Notes under the pieces: generated by a model
Seen by the model: the letters and a program-made list of their open reading frames with translations, nothing else
Told to the model about the DNA's origin: nothing
Databases searched by the model: none
Shown here: piece after piece, positions 1 through 37,547 of the stretch
Layout: each line of letters starts with the position of its first letter
How positions within the stretch are numbered: position 1 is the first letter of the stretch
Program-made: the position numbers and the translations under genes
Assembly (NCBI GenBank): GCA_017525245.1
Contig: JAFXTE010000069.1
Location: 1 to 37,547, forward strand
From: Bacteroidales bacterium
GTDB lineage: Bacteria; Bacteroidota; Bacteroidia; Bacteroidales; WCHB1-69
Length of the DNA: 37,547 bases
Direction of reading: 5' to 3'

Positions 1-1
1 G

Positions 2-715
2 GGCTTTTTCGCCAAAGAGGAGAAAGGACACGCCAAGGTGCCCTACAAAGTTTACGGCAACGTACCCTTCCTGTGGACGAAAATTCCGTTTGCCCGCCCG
101 AGAATGCTTTTCGATATGGGCGCTGTCGGCGGTTGGTTCGGCCTCCCGCAGGATTTGCTGGACCTGTGGGCGAAGGACAACCCCAACATCAAGCGGCAAT
201 TGGATTCGATGACGGTGAATGTAGATACAACCGTGATGACCTACGCCGGTCTTTTCGGTGCCTCCTACGATACGGTTATTGGTGGAGAACTCTGTTTCCC
301 TGAGATTGAAATCGGCGACATCGTTCTCAAAGAGGTGTGGGTTTCGACCGCCACACACAACCGTGCCGTCGGTTCGGCCTTGTTGGAGCACGTCTCGCTG
401 ATTATCGACGCGCCGAAGAAGAGTTTTTACTTCCTGCCTCACGACGGGAACCCGGAAATCACCGTGGCGAACAGGGGAAGAGGCCTCAATCTTGTTCCTG
501 CCGAGGAGGGCGACACCCTCGGGGCGGTGAAGGCGATTGTGCGCAAAGGGACGAAAGCCTACGAGAAGGGCCTCCGCAACGGCGATTACCTCATCAGCGT
601 TGACGGCACCCCCATTCCGGATATGTGCACGTATATGTTGCTGGTGCGCCAGGGTGCCACGAAACGTTTTGTGTTCCGCAGTCCCGAGGGGGAAACCAAG
701 ACGGTGGAGTGGTGA
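2..715 (+). CDS. Retropepsin-like aspartyl protease / PDZ domain protein, 5' end cut by window
   Basis: The reading frame is already open at base 2, and the GTG at 38 is probably an internal Val codon, so the N-terminus lies outside the window. The visible part has a segment FDMGA that sits where retropepsin-like proteins have the catalytic D-T/S-G, followed by a GGELCFPEIEIG region and a hydrophobic VSLIIDAPKKSFYFLP stretch typical of the end of that fold. A C-terminal PDZ-like domain (about the last 75 residues) contains KAYEKGLRNGDYLISVDG. The family in Bacteroidetes consists of exported proteins with one aspartyl-protease half domain plus PDZ. The Met in D-M-G is unusual, so activity is uncertain. 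The neighbour on the right is convergent, 31 bases away. Confidence 0.6.
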   Translation, partial: GFFAKEEKGHAKVPYKVYGNVPFLWTKIPFARPRMLFDMGAVGGWFGLPQDLLDLWAKDNPNIKRQLDSMTVNVDTTVMTYAGLFGASYDTVIGGELCFPEIEIGDIVLKEVWVSTATHNRAVGSALLEHVSLIIDAPKKSFYFLPHDGNPEITVANRGRGLNLVPAEEGDTLGAVKAIVRKGTKAYEKGLRNGDYLISVDGTPIPDMCTYMLLVRQGATKRFVFRSPEGETKTVEW

Positions 716-746
716 TTGCGAAGTAATCGTAATTTTACAGAAATCT

Positions 747-2027
747 TTAGATTGCCACTATCTTGTCACTCATCAGGAACTGAAACAATCCAATAAAGTA
801 AATGCCTTTTTCATCTCGATAAGGCATAATATCGTCTTTGACAATGACAATCTTCTGGAAAGAATCGTCAATTCGATTCAAAGAGTTAAGTTCCTGCTCG
901 CGTTTAGTATCGGAGGACAACTCGTATGCCGACTGGATGTAATACTTTTCGTTCCCGTTGGTTGCAATAAAATCCACCTCATACTGTTTGTATTCTGATT
1001 TCCCATTTTTCATCACTCGAGCTTCGATCACCCCGACATCAACAACGTAACCCCGATGAATAAGTTCATTGAAGATAACATTTTCCATCAGATGGGTTTG
1101 CTCCAGCTGTCGGTAATTCAAACGGGCATTCCTTAGCCCAACATCAACCGAATAGTATTTTTTAATGTTCTCGTAATACTTATTCCCTTTGATGTTATAC
1201 CTTTTGGCTTCGTTGAACAAGAACGCCTCTTCCAAATAGCCGATATATTTGGAAACCGTATCGTCTGATATTTTGATTTTCCTCACACTCGCCAATGTGT
1301 TGGTGATTCGTGAAGTGTTTGTCAGCGATCCGACGGAGGAACACAATGCATCGGTAATCGCCTCAAGTGCCTCTCGGTTTTCCACGTGATGCCGTTCTAC
1401 CACATCATCGAGATAGGTCTTCTTCCAGAGCCTTTGCAGATACGAGGTTTTCTGTTCGTAGGTCGGCATCATCCTGAGTGCAGGAAGTCCTCCGAAGGTG
1501 TAATACTCCTTCCATAATTCACCGACTGACTCTTGCCGGTCCTGACAAAATTCCTTAAATGTGAAAGGCATGATGTTCACCTCGTCGCTGCGACCTCTGA
1601 AAATCGTGATGATGTCGTTGGAGAGGAATTTCGAATTGCTGCCCGTGATATACACATCCACATTTGGACGGTTGTTCAGTCCGTTGACAATCTTCTCAAA
1701 ATTCTCAACTTCCTGTATCTCATCCAAAAACACATAGTAAGGTTCTGTTTTTGAGATGATTCGTGAATACAGATATTCTTTTAGCTTCTCCCTGTCCAGC
1801 AGTTCACGAGGAGTATCTTCATCCTCAATGTCAAAAGAAATGCTGATGATGTGGTCTTCCTGAACCCCTTGCTCCAATAGATAATCTTTAAAAATAGGAT
1901 TCAGCAGGAAGGATTTTCCAGCACGCCGCGGTCCTGTTATAGCTTTAACCATGTTATTGTTTCTCCTGACAATCAACCGATTAAGATAGGTATCTCTTTT
2001 TACGTATGCTTGCATATCTATGTTCAT
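747..2027 (-). CDS. AAA-type ATPase with DUF4143 C-terminal domain
   Basis: A 426-residue protein of the AAA_14/DUF4143 family, common and often present in many copies in Bacteroidales. Walker A is GPRRAGKS at residues 32-39, and Walker B is YYVFLDEIQ ending near residue 105 (Asp102, Glu103). A sensor-like ITGSNSKFLS follows. The C-terminal 200 residues match the DUF4143 type, which resembles a restriction-endonuclease-like fold (note EVDFIATNGNEKYYIQ). The biological role of the family is not settled; a part in DNA or mobile-element biology is often suggested. A TAATTTTG element (2041-2048, minus strand) lies 13 bases ahead of the ATG, implying a very short leader. It is a single-gene unit, convergent with the gene on its left and divergent from the one on its right. 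Confidence 0.85.
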   Translation of the reverse strand: MNIDMQAYVKRDTYLNRLIVRRNNNMVKAITGPRRAGKSFLLNPIFKDYLLEQGVQEDHIISISFDIEDEDTPRELLDREKLKEYLYSRIISKTEPYYVFLDEIQEVENFEKIVNGLNNRPNVDVYITGSNSKFLSNDIITIFRGRSDEVNIMPFTFKEFCQDRQESVGELWKEYYTFGGLPALRMMPTYEQKTSYLQRLWKKTYLDDVVERHHVENREALEAITDALCSSVGSLTNTSRITNTLASVRKIKISDDTVSKYIGYLEEAFLFNEAKRYNIKGNKYYENIKKYYSVDVGLRNARLNYRQLEQTHLMENVIFNELIHRGYVVDVGVIEARVMKNGKSEYKQYEVDFIATNGNEKYYIQSAYELSSDTKREQELNSLNRIDDSFQKIVIVKDDIMPYRDEKGIYFIGLFQFLMSDKIVAI

Positions 2028-2040
2028 TCGAAATCCACTG

Positions 2041-2048
2041 CAAAATTA
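2041..2048 (-). promoter_or_regulatory. Bacteroidetes -7 element TAATTTTG (AAA ATPase gene)
   Basis: On the minus strand the sequence reads TAATTTTG, matching the TAnnTTTG consensus. It ends 13 bases before the ATG at 2027. The closest TTTG upstream is only about 16 bases away, shorter than the usual spacer, so the -33 element is weak. Confidence 0.5.
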
Positions 2049-2088
2049 CAATATTTTTCGAATGCAAAGCTGTTTGTCCGATTTTTAT

Positions 2089-2143
2089 TATTTTTGTCCC
2101 CCGACTGTCACCTTTTCACTTTTTCACGTTATGATTATAGTGA
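2089..2143 (+). repeat. Direct repeat copy 1: promoter plus leader
   Basis: Begins with TATTTTTG (2089-2096, a -7 element) and a C-rich run, then CTGTCACC, TTTTCAC runs and ACGTTATGAT. From 2105 to 2143 it matches 3055-3093 at 37 of 39 positions. The two copies bracket the outer-membrane protein gene and each leads into a short-period array. No transposase is present. Confidence 0.75.
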
Positions 2144-2166
2144 ACAGTGAGCAGTGAACAGTGATA
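2139..2166 (+). repeat. Heptamer array, unit AGTGAAC
   Basis: Four consecutive 7-base units: AGTGAAC, AGTGAGC, AGTGAAC, AGTGATA. It ends 7 bases before the first possible start of the next gene. Confidence 0.75.
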
Positions 2167-2173
2167 ATCCGAT

Positions 2174-3034
2174 ATGGCTATGTATATTAGAAACCACTTC
2201 CTTAAGCAGCCTCGAAGAGGCAAAACGCACGAAGTGCAATTAACCCCACACAAGCGCAGCGCAGTGTGGGACTTGGCACCAGAGACAAGTTCGGACTGCG
2301 GAGACAGCGATACAGGTGCCCGCAGCGCAATACGTGTGTGTCTGTCCCTCATCATCGTCGTCCTCCTCGCCCTCGCCTCCCCCCTCTCTGCCCAGCACCG
2401 CGACACCCTGTACGTGGTGGAGGAAGAGCCGGTCTATGACACCCTCTTCGTGCACGACACGCTGCGAGTGCACGACACGTTGGTCCCGATGCAGACGGAT
2501 AGTACTGGATTTTACAAGTTTAGTGCAGGTTTGAATGTTAACGTGCTCGGAGGCGGGCCTTCCATCAAATACGGCATTTCCAAGAATTGTGTTTTCCAAA
2601 CCGATTTTTCAGGCAGATTTTTCATTAACAACTATTCTCCGGAGAATAGTTTTATACTGTACGTATATGAACTTTCTCAAAACTTTTTATATCAACGTCA
2701 AATTGCTGAGAAAAACGGGGTGCTTTACTATTATATGGTCGGAGCTGGCTTGTCGGGAGGCGTTTCAATACTCCGACCAACGCTTTGGAAACTTGGGGTA
2801 TATCCTTTGTTTGGGGTGGAGTTTGTCTTGAAAAGACCTAAACTCTCTTTTCAAATAGACCTCAGGGCAGGTTATTGTTCCCTTCTGAAATCGGCAAATG
2901 CCAAACCGCCACGTACCAGTTTGGACAACAATCCGTTATGGTTGATTTGCTATACGGGTATGCCGACGGAATATCCTTATCACGGATATGACATTTCGCT
3001 GAATTTCGCCGTCAGATTCTGTATGATTAAATAA
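2174..3034 (+). CDS. Predicted outer-membrane beta-barrel protein with abnormal N-terminus
   Basis: The 286-residue frame has a clear hydrophobic export segment only at residues 56-74 (CLSLIIVVLLALASPLSAQ). The first 54 residues are translated from a hairpin-rich sequence (2211-2325) and look unlike protein. The real start may therefore be the GTG at 2336 or another non-ATG codon near there; the first Met is kept because nothing decides it. After the signal come a charged repeat (HDTLRVHDTLV) and about 180 residues with alternating aromatic/glycine strands (GLNVNVLGGGPSIKYGI, GAGLSGG, FQIDLRAGY) typical of small outer-membrane barrels. No family was recognised. The same promoter/leader repeat lies before it and after it, so it may be a duplicated or excisable unit. 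The next gene is an ECF sigma factor on the same strand. Confidence 0.6.
   Translation: MAMYIRNHFLKQPRRGKTHEVQLTPHKRSAVWDLAPETSSDCGDSDTGARSAIRVCLSLIIVVLLALASPLSAQHRDTLYVVEEEPVYDTLFVHDTLRVHDTLVPMQTDSTGFYKFSAGLNVNVLGGGPSIKYGISKNCVFQTDFSGRFFINNYSPENSFILYVYELSQNFLYQRQIAEKNGVLYYYMVGAGLSGGVSILRPTLWKLGVYPLFGVEFVLKRPKLSFQIDLRAGYCSLLKSANAKPPRTSLDNNPLWLICYTGMPTEYPYHGYDISLNFAVRFCMIK
2211..2325 (+). repeat. Hairpin-rich intergenic-type element overlapping a coding frame
   Basis: Several inverted repeats follow one another: CCTCGAAGAGG (2211-2221), GCACGAAGTGC (2227-2237), CCCACAC with GTGTGGG (about 2245-2269) and GGCACC with GGTGCC (about 2275-2320). The density of stems suggests a structured repeat element and not coding sequence, although the frame stays open through it. 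Whether it recurs elsewhere in the genome cannot be seen from this window. Confidence 0.55.
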
Positions 3035-3039
3035 GATTT

Positions 3040-3093
3040 TATTTTTGCCCCCGGCTGTCACCTTTTCACTTTTTCACGTTATGATATTAGTGA
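3040..3093 (+). repeat. Direct repeat copy 2: promoter plus leader
   Basis: Starts with TATTTTTG at 3040-3047 and repeats the leader of 2089-2143 almost exactly. It provides the likely promoter of the sigma factor gene. The spacing between the starts of the two copies is 951 bases. Confidence 0.75.
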
Positions 3094-3107
3094 TTAGTGA
3101 TTAGTGA
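3087..3107 (+). repeat. Heptamer array, unit TTAGTGA
   Basis: Three perfect 7-base units of TTAGTGA in a row, followed by a decayed GTGGTGG. It lies between the promoter repeat and the sigma factor start. Confidence 0.7.
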
Positions 3108-3138
3108 GTGGTGGGCAGGCAGTCGGCAACAGTATCGA

Positions 3139-4284
3139 ATGGACAAGGCGAAATTTTGGGAGAAGCAGTACCGGCGGGGTCACAGCAGGATTGTCGGGAT
3201 CTGCTACCGCTATGTCAACGACTGGGCGGTGGCGCAGGATCTGGCTCAAGACGTGTTCCTGAAGGCGATGGAAACCTTCAAGGCCTACCGCGCCTTCGGC
3301 CGCTTCGATGCCTGGCTGACCCGCATCGCCGTGAACCACTGCATCGACTACCTGCGACAAAAGCCCGATTTCATCGCCTTGGAGTCGGAACCCGCCGCCG
3401 AACGCCCAGACGAAGACACCGAACCGATTTGGACCGCCGACTTCACAGAGAAGGAGCTGTTGGAAACCGTCCAGCAGCTGCCGGAACAGCAACGGACGGT
3501 CTTCAACCTCTACGCCATCGAGGGCTACTCGCACCGGCGCATCGCGGGACTGCTCGACATCTCGGTGGCCTGCTCCAAGCAGCTGCACCACCGCGCCCGC
3601 GTGCGCCTGGGCCAAATGCTCACCGACAAACACAAACAAAAAGAGAACAAGAGGAAAGGATTGCTTATGATACCCCTGCTTTTTATCCTGAAACGAACCA
3701 ACGCCGATTCCCGCCGGTTAGACCGGTTGTACCGTTCCAAATTGTCGGGATTGCGAATGGATTCCGCCGCCGGAATCGTCCAAACGGCGGCCACCACCCC
3801 GGGCAAATTCGTCACCGCCATCGCGGCGCACAAGGCCACCCTCCTCCTCGTCGCGGCCGCGGGCATCTCGGGCGGCGCCGTCGGTTGGCAGGCGGGTCGT
3901 CACCACCCCGTCGCCCCGAGCCCGGCCAATGATCCGTCCTCGATGGTAGAGACGGTGCGCGCAATGTCTCCTGATACGGTTGCATCTCCTGACACGAATA
4001 CATTGACGGAACCCGTTGTGGCGACAGATTCTGTTGTAGGGACGAAATCCGTTGTAGGAACAAATTCCGTTGTAGGGGCGAATAATTATTCGCTCCTACG
4101 GACCAACACCGAAACGTCACCCGCCAGCGTTGTCGGGACACCACCCGCCGCATTAGCGAAAACGGATGAAACAACGAATCCCGACCCCGTCATCATCACC
4201 CAAAAGGTGCCCGTCCGCCGGACCGTCGTGATCCGCGACACCACCATCGTGTCGGACACGGTGTATCAGGTTATCGGTGAGTAG
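3139..4284 (+). CDS. ECF sigma factor with C-terminal transmembrane extension
   Basis: The first 170 residues are a normal ECF sigma-70 factor. Region 2 has YVNDWAVAQDLAQDVFLKAM and FDAWLTRIAVNHCIDYLRQ; region 4 has LPEQQRTVFNLYAIEGYSHRRIAGLLDIS. It directs RNA polymerase to specific promoters. Typical ECF factors stop near residue 180-190, but this one runs to 381. A basic linker is followed by one hydrophobic helix at about 232-252 (LLLVAAAGISGGAVGW) and a Thr/Val/Pro-rich tail ending in paired acidic/basic strands. The tail would lie across the membrane, so the protein may be membrane-tethered or may carry its own anti-sigma-like part. The ATG at 3139 is chosen over an in-frame GTG at 3097 because homology begins there. 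A GTAGGGGCG-type repeat lies inside the tail coding region. Confidence 0.8.
   Translation: MDKAKFWEKQYRRGHSRIVGICYRYVNDWAVAQDLAQDVFLKAMETFKAYRAFGRFDAWLTRIAVNHCIDYLRQKPDFIALESEPAAERPDEDTEPIWTADFTEKELLETVQQLPEQQRTVFNLYAIEGYSHRRIAGLLDISVACSKQLHHRARVRLGQMLTDKHKQKENKRKGLLMIPLLFILKRTNADSRRLDRLYRSKLSGLRMDSAAGIVQTAATTPGKFVTAIAAHKATLLLVAAAGISGGAVGWQAGRHHPVAPSPANDPSSMVETVRAMSPDTVASPDTNTLTEPVVATDSVVGTKSVVGTNSVVGANNYSLLRTNTETSPASVVGTPPAALAKTDETTNPDPVIITQKVPVRRTVVIRDTTIVSDTVYQVIGE
4072..4099 (+). repeat. 28-base palindrome inside sigma factor gene
   Basis: Arms GTAGGGGCG and CGCTCCTAC around a self-complementary core AATAATTATT, with one mismatch between the arms. It is preceded by two partial arm copies (GTAGGGACG at about 4036, GTAGGAAC at about 4054), giving the protein repeats VVGTKS, VVGTNS, VVGANN. 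Confidence 0.75.
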
Positions 4285-4318
4285 TGATTGTCACGCCGCG
4301 AGCACCCGAATTTTTTGT

Positions 4319-4326
4319 ATTTTTGC
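4319..4326 (+). promoter_or_regulatory. -7 element TATTTTTG for parE
   Basis: TATTTTTG followed by GCGCCGC fits the TAnnTTTG consensus with the GC-rich start seen at several other promoters in this window. It implies a leader of about 100 bases carrying two palindromes. Confidence 0.55.
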
Positions 4327-4348
4327 GCCGCATTTTCGAAAATGCGGC
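4327..4348 (+). repeat. 22-base perfect palindrome in parE leader
   Basis: GCCGCATTTTC is followed directly by its exact reverse complement. It begins next to the predicted -7 element, at the expected transcription start. It could be an operator, a cruciform, or the stem of a terminator for the sigma gene that ends at 4284, although no strong T run follows. Confidence 0.6.
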
Positions 4349-4367
4349 AAAACCATCATGTAACCTT

Positions 4368-4395
4368 GTAGAGACGCGCCATGGCACGTCTCTAC
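4368..4395 (+). repeat. 28-base palindrome, core CGCCATGGCA
   Basis: Arms GTAGAGACG and CGTCTCTAC are perfectly complementary; the core has one mismatch. It lies in the parE leader, 39 bases before the ATG. Confidence 0.8.
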
Positions 4396-4434
4396 AGACC
4401 GAAAAAACTGATTTGACAATTGTAAGACAGTGAT

Positions 4435-6270
4435 ATGGCAGATTATCAAGATGATAACATTATAACCCTGAATTGGTATGAGCACATCCGGACGAGACCC
4501 GGCATGTACATCGGCAAGAAAGGCGACGGCTCGTCGCATGACGACGGCATCTACGTGCTCCTGAAGGAGGTGATGGACAACGCCATCGACGAGTTCATGA
4601 ACGGCTACGGCAAGGTCATCGACATCACCATCAAGGAGAACCGCGTGACCGTGCGCGACTACGGCCGCGGCATCCCCTTGAACAAGGTGGTCGATTGCTA
4701 CTCCAAGATGAACACGGGCCGCAACTTCAAGGGCGACTTCGCTTCCATCGGCATGAACGGCGTGGGCGTGAAGGCGGTGAACGCGCTCTCCACGCACCTG
4801 CTCGTGCAAAGCGTGCGCGACGGCCAGATGAAAAGAGCCGAATTCTCCGCAGGCCTCCTGACCAAGGAGTATCCCATCGAGGCGACCGACGAGAAGAACG
4901 GCACAATGGCCTCCTTCCTCCCCGACAACACCATCTTCGAAAACTACGAATGGTACACCGAATACATCGAGAATCTGCTTTGGAACTACGTCTATCTGAA
5001 CCGCGGCCTCACCATCAACTTCAACGGCAAGCGCTTCTACTCCAAAAACGGCCTCTTGGATTTGCTCAACAAAAAAGTGGGCGACAATGCCTTGTATGAG
5101 CCCATCTACCTGAAGGACGACAACTTCGAGTTCGCCATGGTCCACACCAACCGGAAATACGGCGAGGAGTACTACACGTTCGTCAACAGCCAGTACACGG
5201 AGCACGGCGGCACCCACCAGCAGGCCATGCGTGAGGCCATCGTCAAGACCTTCCGCGACTTCTTCAAGAAGAACTTCGAGCCCGCGGATGTCCGCAATTC
5301 CGTCGTCGCCAACATGTCCATCAAGGTCAAAGACCCCATCTTCGACTCCCAGACCAAGACCAAGCTGGGTTCCGAACATATCGAGCCCGGCGGGCAGACC
5401 ATCCGCAACTACGTCAACGACATGATCGGTCGCTTGTTGGACAACTACCTGCACAAGCACCCCGATGTGGCCGATGTGATTCTGAAAAAGATACAAGAAG
5501 CTGAGAAAGAGCGCATTGCCATCTCCAATCTAAAGAAGCAAACCAAGGAAATCCAGAAGAAGGTGAGCTTGCACAACAAGAAGCTGCGCGATTGCAAGTA
5601 CCACTTCAACACCAACGATTCACGCGGGTTGGAGACGATGATTTTCATCACCGAGGGCGACTCGGCATCCGGTTCCATCACGCAGTCGCGCGACGCGAAC
5701 ACGCAGGCGGTCTTCAGTCTGAAAGGCAAGCCGGCGAACATCATCAAGTCGAAGAGCGCCATTTACTCCAACGAGGAGCTGAGTCTGCTGCAGGCCGCGC
5801 TCAATATCGAGGACGGCGTCGATGGGCTGCGCTACAACAACATCATCATCGCCACCGATGCCGATGTCGATGGTATGCACATCCGGTTGCTGCTGCTGGC
5901 TTTCTTCCTGAAATACTTCCCCGATGTGGTGCGCACAGGGCATGTGTATGTTTTGCAGACGCCGCTTTTCCGCGTCCGCAACAAGCAGAAGACCGTCTAT
6001 TGTTATTCGGAAGAGGAAAAGATGCAAGCTATCAAGACGTTGGGGAAAAAACCGGAGATTACACGATTCAAAGGTCTGGGTGAGATTTCCCCGAAGGAGT
6101 TCAAGGGTTTCATCGGGAAGAGCATCCGCTTGGAACCGGTGGTGTTGGACGCGAAGAGTAACATCGACGCGGTCATCGAATACTACATGGGCAAAAACAC
6201 GCCGCAGCGCCAGAACTTCATCATGGAGAATCTGCGGGAGGAGATTGACAATTTCTCGGAAGAATCCTGA
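4435..6270 (+). CDS. parE: DNA topoisomerase IV subunit B (ParE-type)
   Basis: A 611-residue type IIA topoisomerase ATPase subunit. The GHKL ATP-binding domain has EVMDNAIDE near residue 44 and YGRGIP near 80, with GMNGVGVKAVNALS as the ATP lid. The transducer domain follows. TOPRIM motifs are EGDSASG (Glu407) and DADVDG (475-480). The enzyme decatenates and relaxes DNA together with ParC. The length, about 610 without the GyrB insert, fits the second GyrB-like protein of Bacteroidetes, annotated as topoisomerase IV subunit B; assignment to GyrB is less likely. The usual partner gene parC is not next to it: a TonB receptor follows. The leader contains two palindromes. Confidence 0.85.
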   Translation: MADYQDDNIITLNWYEHIRTRPGMYIGKKGDGSSHDDGIYVLLKEVMDNAIDEFMNGYGKVIDITIKENRVTVRDYGRGIPLNKVVDCYSKMNTGRNFKGDFASIGMNGVGVKAVNALSTHLLVQSVRDGQMKRAEFSAGLLTKEYPIEATDEKNGTMASFLPDNTIFENYEWYTEYIENLLWNYVYLNRGLTINFNGKRFYSKNGLLDLLNKKVGDNALYEPIYLKDDNFEFAMVHTNRKYGEEYYTFVNSQYTEHGGTHQQAMREAIVKTFRDFFKKNFEPADVRNSVVANMSIKVKDPIFDSQTKTKLGSEHIEPGGQTIRNYVNDMIGRLLDNYLHKHPDVADVILKKIQEAEKERIAISNLKKQTKEIQKKVSLHNKKLRDCKYHFNTNDSRGLETMIFITEGDSASGSITQSRDANTQAVFSLKGKPANIIKSKSAIYSNEELSLLQAALNIEDGVDGLRYNNIIIATDADVDGMHIRLLLLAFFLKYFPDVVRTGHVYVLQTPLFRVRNKQKTVYCYSEEEKMQAIKTLGKKPEITRFKGLGEISPKEFKGFIGKSIRLEPVVLDAKSNIDAVIEYYMGKNTPQRQNFIMENLREEIDNFSEES

Positions 6271-6279
6271 TTAGATAGA

Positions 6280-6307
6280 AGTTAGAAGTTGGCAGTTAGT
6301 AGTTTTT
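6280..6307 (+). repeat. Heptamer array, unit AGTTAGA
   Basis: Four 7-base units: AGTTAGA, AGTTGGC, AGTTAGT, AGTTTTT. It lies just after the parE stop. Confidence 0.65.
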
Positions 6308-6332
6308 AGGAAGAACTTGTAACCTTTGGGAT

Positions 6333-6374
6333 AACCTGAAACCTGAATCTTGAATCTTGAAACCTGAAACTGCT
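6333..6374 (+). repeat. Heptamer array, unit AACCTGA
   Basis: Six 7-base units: AACCTGA twice, ATCTTGA twice, AACCTGA, then AACTGCT. It covers an alternative ATG at 6357, which argues for the later start at 6381. Confidence 0.75.
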
Positions 6375-6380
6375 TGTATT

Positions 6381-8801
6381 ATGGCGGGAAAAAAGACATT
6401 ATTTTTCATAATCTGTTACCTGATATTCCACATCTCATTGTCCGCCCAGAACATCACTGTGAGCGGCCATCTTTACGAGCGCGGGAGTCTGGAATCGTTG
6501 CCCGGAGGCTTGATTTACGAACCTGTTTCACAGACGGCCACCACAACGAATACATACGGCTTCTACACGCTTACATTGCCGTATCGCGAAGGTATGTATC
6601 TCGTTTTCAACAGTTTCGGCTATATCAACGATACCCTATGGATTCGCAGTGCCGAGAATGTCGAATACGATGCGCGACTGTCGAAAATCACGATGCTGGA
6701 AACAGTGACCATTAAGGGAGAAAAGACGAACACCGAGCAGGTGCAGATGAGTTCCATCAAACTGACCACCAGGGAGATACAACAAGTCCCGATGCTCTTT
6801 GGAGAAAAGGACGTCTTTAAGACGTTGCTGCTGCTGCCGGGTGTACAATCGGCCTCGGAGGGTACCTCCGGCATCTACGTGCGCGGCGGCGGTCCCGACC
6901 AAAACCTCATCATCCTCGACGAAGCCACTATCTATAACGCCAGCCACCTTTTAGGGTTCTTTTCCATCTTCAACGGCGATGCCATCAAATCCGTTGAGCT
7001 TGTAAAAGGTGGATTTCCTGCACGTTACGGCGGCCGGCTCTCCTCAGTCATCGACATCAACATGAAAGACGGCAACAAGGACAGTTACCACGTGGAAGGC
7101 GGCGTCGGGGTCATCTCCTCCAACGTGATGGTGGAGGGTCCCATCATCAAGGACAAGGCCTCCTTTATGATTTCCGGGCGCACCACCTACCTTGACCTGC
7201 TGATGATACCCCTCATGAAAATCACAGGAAATGGGGCGGCTGGTGGTTACTATTTCTTCGACCTGAACGGCAAATTCAATTTTGACCTCGGCAAAAAAGA
7301 CAAACTTTACCTCAGTGCCTATTTCGGTCGCGACAAATTCCACATAGCCCAAAGCGACCACAATATGGGAAACTCCGACAAGTACAAGATGGGGCTTTTT
7401 TGGCAGAATGCCACGACCACTGCGCGATGGAACCATCTGTTTTCCAATAAGATATTTTCCAATCTTTCGTTCGTGTTCAGCGATTACACGATGAACACCT
7501 ACATGAAGTACAAGTACTATTACGGACCCAATGACCCTGATAATGAGATGTTCAGCTCCGACTTCAATTCCGGCATCCGCGACTACACGCTGAAGTATGA
7601 TGTCTCTTTCCATCCGAATGCCACACACCGCATCCTCACTGGTGCGGCTGTCACTTACCATGAAGCACGGCCCAATGCCATGACCATGAAAACCGACACC
7701 CTCACATTGCGACAAGTAGATAAAAACCGCGGTCTGGAATACGCTGTCTATGTGGAAGATGAGATCAACATCCGCAACAAGTTCCGCATTAATCCGGGTG
7801 TCCGCTTAGTGGGGTTCTCCGTGCCGCGCAAAACCTGGTTCTCGCCAGAGCCACGACTCTCCATGAGCTACAATTTCCTTCCCAACCTGGCCTTGAAAGC
7901 ATCTTACGCCATGATGAGCCAGAACATGATTTTATTGAGTACCAGTACGATAGGACTTCCAACGGACTTGTGGGTACCCGTTACGGACAAGGTTCGGCCG
8001 CAACGCTCGCAACAAGTCGCACTTGGTTTGCACTACGACCTGAAAAAGCCGCAACTTTCATTCTCTTTGGAGGGTTATTACAAGAAAATGGACCACATTT
8101 TGGCATATAAGGAGGGTACTTCGTATTTCACCACTGCGCTTCAGCAACTGCTTGAAGAGGAGCAGAACAACAGTTTCGAAAGACAATGGTCTGATAACGT
8201 GACCTCTGGAAAGGGTTGGTCATACGGTGTGGAATTCCTTGTGCGTAAGGAAGTTGGAAAGTTTACAGGATGGATTGGCTACACGCTCTCCTGGACCAAG
8301 CAACAGTTCGACGAGCTGAACTTCGGGAAACCATTCTTCGCCCGCTACGATCGTCGGCATGATGTCTCCATCGTGCTGATGTACAGCCCGACCAAGAAGA
8401 TCAACCTCTCACTGTCGTGGGTTTTCGCCACCGGCAACGCTGTCACCCTGCCCACTTCGGTTTATACGGCTGAAGATCTTGAAGACTACATGGACATTTT
8501 CCTTCCAACCGAGGAGAACGTAATAAACATCTCCGGTTTTGTAGAGAATTACGGTAAGAAAAACGATTTCCGCATGAAACCGTTCCATCATCTTGATATC
8601 GGCGTGCAGTTTATCAAGCCGCACAAGAAAAACAACGGCCAGAGTATCTTTGAGATCAGCATTTATAACGTCTATAACCACCACAACCCGTTCTTCTATT
8701 TCACGGAACAAGATTACGTCAATGGTCAGGCCAGATATACGCTGAAACAGGTCAGCATTTTCCCGATTATCCCCACATTCACGTATCACTTCAAATTCTA
8801 A
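6381..8801 (+). CDS. TonB-dependent outer-membrane receptor with carboxypeptidase-like N-terminal domain
   Basis: An 806-residue outer-membrane transporter. A signal peptide (LFFIICYLIFHISLSAQ) is followed by a carboxypeptidase-regulatory-like domain (about 25-105). The plug domain has VFKTLLLLPGVQSASEGTSG and YVRGGGPDQNLIILDEA, then ARYGGRLSSVIDI. A long 22-strand barrel follows, ending in the aromatic TFTYHFKF expected for outer-membrane insertion. Such receptors take up large or scarce substrates with energy from TonB-ExbBD. The gene is followed after 4 bases by a DUF4249 lipoprotein, a pairing known in Bacteroidetes, so the two probably form one complex. The substrate cannot be told from the sequence. 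It is not SusC-like in length or in its partner (no SusD). Confidence 0.9.
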   Translation: MAGKKTLFFIICYLIFHISLSAQNITVSGHLYERGSLESLPGGLIYEPVSQTATTTNTYGFYTLTLPYREGMYLVFNSFGYINDTLWIRSAENVEYDARLSKITMLETVTIKGEKTNTEQVQMSSIKLTTREIQQVPMLFGEKDVFKTLLLLPGVQSASEGTSGIYVRGGGPDQNLIILDEATIYNASHLLGFFSIFNGDAIKSVELVKGGFPARYGGRLSSVIDINMKDGNKDSYHVEGGVGVISSNVMVEGPIIKDKASFMISGRTTYLDLLMIPLMKITGNGAAGGYYFFDLNGKFNFDLGKKDKLYLSAYFGRDKFHIAQSDHNMGNSDKYKMGLFWQNATTTARWNHLFSNKIFSNLSFVFSDYTMNTYMKYKYYYGPNDPDNEMFSSDFNSGIRDYTLKYDVSFHPNATHRILTGAAVTYHEARPNAMTMKTDTLTLRQVDKNRGLEYAVYVEDEINIRNKFRINPGVRLVGFSVPRKTWFSPEPRLSMSYNFLPNLALKASYAMMSQNMILLSTSTIGLPTDLWVPVTDKVRPQRSQQVALGLHYDLKKPQLSFSLEGYYKKMDHILAYKEGTSYFTTALQQLLEEEQNNSFERQWSDNVTSGKGWSYGVEFLVRKEVGKFTGWIGYTLSWTKQQFDELNFGKPFFARYDRRHDVSIVLMYSPTKKINLSLSWVFATGNAVTLPTSVYTAEDLEDYMDIFLPTEENVINISGFVENYGKKNDFRMKPFHHLDIGVQFIKPHKKNNGQSIFEISIYNVYNHHNPFFYFTEQDYVNGQARYTLKQVSIFPIIPTFTYHFKF

Positions 8802-8805
8802 GACA

Positions 8806-9750
8806 ATGAAATCGTTCAACATATTTCGACTTTTGGCGTTCACTTGTTGCGTTATAAGCGCACTCACCTTTTCGAGTTGTGTGGATGAGGTGCATATCGA
8901 CCAAGACTTTCATGAAACGCAGAAATTGGTGCTGTACTGCCGCCTGTGTCCGCAATTAGACACGACTTATATCTTGCTGAGTAACACCACGTTGTTATAC
9001 GCCAGCAGCAACATCGAAATGACGAATCTGAAAGACGGTGTAGTGGAACTTTCCGCTGACGGTCAGACATGGACACGCGCTGCCTATGATCAGTCTCGGC
9101 AACACTTTTTCTTGACGAAAGAGGAGTTTCCGATTGAAGAGGGGCACACTTACTACATCCGTGCGTCACATCCTGATTTTGAGGATGTTTCGTCCTCCTG
9201 CACTGTTCCCGTGACGCATGATGTGGGGTTCCGGTTCGACACTGTGACGGTGAATAGCGACATGCACTTAGGACAAATCAATGACTGGCCGCACCGGGAC
9301 GTGTATGCGGAATGGCGCGATGTGGCGGGTGAGGAGAACCATTATGCGCTGATGGGGAAGGTGTTGTTCACCCACAACGATTTCGGTGATGGTAGCGGTC
9401 CCATGGTAACCTCCTATTACTGGGATTTTTACACTGTCTGGATGTACCGGAACAACCAGGACTACCGGTATGTGTCCGATGAAGGCAATGACGGGGCGGT
9501 GATGCGATTCCTGGTGGATGAAAATCTTCCCATAGAGGGTGAAGGTGATTGGGATGACGAGGAAGACGAAAACGAGGACGAATACTTTTTCCTGTTCCTC
9601 GACCGCAACAGCTACTTATATGAGAAAACGTTAAACAACGATGACTACGACCTGAATTTCCTGATGTTGGAGCCCACGCACACCTTCACGAACATCGAAG
9701 GCGGCTTCGGGTTGTTCGGGGCGTTTAGTATGGTGAAGGTTGCGCGATAA
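8806..9750 (+). CDS. DUF4249 family lipoprotein, partner of the TonB receptor
   Basis: A 314-residue protein with a lipoprotein signal ending in a lipobox (LTFSSC, Cys25). The body has the DUF4249 pattern: KLVLYCRLCPQLDTTYILLSNT, an immunoglobulin-like YYIRASHPDFEDVSSSCTVP strand set, and a C-terminal FTNIEGGFGLFGA motif. DUF4249 proteins are surface or periplasm-facing lipoproteins encoded beside TonB receptors of the kind found here; the exact role is unknown. There is an acidic stretch near residues 244-260 (DDEEDENEDE). It starts 4 bases after the receptor stop, so the two genes are co-transcribed and probably translationally coupled. Confidence 0.85.
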   Translation: MKSFNIFRLLAFTCCVISALTFSSCVDEVHIDQDFHETQKLVLYCRLCPQLDTTYILLSNTTLLYASSNIEMTNLKDGVVELSADGQTWTRAAYDQSRQHFFLTKEEFPIEEGHTYYIRASHPDFEDVSSSCTVPVTHDVGFRFDTVTVNSDMHLGQINDWPHRDVYAEWRDVAGEENHYALMGKVLFTHNDFGDGSGPMVTSYYWDFYTVWMYRNNQDYRYVSDEGNDGAVMRFLVDENLPIEGEGDWDDEEDENEDEYFFLFLDRNSYLYEKTLNNDDYDLNFLMLEPTHTFTNIEGGFGLFGAFSMVKVAR

Positions 9751-9788
9751 GCTTGTAACCCATTTTCCCACTTAACCCAAAAAAATTG

Positions 9789-9796
9789 TACTTTTG
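9789..9796 (+). promoter_or_regulatory. -7 element TACTTTTG for aspS-mlaE
   Basis: TACTTTTG followed by CAAG, 36 bases before the aspS ATG. It fits the TAnnTTTG consensus. No convincing TTTG lies at the right distance upstream. Confidence 0.5.
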
Positions 9797-9832
9797 CAAG
9801 TTTGAATTTTTTGGAATAAAATCTCTCAGAAT

Positions 9833-11575
9833 ATGTATAGAACACATACTTGTGGCGAGCTGACGCTTGAGAATATTCAGCAAACCGTGACTTTGAGCGG
9901 TTGGATTCAGAAGATCCGCCATCTGGGCGGTATGATTTTCATTGACCTGCGCGACCGTTATGGCATCACGCAGCTGGCTTTCAACCATGAGGAGCGCCCC
10001 GAATTGTGCGAGCGCGCCGAACAGTTGGGTCGCGAATGGGTGATCCAGGTAACGGGCAAGGTGATTGAACGTTACAGCAAGAACAAGAACATCCCCACCG
10101 GCGACATCGAAATCGAGGTGCATGAGCTGAACGTGCTCAACGCCGCCGAGGTGCCGCCGTTCACCATTGAGGACGAGTCCGATGGCGGCGACGAACTGCG
10201 TATGCGCTACCGCTACCTCGACATCCGTCGCAACCCCGTGAAGAACAACCTCATCTTCCGTCATAAACTGGGTCTGGAGATCCGCAAATACCTGAGCGGA
10301 CAGGGATTCCTCGAAATCGAGACGCCGTTCCTCGTGAACAGCACCCCTGAAGGCGCCCGCGACTTCCTCGTGCCCTCCCGCATGAACCCCGGCGAGTTCT
10401 ACGCCCTGCCGCAGTCTCCCCAAACGCTGAAACAGCTGCTGATGATGGCCGGCATGGACCGCTATTTCCAAATCGTGCGCTGCTTCCGTGACGAAGATCT
10501 CCGCGCCGACCGTCAGCCCGAGTTCACCCAAGTCGATTGCGAGATGTCGTTCATCGAGCAGGAGGACATCCTCAACCTGTTCGAAGGTCTCGTACAACAT
10601 ATTTTCCGTACTTTCAAGGGAATGGAAATCGGCAAACTGGACCGCATGACCTGGAACGACGCGATGAAATACTACGGTTCCGACAAGCCCGACGCCCGCT
10701 TCGGGATGCGCTTTGTGGAGCTCAATGACGTGCTGCAGCACAAGGATTTCAAAGTCTTCAACGAGGCCGAGCTCATCGTCGGCATCAAGGCCGAGGGCTG
10801 CGGCAACTACTCCCGCAAGCAACTTGACAACCTCACCGAGTTCGTGAAGAGCCCGCGCGTGGGTGCCGCTGGTCTGGTCTATATCCTTTGCAATCAGGAT
10901 GGTACGTTCAAATCCTCCGTCGATAAATTCTACACGCAGGACGATCTGAAGGTCGTGGCCGAACGTTGCGACGCGCACGCTGGCGACCTCATCCTTATCC
11001 TCTCCGGCAAGGCGATGAAGACACGTAAGCAGATGTGCGAGCTGCGTCTCGAAATGGGCAACCGCCTCGGTCTGCGCAAGGCCGGCGAGTACAAGGCCAT
11101 GTGGGTCATCGACTTCCCGCTGTTGGAGTGGGACGAGGAGACGCAACGCTACTACGCTATGCACCACCCGTTCACCGCTCCGAAGCCCGAGCACGAAGAC
11201 TGGCTCGAGACCCGTCCCGGCGAGGTGCTGGCAAACGCTTACGACTTGGTTATCAATGGTTCTGAAATCGGCGGCGGCTCCATCCGTATCCACCGTCCGG
11301 AACTGCAGAAACGCATGTTCAAGGCCCTGAACTTCACCGAGGAGCAAGCGCAGAGCCAGTTCGGATTCCTCATCAACGCTTTCAAGTACGGTGCTCCGCC
11401 GCACGGTGGCATCGCCTTCGGCTTCGACCGTCTGTGCGCCGTGCTCAGCGACTGCGACAGCATCCGCGACTTCATCGCGTTCCCGAAGAACAACGCCGGT
11501 CGTGACACCATGCTGCCCGCCCCCACCCCGATCGATCCGAAGCAACTGGACGAACTGAACATCAAACTGAAATAA
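9833..11575 (+). CDS. aspS: Aspartyl-tRNA synthetase
   Basis: A 580-residue class II synthetase that charges tRNA-Asp. The N-terminal OB-fold anticodon-binding domain has [23 protein letters not shown]. Catalytic motif 2 is seen in [19 protein letters not shown] near residue 220. A bacterial-type GAD insertion lies between about 290 and 410, and motif 3 is GIAFGFDRL near residue 525. The length is normal for the bacterial (non-archaeal) form, which tends to charge only tRNA-Asp. The gene has its own -7 element and is followed without any gap by mlaE. Confidence 0.97.
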
Positions 11576-12319
11576 ATGCTACGTCAGCTGCTCTCCACGA
11601 TCGGCGAATATCTCATCTTTCTCCGCAAAGTATTCTCCAAACCAGCCAAATGGTCCGTTTTTCTGAAGAAATGGGTGTTTGAGATGGACGCCATGGGCAT
11701 CGGCTCCATGCTGATTGTCTGCATCGTGTCGTTGGCCATGGGCAGCGTCATCACGTTGCAGACTGCCCTGCAAATCGAGAGCGGCTGGATTCCTTCTTGG
11801 ACAGTGGGTTTCGTCGCCCGCACCTCCATCGTGATGGAACTCTGTCCCACCATCATCAGTCTGTTGTTGGTGGGAAACCTCGGTTCGCGCATCACAGCAG
11901 AAATCGGCAGTATGCGGGTTACGGAACAAATTGATGCTTTGGAAGTTATGGGCATCAATCCGGCATCGCACTTAGTGTTGCCGAAGGTAACGGCTTCCAT
12001 CATCGTGAATCCAATCCTTTGCGTGTTCAGCATTGCATTCGCCCTTTTTGGCGGATTCTTGACCGTTTGGCTTACCAACTGTATCTCCACATACGACTTT
12101 ATGGACGGCCTTACTTACTGTTTTCGCGTCTATGACGTGGTCTATGCGCTGACGAAAACCTGCATCTTCGCCTTCATCATGTCCACCGTCGCCTCCTTCT
12201 ACGGCTACCGCATCGAAGGCGGTGCCTTGGAACTCGGCAAGGCCAGCACGCAAGGGATTGTAGTGTCGAGCTTCATCATCTTGGTGTTGAATGTGGTGAT
12301 TACGGATATAATGTTGTAA
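11576..12319 (+). CDS. mlaE: MlaE-type ABC transporter permease
   Basis: A 247-residue integral membrane protein of the MlaE/YrbE family, the permease of the phospholipid transport system that maintains outer-membrane asymmetry. It carries the family signature EIGSMRVTEQIDALEVMGI near residues 110-128, plus about five hydrophobic segments. The ATG follows the aspS stop TAA directly, so the two genes are co-transcribed. In Bacteroidetes the ATPase gene mlaF normally follows mlaE; here it lies 8 kb downstream at 20375, beyond the accessory block. No MCE-domain mlaD is visible. Confidence 0.92.
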   Translation: MLRQLLSTIGEYLIFLRKVFSKPAKWSVFLKKWVFEMDAMGIGSMLIVCIVSLAMGSVITLQTALQIESGWIPSWTVGFVARTSIVMELCPTIISLLLVGNLGSRITAEIGSMRVTEQIDALEVMGINPASHLVLPKVTASIIVNPILCVFSIAFALFGGFLTVWLTNCISTYDFMDGLTYCFRVYDVVYALTKTCIFAFIMSTVASFYGYRIEGGALELGKASTQGIVVSSFIILVLNVVITDIML

Positions 12320-12321
12320 AA

Positions 12322-12335
12322 GTGCCTGCGGGCAC
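12322..12335. terminator. Small hairpin between convergent genes
   Basis: GTGCC, a 4-base loop and GGCAC lie between the mlaE stop and the 3' end of the LytTR gene. There is no T run, so a termination role is only suggested by position. Confidence 0.3.
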
Positions 12336-12349
12336 GATTCCTCGCCACC

Positions 12350-13450
12350 CTATAGGCGGATAGAGTTCTCCTCCTCTTTCTCCGTTGTCGGAGTGTTGAC
12401 TATGTGGTAGCCACCAAATTTCTTGCTGCCGGAGTACTGGATTTTCCCCCTCTTCTTGAGTTCGTACAGACAACGATCCATTGTGGTTTTTGGATAGGAA
12501 GTGTGGGAAATGAGCTCCGTGGACCGGCAACCAGGATGCTCACTGATGTAGCTAAGCACAACATCGAGCTTCTTTTTTGGCGGAACAGACAGGTGTTTTT
12601 TACCCTTTTCCACTTTACCATCCAATCGTTTGTCATTCAAAACCTCTTGGCTCGCACGCAAGTATTCCTCAATGGCAGCGGGGGCATGAGGATATTTTTG
12701 GATGTCCAGATCGAATGTGAGGGGTTTTTCCATCCAAGGCACGGCCTTCATGACCACAGCCTCTCCATCACACAAGACGATATGTTGGACTGGGACAACG
12801 AAGGAGGAAGATATTCGGACAAATTCTTTATTATCAAGAAGTTGCATCAAATACTTAAGAGAGCAATAGCGGGTGTATTTAACACCGTCCACCGTATAGA
12901 TTTGCGTTTCATTCCCATTCTTCTTGCAATAGAAGATGTCATCAAGGAGTATATGCTGACAGTTGTTGTCCCCGTCACACACATCAATCATTCTGGCTTG
13001 CTGATAAACAACCCTGATCTCCGTTTCCAAAGACTGCTGCAGTTGTTTCCTTTCCGCTAACAAATAAGGGAAGAAGTTGAAGGCGAGATTGCGGCTAAAG
13101 ACTAAGAACAAGAACTTGAAAAAATAATTGAACATCCCAACTTCATTGATTCGAAATGCTTGACTTTGCGAAATGAACGGGTAGCCAACGGCCAGCTCAA
13201 TGCATCCTGCCACAAGACAGGCAGCAACAACCGAAAACCAATATAGCGATGTGCGGCCACGATACAATCTCTGATAAAAGACAAGATAGTTGGCGTACAG
13301 CGTGGCCAGCAGCAGCAATCCGGAAAACACCTCCTTGGCCGTACTTCCTAAATAGGGCCGAAGGTATGCGTTTCGTGAGAAAAACCACAGCAGGGCCGTG
13401 CAAGGCAGGATGTTCAGTAAAATAGTTGCAATTGTGTTCCGTCGTTTCAT
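12350..13450 (-). CDS. Membrane-anchored LytTR regulator with C-terminal winged helix
   Basis: A 366-residue protein. Four hydrophobic segments lie at about 7-25, 38-60, 68-90 and 105-131. A coiled linker (RKQLQQSLETEIRVVYQQ) follows. Residues 160-240 match a LytTR DNA-binding domain (LLDDIFYCKKNGNETQIYT, then FVRISSSFVVPVQHIV). Residues about 294-350 look like a winged helix (STELISHTSYPKTTMDRCLYE, GSKKFGGYH). There is no histidine-kinase domain and no receiver domain, so signal input must come through the membrane part or a partner. The gene is divergent from the block of exported proteins and shares a 290-base promoter region with it, so it probably controls that block. A TATCTTTG element lies 24 bases ahead of its ATG. 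Membrane LytTR proteins are known; the added winged helix is unusual. Confidence 0.75.
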   Translation of the reverse strand: MKRRNTIATILLNILPCTALLWFFSRNAYLRPYLGSTAKEVFSGLLLLATLYANYLVFYQRLYRGRTSLYWFSVVAACLVAGCIELAVGYPFISQSQAFRINEVGMFNYFFKFLFLVFSRNLAFNFFPYLLAERKQLQQSLETEIRVVYQQARMIDVCDGDNNCQHILLDDIFYCKKNGNETQIYTVDGVKYTRYCSLKYLMQLLDNKEFVRISSSFVVPVQHIVLCDGEAVVMKAVPWMEKPLTFDLDIQKYPHAPAAIEEYLRASQEVLNDKRLDGKVEKGKKHLSVPPKKKLDVVLSYISEHPGCRSTELISHTSYPKTTMDRCLYELKKRGKIQYSGSKKFGGYHIVNTPTTEKEEENSIRL

Positions 13451-13474
13451 AACATTGTTGTTTGATTACGGTGA

Positions 13475-13482
13475 CAAAGATA
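13475..13482 (-). promoter_or_regulatory. -7 element TATCTTTG (LytTR regulator)
   Basis: The minus strand reads TATCTTTG, a full TAnnTTTG match, 24 bases upstream of the regulator ATG at 13450. Confidence 0.55.
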
Positions 13483-13514
13483 ATCTTTTTATCCTTCCAT
13501 TATTCCACCAAAGA

Positions 13515-13527
13515 TTTTTAATGCCCC
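13515..13527 (-). promoter_or_regulatory. Candidate operator motif GGGGCATTAAAAA
   Basis: The minus strand reads GGGGCATTAAAAA, matching 13662-13674 on the plus strand at 10 of 13 positions. It lies about 33 bases upstream of the regulator -7 element. It overlaps a hairpin whose arms are TTAATGCC (13518-13525) and GGCATTAA (13543-13550). Confidence 0.45.
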
Positions 13528-13641
13528 AAAACATCGCTTTGAGGCATTAAATCACTATATTGTTGTAAAATACTTATTATCAGGCATTTACGCTATACGA
13601 AAACTGTTTTCAAAATAGCATAGTGTCATATTATTGAGCAT

Positions 13642-13674
13642 GGGGAGCATATTTTTGGCGTGGGGCATAAAATT
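13642..13674 (+). promoter_or_regulatory. Candidate LytTR operator: two direct motif copies
   Basis: GGGGAGCATATTTTT (from 13642) and GGGGCATAAAATT (from 13662) are spaced exactly 20 bases apart, about two helical turns, and end 16 bases before the -7 element of the divergent block. LytTR proteins generally bind paired direct repeats about two turns apart, so this is a plausible site. Confidence 0.45.
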
Positions 13675-13690
13675 GATTGGTGTTTGATAG

Positions 13691-13698
13691 TATTTTTG
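13691..13698 (+). promoter_or_regulatory. -7 element TATTTTTG for the exported-protein block
   Basis: TATTTTTG followed by CCGCC, 42 bases before the first gene of the block at 13741. It is the only clear full-consensus promoter found ahead of the seven genes. Confidence 0.6.
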
Positions 13699-13740
13699 CC
13701 GCCGAAAAAAGTAACATATTAACACCAAAATCAAAATGCA

Positions 13741-14238
13741 ATGAAAAAAGTATTGACATTGACACTGCTCGCGGCCACGTTGCTTGGCGCATGCGAGAAA
13801 GAAAGCAAAATGGCAGGGGCAAACCAGCCCTCTCCTAACAGAGTTGTGGTCATCCCTTCGGATGGTAAAACAGCATCCGCCACAATACTCGTATCACAAA
13901 TCGGACTTGATGGAAAAACCTGTAACGGATGTGTTTTGGATGGTGGGGATTACATCCATGTGGACTGTATGGGAGAAGGACACTATTGTGCATTTGCCGC
14001 ATCTGTCCAGTTGCAACAGGTCGGCACCGCCGTCACCGCCACGACCACGGACACGTTCGGTCTGACCTCGGAGGATTTCTTCCTCATGCCAAGCCGCTCC
14101 TTGGATTATGAAGATGAGAAAGGGAGCCACATCTTCCTGAACATTCCCGGGCAGATGGTCTATCGGAACACCGCCACGCAGCAGTTTACGTTTACGGGGC
14201 TATTCTTCAGCAACAGGGCAGCTTACAGTAACAATTAA
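13741..14238 (+). CDS. Small lipoprotein of unknown function
   Basis: A 165-residue protein with a lipoprotein signal and lipobox LLGAC (Cys18). The mature part begins with a charged linker (EKESKMAG) and has a central Cys-containing segment (GKTCNGCVLDGGDYIHVDCMG) with a C-x2-C and further Cys residues, then a Thr-rich strand region. No family was recognised. The Cys cluster could form disulfides or bind a ligand. It is the first gene of the same-strand block and lies closest to the candidate operator. A gap of 83 bases separates it from the next gene. Confidence 0.7.
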   Translation: MKKVLTLTLLAATLLGACEKESKMAGANQPSPNRVVVIPSDGKTASATILVSQIGLDGKTCNGCVLDGGDYIHVDCMGEGHYCAFAASVQLQQVGTAVTATTTDTFGLTSEDFFLMPSRSLDYEDEKGSHIFLNIPGQMVYRNTATQQFTFTGLFFSNRAAYSNN

Positions 14239-14321
14239 GAATTGATTGCAAAAAACCTGTCTGCACGGCTTTTGGGTTAATTTTAGAAATTATTTTATTC
14301 ACATATTAAATAGCAAAGAGT

Positions 14322-15305
14322 ATGAAAAAAATGTTTAGTTTATGTGTCTGTGTAGTGGCACTTGTTTTAGTTTCATGTGACAAAGAAAAGGTTTATAACC
14401 CTCAGGATTCTGCGTTAAGAGCTGGAAACAAAAGTGTCAGAACTTTTGAAAGCATGGATGATTTGTATCGGGAAATCAATCTTTTGAATGATATGGACTT
14501 CAATGAAATCGTTTCATACGAAGACATGAATGGATACCAATCATTCGGGAGGCTTGCTTACCAAGCGGTGGAGACAATTCTTCAAGACTCCTCAAATCCA
14601 GACCTTATGTTACGTCAACTCAACAACTATCAACTTTATCTGCAAACAATCACAGAGGGCACAACTCAATATGTTGACATTCGGTACGACAACACTCCGT
14701 TCACTTTTATCATGAACAAAGACAGAATTTTTATTGTGGCCGATAGTGTTTATAAAGTATTTGACACCTGTATAGTAAAGTGTGGAATTAGTCAAAAAGA
14801 AAGTCTGATTTTTATGGACGAGAATGACTTAAGAGAGATTGAAGACACCCCAGAGTTTCATATTTGTTCGCTAAATCCCCCCTTTGCCATCACTCAAAGT
14901 AAATACAGTAATTACGGTGATCATATACAGCAAGACGCAGTAAACGACAAAGAGAAAGTGAAAACCGATCTTTACAGTATCCCTGTGGATAGCAGAATGG
15001 TGAATGGCAGGTTATGCTTCACTGCTTATATGTATCTAAAAATAAAAGGATTTCGAAAATTTGCCGGAACTTTCTGGCCAGTGCAACGGACTTTGTCCGA
15101 CAACATTGCGGGCGGGATGGTTGTCCACACAACCGAATACTGGAATTCGGTGTCAGGCGGATCGGAAGGATTCCAACGGACAGAAAACATCATCGCAAAA
15201 CCACTTCAAATGCCTGAATACATCACTTCTCCAGCCATTTACATAAGTTATGCTGTCGGCTATGGACGTATTCCCGCAGTTGCAGCTGTCTATAATTTCC
15301 AGTAA
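14322..15305 (+). CDS. Lipoprotein of unknown function (327 residues)
   Basis: A lipoprotein signal (MFSLCVCVVALVLVSC, lipobox LVSC, Cys19) is followed by a mature region with no recognised domain. Its N-terminal third is acidic and helical (FESMDDLYREINLLNDMDFN), the middle has alternating strands, and the C-terminus ends in an aromatic strand (AAVYNFQ). It may resemble Bacteroidetes DUF4848-type lipoproteins, but this could not be confirmed. It is 12 bases upstream of the first of two barrel genes, so it is probably part of the same transcript and may be exposed at the cell surface. Confidence 0.7.
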   Translation: MKKMFSLCVCVVALVLVSCDKEKVYNPQDSALRAGNKSVRTFESMDDLYREINLLNDMDFNEIVSYEDMNGYQSFGRLAYQAVETILQDSSNPDLMLRQLNNYQLYLQTITEGTTQYVDIRYDNTPFTFIMNKDRIFIVADSVYKVFDTCIVKCGISQKESLIFMDENDLREIEDTPEFHICSLNPPFAITQSKYSNYGDHIQQDAVNDKEKVKTDLYSIPVDSRMVNGRLCFTAYMYLKIKGFRKFAGTFWPVQRTLSDNIAGGMVVHTTEYWNSVSGGSEGFQRTENIIAKPLQMPEYITSPAIYISYAVGYGRIPAVAAVYNFQ

Positions 15306-15317
15306 TACACTCTTCTT

Positions 15318-15968
15318 ATGAAACACATTCTGACATTTGTTTTGTGCTTGGTTTTTCCGACAATTTTCTGTTTTTCCGAAAATATCTGTGACACGGGATA
15401 TTCTGTGAAAAACCGTTGGGTGATTAAGGCAAGTGTTTCCCCGTATAAGAATTGGGATTCGGATCAGCCGAGTATTCACATTGGTTATTATCTTGATCTT
15501 GTACATTTGCCTAAGGCAAGCTTTGAAGTGGAGGCAACCTATGCGGTGGGCAAGTATCTTGAAATAGGTATTACAAGTGGATTTATTGACGGAAAATATA
15601 TTCAACCAACAGACGGATTGGGTGGTGTCACCAAACAGATGATTGCCCCGACTTTCGGTGGTTCCCTGCATTTTCATCTGCTCCCTCTGTTTGTCAAGGC
15701 ACCCGTCTGTAGATGGGATCTCTATTTGTTGGCTAAATATAACGGATGCGTTCTTCCTAAAACAGAGTTTGACGTTGAGGGATTCTCGTTAAAAAAATAC
15801 AGACATGTTTACGGTGTTGGGCTTGGCATCTCCTATTTTATCAAAAACATAGCCGGTTTTTTCTCCGAATTCTCTGTTGGACAATTCTCCTATTTTACTG
15901 CATTTGTGAACAGTAATACTAATTTTCGCGTGGGTATCGCATTCAAAATCAAGAAAAAGCAGTTATGA
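15318..15968 (+). CDS. Predicted outer-membrane beta-barrel protein A
   Basis: A 216-residue protein with a cleavable signal (ILTFVLCLVFPTIFCFS). The rest is made of amphipathic strands with glycine/aromatic alternation (SIHIGYYLDLVHLP, EIGITSGFIDGKY, HVYGVGLGISYFI) and ends with strand FRVGIAFKIKKKQL. The size fits an 8- to 10-strand barrel. No family was recognised. The stop overlaps the start of the next gene (ATGA at 15965), so the two barrels are probably translated together. Confidence 0.65.
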   Translation: MKHILTFVLCLVFPTIFCFSENICDTGYSVKNRWVIKASVSPYKNWDSDQPSIHIGYYLDLVHLPKASFEVEATYAVGKYLEIGITSGFIDGKYIQPTDGLGGVTKQMIAPTFGGSLHFHLLPLFVKAPVCRWDLYLLAKYNGCVLPKTEFDVEGFSLKKYRHVYGVGLGISYFIKNIAGFFSEFSVGQFSYFTAFVNSNTNFRVGIAFKIKKKQL

Positions 15969-16741
15969 AACACGTTATTTTCCCCACACTTTGTGTAATA
16001 ATGTTGTGCCTTGAAGTAAAAGCACAACCTGTCCAATTGATGGAGAACAAAGGCTATGCTTTCCCGTTACATTCCTTTGGGGTTTCATTTCAGGAATGTG
16101 TTCTTTTTCCGACAAAAATCAAGAACGAAATGGGTTCATTGAAACCTAATCAAGAGATATGTAACAATCATGAGCTTGCAGTTCAATATTCTTGTCTATT
16201 CCGTAATCATTTTGGCTTTTCTTTGGAACTTTTGTTCGGCACTTACCGACGATTAGCCACCTTTCAATTAAGTGCCTTTGGTGCAGAAGACATAGATGCA
16301 GAGGCGGGGGATTTCTATTTTGGATTTCGTCCGAAAATAGCCTATTTTAGACCTGTTCACAAAAATGTTTCCCTGCAAGCGGAATTCGGATTGACTTTTA
16401 TGCCGTTTATTCATGATCCGTCTTGTTTTATAGACAGATTTACTTGGATTAATCGTGCCAATCAGGAAATCGTCTCAATGAAAATAAATGGGATGTCATA
16501 TTTTTGTCCAGATGCTACAATTTCCCTGACCTGCCTCTTTCACGGCAACAAACGTCCTAAAAACCATTTCTCGGTGGGCATTTATGCAAACTTGTCGTTC
16601 GTTACCCGTTTGGAGATGACATACGACACTTTCAATTATGGAAATCTGCCTTTTGAGGCACGTTCTTATGGAATCTGTCGTTGGAATTCGAGTAACGTAG
16701 GTGTCAGTGTTGGCTATCGTTTTATGGGACTTCAACCATAA
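15965..16741 (+). CDS. Predicted outer-membrane beta-barrel protein B
   Basis: A 258-residue protein with a signal peptide (VIFPTLCVIMLCLEVKAQ) and a body of strand-like segments (LAVQYSCLFRNHFGFSLELL, GDFYFGFRPKIAYF, VSLQAEFGLTFMPF). It ends in SVGYRFMGLQP, close to an outer-membrane barrel terminus. It overlaps barrel A by four bases. The two are similar in kind but not obviously duplicates. The role is unknown; a pore or anchor for the exported fibre-like protein or protease encoded downstream is only a guess from position. Confidence 0.65.
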   Translation: MKHVIFPTLCVIMLCLEVKAQPVQLMENKGYAFPLHSFGVSFQECVLFPTKIKNEMGSLKPNQEICNNHELAVQYSCLFRNHFGFSLELLFGTYRRLATFQLSAFGAEDIDAEAGDFYFGFRPKIAYFRPVHKNVSLQAEFGLTFMPFIHDPSCFIDRFTWINRANQEIVSMKINGMSYFCPDATISLTCLFHGNKRPKNHFSVGIYANLSFVTRLEMTYDTFNYGNLPFEARSYGICRWNSSNVGVSVGYRFMGLQP

Positions 16742-16790
16742 TTAATCAAAAGTGCATTTCCAAAACAATATTCACTAAAATGTCAAACAA

Positions 16791-16801
16791 ATGAAAAAAA
16801 A
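16791..16801 (+). other. A8 tract causing frameshift at the signal peptide
   Basis: ATG is followed by eight A's. Read as written, this start gives 30 codons and stops at 16881. With seven A's the same ATG gives MKKITLTAAVILMTIMGAKA, a textbook signal peptide in frame with the gene below. The tract is therefore a phase-variation candidate, a slippage site, or a sequencing error. Confidence 0.8.
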
Positions 16802-16824
16802 TCACATTAACAGCGGCCGTCATT

Positions 16825-17583
16825 TTGATGACCATCATGGGAGCCAAAGCCCAACTTCAAACAGCATGGTTGACTTCTGGTAATAGCGCAACAAGCCACT
16901 TTTTCCTCGGTTCTACCGACTCTTCTCCAATCAAGTTCAGAACCAACAACACCGAAAGAATGTGTATCAGTGCTTCTGGCAACGTGGGCATCGGTACCAC
17001 CTTGCCGCAACAGATGTTGCACATTGTAAGCGGTAATGTTTTGATTTCCAAAACATCCACAAATCGTGCTCCAGGCTCTACCAATGGTTCGCTATTTTTC
17101 GGCAGTGTAATCAATTCTACTAATCAATTTGGAGAATGGGGTATAGAATATCTGAGTGAGGATGATTTGGAACACGGTCTCAACTTTTGGAAACCTGCAA
17201 CAGCAATGAGCGGTGGGGGTAACTTTTTTCTGTTCCTAAAAGACAATGGCAACATCGGCATCGGCACCAACAACCCGCAGGCGAAATTAGCGGTGAACGG
17301 TGAAATCCTGGCCAAGAGCGTGCGGGTGAACACAAGCAACACCTACTGGCCGGACTATGTGTTCGGGAGCGACTATAGTTTGATGAGTCTGAAAGAGTTG
17401 GAGCAGTATGTGAACACACACAGACATTTGCCCAATGTCCCTTCTGCAAAAGAAATAGAAGAGAAAGGGGATGTGGATCTCGGCGCGATGAACGCCATCC
17501 TGCTGGAAAAGGTTGAGGAACTGACCCGCTATGTCATTGATTTGCAGAACCAGATTGACGAACTGAAAAATGGAAAGGAGTAG
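16825..17583 (+). CDS. Fibre-like exported protein with C-terminal coiled coil (5' frameshift)
   Basis: The open frame starts at a TTG (16825) inside what should be a signal peptide. The natural start is the ATG at 16791, one base out of frame because of an A8 run. The mature part has two motifs of the NVGIGTT-P / NIGIGTNNP kind found in beta-roll fibres, then a conserved C-terminal module (WPDYVFGSDYSLMSLKELE, HRHLPNVPSAKEIEEKG) and a coiled coil (AILLEKVEELTRYVIDLQNQ). This C-terminal module is widespread in Bacteroidetes proteins that are often labelled tail fibre, but no phage genes lie nearby. It is probably a trimeric surface fibre. It ends 4 bases before the protease gene. Confidence 0.7.
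   Translation: MMTIMGAKAQLQTAWLTSGNSATSHFFLGSTDSSPIKFRTNNTERMCISASGNVGIGTTLPQQMLHIVSGNVLISKTSTNRAPGSTNGSLFFGSVINSTNQFGEWGIEYLSEDDLEHGLNFWKPATAMSGGGNFFLFLKDNGNIGIGTNNPQAKLAVNGEILAKSVRVNTSNTYWPDYVFGSDYSLMSLKELEQYVNTHRHLPNVPSAKEIEEKGDVDLGAMNAILLEKVEELTRYVIDLQNQIDELKNGKE
17575..17580 (+). promoter_or_regulatory. Shine-Dalgarno AAGGAG deciding the protease start
   Basis: AAGGAG lies 7 bases before the ATG at 17588 and overlaps the end of the upstream gene. It favours 17588 over the ATG at 17570. Such strong sites are uncommon in Bacteroidetes. Confidence 0.6.
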
Positions 17584-17587
17584 GAAG

Positions 17588-19789
17588 ATGAAAAGATACG
17601 TGTATATTTGTTGTCTGTGTTTGTCTTTTTTGTCTGCCAGAGGACAGATTAGTCAAGGAGGGAAACCATACAGCTTTAGCTCTACTTTAAGAGATTATAA
17701 TTCAGACACTATCCGCTTAAATGAGAATCTTATTTCCTTTGAAATGCCTAAAATCAGAGAATCTGTTTTTAACTCAATACTGCAAAACAATATGCTAAAT
17801 AATGAATACCAATTCGCATACGATTTCCACACATCAATTAATGTTAAGGAGCAATCCACTATTGACTCTATTGATATTGGAATAATTTACAGGTTGGTTG
17901 TGAAATCCGAAGGAGCAAAGTCCCTAAACCTTATTTTTGACGAGTTTTCAATTCCGAGAGGTGCTAAGCTTTTTATTTATAGCAAAGATAAAAAAAACAT
18001 CATAGGTGCTTTTACAAGTAACAATAACAATGGTTCCAGGAAACTACCTACAGTTCCTGTTTTTGGAGATGAAATTGTTGTTGAATATTTTGAACCATAT
18101 TTTTCGGAATTTGCAGGTTCATTGAAAATCATTCGGGTAAATCACGATTTTATGGGAATTTGCTTCGATCAAGTGGAAGAAATGGATAAGGATGAATTTG
18201 AAGATTGTTATGTTGACATTAACTGTAGTCCAGAAGGAGATTCTTGGCAAGAGGAGAAAAGAGCCGTTTGCAGGGTTATTCGCAAAGGGACTGCAACTTT
18301 TTCAGGCAGTTTGGTTAACAACACAAATATGGATGGTATCCCGTATTTTCTTACTGCGAATCACTGCATCTCAACCCAACAAATGGCAGATGTGTCTGTT
18401 TTTATTTTTAATTACGAGAGACCAGGTTGCAAAACAGGACAGGCCTCATCCGGTCAGTCCATTTCTTCAGGAACATTAAGGGCAACGAATAGCCAATCGG
18501 ATTTTTCACTGATAGAATTGTCTCATAGACCATTGTCAACCTGGAATCCCTATTATGCCGGTTGGGACAGACGGGAGGAACAAAGTGCTGGTGGAGTATG
18601 TATTCATCATCCGTCTGGCAAGCCTAAAAAAATATCTACGTATAATATTGCGCTTGTCAATACAACTTGTACGAATCTGCCTCAAGACAATTATTACCGA
18701 GTAACTAATTGGATACCCACAACAAATGGTTACAGTATAGCAGAGGAAGGCAGCTCGGGGGCTCCATTATTCAACAACAGCCATAAAATCATCGGACAAT
18801 TGTACGGGATGTGTTCGTGGTTTGCTTCTTTTTGCGATAATCCTTCGCAAAATAAAATTGATTTTGGTAAATTTTTAGTGTCTTGGAATAATGGTGAAAC
18901 CGCAGAAACTCGTCTGAAAGATTGGTTGGATCCGATTGAAAGTAATGTCTTTCAGTTGGAGGGATCGGAAGTGTGTCCCCAAGAATTGACAAATAACCTG
19001 ACACTCACGCATACGGTAAACAGTGGAGTTGTTGAAATCAAACAGGCAACACAAAACATTTCTTCTTCTTGTTTTATTTCAGAAGGCGCAAACGTTTCTT
19101 ATAAAGCAGGGCAGAATATTAATTTGGTTTCAGGCTTTCATGCAGAACAAGGAAGTCGTTTCTATGCTACGACAGGAAATGAACCCATCTGTGTTCCTGG
19201 CTGTTATCCGATGACCCTTTCTTTAGACAGTCAAGTTTTTTCAAACGGAGGCAATATCTGTTTTACGCAAACCAATGCCACTTCATACCACTTACGATTA
19301 GTCAATTATTTGGGACAAGAGGTTTATCAGTATAGTGGAGCTACAAGCAGTTTCCAGTGTTGCATTCCGATACTTACTGTTAATCTAGCAGTTGGAAGAT
19401 ACATTGCTACGATTACCCTCATAAACGAATGTGGTGAAATGTCCGAATCATACCTCATGCTCTGCATAGGAGGAAAAGGAGAAGACTCATACGGGAATGA
19501 TTCTCTGAATTTAAGAGGTCTTTCTTCTATCCATACCGATTCTGCCTCTTTTGATTTTGACGTTTATCCAAATCCCTCGAACGGTGTTTTTCAAATAAAT
19601 GTTCAGGTAGGGACAGTTTATCCTTATTCGATTGAAATAATAACTTCTATGGGACAAACGTTATATCACATTGACAATATAAAGGAAAAAACAATCGAAA
19701 TTGCTAAAGCATGCCTACCTGTCGGATTATACTTCGTAACAATCAGAATGAATGACATTTCTAAAACAAAAAAATTGATTATTGAATAA
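17588..19789 (+). CDS. Trypsin-like serine endopeptidase with T9SS type A sorting signal
   Basis: A 733-residue exported protease. A signal peptide (YVYICCLCLSFLSARGQ) is followed by an N-terminal propeptide-like domain (to about 210) and a chymotrypsin-fold catalytic domain. The triad is visible: His259 in LTANHC, Asp305 in QSDFSLIEL and Ser390 in GSSGAP. This resembles lysyl endopeptidase-type enzymes. Strand-rich domains follow (about 465-640), and the last 75 residues form a type A T9SS signal (FDVYPNPSNGVFQINV, ending KKLIIE). It should cross the outer membrane and be released or surface-anchored. The start at 17588 is set by AAGGAG. It lies 4 bases after the fibre-like gene and 8 bases before a small lipoprotein. 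Codon use is AT-rich compared with aspS. Confidence 0.88.
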   Translation: MKRYVYICCLCLSFLSARGQISQGGKPYSFSSTLRDYNSDTIRLNENLISFEMPKIRESVFNSILQNNMLNNEYQFAYDFHTSINVKEQSTIDSIDIGIIYRLVVKSEGAKSLNLIFDEFSIPRGAKLFIYSKDKKNIIGAFTSNNNNGSRKLPTVPVFGDEIVVEYFEPYFSEFAGSLKIIRVNHDFMGICFDQVEEMDKDEFEDCYVDINCSPEGDSWQEEKRAVCRVIRKGTATFSGSLVNNTNMDGIPYFLTANHCISTQQMADVSVFIFNYERPGCKTGQASSGQSISSGTLRATNSQSDFSLIELSHRPLSTWNPYYAGWDRREEQSAGGVCIHHPSGKPKKISTYNIALVNTTCTNLPQDNYYRVTNWIPTTNGYSIAEEGSSGAPLFNNSHKIIGQLYGMCSWFASFCDNPSQNKIDFGKFLVSWNNGETAETRLKDWLDPIESNVFQLEGSEVCPQELTNNLTLTHTVNSGVVEIKQATQNISSSCFISEGANVSYKAGQNINLVSGFHAEQGSRFYATTGNEPICVPGCYPMTLSLDSQVFSNGGNICFTQTNATSYHLRLVNYLGQEVYQYSGATSSFQCCIPILTVNLAVGRYIATITLINECGEMSESYLMLCIGGKGEDSYGNDSLNLRGLSSIHTDSASFDFDVYPNPSNGVFQINVQVGTVYPYSIEIITSMGQTLYHIDNIKEKTIEIAKACLPVGLYFVTIRMNDISKTKKLIIE

Positions 19790-19797
19790 ACAAAAAA

Positions 19798-20220
19798 ATG
19801 AAAAAGATTATTTTTGGAACAATCATACTGGCATTTGTCTTTATGACGAGTTGCGATAGAGAACAAAATACAAATTTTATCCAATATAATTGGAAGCTCC
19901 AATCCGTGTCAGAAAATGGCATAACCCATGCTATACATTGGTCAGAAGCAGATTTATGTATTGAAGATGCCTATACGCTAATATTCATTAATGATACAAT
20001 TTTCCAATTGAACACAGGTGTCAACAAAGCTATGGGAATATATCATCTTTCCGAAGCGAATTTGGAAATAAGCCAGTATAGGGAAATGACATCTGTTCAC
20101 AGTGAGGATAAAATAGACCAATTGCTTCCCAAATGTATACCGACAGTCCATACCTATAAAATAAAGGGCAATTCTTTGATATTGATAGGTGATGGTTGTA
20201 GAATCCGATTGACAAGATAA
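19798..20220 (+). CDS. Small lipoprotein, possibly META-like
   Basis: A 140-residue protein with lipobox FMTSC (Cys19) after a short hydrophobic signal. The mature part starts with NWKLQSVSENG and ends GNSLILIGDGCRIRLTR, a layout like small META-type or lipocalin-like lipoproteins in Bacteroidetes, but the match is weak. Two Cys residues (in LLPKCIP and GDGCRI) could pair. It is the last gene of the block and lies 8 bases after the protease. An inhibitor or chaperone of the protease is conceivable but unsupported. Confidence 0.65.
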   Translation: MKKIIFGTIILAFVFMTSCDREQNTNFIQYNWKLQSVSENGITHAIHWSEADLCIEDAYTLIFINDTIFQLNTGVNKAMGIYHLSEANLEISQYREMTSVHSEDKIDQLLPKCIPTVHTYKIKGNSLILIGDGCRIRLTR

Positions 20221-20303
20221 CGGATATAAAAAAATCACGAATAAGGCGATATGCGTACAAATGGTCGCAGAAAAAAAATTCTTTTGAGTACCTGAAAAAA
20301 AAT

Positions 20304-20311
20304 TACTTTTG
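20304..20311 (+). promoter_or_regulatory. -7 element TACTTTTG for mlaF
   Basis: TACTTTTG followed by CAGCC, with TTTG at 20283-20286 and a 17-base spacer, giving a complete -33/-7 pair. It means mlaF is transcribed on its own and does not depend on the aspS-mlaE unit. Confidence 0.65.
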
Positions 20312-20374
20312 CAGCCAAAAGTAATAAACAGCCAATTTAGATTAGAAACCAACAATCCGTCAACCTGTTAACCC

Positions 20375-21127
20375 ATGATCGAGGTCAACAACGTTTCCAA
20401 GTATTTCGGCGAAAAGCAGGTGCTTTTCGGCATCGACACGCAGTTCGAGGAGGGCAAGGTAAACCTCATCATCGGGCGGTCCGGGTCGGGCAAGACGGTG
20501 CTGATGAAGTGCTTGGTGGGGCTGCACACGCCCGAGGAGGGCAAAGTTCTCTACAGCGGCCGGGAGTTCCACAACCTGCCGGAAAAGGACAAACTGCTGC
20601 TCCGCAAGGAAATGGGGATGGTGTTCCAGGGTTCCGCGCTGTTCGACTCCATGACTATTGAGGAGAATGTCACTTTCCCATTAGACATGTTCACCGAACA
20701 GAGCGATTCCGAGAAGCACGACCGCGCCAATTTCTGTTTGGAATGCGTTGATTTGGAAGGGGTTAACAAACTTTATCCGGCGGAGTTGAGCGGCGGTATG
20801 AAGAAACGTGCCGCTATAGCACGCGCCCTCGCCTGCAATCCCCGCTACCTCTTTTTCGACGAGCCAAACTCCGGCCTCGACCCCAAAACCTCCCTGCTCA
20901 TCGACGAACTCATCACCAAGATCACCCACGAGTTCAACACCACGACAGTCGTCAACACCCACGACCTCAACTCCATCATCACCATCGGCGAGACCATCTC
21001 GTTCATCTACCAAGGCCACCTCGCCTGGCGCGGCAGCAGCGACAACATCCTCACCTCCGACAACCAGACGCTCAACGATTTCATCTACGCGCAGCCGCTG
21101 ACGCAGCGGTTGCGGAAAACGTTGTGA
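20375..21127 (+). CDS. mlaF: MlaF-type ABC transporter ATPase
   Basis: A 250-residue nucleotide-binding protein that powers MlaE-type phospholipid transport. Walker A is GRSGSGKT (34-41), the Q-loop is at Gln85, the signature is LSGGMKKR (138-145), and Walker B is YLFFDEP (158-164) followed by the family hallmark NSGLDP. A C-terminal helix (NDFIYAQPLTQRLRKTL) matches the regulatory tail of MlaF homologues. The permease is encoded 8 kb upstream. The gene has its own promoter. Its base composition resembles mlaE and aspS more than the AT-rich genes in between, which supports an original mlaE-mlaF pair. Confidence 0.92.
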   Translation: MIEVNNVSKYFGEKQVLFGIDTQFEEGKVNLIIGRSGSGKTVLMKCLVGLHTPEEGKVLYSGREFHNLPEKDKLLLRKEMGMVFQGSALFDSMTIEENVTFPLDMFTEQSDSEKHDRANFCLECVDLEGVNKLYPAELSGGMKKRAAIARALACNPRYLFFDEPNSGLDPKTSLLIDELITKITHEFNTTTVVNTHDLNSIITIGETISFIYQGHLAWRGSSDNILTSDNQTLNDFIYAQPLTQRLRKTL

Positions 21128-21130
21128 TAC

Positions 21131-21165
21131 TGGCTGTTGGCTATTGGCTGTTAGCTTTTGGCTTG
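21131..21165 (+). repeat. Heptamer array, unit TGGCTGT
   Basis: Five 7-base units: TGGCTGT, TGGCTAT, TGGCTGT, TAGCTTT, TGGCTTG. It lies between the convergent mlaF and FISUMP genes. Confidence 0.75.
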
Positions 21166-21167
21166 AT

Positions 21168-24100
21168 TTAGTCGCGGAGGCAGCGGACAGACAGTCCCCA
21201 ATCTGTAGGACACGAACCCTGAATCACATTCGATGCAGAACAGTATATTTGAAAATCCTTGGCATAGTAGCTGGTTGATCCTGCTGAAAAACTCCAGAAG
21301 ACGGCGTTAAAGCCTGGTGTTCCAAGGTAATTACTTACAGGAACTGCGCTAAAACCTGAAAGATTGTTCACGAGTTGGTTGTTGCCAGGGGTACAGTAAT
21401 CAAAGGTAGACTGCCAACCGCTCTGTGAGGCCATTGCCTTAGCGATATAATTGCTATTGCCTCCACAACAATAATCGGAGACTGTACCTAAGTAGTTGAT
21501 CAACTGAATCCACTCTGCATTGCTTGGCAAGTGCCACCCGTCGGGACAGATACCCTGCACCCCGGACGGGTTAGCTTCCGTTGAGAATGCACCGTACATC
21601 ACAGCAGGCCAGTTATACAGATATCCTCGATCCTCCAATGGTGTTGAACTCCCATTGTCATAATAGTAAGGATTGGTACTGCTCATATTGCTGTTCCCGG
21701 CAGGGATAGGTTCACCATCCGAATAGTACGTGGAACGTAAGTTTTCCCGCATCCAACATTGGTTACCAATTTGTATGGTATTGTAGGAATTACCTTCAAA
21801 ATCAAACACCACAGGGGCATCGGGACAAGGATGGTTATTCGGGGTAAGAGGCGCTGTGGTGAACGCCATCGTCATTCCATAGGTAGTACCGATACTATTT
21901 GTAACGTATGCCCGGACATAGTACGTGGTACCGGCGTTGAGCCCTGTAATGCTGCTCGTGAACGTCCCCAAACCCGTACTGTCAGAAGTATGAGCTCCCA
22001 CTATGGTCGGGTTCGATGATGTTCCCCAACACACCCCTCGAGCTATAATCGTGTCACCGCCGTCCGTTGTGACCACACCGCCGCAAGTGGCAGACGTATC
22101 CGTTATATTGCTTACCGAATCGGTAGTGACCGTGGGAAGGAAGACCGTATGGCCGCTTCCTCCAAGCGAATCGCGGAGACATCGAACCGAGAGACCATCG
22201 GCTATATCACAGCCATCGTAAAAAAACACATCATTTCTGTAGTTAAATAGTTGACAACTCAATACATTACCATAATATTTCGTAGTAGAGCAAAAAAAGG
22301 CATGCATACCCTGATCGTCAAAATGCCCATACGCATCTTTCCACCAACCAGCAGGAACAGCACTGAACCCCGTAGCATTATTCGTACTTTGGCTGTTGCC
22401 AACAGTACAGAGTTCTGAAAAATAATGCCATCCGGTCGTAGAAGATAATGCCTTGGCAACAGACCACGAGTAATCTCCACAAACGAACAGATTCTGGCTG
22501 CTCACATAATTCCTGAGCTGTGTCCACTCCGCAATACTCGGCACGTGCCAACCGATAGGACAGACGCCTTGCACGCCGGAAGGATTGGCATTGGTGGCAG
22601 AGGCTCCATGCATGGCCGTATTCCAATTGTATAAATAACCGCGTTCCACAAACGGAATATTTGAACTACTGTAATCAAAATAGCCGTTAGGAGAAACAGC
22701 CGACCCATTCGAAAAATAAGTCACCCTCATATTTTCCCGCATCCAGCACTGGGCGCCAATCTGAACCGTGTTGTACACATTGCCTTCTATATCTGTCACT
22801 GTAGGAATGCCGGGACAAGGTGCAGCTATGGGAACGGAATCGGTAGGTAGCATGGAAAACACCACCTCATTTCCGTATGCTATCCCTTCTTCATTGGTGG
22901 CGTATGCTCGCACATAGTAGGTGGTATTGGCCTGAAGAGCTATGAGGTTGCTTGTGAACGAACCAAGGCTATCGCCATTGAAGGTATGTGGATCCTCAAC
23001 CGTAGGGTTCGGTGAGGTACTCCAGCATACACCCCGCGTGAGAATCGGCGCACCGCCATCCGATACCACATCACCGCCACAAGTAACCGTGGTTATCAAG
23101 GTATGTGTCACCATCACAGAATCGGTGGTGACCGTGGGCGGCGTTATGACAGAAAAAGTGTCGTCACCTCGGATGCAACGTACTGAATAACAATCACACT
23201 TGTTGCCGTATGCCCAATCAACAGTCGAACTACAGAATGGAAAGAAATGCGACTTTGCACTCCTTTTGGAATATTGTGTGGCCGTCCAGAAATAGGCAGA
23301 GCAGAAGGTGGGAAACACTGTGGGGAAAGTGTTGTACGTAAAAGTACCCGCAGGCATTGCACTAAATCCCGTAGCATTGTTTGTGTTCAGGTCGTGTCCT
23401 GCCGAACATTCGTCAGAGAAATATGCCCACATAGTCGTAGATGCGAGCGCCTTGGCAATGTGATCATCAAAATAGCTATCACACCAGTAATCCGGTTGTG
23501 ACATCACATAAGACAGTAACTGCCACCACTCGTCTTCCGTAGGGAGATGCCAACCTGCCGGACAAATGCCACGTCTGTAACCGTTGTAATTCACAGAAAA
23601 AGCATGGTCGGCACTGTCGTCCACACTGGTCTCCCCATATGCTATGTTGAACGTGTCCATCATGGCATTCCAATTGTACAACAAACCAAAACTGCTGTCC
23701 ACGGTTATAGAATCATAATGCCTATATCTTTTTGCCATCTTGCCTGTGTAGGTGCTATTATAGGTTGTATCCACAAGGTAGGTACCCGTACTCGGAGAGG
23801 TCACACAACGCATATTTTCCCGCATCCAACACTGATTGCCAATCATAACCGTCTGATAGACATTGCCCTCGTGATCCGTCACGGTCGGCGTGGCAGGGCA
23901 GGGTTGAGCATCCGTGACTTCCATCGAGGAAGAAAAAGAAAGTGTAATCAGCTCTGAGACTTCCTGCACCTGTACGATATGCTCGCTTTCGACCTCCATG
24001 CCATCAAGGGTGGCAAAGCCCACATATTCCATTTGGTCACCTGCCTCAAAAGGATTGTCTGTACCATCTCTGTGACTGCTTTTGAGTTGTAGAACTGAAG

Positions 24101-24620
24101 GGTTGATGGCAATGGAGTTATTGCCACCGTTAGTTCGATTCACCATCTTCACCGAAGAGGTCATCCCGTTTTGCCTCGCTGTCAGGAAATAGATGCCTGC
24201 CGAAGTGAGGGTGATACGGATTCCGTGGATGCCTGGCTGTAGGGGAGAATAATGATTCACCCCTACAATGCGTCCGGTGATATCGGTGATCTCTACTACC
24301 ACGTCTCCCAGTTCTGCCACCTGCAGGTTCGCAAACGTGGTGCCGTCAAATGGGTTGGGGGTGTTTTGCGACAACCGCAGAGATGTTTCAGGAAACGTCT
24401 CTACATCCCCGACACCCGTCTCGTCCGTCATCGTCAGTACCGTATCATTGGGCCAAGTCAACGTATCCTGCCAGCCTTTGGTAAGGTTACTGACAACCAC
24501 CCGTTGCAGCGGCACATACAAGTCATTGATATCGCGCCCCGTAAACGTCACACTCACCGTCTGCGCCGAAACCACCGCAAACAGCAGCATTATGGTTAGG
24601 AAAGTAAATGTCTTTTTCAT
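21168..24620 (-). CDS. Exported protein with three FISUMP domains and an N-terminal T9SS-like module
   Basis: 1150 residues from the ATG at 24620, chosen because MKKTFTFLTIMLLFAVVSAQ is a clean signal peptide; the frame extends upstream to 24737 without sense. Residues 83-160 (RLSQNTPNPFDGTT, then VVVEITDITGRIVG, AGIYFLTARQNGMTSSVKM) look like a T9SS type A signal but sit near the N-terminus. Three Fibrobacter succinogenes major paralogous (FISUMP) domains follow, each with EGNVY-T, IG-QCWMRENMR, LYNW, CP-GWH-P and a closing SVRC-R. They are separated by two Fn3-like linkers (VTTDSV, GGVV-DGG, RGVCW-TS-NPT, YYVRAY-TN). There is no C-terminal sorting signal. FISUMP domains are related to C-type lectin-like folds and probably bind surface ligands. 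Confidence 0.85.
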   Translation of the reverse strand: MKKTFTFLTIMLLFAVVSAQTVSVTFTGRDINDLYVPLQRVVVSNLTKGWQDTLTWPNDTVLTMTDETGVGDVETFPETSLRLSQNTPNPFDGTTFANLQVAELGDVVVEITDITGRIVGVNHYSPLQPGIHGIRITLTSAGIYFLTARQNGMTSSVKMVNRTNGGNNSIAINPSVLQLKSSHRDGTDNPFEAGDQMEYVGFATLDGMEVESEHIVQVQEVSELITLSFSSSMEVTDAQPCPATPTVTDHEGNVYQTVMIGNQCWMRENMRCVTSPSTGTYLVDTTYNSTYTGKMAKRYRHYDSITVDSSFGLLYNWNAMMDTFNIAYGETSVDDSADHAFSVNYNGYRRGICPAGWHLPTEDEWWQLLSYVMSQPDYWCDSYFDDHIAKALASTTMWAYFSDECSAGHDLNTNNATGFSAMPAGTFTYNTFPTVFPTFCSAYFWTATQYSKRSAKSHFFPFCSSTVDWAYGNKCDCYSVRCIRGDDTFSVITPPTVTTDSVMVTHTLITTVTCGGDVVSDGGAPILTRGVCWSTSPNPTVEDPHTFNGDSLGSFTSNLIALQANTTYYVRAYATNEEGIAYGNEVVFSMLPTDSVPIAAPCPGIPTVTDIEGNVYNTVQIGAQCWMRENMRVTYFSNGSAVSPNGYFDYSSSNIPFVERGYLYNWNTAMHGASATNANPSGVQGVCPIGWHVPSIAEWTQLRNYVSSQNLFVCGDYSWSVAKALSSTTGWHYFSELCTVGNSQSTNNATGFSAVPAGWWKDAYGHFDDQGMHAFFCSTTKYYGNVLSCQLFNYRNDVFFYDGCDIADGLSVRCLRDSLGGSGHTVFLPTVTTDSVSNITDTSATCGGVVTTDGGDTIIARGVCWGTSSNPTIVGAHTSDSTGLGTFTSSITGLNAGTTYYVRAYVTNSIGTTYGMTMAFTTAPLTPNNHPCPDAPVVFDFEGNSYNTIQIGNQCWMRENLRSTYYSDGEPIPAGNSNMSSTNPYYYDNGSSTPLEDRGYLYNWPAVMYGAFSTEANPSGVQGICPDGWHLPSNAEWIQLINYLGTVSDYCCGGNSNYIAKAMASQSGWQSTFDYCTPGNNQLVNNLSGFSAVPVSNYLGTPGFNAVFWSFSAGSTSYYAKDFQIYCSASNVIQGSCPTDWGLSVRCLRD
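24377..24404 (+). repeat. 28-base palindrome inside FISUMP gene
   Basis: Arms GCAGAGATG and CGTCTCTAC around TTTCAGGAAA. It is in frame and encodes residues 73-82, between the first domain and the T9SS-like module. Confidence 0.7.
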
Positions 24621-24643
24621 ATCGGTAATCATAATAACGATGG

Positions 24644-24651
24644 CAAAAATA
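24644..24651 (-). promoter_or_regulatory. -7 element TATTTTTG (FISUMP gene)
   Basis: The minus strand reads TATTTTTG followed by CCATCG, 23 bases ahead of the ATG at 24620, which supports that start. Confidence 0.55.
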
Positions 24652-24673
24652 AAAAAAAAAGCGGAATTTCCAT

Positions 24674-24697
24674 CGAGACGCAAAATTTTGCGTCTCG
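24674..24697. repeat. 24-base perfect palindrome between divergent promoters
   Basis: CGAGACGCAAAA is followed directly by its exact reverse complement. It is a member of the GAGACG palindrome family with core CAAAATTTTG. It lies between the divergent -7 elements at 24644 and 24714. Its TTTG (24687-24690) is 23 bases from the plus-strand -7 element and could act as its -33 element. Confidence 0.75.
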
Positions 24698-24713
24698 ACA
24701 ATGGTAATTTATG

Positions 24714-24721
24714 TACTTTTG
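24714..24721 (+). promoter_or_regulatory. -7 element TACTTTTG (cvpA)
   Basis: TACTTTTG followed by CCGCC. A leader of about 95 bases separates it from the ATG at 24822; most of the leader is a heptamer array. Confidence 0.6.
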
Positions 24722-24757
24722 CCGCCAAATTAAACATCTAAAAAACCTTAACCTCCT

Positions 24758-24816
24758 AACCAATAACCCATAACCAATAACCCTCAATAACCAATAACCT
24801 ATAACCCATAACCATT
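24758..24816 (+). repeat. Heptamer array, unit AACCAAT/AACCCAT
   Basis: Eight 7-base units of the AACCNNT type with one 3-base interruption at 24786-24788. It fills the untranslated leader up to 5 bases before the cvpA ATG and is the longest array in the window. Confidence 0.8.
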
Positions 24817-24821
24817 ACAAA

Positions 24822-25337
24822 ATGAACTGGATCGACATCATCGTATTAATCCCCCTCTGCTGGTACGCCTTCAGGGGATTCAAAAACGGATTCCTAATGG
24901 AGATTGTCTCCCTGGCGGCCTTGTTTTTAGGGCTGTTCGTTTCCTACAAATTTTCCGATTTAATCGCGTTGTGGATTACCGGCACCTCTTTAGCAAAACC
25001 CATCTCTTTTTCGCTGTGTTTCGTGCTCACTATCGTGTTAGTCAACCTTTTGGGACGGATTCTAAAACGGGTACTCAAGCCCGTGCTGTCCGAATTCCTC
25101 GACAAGGTGCTCGGCATCCTTTTCGGCATCCTGAAAGTGGTTTTGGTGGCGGGCGTGCTGTTCTACTTCATCGACACCGTCGATAAAAAAGAGATTTTCA
25201 TCAAGCACGAGGTGAAAGAGGCGTCCATCGCCTACAAACATCTCTCGCCCGTGATGTCGCATATACTAGAGTGGAAGGAGCTGCGCGAACAAGAGAAAGA
25301 AACTTGTGATGAAAAGTCGGAACCTACACGAGAATAA
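24822..25337 (+). CDS. CvpA family membrane protein
   Basis: A 171-residue protein with the CvpA layout: four hydrophobic segments in the first 125 residues, an N-terminal NWIDIIVLIPLCWYAFRGFKNG signature with the conserved R-G-x-K-x-G turn, and a polar C-terminal tail. CvpA proteins sit in the inner membrane. They were named for colicin V production and are linked to envelope stress and bile tolerance, with no agreed mechanism. The gene has its own promoter and is convergent with rdgB. Its leader is almost entirely heptamer repeat. Confidence 0.85.
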   Translation: MNWIDIIVLIPLCWYAFRGFKNGFLMEIVSLAALFLGLFVSYKFSDLIALWITGTSLAKPISFSLCFVLTIVLVNLLGRILKRVLKPVLSEFLDKVLGILFGILKVVLVAGVLFYFIDTVDKKEIFIKHEVKEASIAYKHLSPVMSHILEWKELREQEKETCDEKSEPTRE

Positions 25338-25342
25338 TGTTT

Positions 25343-25377
25343 TTGGCTATTGGCTATTAGCTTTTGGCTATTACATA
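25343..25377 (+). repeat. Heptamer array, unit TTGGCTA
   Basis: Five 7-base units: TTGGCTA twice, TTAGCTT, TTGGCTA, TTACATA. It starts 5 bases after the cvpA stop and runs directly into a second array with a different unit. Confidence 0.75.
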
Positions 25378-25419
25378 TCGTAAATCGCAAACCGAAAATC
25401 GTAAACCTCAAGTCGAACC
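25378..25419 (+). repeat. Heptamer array, unit TCGTAAA
   Basis: Six 7-base units: TCGTAAA, TCGCAAA, CCGAAAA, TCGTAAA, CCTCAAG, TCGAACC. It fills the gap exactly up to the end of rdgB. Confidence 0.7.
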
Positions 25420-26004
25420 CTACCGTTCGCTTTGGTAATTCTTCAAGAAATCCTTGAGTTGCTGCATGGCTCGACCGCGATGACTGATGGTGTTTTTTGC
25501 CAAGGCGGACATTTCTGCGAAAGTCTGACGGAATCCCAAGGGGCGGAAAATCGGGTCATAGCCGAAGCCATCGATTCCACGCTGTTCGGTCAGTATCTTA
25601 CCATCCACTCTTCCTTCGAAAAAGTATTGCTTGCCGTCCAAAATCAACGCGATTACAGTTTTGAAACAAGCCTTTCGATTTGTAATTCCCTTCATCTCTT
25701 CCAAAACCTTCAACACATTGTCCTGATAGGAGCAACCTTCGCCGGCGTAGCGAGCGGAAAAGATACCCGGACGACCATCGAGAGCCTCTATTTCCAGTCC
25801 GGTGTCATCAGCGAAGCAATTACAATGGTAATGCTCTACCACATACTGCGCTTTCTGTAATGCGTTACCTTTCAGGGTGTCAGCAGTTTCAGGAATATCA
25901 GGGCAACCCAATTCGGGCAAGTTTTTGATAATATATTCTGAACCGAGGATATTGCGCACTTCCTCCGTTTTATGCAAATTGTGTGTAGCAAAAATAATTT
26001 CCAT
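25420..26004 (-). CDS. rdgB: XTP/dITP pyrophosphatase (HAM1 family)
   Basis: 194 residues from the ATG at 26004, chosen because MEIIFATHNLHKTEEV is the family N-terminus; the frame extends nine codons further without support. The THN--K motif binds the nucleotide. FADDTGLEIEALDGRPGIFSAR carries the metal-binding acidic residues, and DGFGYDPIF with SHRGRAM completes the active site. The enzyme removes non-canonical purine triphosphates such as ITP and XTP from the pool. It follows rpmF on the same strand after 75 bases. Confidence 0.95.
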   Translation of the reverse strand: MEIIFATHNLHKTEEVRNILGSEYIIKNLPELGCPDIPETADTLKGNALQKAQYVVEHYHCNCFADDTGLEIEALDGRPGIFSARYAGEGCSYQDNVLKVLEEMKGITNRKACFKTVIALILDGKQYFFEGRVDGKILTEQRGIDGFGYDPIFRPLGFRQTFAEMSALAKNTISHRGRAMQQLKDFLKNYQSER

Positions 26005-26079
26005 AGAAACATAAACCCAAAAAGATGACATGATTGCTCATGTCATCCACTGTTTTTCAAAATAACACCTCAAAGGATG

Positions 26080-26268
26080 TTACTCAGCCGTATTACCGAT
26101 TTCGATGGCTTGTTTTCCTCTGTAGTAACCGCATTCAGGACAAATGTGGTGAGGAAGGATGGGGGCACCGCAGTGGCTGCACGTGGTCAGATTGGGAGCG
26201 GTGATGAAATCGTTGGCTCTTCTCTTATCTCTTCTGATAGCAGAATGTCTTCTTTTCGGATGTGGCAT
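26080..26268 (-). CDS. rpmF: 50S ribosomal protein L32
   Basis: A 62-residue protein. The N-terminus is MPHPKRRHSAIRRDKRRA, the typical basic start of bacterial L32, and a zinc ribbon follows with Cys30, Cys33, Cys43 and Cys46. It is the zinc-binding (C+) form. It lies 23 bases after the DUF177 gene, the usual order, and the two form one transcript. In many bacteria plsX and fabH follow rpmF; here rdgB follows. Confidence 0.95.
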   Translation of the reverse strand: MPHPKRRHSAIRRDKRRANDFITAPNLTTCSHCGAPILPHHICPECGYYRGKQAIEIGNTAE

Positions 26269-26291
26269 ATCTTTTTAATTTTTTATTGTTA

Positions 26292-26846
26292 TTAATCTAA
26301 TTTTATATTCTTCAAAGCATCCCATCGGGGATCTGTCCCTTGTTCATCTTCACTGCTTTCCGCATTCATCTCCTCAAGGCGCTTCATCACCTCCGGATCG
26401 CATGTCGGATTCCCGTCAGCGTCGTCCTCGTGTACAATGCGGATGGGCAGAGCGAGCACAATGGACTCATACACAAAATGAAAGAGGTCGATTTCGTAGG
26501 TGTTCTCATCCATCATCCAAATCTCGTCTTCTTGTTCCTCTTCAGAGCGATAGTTTTCGGACACCAGCTTCACGAGCAGTCTTTCATCGAAGTTCATCGG
26601 CAGGGTGACGGGGGCGAGGCAACGGTCACATTCCGCCACCACTTCTCCTTCAAAACGGCATTGGAAGTCGATCATTTTTTCAGATTTTTCCATTTCAATC
26701 CGCAAAACCAACCGACCGTCCAACAGCTGTTCTATCCCTGCCAAGTCAAAGAACTCTTTATCACAATCTATTGAAAAACAATGCTTTCCGAGTTCAATGC
26801 CTGAGATTCTGATCTTAAATTGACTACGCAATTGCCTCTCTTCCAT
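26292..26846 (-). CDS. DUF177 (YceD) family protein
   Basis: A 184-residue protein of the DUF177/YceD family, linked in plants and bacteria to 23S rRNA accumulation and large-subunit assembly. The family motif is FEGEVVAECDRCLAP with C-x2-C at Cys73 and Cys76. The C-terminal part is acidic and ends in the conserved DPRWDALKNIKLD. It is encoded directly before rpmF, as in most bacteria. A -7 element TATATTTG lies 19 bases ahead of the ATG. Confidence 0.93.
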   Translation of the reverse strand: MEERQLRSQFKIRISGIELGKHCFSIDCDKEFFDLAGIEQLLDGRLVLRIEMEKSEKMIDFQCRFEGEVVAECDRCLAPVTLPMNFDERLLVKLVSENYRSEEEQEDEIWMMDENTYEIDLFHFVYESIVLALPIRIVHEDDADGNPTCDPEVMKRLEEMNAESSEDEQGTDPRWDALKNIKLD

Positions 26847-26865
26847 TGCAATAAATTTTGGGGTG

Positions 26866-26873
26866 CAAATATA
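26866..26873 (-). promoter_or_regulatory. -7 element TATATTTG (DUF177-rpmF)
   Basis: The minus strand reads TATATTTG followed by CACC, upstream of the ATG at 26846. It is back to back with the GtrA promoter at 26910. Confidence 0.6.
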
Positions 26874-26909
26874 CTCTTTTTTCTATATCCCTCGTTCGCT
26901 CTTTTTTTT

Positions 26910-26917
26910 TATTTTTG
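26910..26917 (+). promoter_or_regulatory. -7 element TATTTTTG (GtrA gene)
   Basis: TATTTTTG followed by CAGCC, 18 bases before the GTG start at 26936, so the leader is very short. Confidence 0.55.
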
Positions 26918-26935
26918 CAGCCTTAAAGTTAATAC

Positions 26936-27391
26936 GTGATAAAGGCATTTTTGAAACGCTATTTTGAACCGCAATTTATCCGGTTCGTGCTGGTGGCCAT
27001 GTTGAATACGGCCTTCGGTCTGTTCGTCAATTATCTGTTTCTCTTCATCTTTGAGCACCTGCTCAAGTTCAACCACGCCTATATCATCTCCAACTTCATC
27101 GCCACCATCGTCAGCATTCTGTTTAACTTCAAGACTTACGGTATTTTGGTGTTCAAGAACAAGGACAACAAACTGATCCTCCGATTCCTGGCGGTCACAA
27201 CGTTCACCTATCTCCTCAACATCGGGGGAATTGCCCTGTTGGAGCATCTTGGCAGCCAAAACAACTACATCAACCTCACCATCATGGCTGTTCCTGTCGG
27301 ATTGCTGAATTACGTGCTGAACAGCATTTTCGTGTATAAAAAGAAAGCACGTTTCTTTAATCTTAAAAGAAACAAGCAGACGAAAGAATAA
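26936..27391 (+). CDS. GtrA-like membrane protein
   Basis: A 151-residue protein with four transmembrane segments and the GtrA signature: FIRFVLVAMLNTAFGLFVNYLFLF near the N-terminus, FIATIVSILFNFKTYGILVFK in the middle and a basic C-terminal tail. GtrA proteins are thought to flip lipid-linked sugars (for example undecaprenyl-phosphate-glucose) or otherwise help cell-surface polysaccharide synthesis. The start is GTG at 26936, supported by the -7 element 18 bases upstream. It is divergent from DUF177 and convergent with ispE. Confidence 0.9.
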   Translation: MIKAFLKRYFEPQFIRFVLVAMLNTAFGLFVNYLFLFIFEHLLKFNHAYIISNFIATIVSILFNFKTYGILVFKNKDNKLILRFLAVTTFTYLLNIGGIALLEHLGSQNNYINLTIMAVPVGLLNYVLNSIFVYKKKARFFNLKRNKQTKE

Positions 27392-27422
27392 TTTTACTTA
27401 GACTTAGACTATGGCTGTGAGA

Positions 27423-27450
27423 ATGGAGACGTTTCAGGAAACGTCTCTAC
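27423..27450 (+). repeat. 28-base palindrome, core TTTCAGGAAA
   Basis: Left arm slightly decayed (ATGGAGACG), right arm intact (CGTCTCTAC). It lies between the convergent GtrA and ispE genes and has the same core as the copy inside the FISUMP gene. Confidence 0.75.
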
Positions 27451-27478
27451 AGCATTATCCCAGCCAATTCACCACACA

Positions 27479-27537
27479 CACCATTCACTATTCACTATTC
27501 TCACCACACACCATTCACCATTCATTCACTATTCTCC
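27479..27537 (+). repeat. Heptamer array, unit CACTATT/CACCATT
   Basis: About seven 7-base units (CACCATT and CACTATT) with interruptions. It overlaps the last codons of ispE and supplies its stop codon. Confidence 0.7.
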
Positions 27538-28308
27538 AAACACTCCGAAAAAAGCGGAGCCGCTGCCCGACATGGAGGCGTATAGCGCACCCTCGTGATA
27601 CAGCGCTTCTTTCACAGTTTTTAACGCGGGTATTTTCTTGAACAAGGATTCTTCAAAATCATTAACTACCAAATTTCTCCAATCTTTTGGACTGTTTTTC
27701 AGAATTTCCGGAAGGAAAATGTCAGATTCATGCGGAGTAACGCCAGCGTATGCTTCCTTGGTGGAAATTTGGATGTCAGGTTTAACGATTTTTAACCGAT
27801 AAGAAGACAGATCCAGGTCAACGGGGGTAAGCACTTCTCCACGCCCCGTGGCATACATCGGTCGGTTATACAAGAAAAATGGAACGTCACTGCCCAACTG
27901 TAGGGCGTATTCCACCATTTTCTCTTCAGAAACGGAGAGTTGGAAAATGTCTCGAAGCATCCTGAGCGTGAAAGCGGCATCCGCGGAACCACCGCCCAAT
28001 CCCGCACCCGAAGGAATCCCCTTGCGCAGAAATATCTCCACATTGGAAATACCAAAGTCTTTCTGCAGCAAACGGAACGCCTTGATACAAAGATTGTTAT
28101 CGACATCACCCAAATCTTCCACACTCTCCATCTTGAATACAATTTCCTGCGCGGAAGGGGAAATGCGCAGAAAATCCGTGAAAAAATCCGTAGGATAGAA
28201 AACCGTCTGCAAGTCATGGTAACCATCGGGACGTTTGCGCACAATCTGCAGACCGATATTGATTTTGGCGTTCACCCGCGCCTCCACGGGTTCAAAATCT
28301 TTCTTCAT
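27529..28308 (-). CDS. ispE: 4-diphosphocytidyl-2-C-methyl-D-erythritol kinase
   Basis: A 259-residue GHMP kinase of the MEP isoprenoid pathway. It phosphorylates CDP-methylerythritol. Lys15 sits in the N-terminal ARVNAKINIGL motif, the ATP-binding loop PSGAGLGGGSADAA spans 99-112, and Asp141 in GSDVPFF is the catalytic base. The C-terminal MSGSGSAFFG motif is present. The length is slightly short because the C-terminus ends in a repeat array. The start overlaps the yitT stop (ATGA). Confidence 0.95.
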   Translation of the reverse strand: MKKDFEPVEARVNAKINIGLQIVRKRPDGYHDLQTVFYPTDFFTDFLRISPSAQEIVFKMESVEDLGDVDNNLCIKAFRLLQKDFGISNVEIFLRKGIPSGAGLGGGSADAAFTLRMLRDIFQLSVSEEKMVEYALQLGSDVPFFLYNRPMYATGRGEVLTPVDLDLSSYRLKIVKPDIQISTKEAYAGVTPHESDIFLPEILKNSPKDWRNLVVNDFEESLFKKIPALKTVKEALYHEGALYASMSGSGSAFFGVFGE

Positions 28309-29177
28309 ATTTTAATATTGTCGAAATTTTTGCCGAACACACTGGCTGTTTTCGAAATGGTGATGAACGCGTTAGGGTCTATGTCTTTGATAATACGTGT
28401 GATAGCACCTTTATCCGTCTTGTGCGCCACAATCAGCAACACATCGCTCTCCTGCTGGTTGTAGGAGCCGTATCCTTTCAGAAACGTGGCTCCGCGATGT
28501 AAGCTGGAATTGATTCTTTTGGCAATCTCATGGTTTTTCTGGGAGAAAACCATAAACTGATACGTCTGCCGGTATCCGTCTATCACCAGATCGGAGATGA
28601 TGATGGAAACCAGCAGCACCACGAAACTATAAACCAATTTTTGGACATCGTAGAGCACAAAGTAGGAAGCACCCACAATAACGACATTGGAGAGCAGACT
28701 GACCCGCCCGTAAGAGATATTGCGGTATTTGCCTATCATCAGGGCGATGATGTCAACGCCGCCGGTGTTGCCGCCCCAGTTGATGGTCATGCCGATTCCA
28801 TACGCCGCTATCGCCGATCCGATGATGACACTCATAAACATGTCATCCACAATCGGCTTTGGGAACAGAGGTTGGAAGATGGAGAAAAAAACACTCATCA
28901 CCACGGTGCATATCAGGGAATTGATGCAAAACTTGGTTCCGAGAATCTTCCACGCGATGGCTATCAGGATGGCGTTTAAGGCAAAGGTGGTGAGACCGAT
29001 GGGTATTTTCGTGGCGAAATAGAGAATGGAGGCCGCACCCGCCACACCACCGCCAGACACCTCGTATGGCGTCAGGAACGCTGACCAGCCGAAGGTAAAC
29101 ATGGCCAGCCCCAAAAAGATGAAGAAATAGCTCTTCGCCTCCTGCAATATCTTCTTGAACGTCAGTTTTTTCTCCAT
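28305..29177 (-). CDS. YitT family membrane protein
   Basis: A 290-residue protein with the YitT (DUF161) architecture: five to six hydrophobic segments up to about residue 195, including GGVAGAASILYFATKIPIG and the conserved INWGGNTGGVDIIALMI, then a soluble DUF2179 domain (TFLKGYGSYNQQESDVLLIV, ITRIIKDIDPNAFITIS). The function is unknown; the C-terminal domain may bind a small ligand. It is in an operon with ispE through a four-base overlap. Confidence 0.9.
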   Translation of the reverse strand: MEKKLTFKKILQEAKSYFFIFLGLAMFTFGWSAFLTPYEVSGGGVAGAASILYFATKIPIGLTTFALNAILIAIAWKILGTKFCINSLICTVVMSVFFSIFQPLFPKPIVDDMFMSVIIGSAIAAYGIGMTINWGGNTGGVDIIALMIGKYRNISYGRVSLLSNVVIVGASYFVLYDVQKLVYSFVVLLVSIIISDLVIDGYRQTYQFMVFSQKNHEIAKRINSSLHRGATFLKGYGSYNQQESDVLLIVAHKTDKGAITRIIKDIDPNAFITISKTASVFGKNFDNIKI

Positions 29178-29204
29178 TGTTTGGCTTTTAGGTATCAGTC
29201 AATA

Positions 29205-29240
29205 GTCTAAGTTTAAGTCTAAGTCTAAGTCATAGTCTCA
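29205..29240 (+). repeat. Hexamer array, unit GTCTAA
   Basis: Six 6-base units: GTCTAA, GTTTAA, GTCTAA twice, GTCATA, GTCTCA. It lies between the glycosyltransferase and yitT. A short reverse-strand copy of the same unit (ACTTAG) is at 27397-27408. Confidence 0.7.
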
Positions 29241-29242
29241 CT

Positions 29243-30172
29243 CTACCCCTCCGCCTTATTCCCGGACACCAACTCATTAAGCCATTCCTTGAACAGCGTG
29301 ATATAAGCACTGTTGAAAATGTGCCTGAACATATAGCGATCCTCACCATAATCCTGCTGGATGTCTGTCGGATGAACCAAGGGCATGATAGGATAGGCAT
29401 TGCGTTTCAGATGGCGGATTTTGCGTTCAGCTTGCTTGCGGAACCCCACGTTGGACACTAAGTTGAGGTACGGCGTGATGCACAACCCTTCATGCGCCCA
29501 AATATGGAAATTGTACTGGTATGCCCAATAGGTGGCTTTGTATTTCTTGATGCTGTTGAACTGGTTGATCCAATACAACTTTTGTTTTTTGGTTTTCATA
29601 TAGGGTTCGATCATCTTCTCGAACCCCTCCTTGGTATATTGGTCCATGGAAAGGGAAAAGTCATTCCATCTGTTTTTCCAGGTGGCGAATCCCCAGGTGG
29701 AGGCATAGGCGGAGAAAAAGTAGGAGGATTCCCCTTTCTTCATCCGTTTCTTGTATCTTTTACGACTTCTGTGACGCCAGTAGAAACCGCCGATACTGTA
29801 GATTTTCTTGTCGTTGCGGTATTTTTCGAGCAGCTGTTCACAATAGGGGAAGAAATCATATCCCGGCACAGTATCGTCAAACAGGATGATGCCCTCTTCC
29901 TCTTGTTCGAAAAACCATTTTATAGCTGTGGCAATCATCTGGGATTTCCCCAGATGATTGTCCTGCCATAATTTGTGCACCTGGCACGGCCACTCGGGCT
30001 GGATGACGGCTCTTGCCTGATAGGTGCGCATACGGTCCAACATGGAATCCGGTTGCGCGGCATCACCTGCCACATAAAGCTGAGTAGGCTGCACCGTGCG
30101 TAATACTTGAAATACGTCGTGCGTTTCCTCTACTCTATTATATAGTATGAGTAAAACGGGAACTTTGAACAT
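29243..30172 (-). CDS. HlpA-like glycosyltransferase
   Basis: A 309-residue protein related to the group labelled hemolytic protein HlpA-like, which have a GT-A nucleotide-sugar fold. PVLLILYNRVEETHDVFQVL and LYVAGDAAQPD form the N-terminal nucleotide-binding part. The acidic metal-binding motif reads GIILFDDTVPGYDFFPYCEQLL, whereas the family usually has L-E-D-D at that point. The DD pair is kept but the preceding Glu is Phe. A basic region (WRHRSRKRYKKRMKKG) and aromatic-rich STWGFATWKNRW follow. It probably transfers a sugar to a surface glycan. It starts 2 bases after the DUF1015 stop. Confidence 0.75.
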   Translation of the reverse strand: MFKVPVLLILYNRVEETHDVFQVLRTVQPTQLYVAGDAAQPDSMLDRMRTYQARAVIQPEWPCQVHKLWQDNHLGKSQMIATAIKWFFEQEEEGIILFDDTVPGYDFFPYCEQLLEKYRNDKKIYSIGGFYWRHRSRKRYKKRMKKGESSYFFSAYASTWGFATWKNRWNDFSLSMDQYTKEGFEKMIEPYMKTKKQKLYWINQFNSIKKYKATYWAYQYNFHIWAHEGLCITPYLNLVSNVGFRKQAERKIRHLKRNAYPIMPLVHPTDIQQDYGEDRYMFRHIFNSAYITLFKEWLNELVSGNKAEG

Positions 30173-30174
30173 TT

Positions 30175-31440
30175 TTATGCTAATTCGTGAATAACAAGGC
30201 CTGAACGCAGTTTCGGCTCAAACCAGGTGGTTTTGGGAGGCATGATGTTGCCCGTGTCGGCGATGTCGATAATCTGTTGCATGGAAACAGGATAGAGGGC
30301 GAAAGCCACCTTCATCTCACCGTTATCAACTCGACGTTTCAACTCGCCGAGACCGCGGATACCGCCCACGAAATCGATGCGCTTGTCGGTGCGCAAATCC
30401 TTGATGCCCAGAATTTTGTCAAGCACAAGGTTGCTGAGGATGGTAACATCCAGAACACCGATGGGATCGCTGTCGTTGAACGTGCCGGGCTTGGCGTTCA
30501 TCTTGTACCAATGGCCGTCCAAATACATGCTGAACTCATGCAATTTGCTCGGTTTGTAAATGTCCGTGCCCATATCTTCCACCGTGTAGGCCTCGCCAAC
30601 GGCGTTGAGGAACTGCTCCTTGGTCAGACCGTTGAGGTCTTTCACCACGCGGTTGTAGTCGATGATGTTGAGCTGATTGTCCGGGAAAATGACCGTCATG
30701 AAGTAGTTGTACTCCTCCTTGCCGGTGTGGTTCGGGTTGTGCTCTTTCTTCTCCTGCCCCACGAGAGCGGCAGCCGCGCTGCGGTGGTGACCGTCGGCGA
30801 TGTACATGGCGGGCACTTTGGTGGCGAAGAGTTCCACCAGCTCGTCGATGAGCTTGCGGTCGTCAATCACCCAGAAACGGTGGCCGAAGCCGTCTTCCTT
30901 GGCAATGAAGTCGTAAACCGGTTCCTTAGCGGTCACAGAAGCCACGATTTCATCAATGCGGGCAACTGCAGGATATGCGAAGAAAACCGGCTCCACATTG
31001 GCGTTGGTGATGCGCACGTGTTTCATGCGGTCTTCTTCTTTGTCCTTGCGGGTCAGCTCGTGCTTTTTGATGACTTTGTTGACATAATCCTCGCTGTAGG
31101 CGCAAGCCACGATGCCGTATTGCCATTTCGCGTCAGCAGCTGTCGGGTTCATGCTTTGGGCGTAGATGTAGAGTTTCTCCTCCTTGTCCTGCACCAACCA
31201 GCCGTAATCCTTGAAGCTGTTGTAGTTTTTCACCACCTGAAGATACACTTCAAGAGAGTGTTCGTCGGTGCCAACGGGAAGGTCGATTTCGGCCTTGGTG
31301 ACATGCAACAAGCTGTAGGGGTTGCCTTCACATTCCTTGCGTGCCTCTTCGGAATTCAGCACGTCGTAAGGACGAGAAGCTAATTTTTCGACGATTTCTT
31401 TGGGAGGACGGAAGCCTCTGAAGGGTTTAATTACTGACAT
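30175..31440 (-). CDS. DUF1015 family protein
   Basis: A 421-residue cytoplasmic protein of the DUF1015 family. The N-terminus is IKPFRGFRPP with ASRPYDVLN, and the conserved core AMYIADGHHRSAAAAL is present near residue 215, together with FDFVGGIRGL-like RIDFVGGIRGLGEL. The function is not established; in many Bacteroidetes it lies beside serC-serA, which are not seen here. It is co-transcribed with a glycosyltransferase. A -7 element (31505-31512) lies 64 bases ahead of the ATG. Confidence 0.9.
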   Translation of the reverse strand: MSVIKPFRGFRPPKEIVEKLASRPYDVLNSEEARKECEGNPYSLLHVTKAEIDLPVGTDEHSLEVYLQVVKNYNSFKDYGWLVQDKEEKLYIYAQSMNPTAADAKWQYGIVACAYSEDYVNKVIKKHELTRKDKEEDRMKHVRITNANVEPVFFAYPAVARIDEIVASVTAKEPVYDFIAKEDGFGHRFWVIDDRKLIDELVELFATKVPAMYIADGHHRSAAAALVGQEKKEHNPNHTGKEEYNYFMTVIFPDNQLNIIDYNRVVKDLNGLTKEQFLNAVGEAYTVEDMGTDIYKPSKLHEFSMYLDGHWYKMNAKPGTFNDSDPIGVLDVTILSNLVLDKILGIKDLRTDKRIDFVGGIRGLGELKRRVDNGEMKVAFALYPVSMQQIIDIADTGNIMPPKTTWFEPKLRSGLVIHELA

Positions 31441-31504
31441 ATCTTTTTAATTGATTGATAAATATATTTTTTAGTTTGGTAATTCCTTTCTTTTAAACCA
31501 ACGG

Positions 31505-31512
31505 CAAAAATA
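31505..31512 (-). promoter_or_regulatory. -7 element TATTTTTG (DUF1015 operon)
   Basis: The minus strand reads TATTTTTG followed by CCGTTGG, upstream of the ATG at 31440. Confidence 0.6.
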
Positions 31513-31533
31513 CAAAAAATGTGAATTGGGAAA

Positions 31534-31589
31534 TTAGCTTTTAGCTATTCGCTGTTGGCCATTGGCTGTTGACTGTTGACTGTTGGCAG
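31534..31589 (+). repeat. Heptamer array, unit TTGGCTG
   Basis: Eight 7-base units: TTAGCTT, TTAGCTA, TTCGCTG, TTGGCCA, TTGGCTG, TTGACTG twice, TTGGCAG. The unit is the same as at 21131 and 25343. Confidence 0.8.
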
Positions 31590-31627
31590 CCAATTATCCT
31601 TTATCATCATTATGCACTGAAAAAAAA

Positions 31628-34228
31628 CTATCGGATTAACGTGATCGACCCGTTCAACAAATAAGTCACCTCTCCCGAAAGGGTGTTGATGAACAGCTTG
31701 CAACCATAGTAGTAAACACCATCCGAGGAAGGTTGCTTCGTGGTCTCGTCAGCACCATCCCACAAAATGTCAGGATCGTTCGTGCGGAAAACCCGTTTCC
31801 CCCATCGGTTGTATATCTCCATCTCTATCTTGGTGACACCAGAATAAGGTAGGAACGGAGTGAAAACATCATTAATACCATCACCATTTGGCGTAAAGAC
31901 GTTCGGCAACCGGTAATCCAAACATTCGAAAACGTCAATGCACACGGAATCCGTCATCTCGGTAACATTATGGTTGTTGTCGGCAACTCGCATGGCGTAG
32001 CATCCGACAAGTACCTCTGAGCCGCTCGTATTGATGGAATAGTCGCACGGTGCGGGAAAGCAAATCTCCGCATTGTCAAAGGAGTCAACACAAGTGAATG
32101 TCCCTTCCAAAGTGGGCTTGTAATAAATATAGTAATGCACGGCATCTGTGGCAGCGGAATCAGAACTGAAACTCCATTCAAAAAGCACATTTTGACAGTC
32201 CGTGGTGATGGTGATTTCCGGCATTTCGGGCGGTTCATTGTCGTATGGAACGCCACATTCCTGTTGCGAACGGTTGTACAAAACTCCTATCGTGTCAGGC
32301 AGCCAATAATATCCTTCAGCTTCAACATAGTAACAATAAGTCTTCCCGTTTTCAAGATTGTAATCCGTATAACGGGTTTCCGTCACAGTCGCTATGGAAT
32401 CCCAACCTACAATATGTTCATTATATCGGAACACTTTGTATCGCACATTATTCCACGGCTGATTATCCGTCCATGAAAGCGACAAACGTTTGTCGGAGGA
32501 AGATATAGTCAGAAAAATGGAAGTGGCCGGATCCGATTTCTCTATGAATGTATCCTGATTTGAAATCTTCACTTGATAGGTATAATCAAAATCCGACGTG
32601 TTTAGATTTTCATCTAAAAAGGAAATCGTGTCAGCTAAATTTTCTGGCACTTCAACCGAATAGATCAATTCATCCTCATAACTTGAAGAAATTCTGAAAA
32701 GCTGATACTGATAAGGTGGAGGAAAAGCGACAGAGTCCATCTCCGGCGGAAAAAGCCAACGGACGAGAACACGACCTGTGTCGCTATCCGTTACCACCAC
32801 ATCTGTGTTTATGATGATGGGCGCATCACTGGCAATATGAGCGCACACTTTGTCGGAGACAATACTTTCGGATCCGTCCGGAAACAAAGCAACAACACGA
32901 TAACAGTATTCATCGCCGTGATACAGCGGTTGCGAGGATCCGTCGTCCGTAAACAGCGTGTCCACCCATGATTCCGTATGGCCTATTTTGACGTAACCGG
33001 CTTCGGCAGGCAATCCCGTTTGGCAGGAATCAGGTTCGAATTCTTCAATCCCATTTCGACGGTAAATGTCATATCCGACTGCATTGGAACAGGAGTCAGG
33101 AGACCAATCCAAGTGGATTACATTTCCTTCGGGAATGGCATTTAAATTTTCAGGAGCAGGGGCAATAACACGAATATGGAACATCTTGAATGAGACAAGC
33201 TCCACTTGCGGGCCATTGTCTTTCGCCTTGAACATCACCTCGTAAGGAACCGATTTAACATGTCCACATGTGGTTTTCCAAACGAAATGCGTCGCGTATG
33301 GAACACTGTCGGTGATTTCGGAAAACTGTGCAGGTGAGTCACTGAGCATGAACGGTTCGCCTGTAGCCGTCAGTGTGACATGCGTGGAAGTCTCATCTTT
33401 GACATGCACAAGCTTATCTATTCTGGTACCGGCAATCACACACGTGTCATACACTTCCACCACAGGAGGCTCATTATTGCACGCCGCAATGGTGATTTGC
33501 ATATCCCTGACCATACTGCCTATGAGCACTCCGTTGCGCCATTCCTGAATCAGAATGGCAATATTGTATTCCCCCGCCATGAGAGGGGAATCCCACGTTA
33601 AATCGCCTGTAACAGGGTCTATCTCGATATAGTTGGAGGCCTGTGGAAGCGTGTAGCCGGGAATGTCCTCACCTTCATAGCCACGGCAGTTGATGAGCGA
33701 ATACGACAGACTGTCACCCTCCGCATCGTAGGCTCCCGGATTGTGGTAGTAAGGAACATTCGTACAACCATTGTCCAATGGTGGATTCAAAAGCTGCGGA
33801 GAGGAGTTTCCGCCAATGAAAGGGTTGATAATCAGAATGGTTTCTATAAAAAAGGGGATCTCTACCGAACTCGGAATGTTCACGATACCGGCATTGCGGT
33901 TAGGATCTTCAAACGTGACATGGAAAGTGCCAGCGGCGGGAAACGTATGCTGCGTGACATACACGTTCTTGCTTATGTTGTTGTCCATGTTGACCTTGAT
34001 GAGCCGATCTATCTCGGAGGAGGTACCGTCACCCCAGAAAACCTCAATCTGTGGACGGTCGGCAGGACTTGGCGTATAGGTATAGGTGACGATGGTGAAC
34101 TCGTATGTCAAACCGGAAATGTAGGTATAGCTGATCTCTCCAGCGCGTTGGTGTGTGGCGAAGACCCTAATTGAGGAGAACGCCAACACTATGACCAACA
34201 AAAGAATACGTAAGATGCACCTGCCCAT
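31628..34228 (-). CDS. Large exported protein with T9SS type B (CHU_C) sorting domain
   Basis: An 866-residue cell-surface protein. A signal peptide (ILRILLLVIVLAFSSIRVFA) is followed by a PKD/Ig-like region (THQRAGEISYTYI, IEVFWGDGT), cadherin-like YDAEGDSLSYSL, and several Fn3-like domains (PENLNAIPEGNVIHLDWSP and later). The last 90 residues are the gliding-motility/type B sorting domain (LPNVFTPNGDGINDVFTPF, EIYNRWGKRVF, DGVYYYGCKLF). Such proteins pass through the T9SS and may stay attached or be released; they often act as adhesins. The start lies one base after the stop of the acetyltransferase gene, so its translation is coupled to sugar-biosynthesis genes. Confidence 0.9.
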   Translation of the reverse strand: MGRCILRILLLVIVLAFSSIRVFATHQRAGEISYTYISGLTYEFTIVTYTYTPSPADRPQIEVFWGDGTSSEIDRLIKVNMDNNISKNVYVTQHTFPAAGTFHVTFEDPNRNAGIVNIPSSVEIPFFIETILIINPFIGGNSSPQLLNPPLDNGCTNVPYYHNPGAYDAEGDSLSYSLINCRGYEGEDIPGYTLPQASNYIEIDPVTGDLTWDSPLMAGEYNIAILIQEWRNGVLIGSMVRDMQITIAACNNEPPVVEVYDTCVIAGTRIDKLVHVKDETSTHVTLTATGEPFMLSDSPAQFSEITDSVPYATHFVWKTTCGHVKSVPYEVMFKAKDNGPQVELVSFKMFHIRVIAPAPENLNAIPEGNVIHLDWSPDSCSNAVGYDIYRRNGIEEFEPDSCQTGLPAEAGYVKIGHTESWVDTLFTDDGSSQPLYHGDEYCYRVVALFPDGSESIVSDKVCAHIASDAPIIINTDVVVTDSDTGRVLVRWLFPPEMDSVAFPPPYQYQLFRISSSYEDELIYSVEVPENLADTISFLDENLNTSDFDYTYQVKISNQDTFIEKSDPATSIFLTISSSDKRLSLSWTDNQPWNNVRYKVFRYNEHIVGWDSIATVTETRYTDYNLENGKTYCYYVEAEGYYWLPDTIGVLYNRSQQECGVPYDNEPPEMPEITITTDCQNVLFEWSFSSDSAATDAVHYYIYYKPTLEGTFTCVDSFDNAEICFPAPCDYSINTSGSEVLVGCYAMRVADNNHNVTEMTDSVCIDVFECLDYRLPNVFTPNGDGINDVFTPFLPYSGVTKIEMEIYNRWGKRVFRTNDPDILWDGADETTKQPSSDGVYYYGCKLFINTLSGEVTYLLNGSITLIR

Positions 34229-34229
34229 A

Positions 34230-34805
34230 TCACTCTATCTTTTTGACCTGATGGTTGGACAACTGGTATCTTTGACCGCTTTCGGGGCAGACGGCCAGAC
34301 CGTTACTGCCAAACTGCAGTCGGCATCCGCATTCGCTCACCCATCCAGTTTGACAAGCGGGCAAACCGGTAACTAACGCATAATCAGGGACATCACGGGT
34401 TACAACCGCTCCCGCTCCAATCATCGCATATCGCCCGATGGTGTGTCCGCACACAATGGTGGCATTCGCCCCGATGGTTGCCCCTTGACGAACAAGCGTG
34501 GGACGGAATTCTTTCTTCCGATCAATGAAGGCTCTCGGGTTAATAACATTCGTGAATACCATGGAAGGTCCCAAAAAGACATCATCTTCACAGGTGACAC
34601 CCTCATAAACAGATACATTGTTCTGAACTTTCACATTGTTGCCCAACGTCACATGATTGGCAATCATCACATTCTGCCCTAAAACGCAGTTTTCCCCAAT
34701 CACAGCCTGCGACATAACATGCGTGAAATGCCAGATTTTAGTGTTCTTACCAATCTTGCATCCTTCATCCAAAATGGCGGTTTCATGTGCGAAAAAATCA
34801 TTCAT
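34230..34805 (-). CDS. wbpD: WbpD-type UDP-sugar 3-N-acetyltransferase
   Basis: 191 residues from the ATG at 34805, which overlaps the aminotransferase stop (ATGA). The frame also allows a TTG at 34814, less likely. The protein is a left-handed parallel beta-helix of hexapeptide repeats (KIGKNTKIWHFTHV, VIGENCVLGQNVMI, VTLGNNVKVQNNVSV). It has the family features NPRAFI, ATIGANATIVCGHTIG and GAGAVVTRDVPDYALVTG. WbpD/WlbB enzymes acetylate the 3-amino group of UDP-2-acetamido-3-amino-glucuronate, the step after WbpE. The gene is coupled on both sides: four-base overlap with wbpE, one-base gap to the T9SS cargo gene. Confidence 0.88.
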   Translation of the reverse strand: MNDFFAHETAILDEGCKIGKNTKIWHFTHVMSQAVIGENCVLGQNVMIANHVTLGNNVKVQNNVSVYEGVTCEDDVFLGPSMVFTNVINPRAFIDRKKEFRPTLVRQGATIGANATIVCGHTIGRYAMIGAGAVVTRDVPDYALVTGLPACQTGWVSECGCRLQFGSNGLAVCPESGQRYQLSNHQVKKIE

Positions 34806-35929
34806 AACGGGCAATCAACGATGGTTTTACAAATATATTGTAGCTGATTCTCAGACAGTTCTGTATGCATAGGCAGGGACAAGACCTCACGGCATAACTG
34901 TTCTGCAACAGGAAAATCCCCTTCTTTGTAATCCAAATACTGGTATGCGGGTTGCAGATGAGCAGGAACCGGATAATAAATCATTGAGGGGATGCCTTTC
35001 TCCGCCAGATATTGCTTCAAAGCATCTCGTCTCCCTTCTTTTACCTTAAGCGTGAACTGGTGAAACGTATGTGTCGTATTTTCTTTAATAACAGGTAGTT
35101 CAATTAAATCAAGATCTTCTATGGCATTAAAATAACTGTGAGCTGCGGCTTTGCGGTTAGCAATGAACTCGTCCAAATGGCGGAGTTTCACCTGAAGGAT
35201 AGCAGCCTGCAACGAGTCAAGACGCGAGTTGAGACCCACTAACCGATGGTGATATTTTTCTTTCGAGCCGTGTTTGCAAATGGCTCGCAGTCGCTCGCTT
35301 AAATCCGCGTCTTGTGTCATCATCGCACCGCCGTCGCCGTAACAACCTAAGTTTTTGGAAGGGAAGAACGACAAGCATCCGACATCGCCCATAGTTCCCG
35401 CCTGTTTCATCGTACCATCCGAGAATGTGTATGTGGCCCCTACAGCTTGGCACGCATCTTCTATCACCTTGATATTATGCTTTTTTGCAATATCCAGAAC
35501 GGGTTCCATGTCAGCACATTGTCCATATAAATGGACTGGTATGAGGGCTTTGGTTTTAGGTGTGACGGCCTTCTCAAGCACGTTTACATCCATGTTGAAA
35601 CTGTCCTCGCATACGTCCACGAACACAGGCGTAGCCCCTAACAGCGCAATGACCTCCACGGCTGCGATAAACGTGAATGCCGGTATAATGACCTCATCGC
35701 CTTCTCCAATGCCGAGTGACATCAAGGCGGCCAGTAGCGCATCTGTTCCGTTTCCACAACTCACAACATATTTAGAGCCAGCATATTGGGCAAGTTGCTG
35801 TTCAAAATCAAAAACGGGTGAACCCTGAATGAAGGCGGTTGAATCCAACACATGCTGAATGGCCGCGTCAATTTCCGGTTTGATGCGCAAATACTGACTT
35901 TTCAAATCGACCATCTGAATTGGATTCAT
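34802..35929 (-). CDS. wbpE: WbpE/PorR-type sugar aminotransferase
   Basis: 375 residues from the ATG at 35929 (an adjacent GTG at 35932 is also possible). It belongs to the DegT/DnrJ/EryC1/StrS PLP-dependent family. NGTDALLAA (from residue 60) binds the phosphate, Asp158 in EDACQA contacts the pyridine, and Lys192 in FFPSKNLGCYGDGG is the Schiff-base lysine. The sequence IQMVDLKSQYLRIKPEID at the N-terminus and the whole pattern are those of the enzyme making UDP-2-acetamido-3-amino-glucuronate. Its Porphyromonas homologue, PorR, is needed for A-LPS and for attaching T9SS cargo. It is first of a tightly coupled three-gene set. Confidence 0.9.
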   Translation of the reverse strand: MNPIQMVDLKSQYLRIKPEIDAAIQHVLDSTAFIQGSPVFDFEQQLAQYAGSKYVVSCGNGTDALLAALMSLGIGEGDEVIIPAFTFIAAVEVIALLGATPVFVDVCEDSFNMDVNVLEKAVTPKTKALIPVHLYGQCADMEPVLDIAKKHNIKVIEDACQAVGATYTFSDGTMKQAGTMGDVGCLSFFPSKNLGCYGDGGAMMTQDADLSERLRAICKHGSKEKYHHRLVGLNSRLDSLQAAILQVKLRHLDEFIANRKAAAHSYFNAIEDLDLIELPVIKENTTHTFHQFTLKVKEGRRDALKQYLAEKGIPSMIYYPVPAHLQPAYQYLDYKEGDFPVAEQLCREVLSLPMHTELSENQLQYICKTIVDCPL

Positions 35930-35955
35930 CACTTTATCTTTTTAAGAAAAGCGTG

Positions 35956-35963
35956 CAAAGGTA
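35956..35963 (-). promoter_or_regulatory. -7 element TACCTTTG (wbpE operon)
   Basis: The minus strand reads TACCTTTG, 26 bases ahead of the ATG at 35929. It sits at the edge of a duplicated 80-base segment; the second copy has TACCTTTC, which no longer matches. Confidence 0.6.
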
Positions 35964-36003
35964 CATAAATTTCAAATACGCACAGACAGATGAAATAGAC
36001 GCT

Positions 36004-36031
36004 GTAGAGACGTTTCATGAAACGTCTCTAC
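36004..36031. repeat. 28-base perfect palindrome, core TTTCATGAAA
   Basis: Arms GTAGAGACG and CGTCTCTAC, with every position complementary. It is the best-preserved member of the family in the window. Confidence 0.85.
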
Positions 36032-36089
36032 AATTTCAGAGGAAAGGTACATGCATTTCGAATACACGCAAACAAATGAGATAGCCCTT

Positions 36090-36117
36090 GTAAAGACGTT
36101 TCCTGAAACGTCACCAC
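36090..36117. repeat. 28-base palindrome, degenerate copy
   Basis: Arms GTAAAGACG and CGTCACCAC around TTTCCTGAAA. It lies 86 bases from the perfect copy within the tandem duplication. Confidence 0.75.
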
Positions 36118-36121
36118 AATT

Positions 36122-36847
36122 TTAGCGTATCAGATTTTTAATTTCCTGTTTGATAAATCGAAAATCGATTTTGCGATTCAAATAACATTGGAAATCCTCT
36201 ATGGAATCTGTCGGTTTGATCTCTACACGGCAGAGACGATAAGGATTTTGATGCATATTATTCCGTTTCCACAGCGTGGTAAAGGCGGCCTTAAAACCGA
36301 TTTCTTGCAACAGTTCTGGAGTAGCACAGCCAAAATCCTTGTTCTGACCAAAAGGAAAAGCGAAATAGTCCACCGATTTCTGTAGATGTTTTTCCAACAT
36401 TTCCTTTGACTTTCTTAATTCATCTTCCGACTGGTTGTTTGACATTTTTCCAAACGAAGTATGACTCATGCCGTGCGAACCGATAGTGACGTTTGAATTT
36501 TGTGACAAGCTCTCGATTTCATTCCAAGAAAGGATATTAAGTCTCTTATAATCAAAATGATTCTCATCCCATTCGTTGTGTTTTCCTATATAGGAGACAG
36601 GGACAAAGACTGTAATTGGTATTTCCAGTTGCCGAATGATGGGCAAAACGGAATCGGCAAGGCAGGAATAAGCGTCATCAAAAGTCACGGTAGCCATACG
36701 CGGATTCGTCCGGCATTCGCGCACGTAAGTGTCCATATCGGTGAGTTGCCAATGCTGTTTCACAAAACGGATCTGCCGCTCGAAATTATCGGCGGAAACG
36801 GTATTGAAACCAGTCTGTTCGTCCACATTATGGTACATCAAAATCAT
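36122..36847 (-). CDS. Polysaccharide deacetylase (NodB-type, CE4)
   Basis: A 241-residue protein with the NodB homology fold. Motif 1 TFDDAY (55-60) provides the catalytic and metal-binding Asp pair. Motif 2 SHGMSHTSF supplies His125 and His129, and FAFPFGQN is motif 3. The enzyme should remove acetyl groups from an N-acetylated glycan. No signal peptide is seen, so it may act in the cytoplasm on a precursor, or be surface-glycan related as its neighbours suggest. It starts only 20 bases after the tRNA-Trp terminator hairpin, so it depends on read-through or an unseen promoter. Confidence 0.88.
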   Translation of the reverse strand: MILMYHNVDEQTGFNTVSADNFERQIRFVKQHWQLTDMDTYVRECRTNPRMATVTFDDAYSCLADSVLPIIRQLEIPITVFVPVSYIGKHNEWDENHFDYKRLNILSWNEIESLSQNSNVTIGSHGMSHTSFGKMSNNQSEDELRKSKEMLEKHLQKSVDYFAFPFGQNKDFGCATPELLQEIGFKAAFTTLWKRNNMHQNPYRLCRVEIKPTDSIEDFQCYLNRKIDFRFIKQEIKNLIR

Positions 36848-36867
36848 GGTGACCGCTTATAAAACAA

Positions 36868-36893
36868 AAGTCAGGCTACAGAGGCCTGACTTT
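36868..36893 (-). terminator. Rho-independent terminator after tRNA-Trp
   Basis: Ten-base stem AAAGTCAGGC / GCCTGACTTT with a short loop, followed on the minus strand by TTTTGTTTT. It ends the tuf-tRNA-Trp transcript. Confidence 0.7.
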
Positions 36894-36898
36894 CTTAG

Positions 36899-36969
36899 CA
36901 GGGGAAGAGAGATTCGAACTCCCATCAATGGTTTTGGAGACCACTATTCTGCCCTTAAACTATTCCCCT
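36899..36969 (-). tRNA. trnW: tRNA-Trp (anticodon CCA)
   Basis: 71 bases including the discriminator G, with no encoded CCA. The acceptor stem AGGGGAA pairs with TTCCCCT. The anticodon arm GTGGT-CTCCAAA-ACCAT has anticodon CCA. The T arm is GGGAG-TTCGAAT-CTCTC. It lies just downstream of tuf on the same strand, as is usual in Bacteroidetes. Confidence 0.95.
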
Positions 36970-36971
36970 GT

Positions 36972-37005
36972 AAAATCGGGGTGCTTTATTCAACACCCCG
37001 ATTTT
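36972..37005 (-). terminator. Hairpin between tuf and tRNA-Trp
   Basis: Twelve-base perfect stem AAAATCGGGGTG / CACCCCGATTTT with a ten-base loop. On the minus strand only a short T run follows before the tRNA, so it may be a partial terminator or a processing site. Confidence 0.55.
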
Positions 37006-37025
37006 TATTGGTGTTAGATGGAATC

Positions 37026-37547
37026 TTAGTCTAAGATTTCGGTAACCTGACCAGCGCCGACCGTACGACCACCCTCACGGATAGCGAAACGGAGGTTCAT
37101 GTTCAGAGCGATTTCAGAGAGCAGTTCCACCGTGATTTCCACGTTATCACCAGGCATGCACATTTCAACGCCTGCGGGCAGGGTGATGGCACCGGTAACG
37201 TCAGTGGTGCGGAAGTAGAATTGCGGGCGATAATTGTTGCCGAACGGAGTGTGACGGCCGCCTTCTTCTTTCTTCAACACGTACACGGAAGCTTTGAATT
37301 TCTTGTGCGGATGGATAGAACCCGGTTTCGCGATAACCATACCACGGCGGATTTCGTCCTTGTCGATACCACGGAGCAACAGACCCACGTTATCGCCAGC
37401 TTCACCTTCGTCAAGAATCTTGCGGAACATCTCGACACCGGTAACGACTGATTTCAGTTTCTCTGCACCCATACCGATGATATCAACGGGATCGCTGGTG
37501 TGGATGATACCCGTCTCAATACGACCGGTAGCAACGGTACCACGACC
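37026..37547 (-). CDS. tuf: Translation elongation factor Tu, C-terminal part (5' end cut by window)
   Basis: The frame runs off the right edge; 173 codons are visible, about residues 223-395. It starts in domain 2 ([17 protein letters not shown]), then [20 protein letters not shown] and [15 protein letters not shown], followed by domain 3 ([43 protein letters not shown]). EF-Tu brings aminoacyl-tRNA to the ribosome. The GTPase domain is outside the window. The first in-window Met (37472) is internal, not the start. It is followed by a hairpin and tRNA-Trp. Confidence 0.97.

Follow-up and report, generated by a model that had tools for sequence, protein, structure and literature searches.

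A conserved LytTR regulator-lipoprotein head followed by variable exported cargo in Bacteroidales

The locus at positions 12350..20220 of the window, by which we mean the whole 37,547-nucleotide stretch of Bacteroidales DNA analysed here, consists of two layers: a constant head, made up of a membrane-anchored LytTR regulator (REG) and a divergently transcribed lipoprotein (LP1), and a cargo that changes from copy to copy. We think it probable that the locus exemplifies a modular type in which a constant sensory head is joined to exchangeable exported cargo. Sequence comparison established the points that carry this reading: the head recurs, the cargo turns over, the block is inserted between mlaE and mlaF, a divergent genome has module DNA that is nearly identical, the promoter has repeats, and the sensor domain is homologous to that of kinases likewise found next to LP1. 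Building on these, REG may be an activator, LP1 its partner in sensing and the plus-strand genes one transcript, and the role of the cargo could be antagonistic or digestive. The original prediction of a surface module with its own regulator holds in that REG and LP1 are conserved together and the following genes are mostly exported; it does not hold for the regulator and seven proteins as one unit, and a single conserved eight-gene module was rejected, since constancy is limited to REG and LP1.

Results

Organization of the locus and its insertion site

All eight predicted open reading frames were found in place and on the expected strands, with the regulator divergent from seven genes on the plus strand. 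LP1 (13741..14238), LP2 (14322..15305) and LP3 (19798..20220) have lipoprotein-type N-termini, as judged by eye and by a heuristic, in agreement with the three lipoproteins proposed. The expected overlap of two neighbouring genes is that of BB1 (15318..15968) and BB2 (15965..16741), which encode small exported proteins, putatively barrels, and share 4 bases. The putative T9SS serine protease, SPR (17570..19789), is indeed a 739-aa protein with a trypsin-like domain and a T9SS type A sorting domain (Por_Secre_tail, E 1.2e-10, plus TIGR04183). Most members were said to match no recognised family, and LP1, LP2, BB1, BB2 and the fibre-like protein FIB (16825..17583) did stay below the Pfam cut-off, while LP3 has a META domain by Pfam.

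Two points required revision. The gaps from 14322 onward had been given as -4 to 49 bases; measured from LP1 onward they are 83, 12, -4, 83, -14 and 8 bases, the maximum of 49 corresponding to a FIB start at an ATG at 16791. An A tract follows this ATG, which is not in the reading frame of FIB; that frame opens at TTG 16825, and therefore the claim of an export signal on every product fails for FIB as it stands. The frame problem may stem from a broken gene, slippage or an error in the assembly. A terminator scan found 5 candidates versus 6.5 in shuffles.

The block of 8,055 bp is an exact insertion between mlaE (11576..12319, plus strand) and mlaF (20375..21127, plus strand), the latter encoding an MlaF-type ABC ATPase. 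Homology to the empty site of a related genome (G013) stops at 12319, at the mlaE stop codon, and resumes at 20375, at the mlaF start codon. The two genes are adjacent in 80 of the 82 genomes having both (coordinates read by eye). A promoter-like element, TACTTTTG (20304..20311, plus strand), recognised by motif only, precedes mlaF.

Known systems were also considered for the locus. None of its eight proteins matched PADLOC models at E 1e-3 and a known anti-phage defence system was rejected; likewise, a polysaccharide-utilisation locus was rejected, as SusC/SusD matches were absent from the eight proteins.

The conserved head

REG (12350..13450, minus strand) was assigned from its Pfam LytTR match (E 4.3e-8), its hydropathy and a profile of its N-terminal sensor domain. 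When 25 proteins were scanned, the LytTR domain was present in 19 of 20 REG proteins, the remaining five being outgroup kinases. A simple hydropathy rule gives three hydrophobic N-terminal segments for the window REG, whereas family members most often have four (30/67). The C-terminus bears a winged-helix signature below the Pfam cut-off.

LP1, the constant partner of REG, belongs to no Pfam family, and family comparison revealed a motif of near-invariant Cys and His residues; at position 56, which is His in 98% of 82 sequences, the window LP1 carries Leu. A search of an LP1 profile against PDB sequences gave a best E of 0.5, and models of LP1 and REG, predicted from the window and two named relatives, reached pLDDT values of 34.5 and 44, too low for the models to be of use. 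These two relatives with confirmed loci are the Bacteroidales MAGs RGIG2805 (goat omasum) and RGIG7800 (water buffalo reticulum).

The head recurs widely. REG lies divergently next to 80 of 89 LP1 open reading frames, fragments counted and excluding that of locus L063, for which an overlapping frame was chosen instead. Within the genus, 33 of 40 genomes have LP1, and overall it is present in 51 of 148, the source genome counted. That genome has five LP1 copies, one truncated by a contig end, and a sixth head (C17) in which REG is accompanied by a large T9SS-type cargo and LP1 is absent, so that LP1 nearby is not always required.

Possible origin of the sensor domain

All seven outgroup LP1 loci examined, from two genera, have alongside them a His_kinase protein with four transmembrane segments (4TM) and a Response_reg-LytTR protein. 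The N-terminal profile of REG matches each of the seven kinases (77-112 bits), and Pfam gave no His_kinase match in the window REG. Judged by sequence, REG is the sensor domain of the outgroup kinases fused to LytTR, and the change may have run from kinase to one-component regulator. Among 393 Bacteroidales, seven genomes have LP1, all with the sensor domain, and two more have the sensor domain with LP1 absent, in a comparison where the profiles were trained on LP1-linked members and differed in E-value limits. One LP1 in the set (G208) is a 41-residue fragment. We infer that LP1 is probably the partner of REG's sensor domain.

Repeats at the LP1 promoter

We take the LP1 promoter (13668..13698, plus strand), predicted by motif, to be of the Bacteroidetes type, with TAAA at 13668-13671, a 19-bp spacing and TATTTTTG at 13691-13698. 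The same form is given in Table 3 of PMC6193735. Just 5' of it are two 11-bp direct repeats (13626..13636 and 13647..13657, plus strand) 10 bp apart, so that the overall spacing is 11-10-11-10 bp followed by the promoter. Bacteroides 'LRS-like' operons have 11-bp direct repeats in pairs, set about two turns of the helix from each other and just ahead of a promoter with 19-bp spacing (PMC6193735). From this geometry, as in Table 3 of the same paper, the repeats before LP1 are predicted to be a probable LytTR operator. TCAyATTT pairs spaced 20-23 bp occur in 23 of 83 upstream regions versus a shuffle mean of 0.45, and the other 60 regions have no such pairs and a weak excess at 21 bp.

Variable cargo

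The window cargo looks composite, with LP2-BB1-BB2 (cargo sub-set A) followed by the fibre, the T9SS serine protease and the META lipoprotein. Among 85 stretches, LP2-BB1-BB2 follows LP1 in one other (L062, genome G021), at 37-47% protein identity. The fibre family occurs in 8 of the 85, and in two of these loci (L080 and L103) a C10 protease replaces the trypsin-like one; in the window, the fibre may be processed by SPR. The original prediction had asked whether the same gene order recurs with the LytTR gene. It does so for the REG-LP1 neighbourhood, but the full eight-gene order does not recur among the stretches compared, as the cargo differs between copies.

Of 87 regions listed, 80 were fetched for the comparison (two of the seven omitted overlap fetched stretches), and contig ends truncate many of the stretches. 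T9SS subtilase, SpvB/Rhs, RiPP, GH16 and C10-protease sets were found after LP1, each cargo family being named from one representative. A recurring type was recognised in 59 of 81 loci and none in the other 22. In L066, grasp-with-spasm genes lie further along, and this locus was kept unlabelled. The label 'S8' (22 loci) includes loci showing only the companion families c4 or c10.

One alternative is that LP1 and REG form an independent sensory system regulating themselves alone, and that the later genes are unrelated surface genes gathering at permissive insertion sites. Some loci would fit this: L012, L084 and L108 are without recognised cargo, as are five outgroup loci after LP1 and the kinase (L175, L176, L182, L183 and L185), and the mlaE-mlaF gaps of relatives hold other small inserts too. 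Judged by their names, the genes after the head in L012, L084, L108, L117 and L120 look like housekeeping genes. However, in 73 of 76 related loci the next gene is on the strand of LP1, and exported genes are in strong excess, with signal-peptide-like N-termini in 134 of 174 cargo genes versus 20 of 95 upstream-flank genes by our own heuristic, in loci that are not independent of each other. Furthermore, the same cargo types recur right after LP1 behind divergent heads, and C17 retains REG and exported cargo while lacking LP1. We regard this alternative as unlikely.

A second alternative, nutrient harvest, holds that the proteases and GH16 proteins are digestive, in protein or glycan foraging, and that the head senses substrate. 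The S8 subtilase family in 21, the GH16 family in 5 and the C10 family in 3 of the 85 stretches are consistent with such a role, as is the origin of the two relatives in ruminant forestomachs. The absence of SusC/SusD matches from the eight proteins argues against it, and cargo of the Rhs and RiPP types, which follows this head too, does not fit foraging, which leaves it somewhat less probable than an independent head.

The association of cargo with head was followed on a head tree of 69 rows (81 LP1 and 73 REG sequences, 70 loci with both, one REG being too short). Over the 55 labelled rows, 26 changes of cargo label were counted versus 31.3 +/- 1.2 in shuffles; minus the RiPP rows, 23 versus 24.6 +/- 1.1. 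With the RiPP rows included, 1 of 300 shuffles was as low as observed, and cargo is therefore not wholly independent of the head.

Probable exchange and mobility

At another site, two genomes carry different blocks, of 12,615 bp in one and 4,612 bp in the other, and the flanking sequences on the two sides share 95.5% and 96.6% identity. A RiPP module is shared by three genomes at 96.9-99.6% identity over 10.6-12.1 kb, and despite this near identity the MlaE proteins of two of the genomes (G000 and G014) are 78% identical. A tape-measure cluster adjoins the module in all three genomes, and the G014 contig carrying it has an integrase. Half of the ten phage-flank proteins tested (5/10) gave no PHROG match. 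No tblastn match to LP1 relatives was obtained in plasmid or phage records, and 41 pattern hits for LP1 in viral contigs yielded none confirmed.

The 3' end of LP1 was considered as a recombination seam. Fourfold-site identity was lowest in the middle (0.28-0.29), with 0.37-0.50 for the 3' half and 0.34-0.52 near the 5' end; because identity near the 5' end is likewise high, a seam is not claimed.

Discussion

Under the modular reading, LP1 would be a lipoprotein outside the cytoplasm and REG a membrane protein with a LytS-like 4TM sensor domain joined directly to a LytTR DNA-binding domain. A signal from LP1, or from a partner bound to it, would pass to this sensor domain, and REG, acting on the two direct repeats, would switch on LP1 together with the cargo genes on its strand. 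This cargo may be a tool kit against neighbours or surroundings, here LP2-BB1-BB2 with the fibre, the protease and the META lipoprotein. At fixed sites in the chromosome, recombination would swap cargo and whole modules, and prophages would also carry them. The least probable alternative makes LP1 an accessory or immunity lipoprotein common to the cargos, for display or self-protection, with REG merely its regulator: LP1 precedes the cargo with a lipoprotein signal and several cargos resemble antagonism tools (Rhs, RiPP), but a single LP1 family precedes chemically unrelated cargos, a histidine kinase stands beside LP1 in 7/7 outgroup loci, and the cargo of C17 does without LP1.

Of the LytTR Regulatory Systems (LRS), those of streptococci control bacteriocin genes (PMC6193735). 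The modular head resembles these systems and the LRS-like operons in its LytTR regulator with transmembrane segments ahead of the DNA-binding domain and in the paired 11-bp direct repeats just before a 19-bp-spacing promoter. In contrast to the LRS-like operons, the proteins of the window have no Pfam match to the NfeD/DUF2154 membrane protein. There is also no separate transmembrane inhibitor with a soluble regulator as in LRS; the neighbour is a lipoprotein and the membrane part lies within REG. The divergently transcribed lipoprotein partner, the C-terminal winged-helix signature and the exchangeable cargo are further differences. Positive autoregulation through the repeats is another trait of LRS.

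With LytS/LytR-type two-component systems (His_kinase PF06580 and Response_reg-LytTR) the head shares a homologous N-terminal sensor domain, and such a pair stands beside the outgroup LP1. REG differs in having neither a kinase match nor a receiver domain, sensor and DNA-binding domain being united in one protein.

In polymorphic toxin systems of the Rhs and T9SS kinds, a constant part is combined with a variable one; T9SS export, Rhs cargo and displaced fragments are further traits, and all of these are also found in the locus type of the window. Here, however, a regulator and a lipoprotein make up the constant part in place of a delivery domain, and what varies is an entire gene set of unrelated classes.

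More tentatively, the locus may represent a new kind, a regulatory socket. In it, a head composed of a lipoprotein and a kinase-type sensor that lost its kinase and was fused to LytTR would have been conserved, multiplied and made mobile, placing unrelated exported T9SS proteases, Rhs giants, RiPP clusters, fibres and glycoside hydrolases under one input. No description of such a locus was among the literature matches listed, a search for which most subscription journals were outside scope. If the socket reading is true, a strain would alter its surface arsenal through the cargo and leave the switch unchanged, and the REG-LP1 head could serve as a marker for locating dozens of gene sets for surface and antagonism functions that lack annotation in Bacteroidales of the ruminant gut; their effector cargo, RiPP clusters and T9SS proteases among it, would lie behind the head. 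Within a single order, the loci also show the sensor domain next to one lipoprotein family in two arrangements: in one it belongs to a two-component kinase, in the other to a one-component membrane regulator, multiplied and coupled to exchangeable cargo.

Results and Discussion

Gene content of the block

All eight open reading frames of the original prediction were found at the positions given for them. The regulator (12350-13450, minus strand), here called REG, matches the Pfam LytTR family (E 4.3e-8), and the predicted T9SS serine protease (17570-19789) carries Trypsin_2 and Por_Secre_tail domains; the last lipoprotein, LP3 (19798-20220), is a META protein. The lipoproteins LP1 (13741-14238) and LP2 (14322-15305), the putative barrel proteins BB1 (15318-15968) and BB2 (15965-16741) and the fibre-like protein (16825-17583) matched no Pfam family above its cut-off. 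REG and LP1 diverge across 290 bases, the gaps from LP1 on are 83, 12, -4, 83, -14 and 8 bases, and 154 bases separate the last gene from mlaF. The maximum of 49 bases proposed earlier has to be corrected to 83, since it presupposed a fibre start at ATG 16791, whereas the fibre ORF begins at TTG 16825 in another reading frame. An eight-A tract follows that ATG (16785-16830), and the frame difference may represent a slippage switch, an assembly error or a broken gene.

Insertion between mlaE and mlaF

The block separates mlaE (11576-12319) from mlaF (20375-21127). Both genes were detected, at the limits used, in 82 of 90 genomes searched, and in 80 of these they stand side by side (coordinates read by eye; largest gap about 1 kb, in G049); the remaining two are the present genome and G039, whose genes are on different contigs. 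When the window was compared with the related genome G013 (97% DNA identity in mlaE, 91.5% in mlaF), homology stopped at the final base of mlaE and restarted at the first base of mlaF, defining an insert of 8,055 bp. In G039 a different head, that is a REG-LP1 pair, starts 28 bp from mlaE and is followed by a fibre and a C10 protease, while the separate mlaF contig starts within an S8-family gene and has an 830-aa gene preceding mlaF. The gap evidently accepts other small inserts too, since in G020 it spans 590 bp with one small gene, which we take to be four-helix-bundle-like, and G003 holds a shorter, related stretch.

Recurrence of the head

A DNA search with REG-LP1 found further heads in the same genome, and the LP1 profile identified five LP1 copies there, one truncated by a contig end. 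With profiles trained on the very family they detect, LP1 was present in 51 of 148 genomes, all within this family: 33 of the 40 genomes of the genus (the present one included) and 18 others. We analysed 85 stretches (80 fetched neighbourhoods, the window and four others from its genome), drawn from draft MAGs in which contig ends cut many cargo regions, "cargo" denoting the genes after LP1. REG lies divergently beside LP1 in 80 of 89 LP1 ORFs, fragments included. Among the nine exceptions, three are less than 400 bp from a contig end, one has REG convergent, one has a REG-like kinase gene on the same strand, and one (L102) is a fused relic, in which what by eye is a C10-protease-like beginning runs into the last part of LP1 and more cargo follows. 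Displaced pieces of LP1 thus persist, as in L102, and several of 12 additional stretches contain LP1 or REG fragments. In L012 (8757-10525) the pair is convergent and the flanks match those of L084, where it is divergent. Near-invariant in LP1 (n=82) are G55, C61, C64, H73, C76, G80, C83 and the stretch LNIPxQ..RD..T.QF; the window LP1 deviates at H56.

Cargo turnover

REG-LP1 recurs across these loci, but the genes after LP1 change. In 73 of 76 loci LP1 is followed by a gene on its own strand. By a heuristic, and with loci that are related to each other, 134 of the 174 cargo genes appear signal-peptide-like, versus 20 of 95 upstream-flank genes. A recurring cargo type was recognised in 59 of 81 loci and none in 22, each family being named from one representative: an S8 set (22 loci), an SpvB/Rhs giant (10), second and third Rhs types (4 and 2), radical-SAM RiPP (3), grasp-with-spasm RiPP (4), GH16 (4), C10 protease (2), the window type (2) and two uncharacterised types (4 and 2). 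Mapping 55 cargo labels on the head tree gave 26 changes versus 31.3 +/- 1.2 when shuffled (1 of 300 shuffles as low), and 23 versus 24.6 +/- 1.1 (50 as low) once the RiPP rows were removed; cargo is therefore only loosely tied to its head, with a clear exception in the RiPP heads. The window cargo looks composite: the LP2-BB1-BB2 set also occurs in L062, where the head sits elsewhere on the tree, and a fibre of the window fibre's family accompanies a T9SS C10 protease in L080 and L103.

The original interpretation as a single module is accordingly partly supported: a conserved sensory head with exported genes stands, but the cargo is exchangeable and not one fixed gene set. The observation as a whole is confirmed with the corrections made here, and the first reading gives way to a broader one, in which the sensory head is conserved and the exported cargo exchangeable. 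LytTR membrane regulation is its known basis, and the head-plus-cargo organisation has a fair chance of being a kind in its own right.

Movement of modules

At another chromosomal site holding heads and cargo (c36), the flanks of G013 and G009 are 95.5% and 96.6% identical, and the blocks between them, of 12,615 bp and 4,612 bp respectively, align only over short REG and LP1 stretches. The head on contig C43 of the present genome is 96% identical to one at a different G020 site, although the flank of the copy corresponds, at 88.5%, to a G020 site carrying another head. This genome, G014 and G008 share the radical-SAM RiPP module at 96.9-99.6% identity across 10.6-12.1 kb; only the comparison with G014 supports transfer, because the MlaE of this genome has 97% identity with its G008 counterpart and 78% with the one in G014. 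A tape-measure gene cluster lies beside the module in all three genomes. On the G014 contig, PHROGs confirmed the tape measure together with an integrase. In the sister prophage of G029, where other genes occupy the slot of the module, they confirmed a head maturation protease; of ten flank proteins tested, five gave no match to PHROGs. A Pfam phage integrase gene also stands immediately upstream of REG in L088 (11953-13074) and L125 (441-1562), both with SpvB/Rhs giant cargo.

Promoter and sensor domain

The LP1 promoter consists of TAAA, 19 bp and TATTTTTG, and is preceded by a pair of 11-bp direct repeats, spaced by 10 bp and ending 10 bp before TAAA, which form a probable LytTR operator. 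The layout is similar to that of two Bacteroides LRS-like operons listed in Table 3 of PMC6193735: their 11-bp repeats are separated by 11 bp and lie 11 bp ahead of a promoter with a 19-bp spacer. The LytTR regulators of these operons likewise carry TM segments. With one mismatch allowed per copy, TCAyATTT pairs 20-23 bp apart occurred in 23 of 83 upstream regions versus a shuffle mean of 0.45, and the remaining 60 showed a weak excess at 21 bp. An inverted repeat of 16 pairs (13517-13551), between REG and LP1 and near the REG start, is possibly a second operator.

LP1 is found with a His_kinase protein and a Response_reg-LytTR gene in all seven outgroup loci examined (from two genomes in a different Bacteroidales family and three in a different genus of the present family), in one of them with a 1,061-aa gene between LP1 and the kinase. 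The N-terminal domain of REG is homologous to these kinases by profile (77-112 bits); the window REG had no kinase match in Pfam. LP1 occurred in 7 of 393 Bacteroidales genomes, once as a fragment only. The sensor domain occurred in 9 of 386, including all seven with LP1; the two that remain encode a kinase and a LytTR response regulator with no LP1 next to them. We infer that LP1 probably partners the sensor domain on the extracytoplasmic side and that REG, a one-component regulator, may have arisen from a kinase, a direction taken from distribution and not from a rooted tree.

Variant heads and a neighbouring gene

In a sixth head of this genome (L195, 8561-19000, contig C17) REG diverges, without LP1, from a 1,659-aa T9SS fibronectin-type protein accompanied by a second large ORF. 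What looks like a relic head on contig C39 (L163, about 16337) has kept the repeat-bearing promoter, followed by a 180-aa exported-type protein, with REG by eye seemingly reduced to its ends; tblastn found no REG remnant there. In the window, a 1,189-aa exported-type protein is encoded after mlaF on the opposite strand (21168-24737), with repeats that presumably resemble the FISUMP domain.
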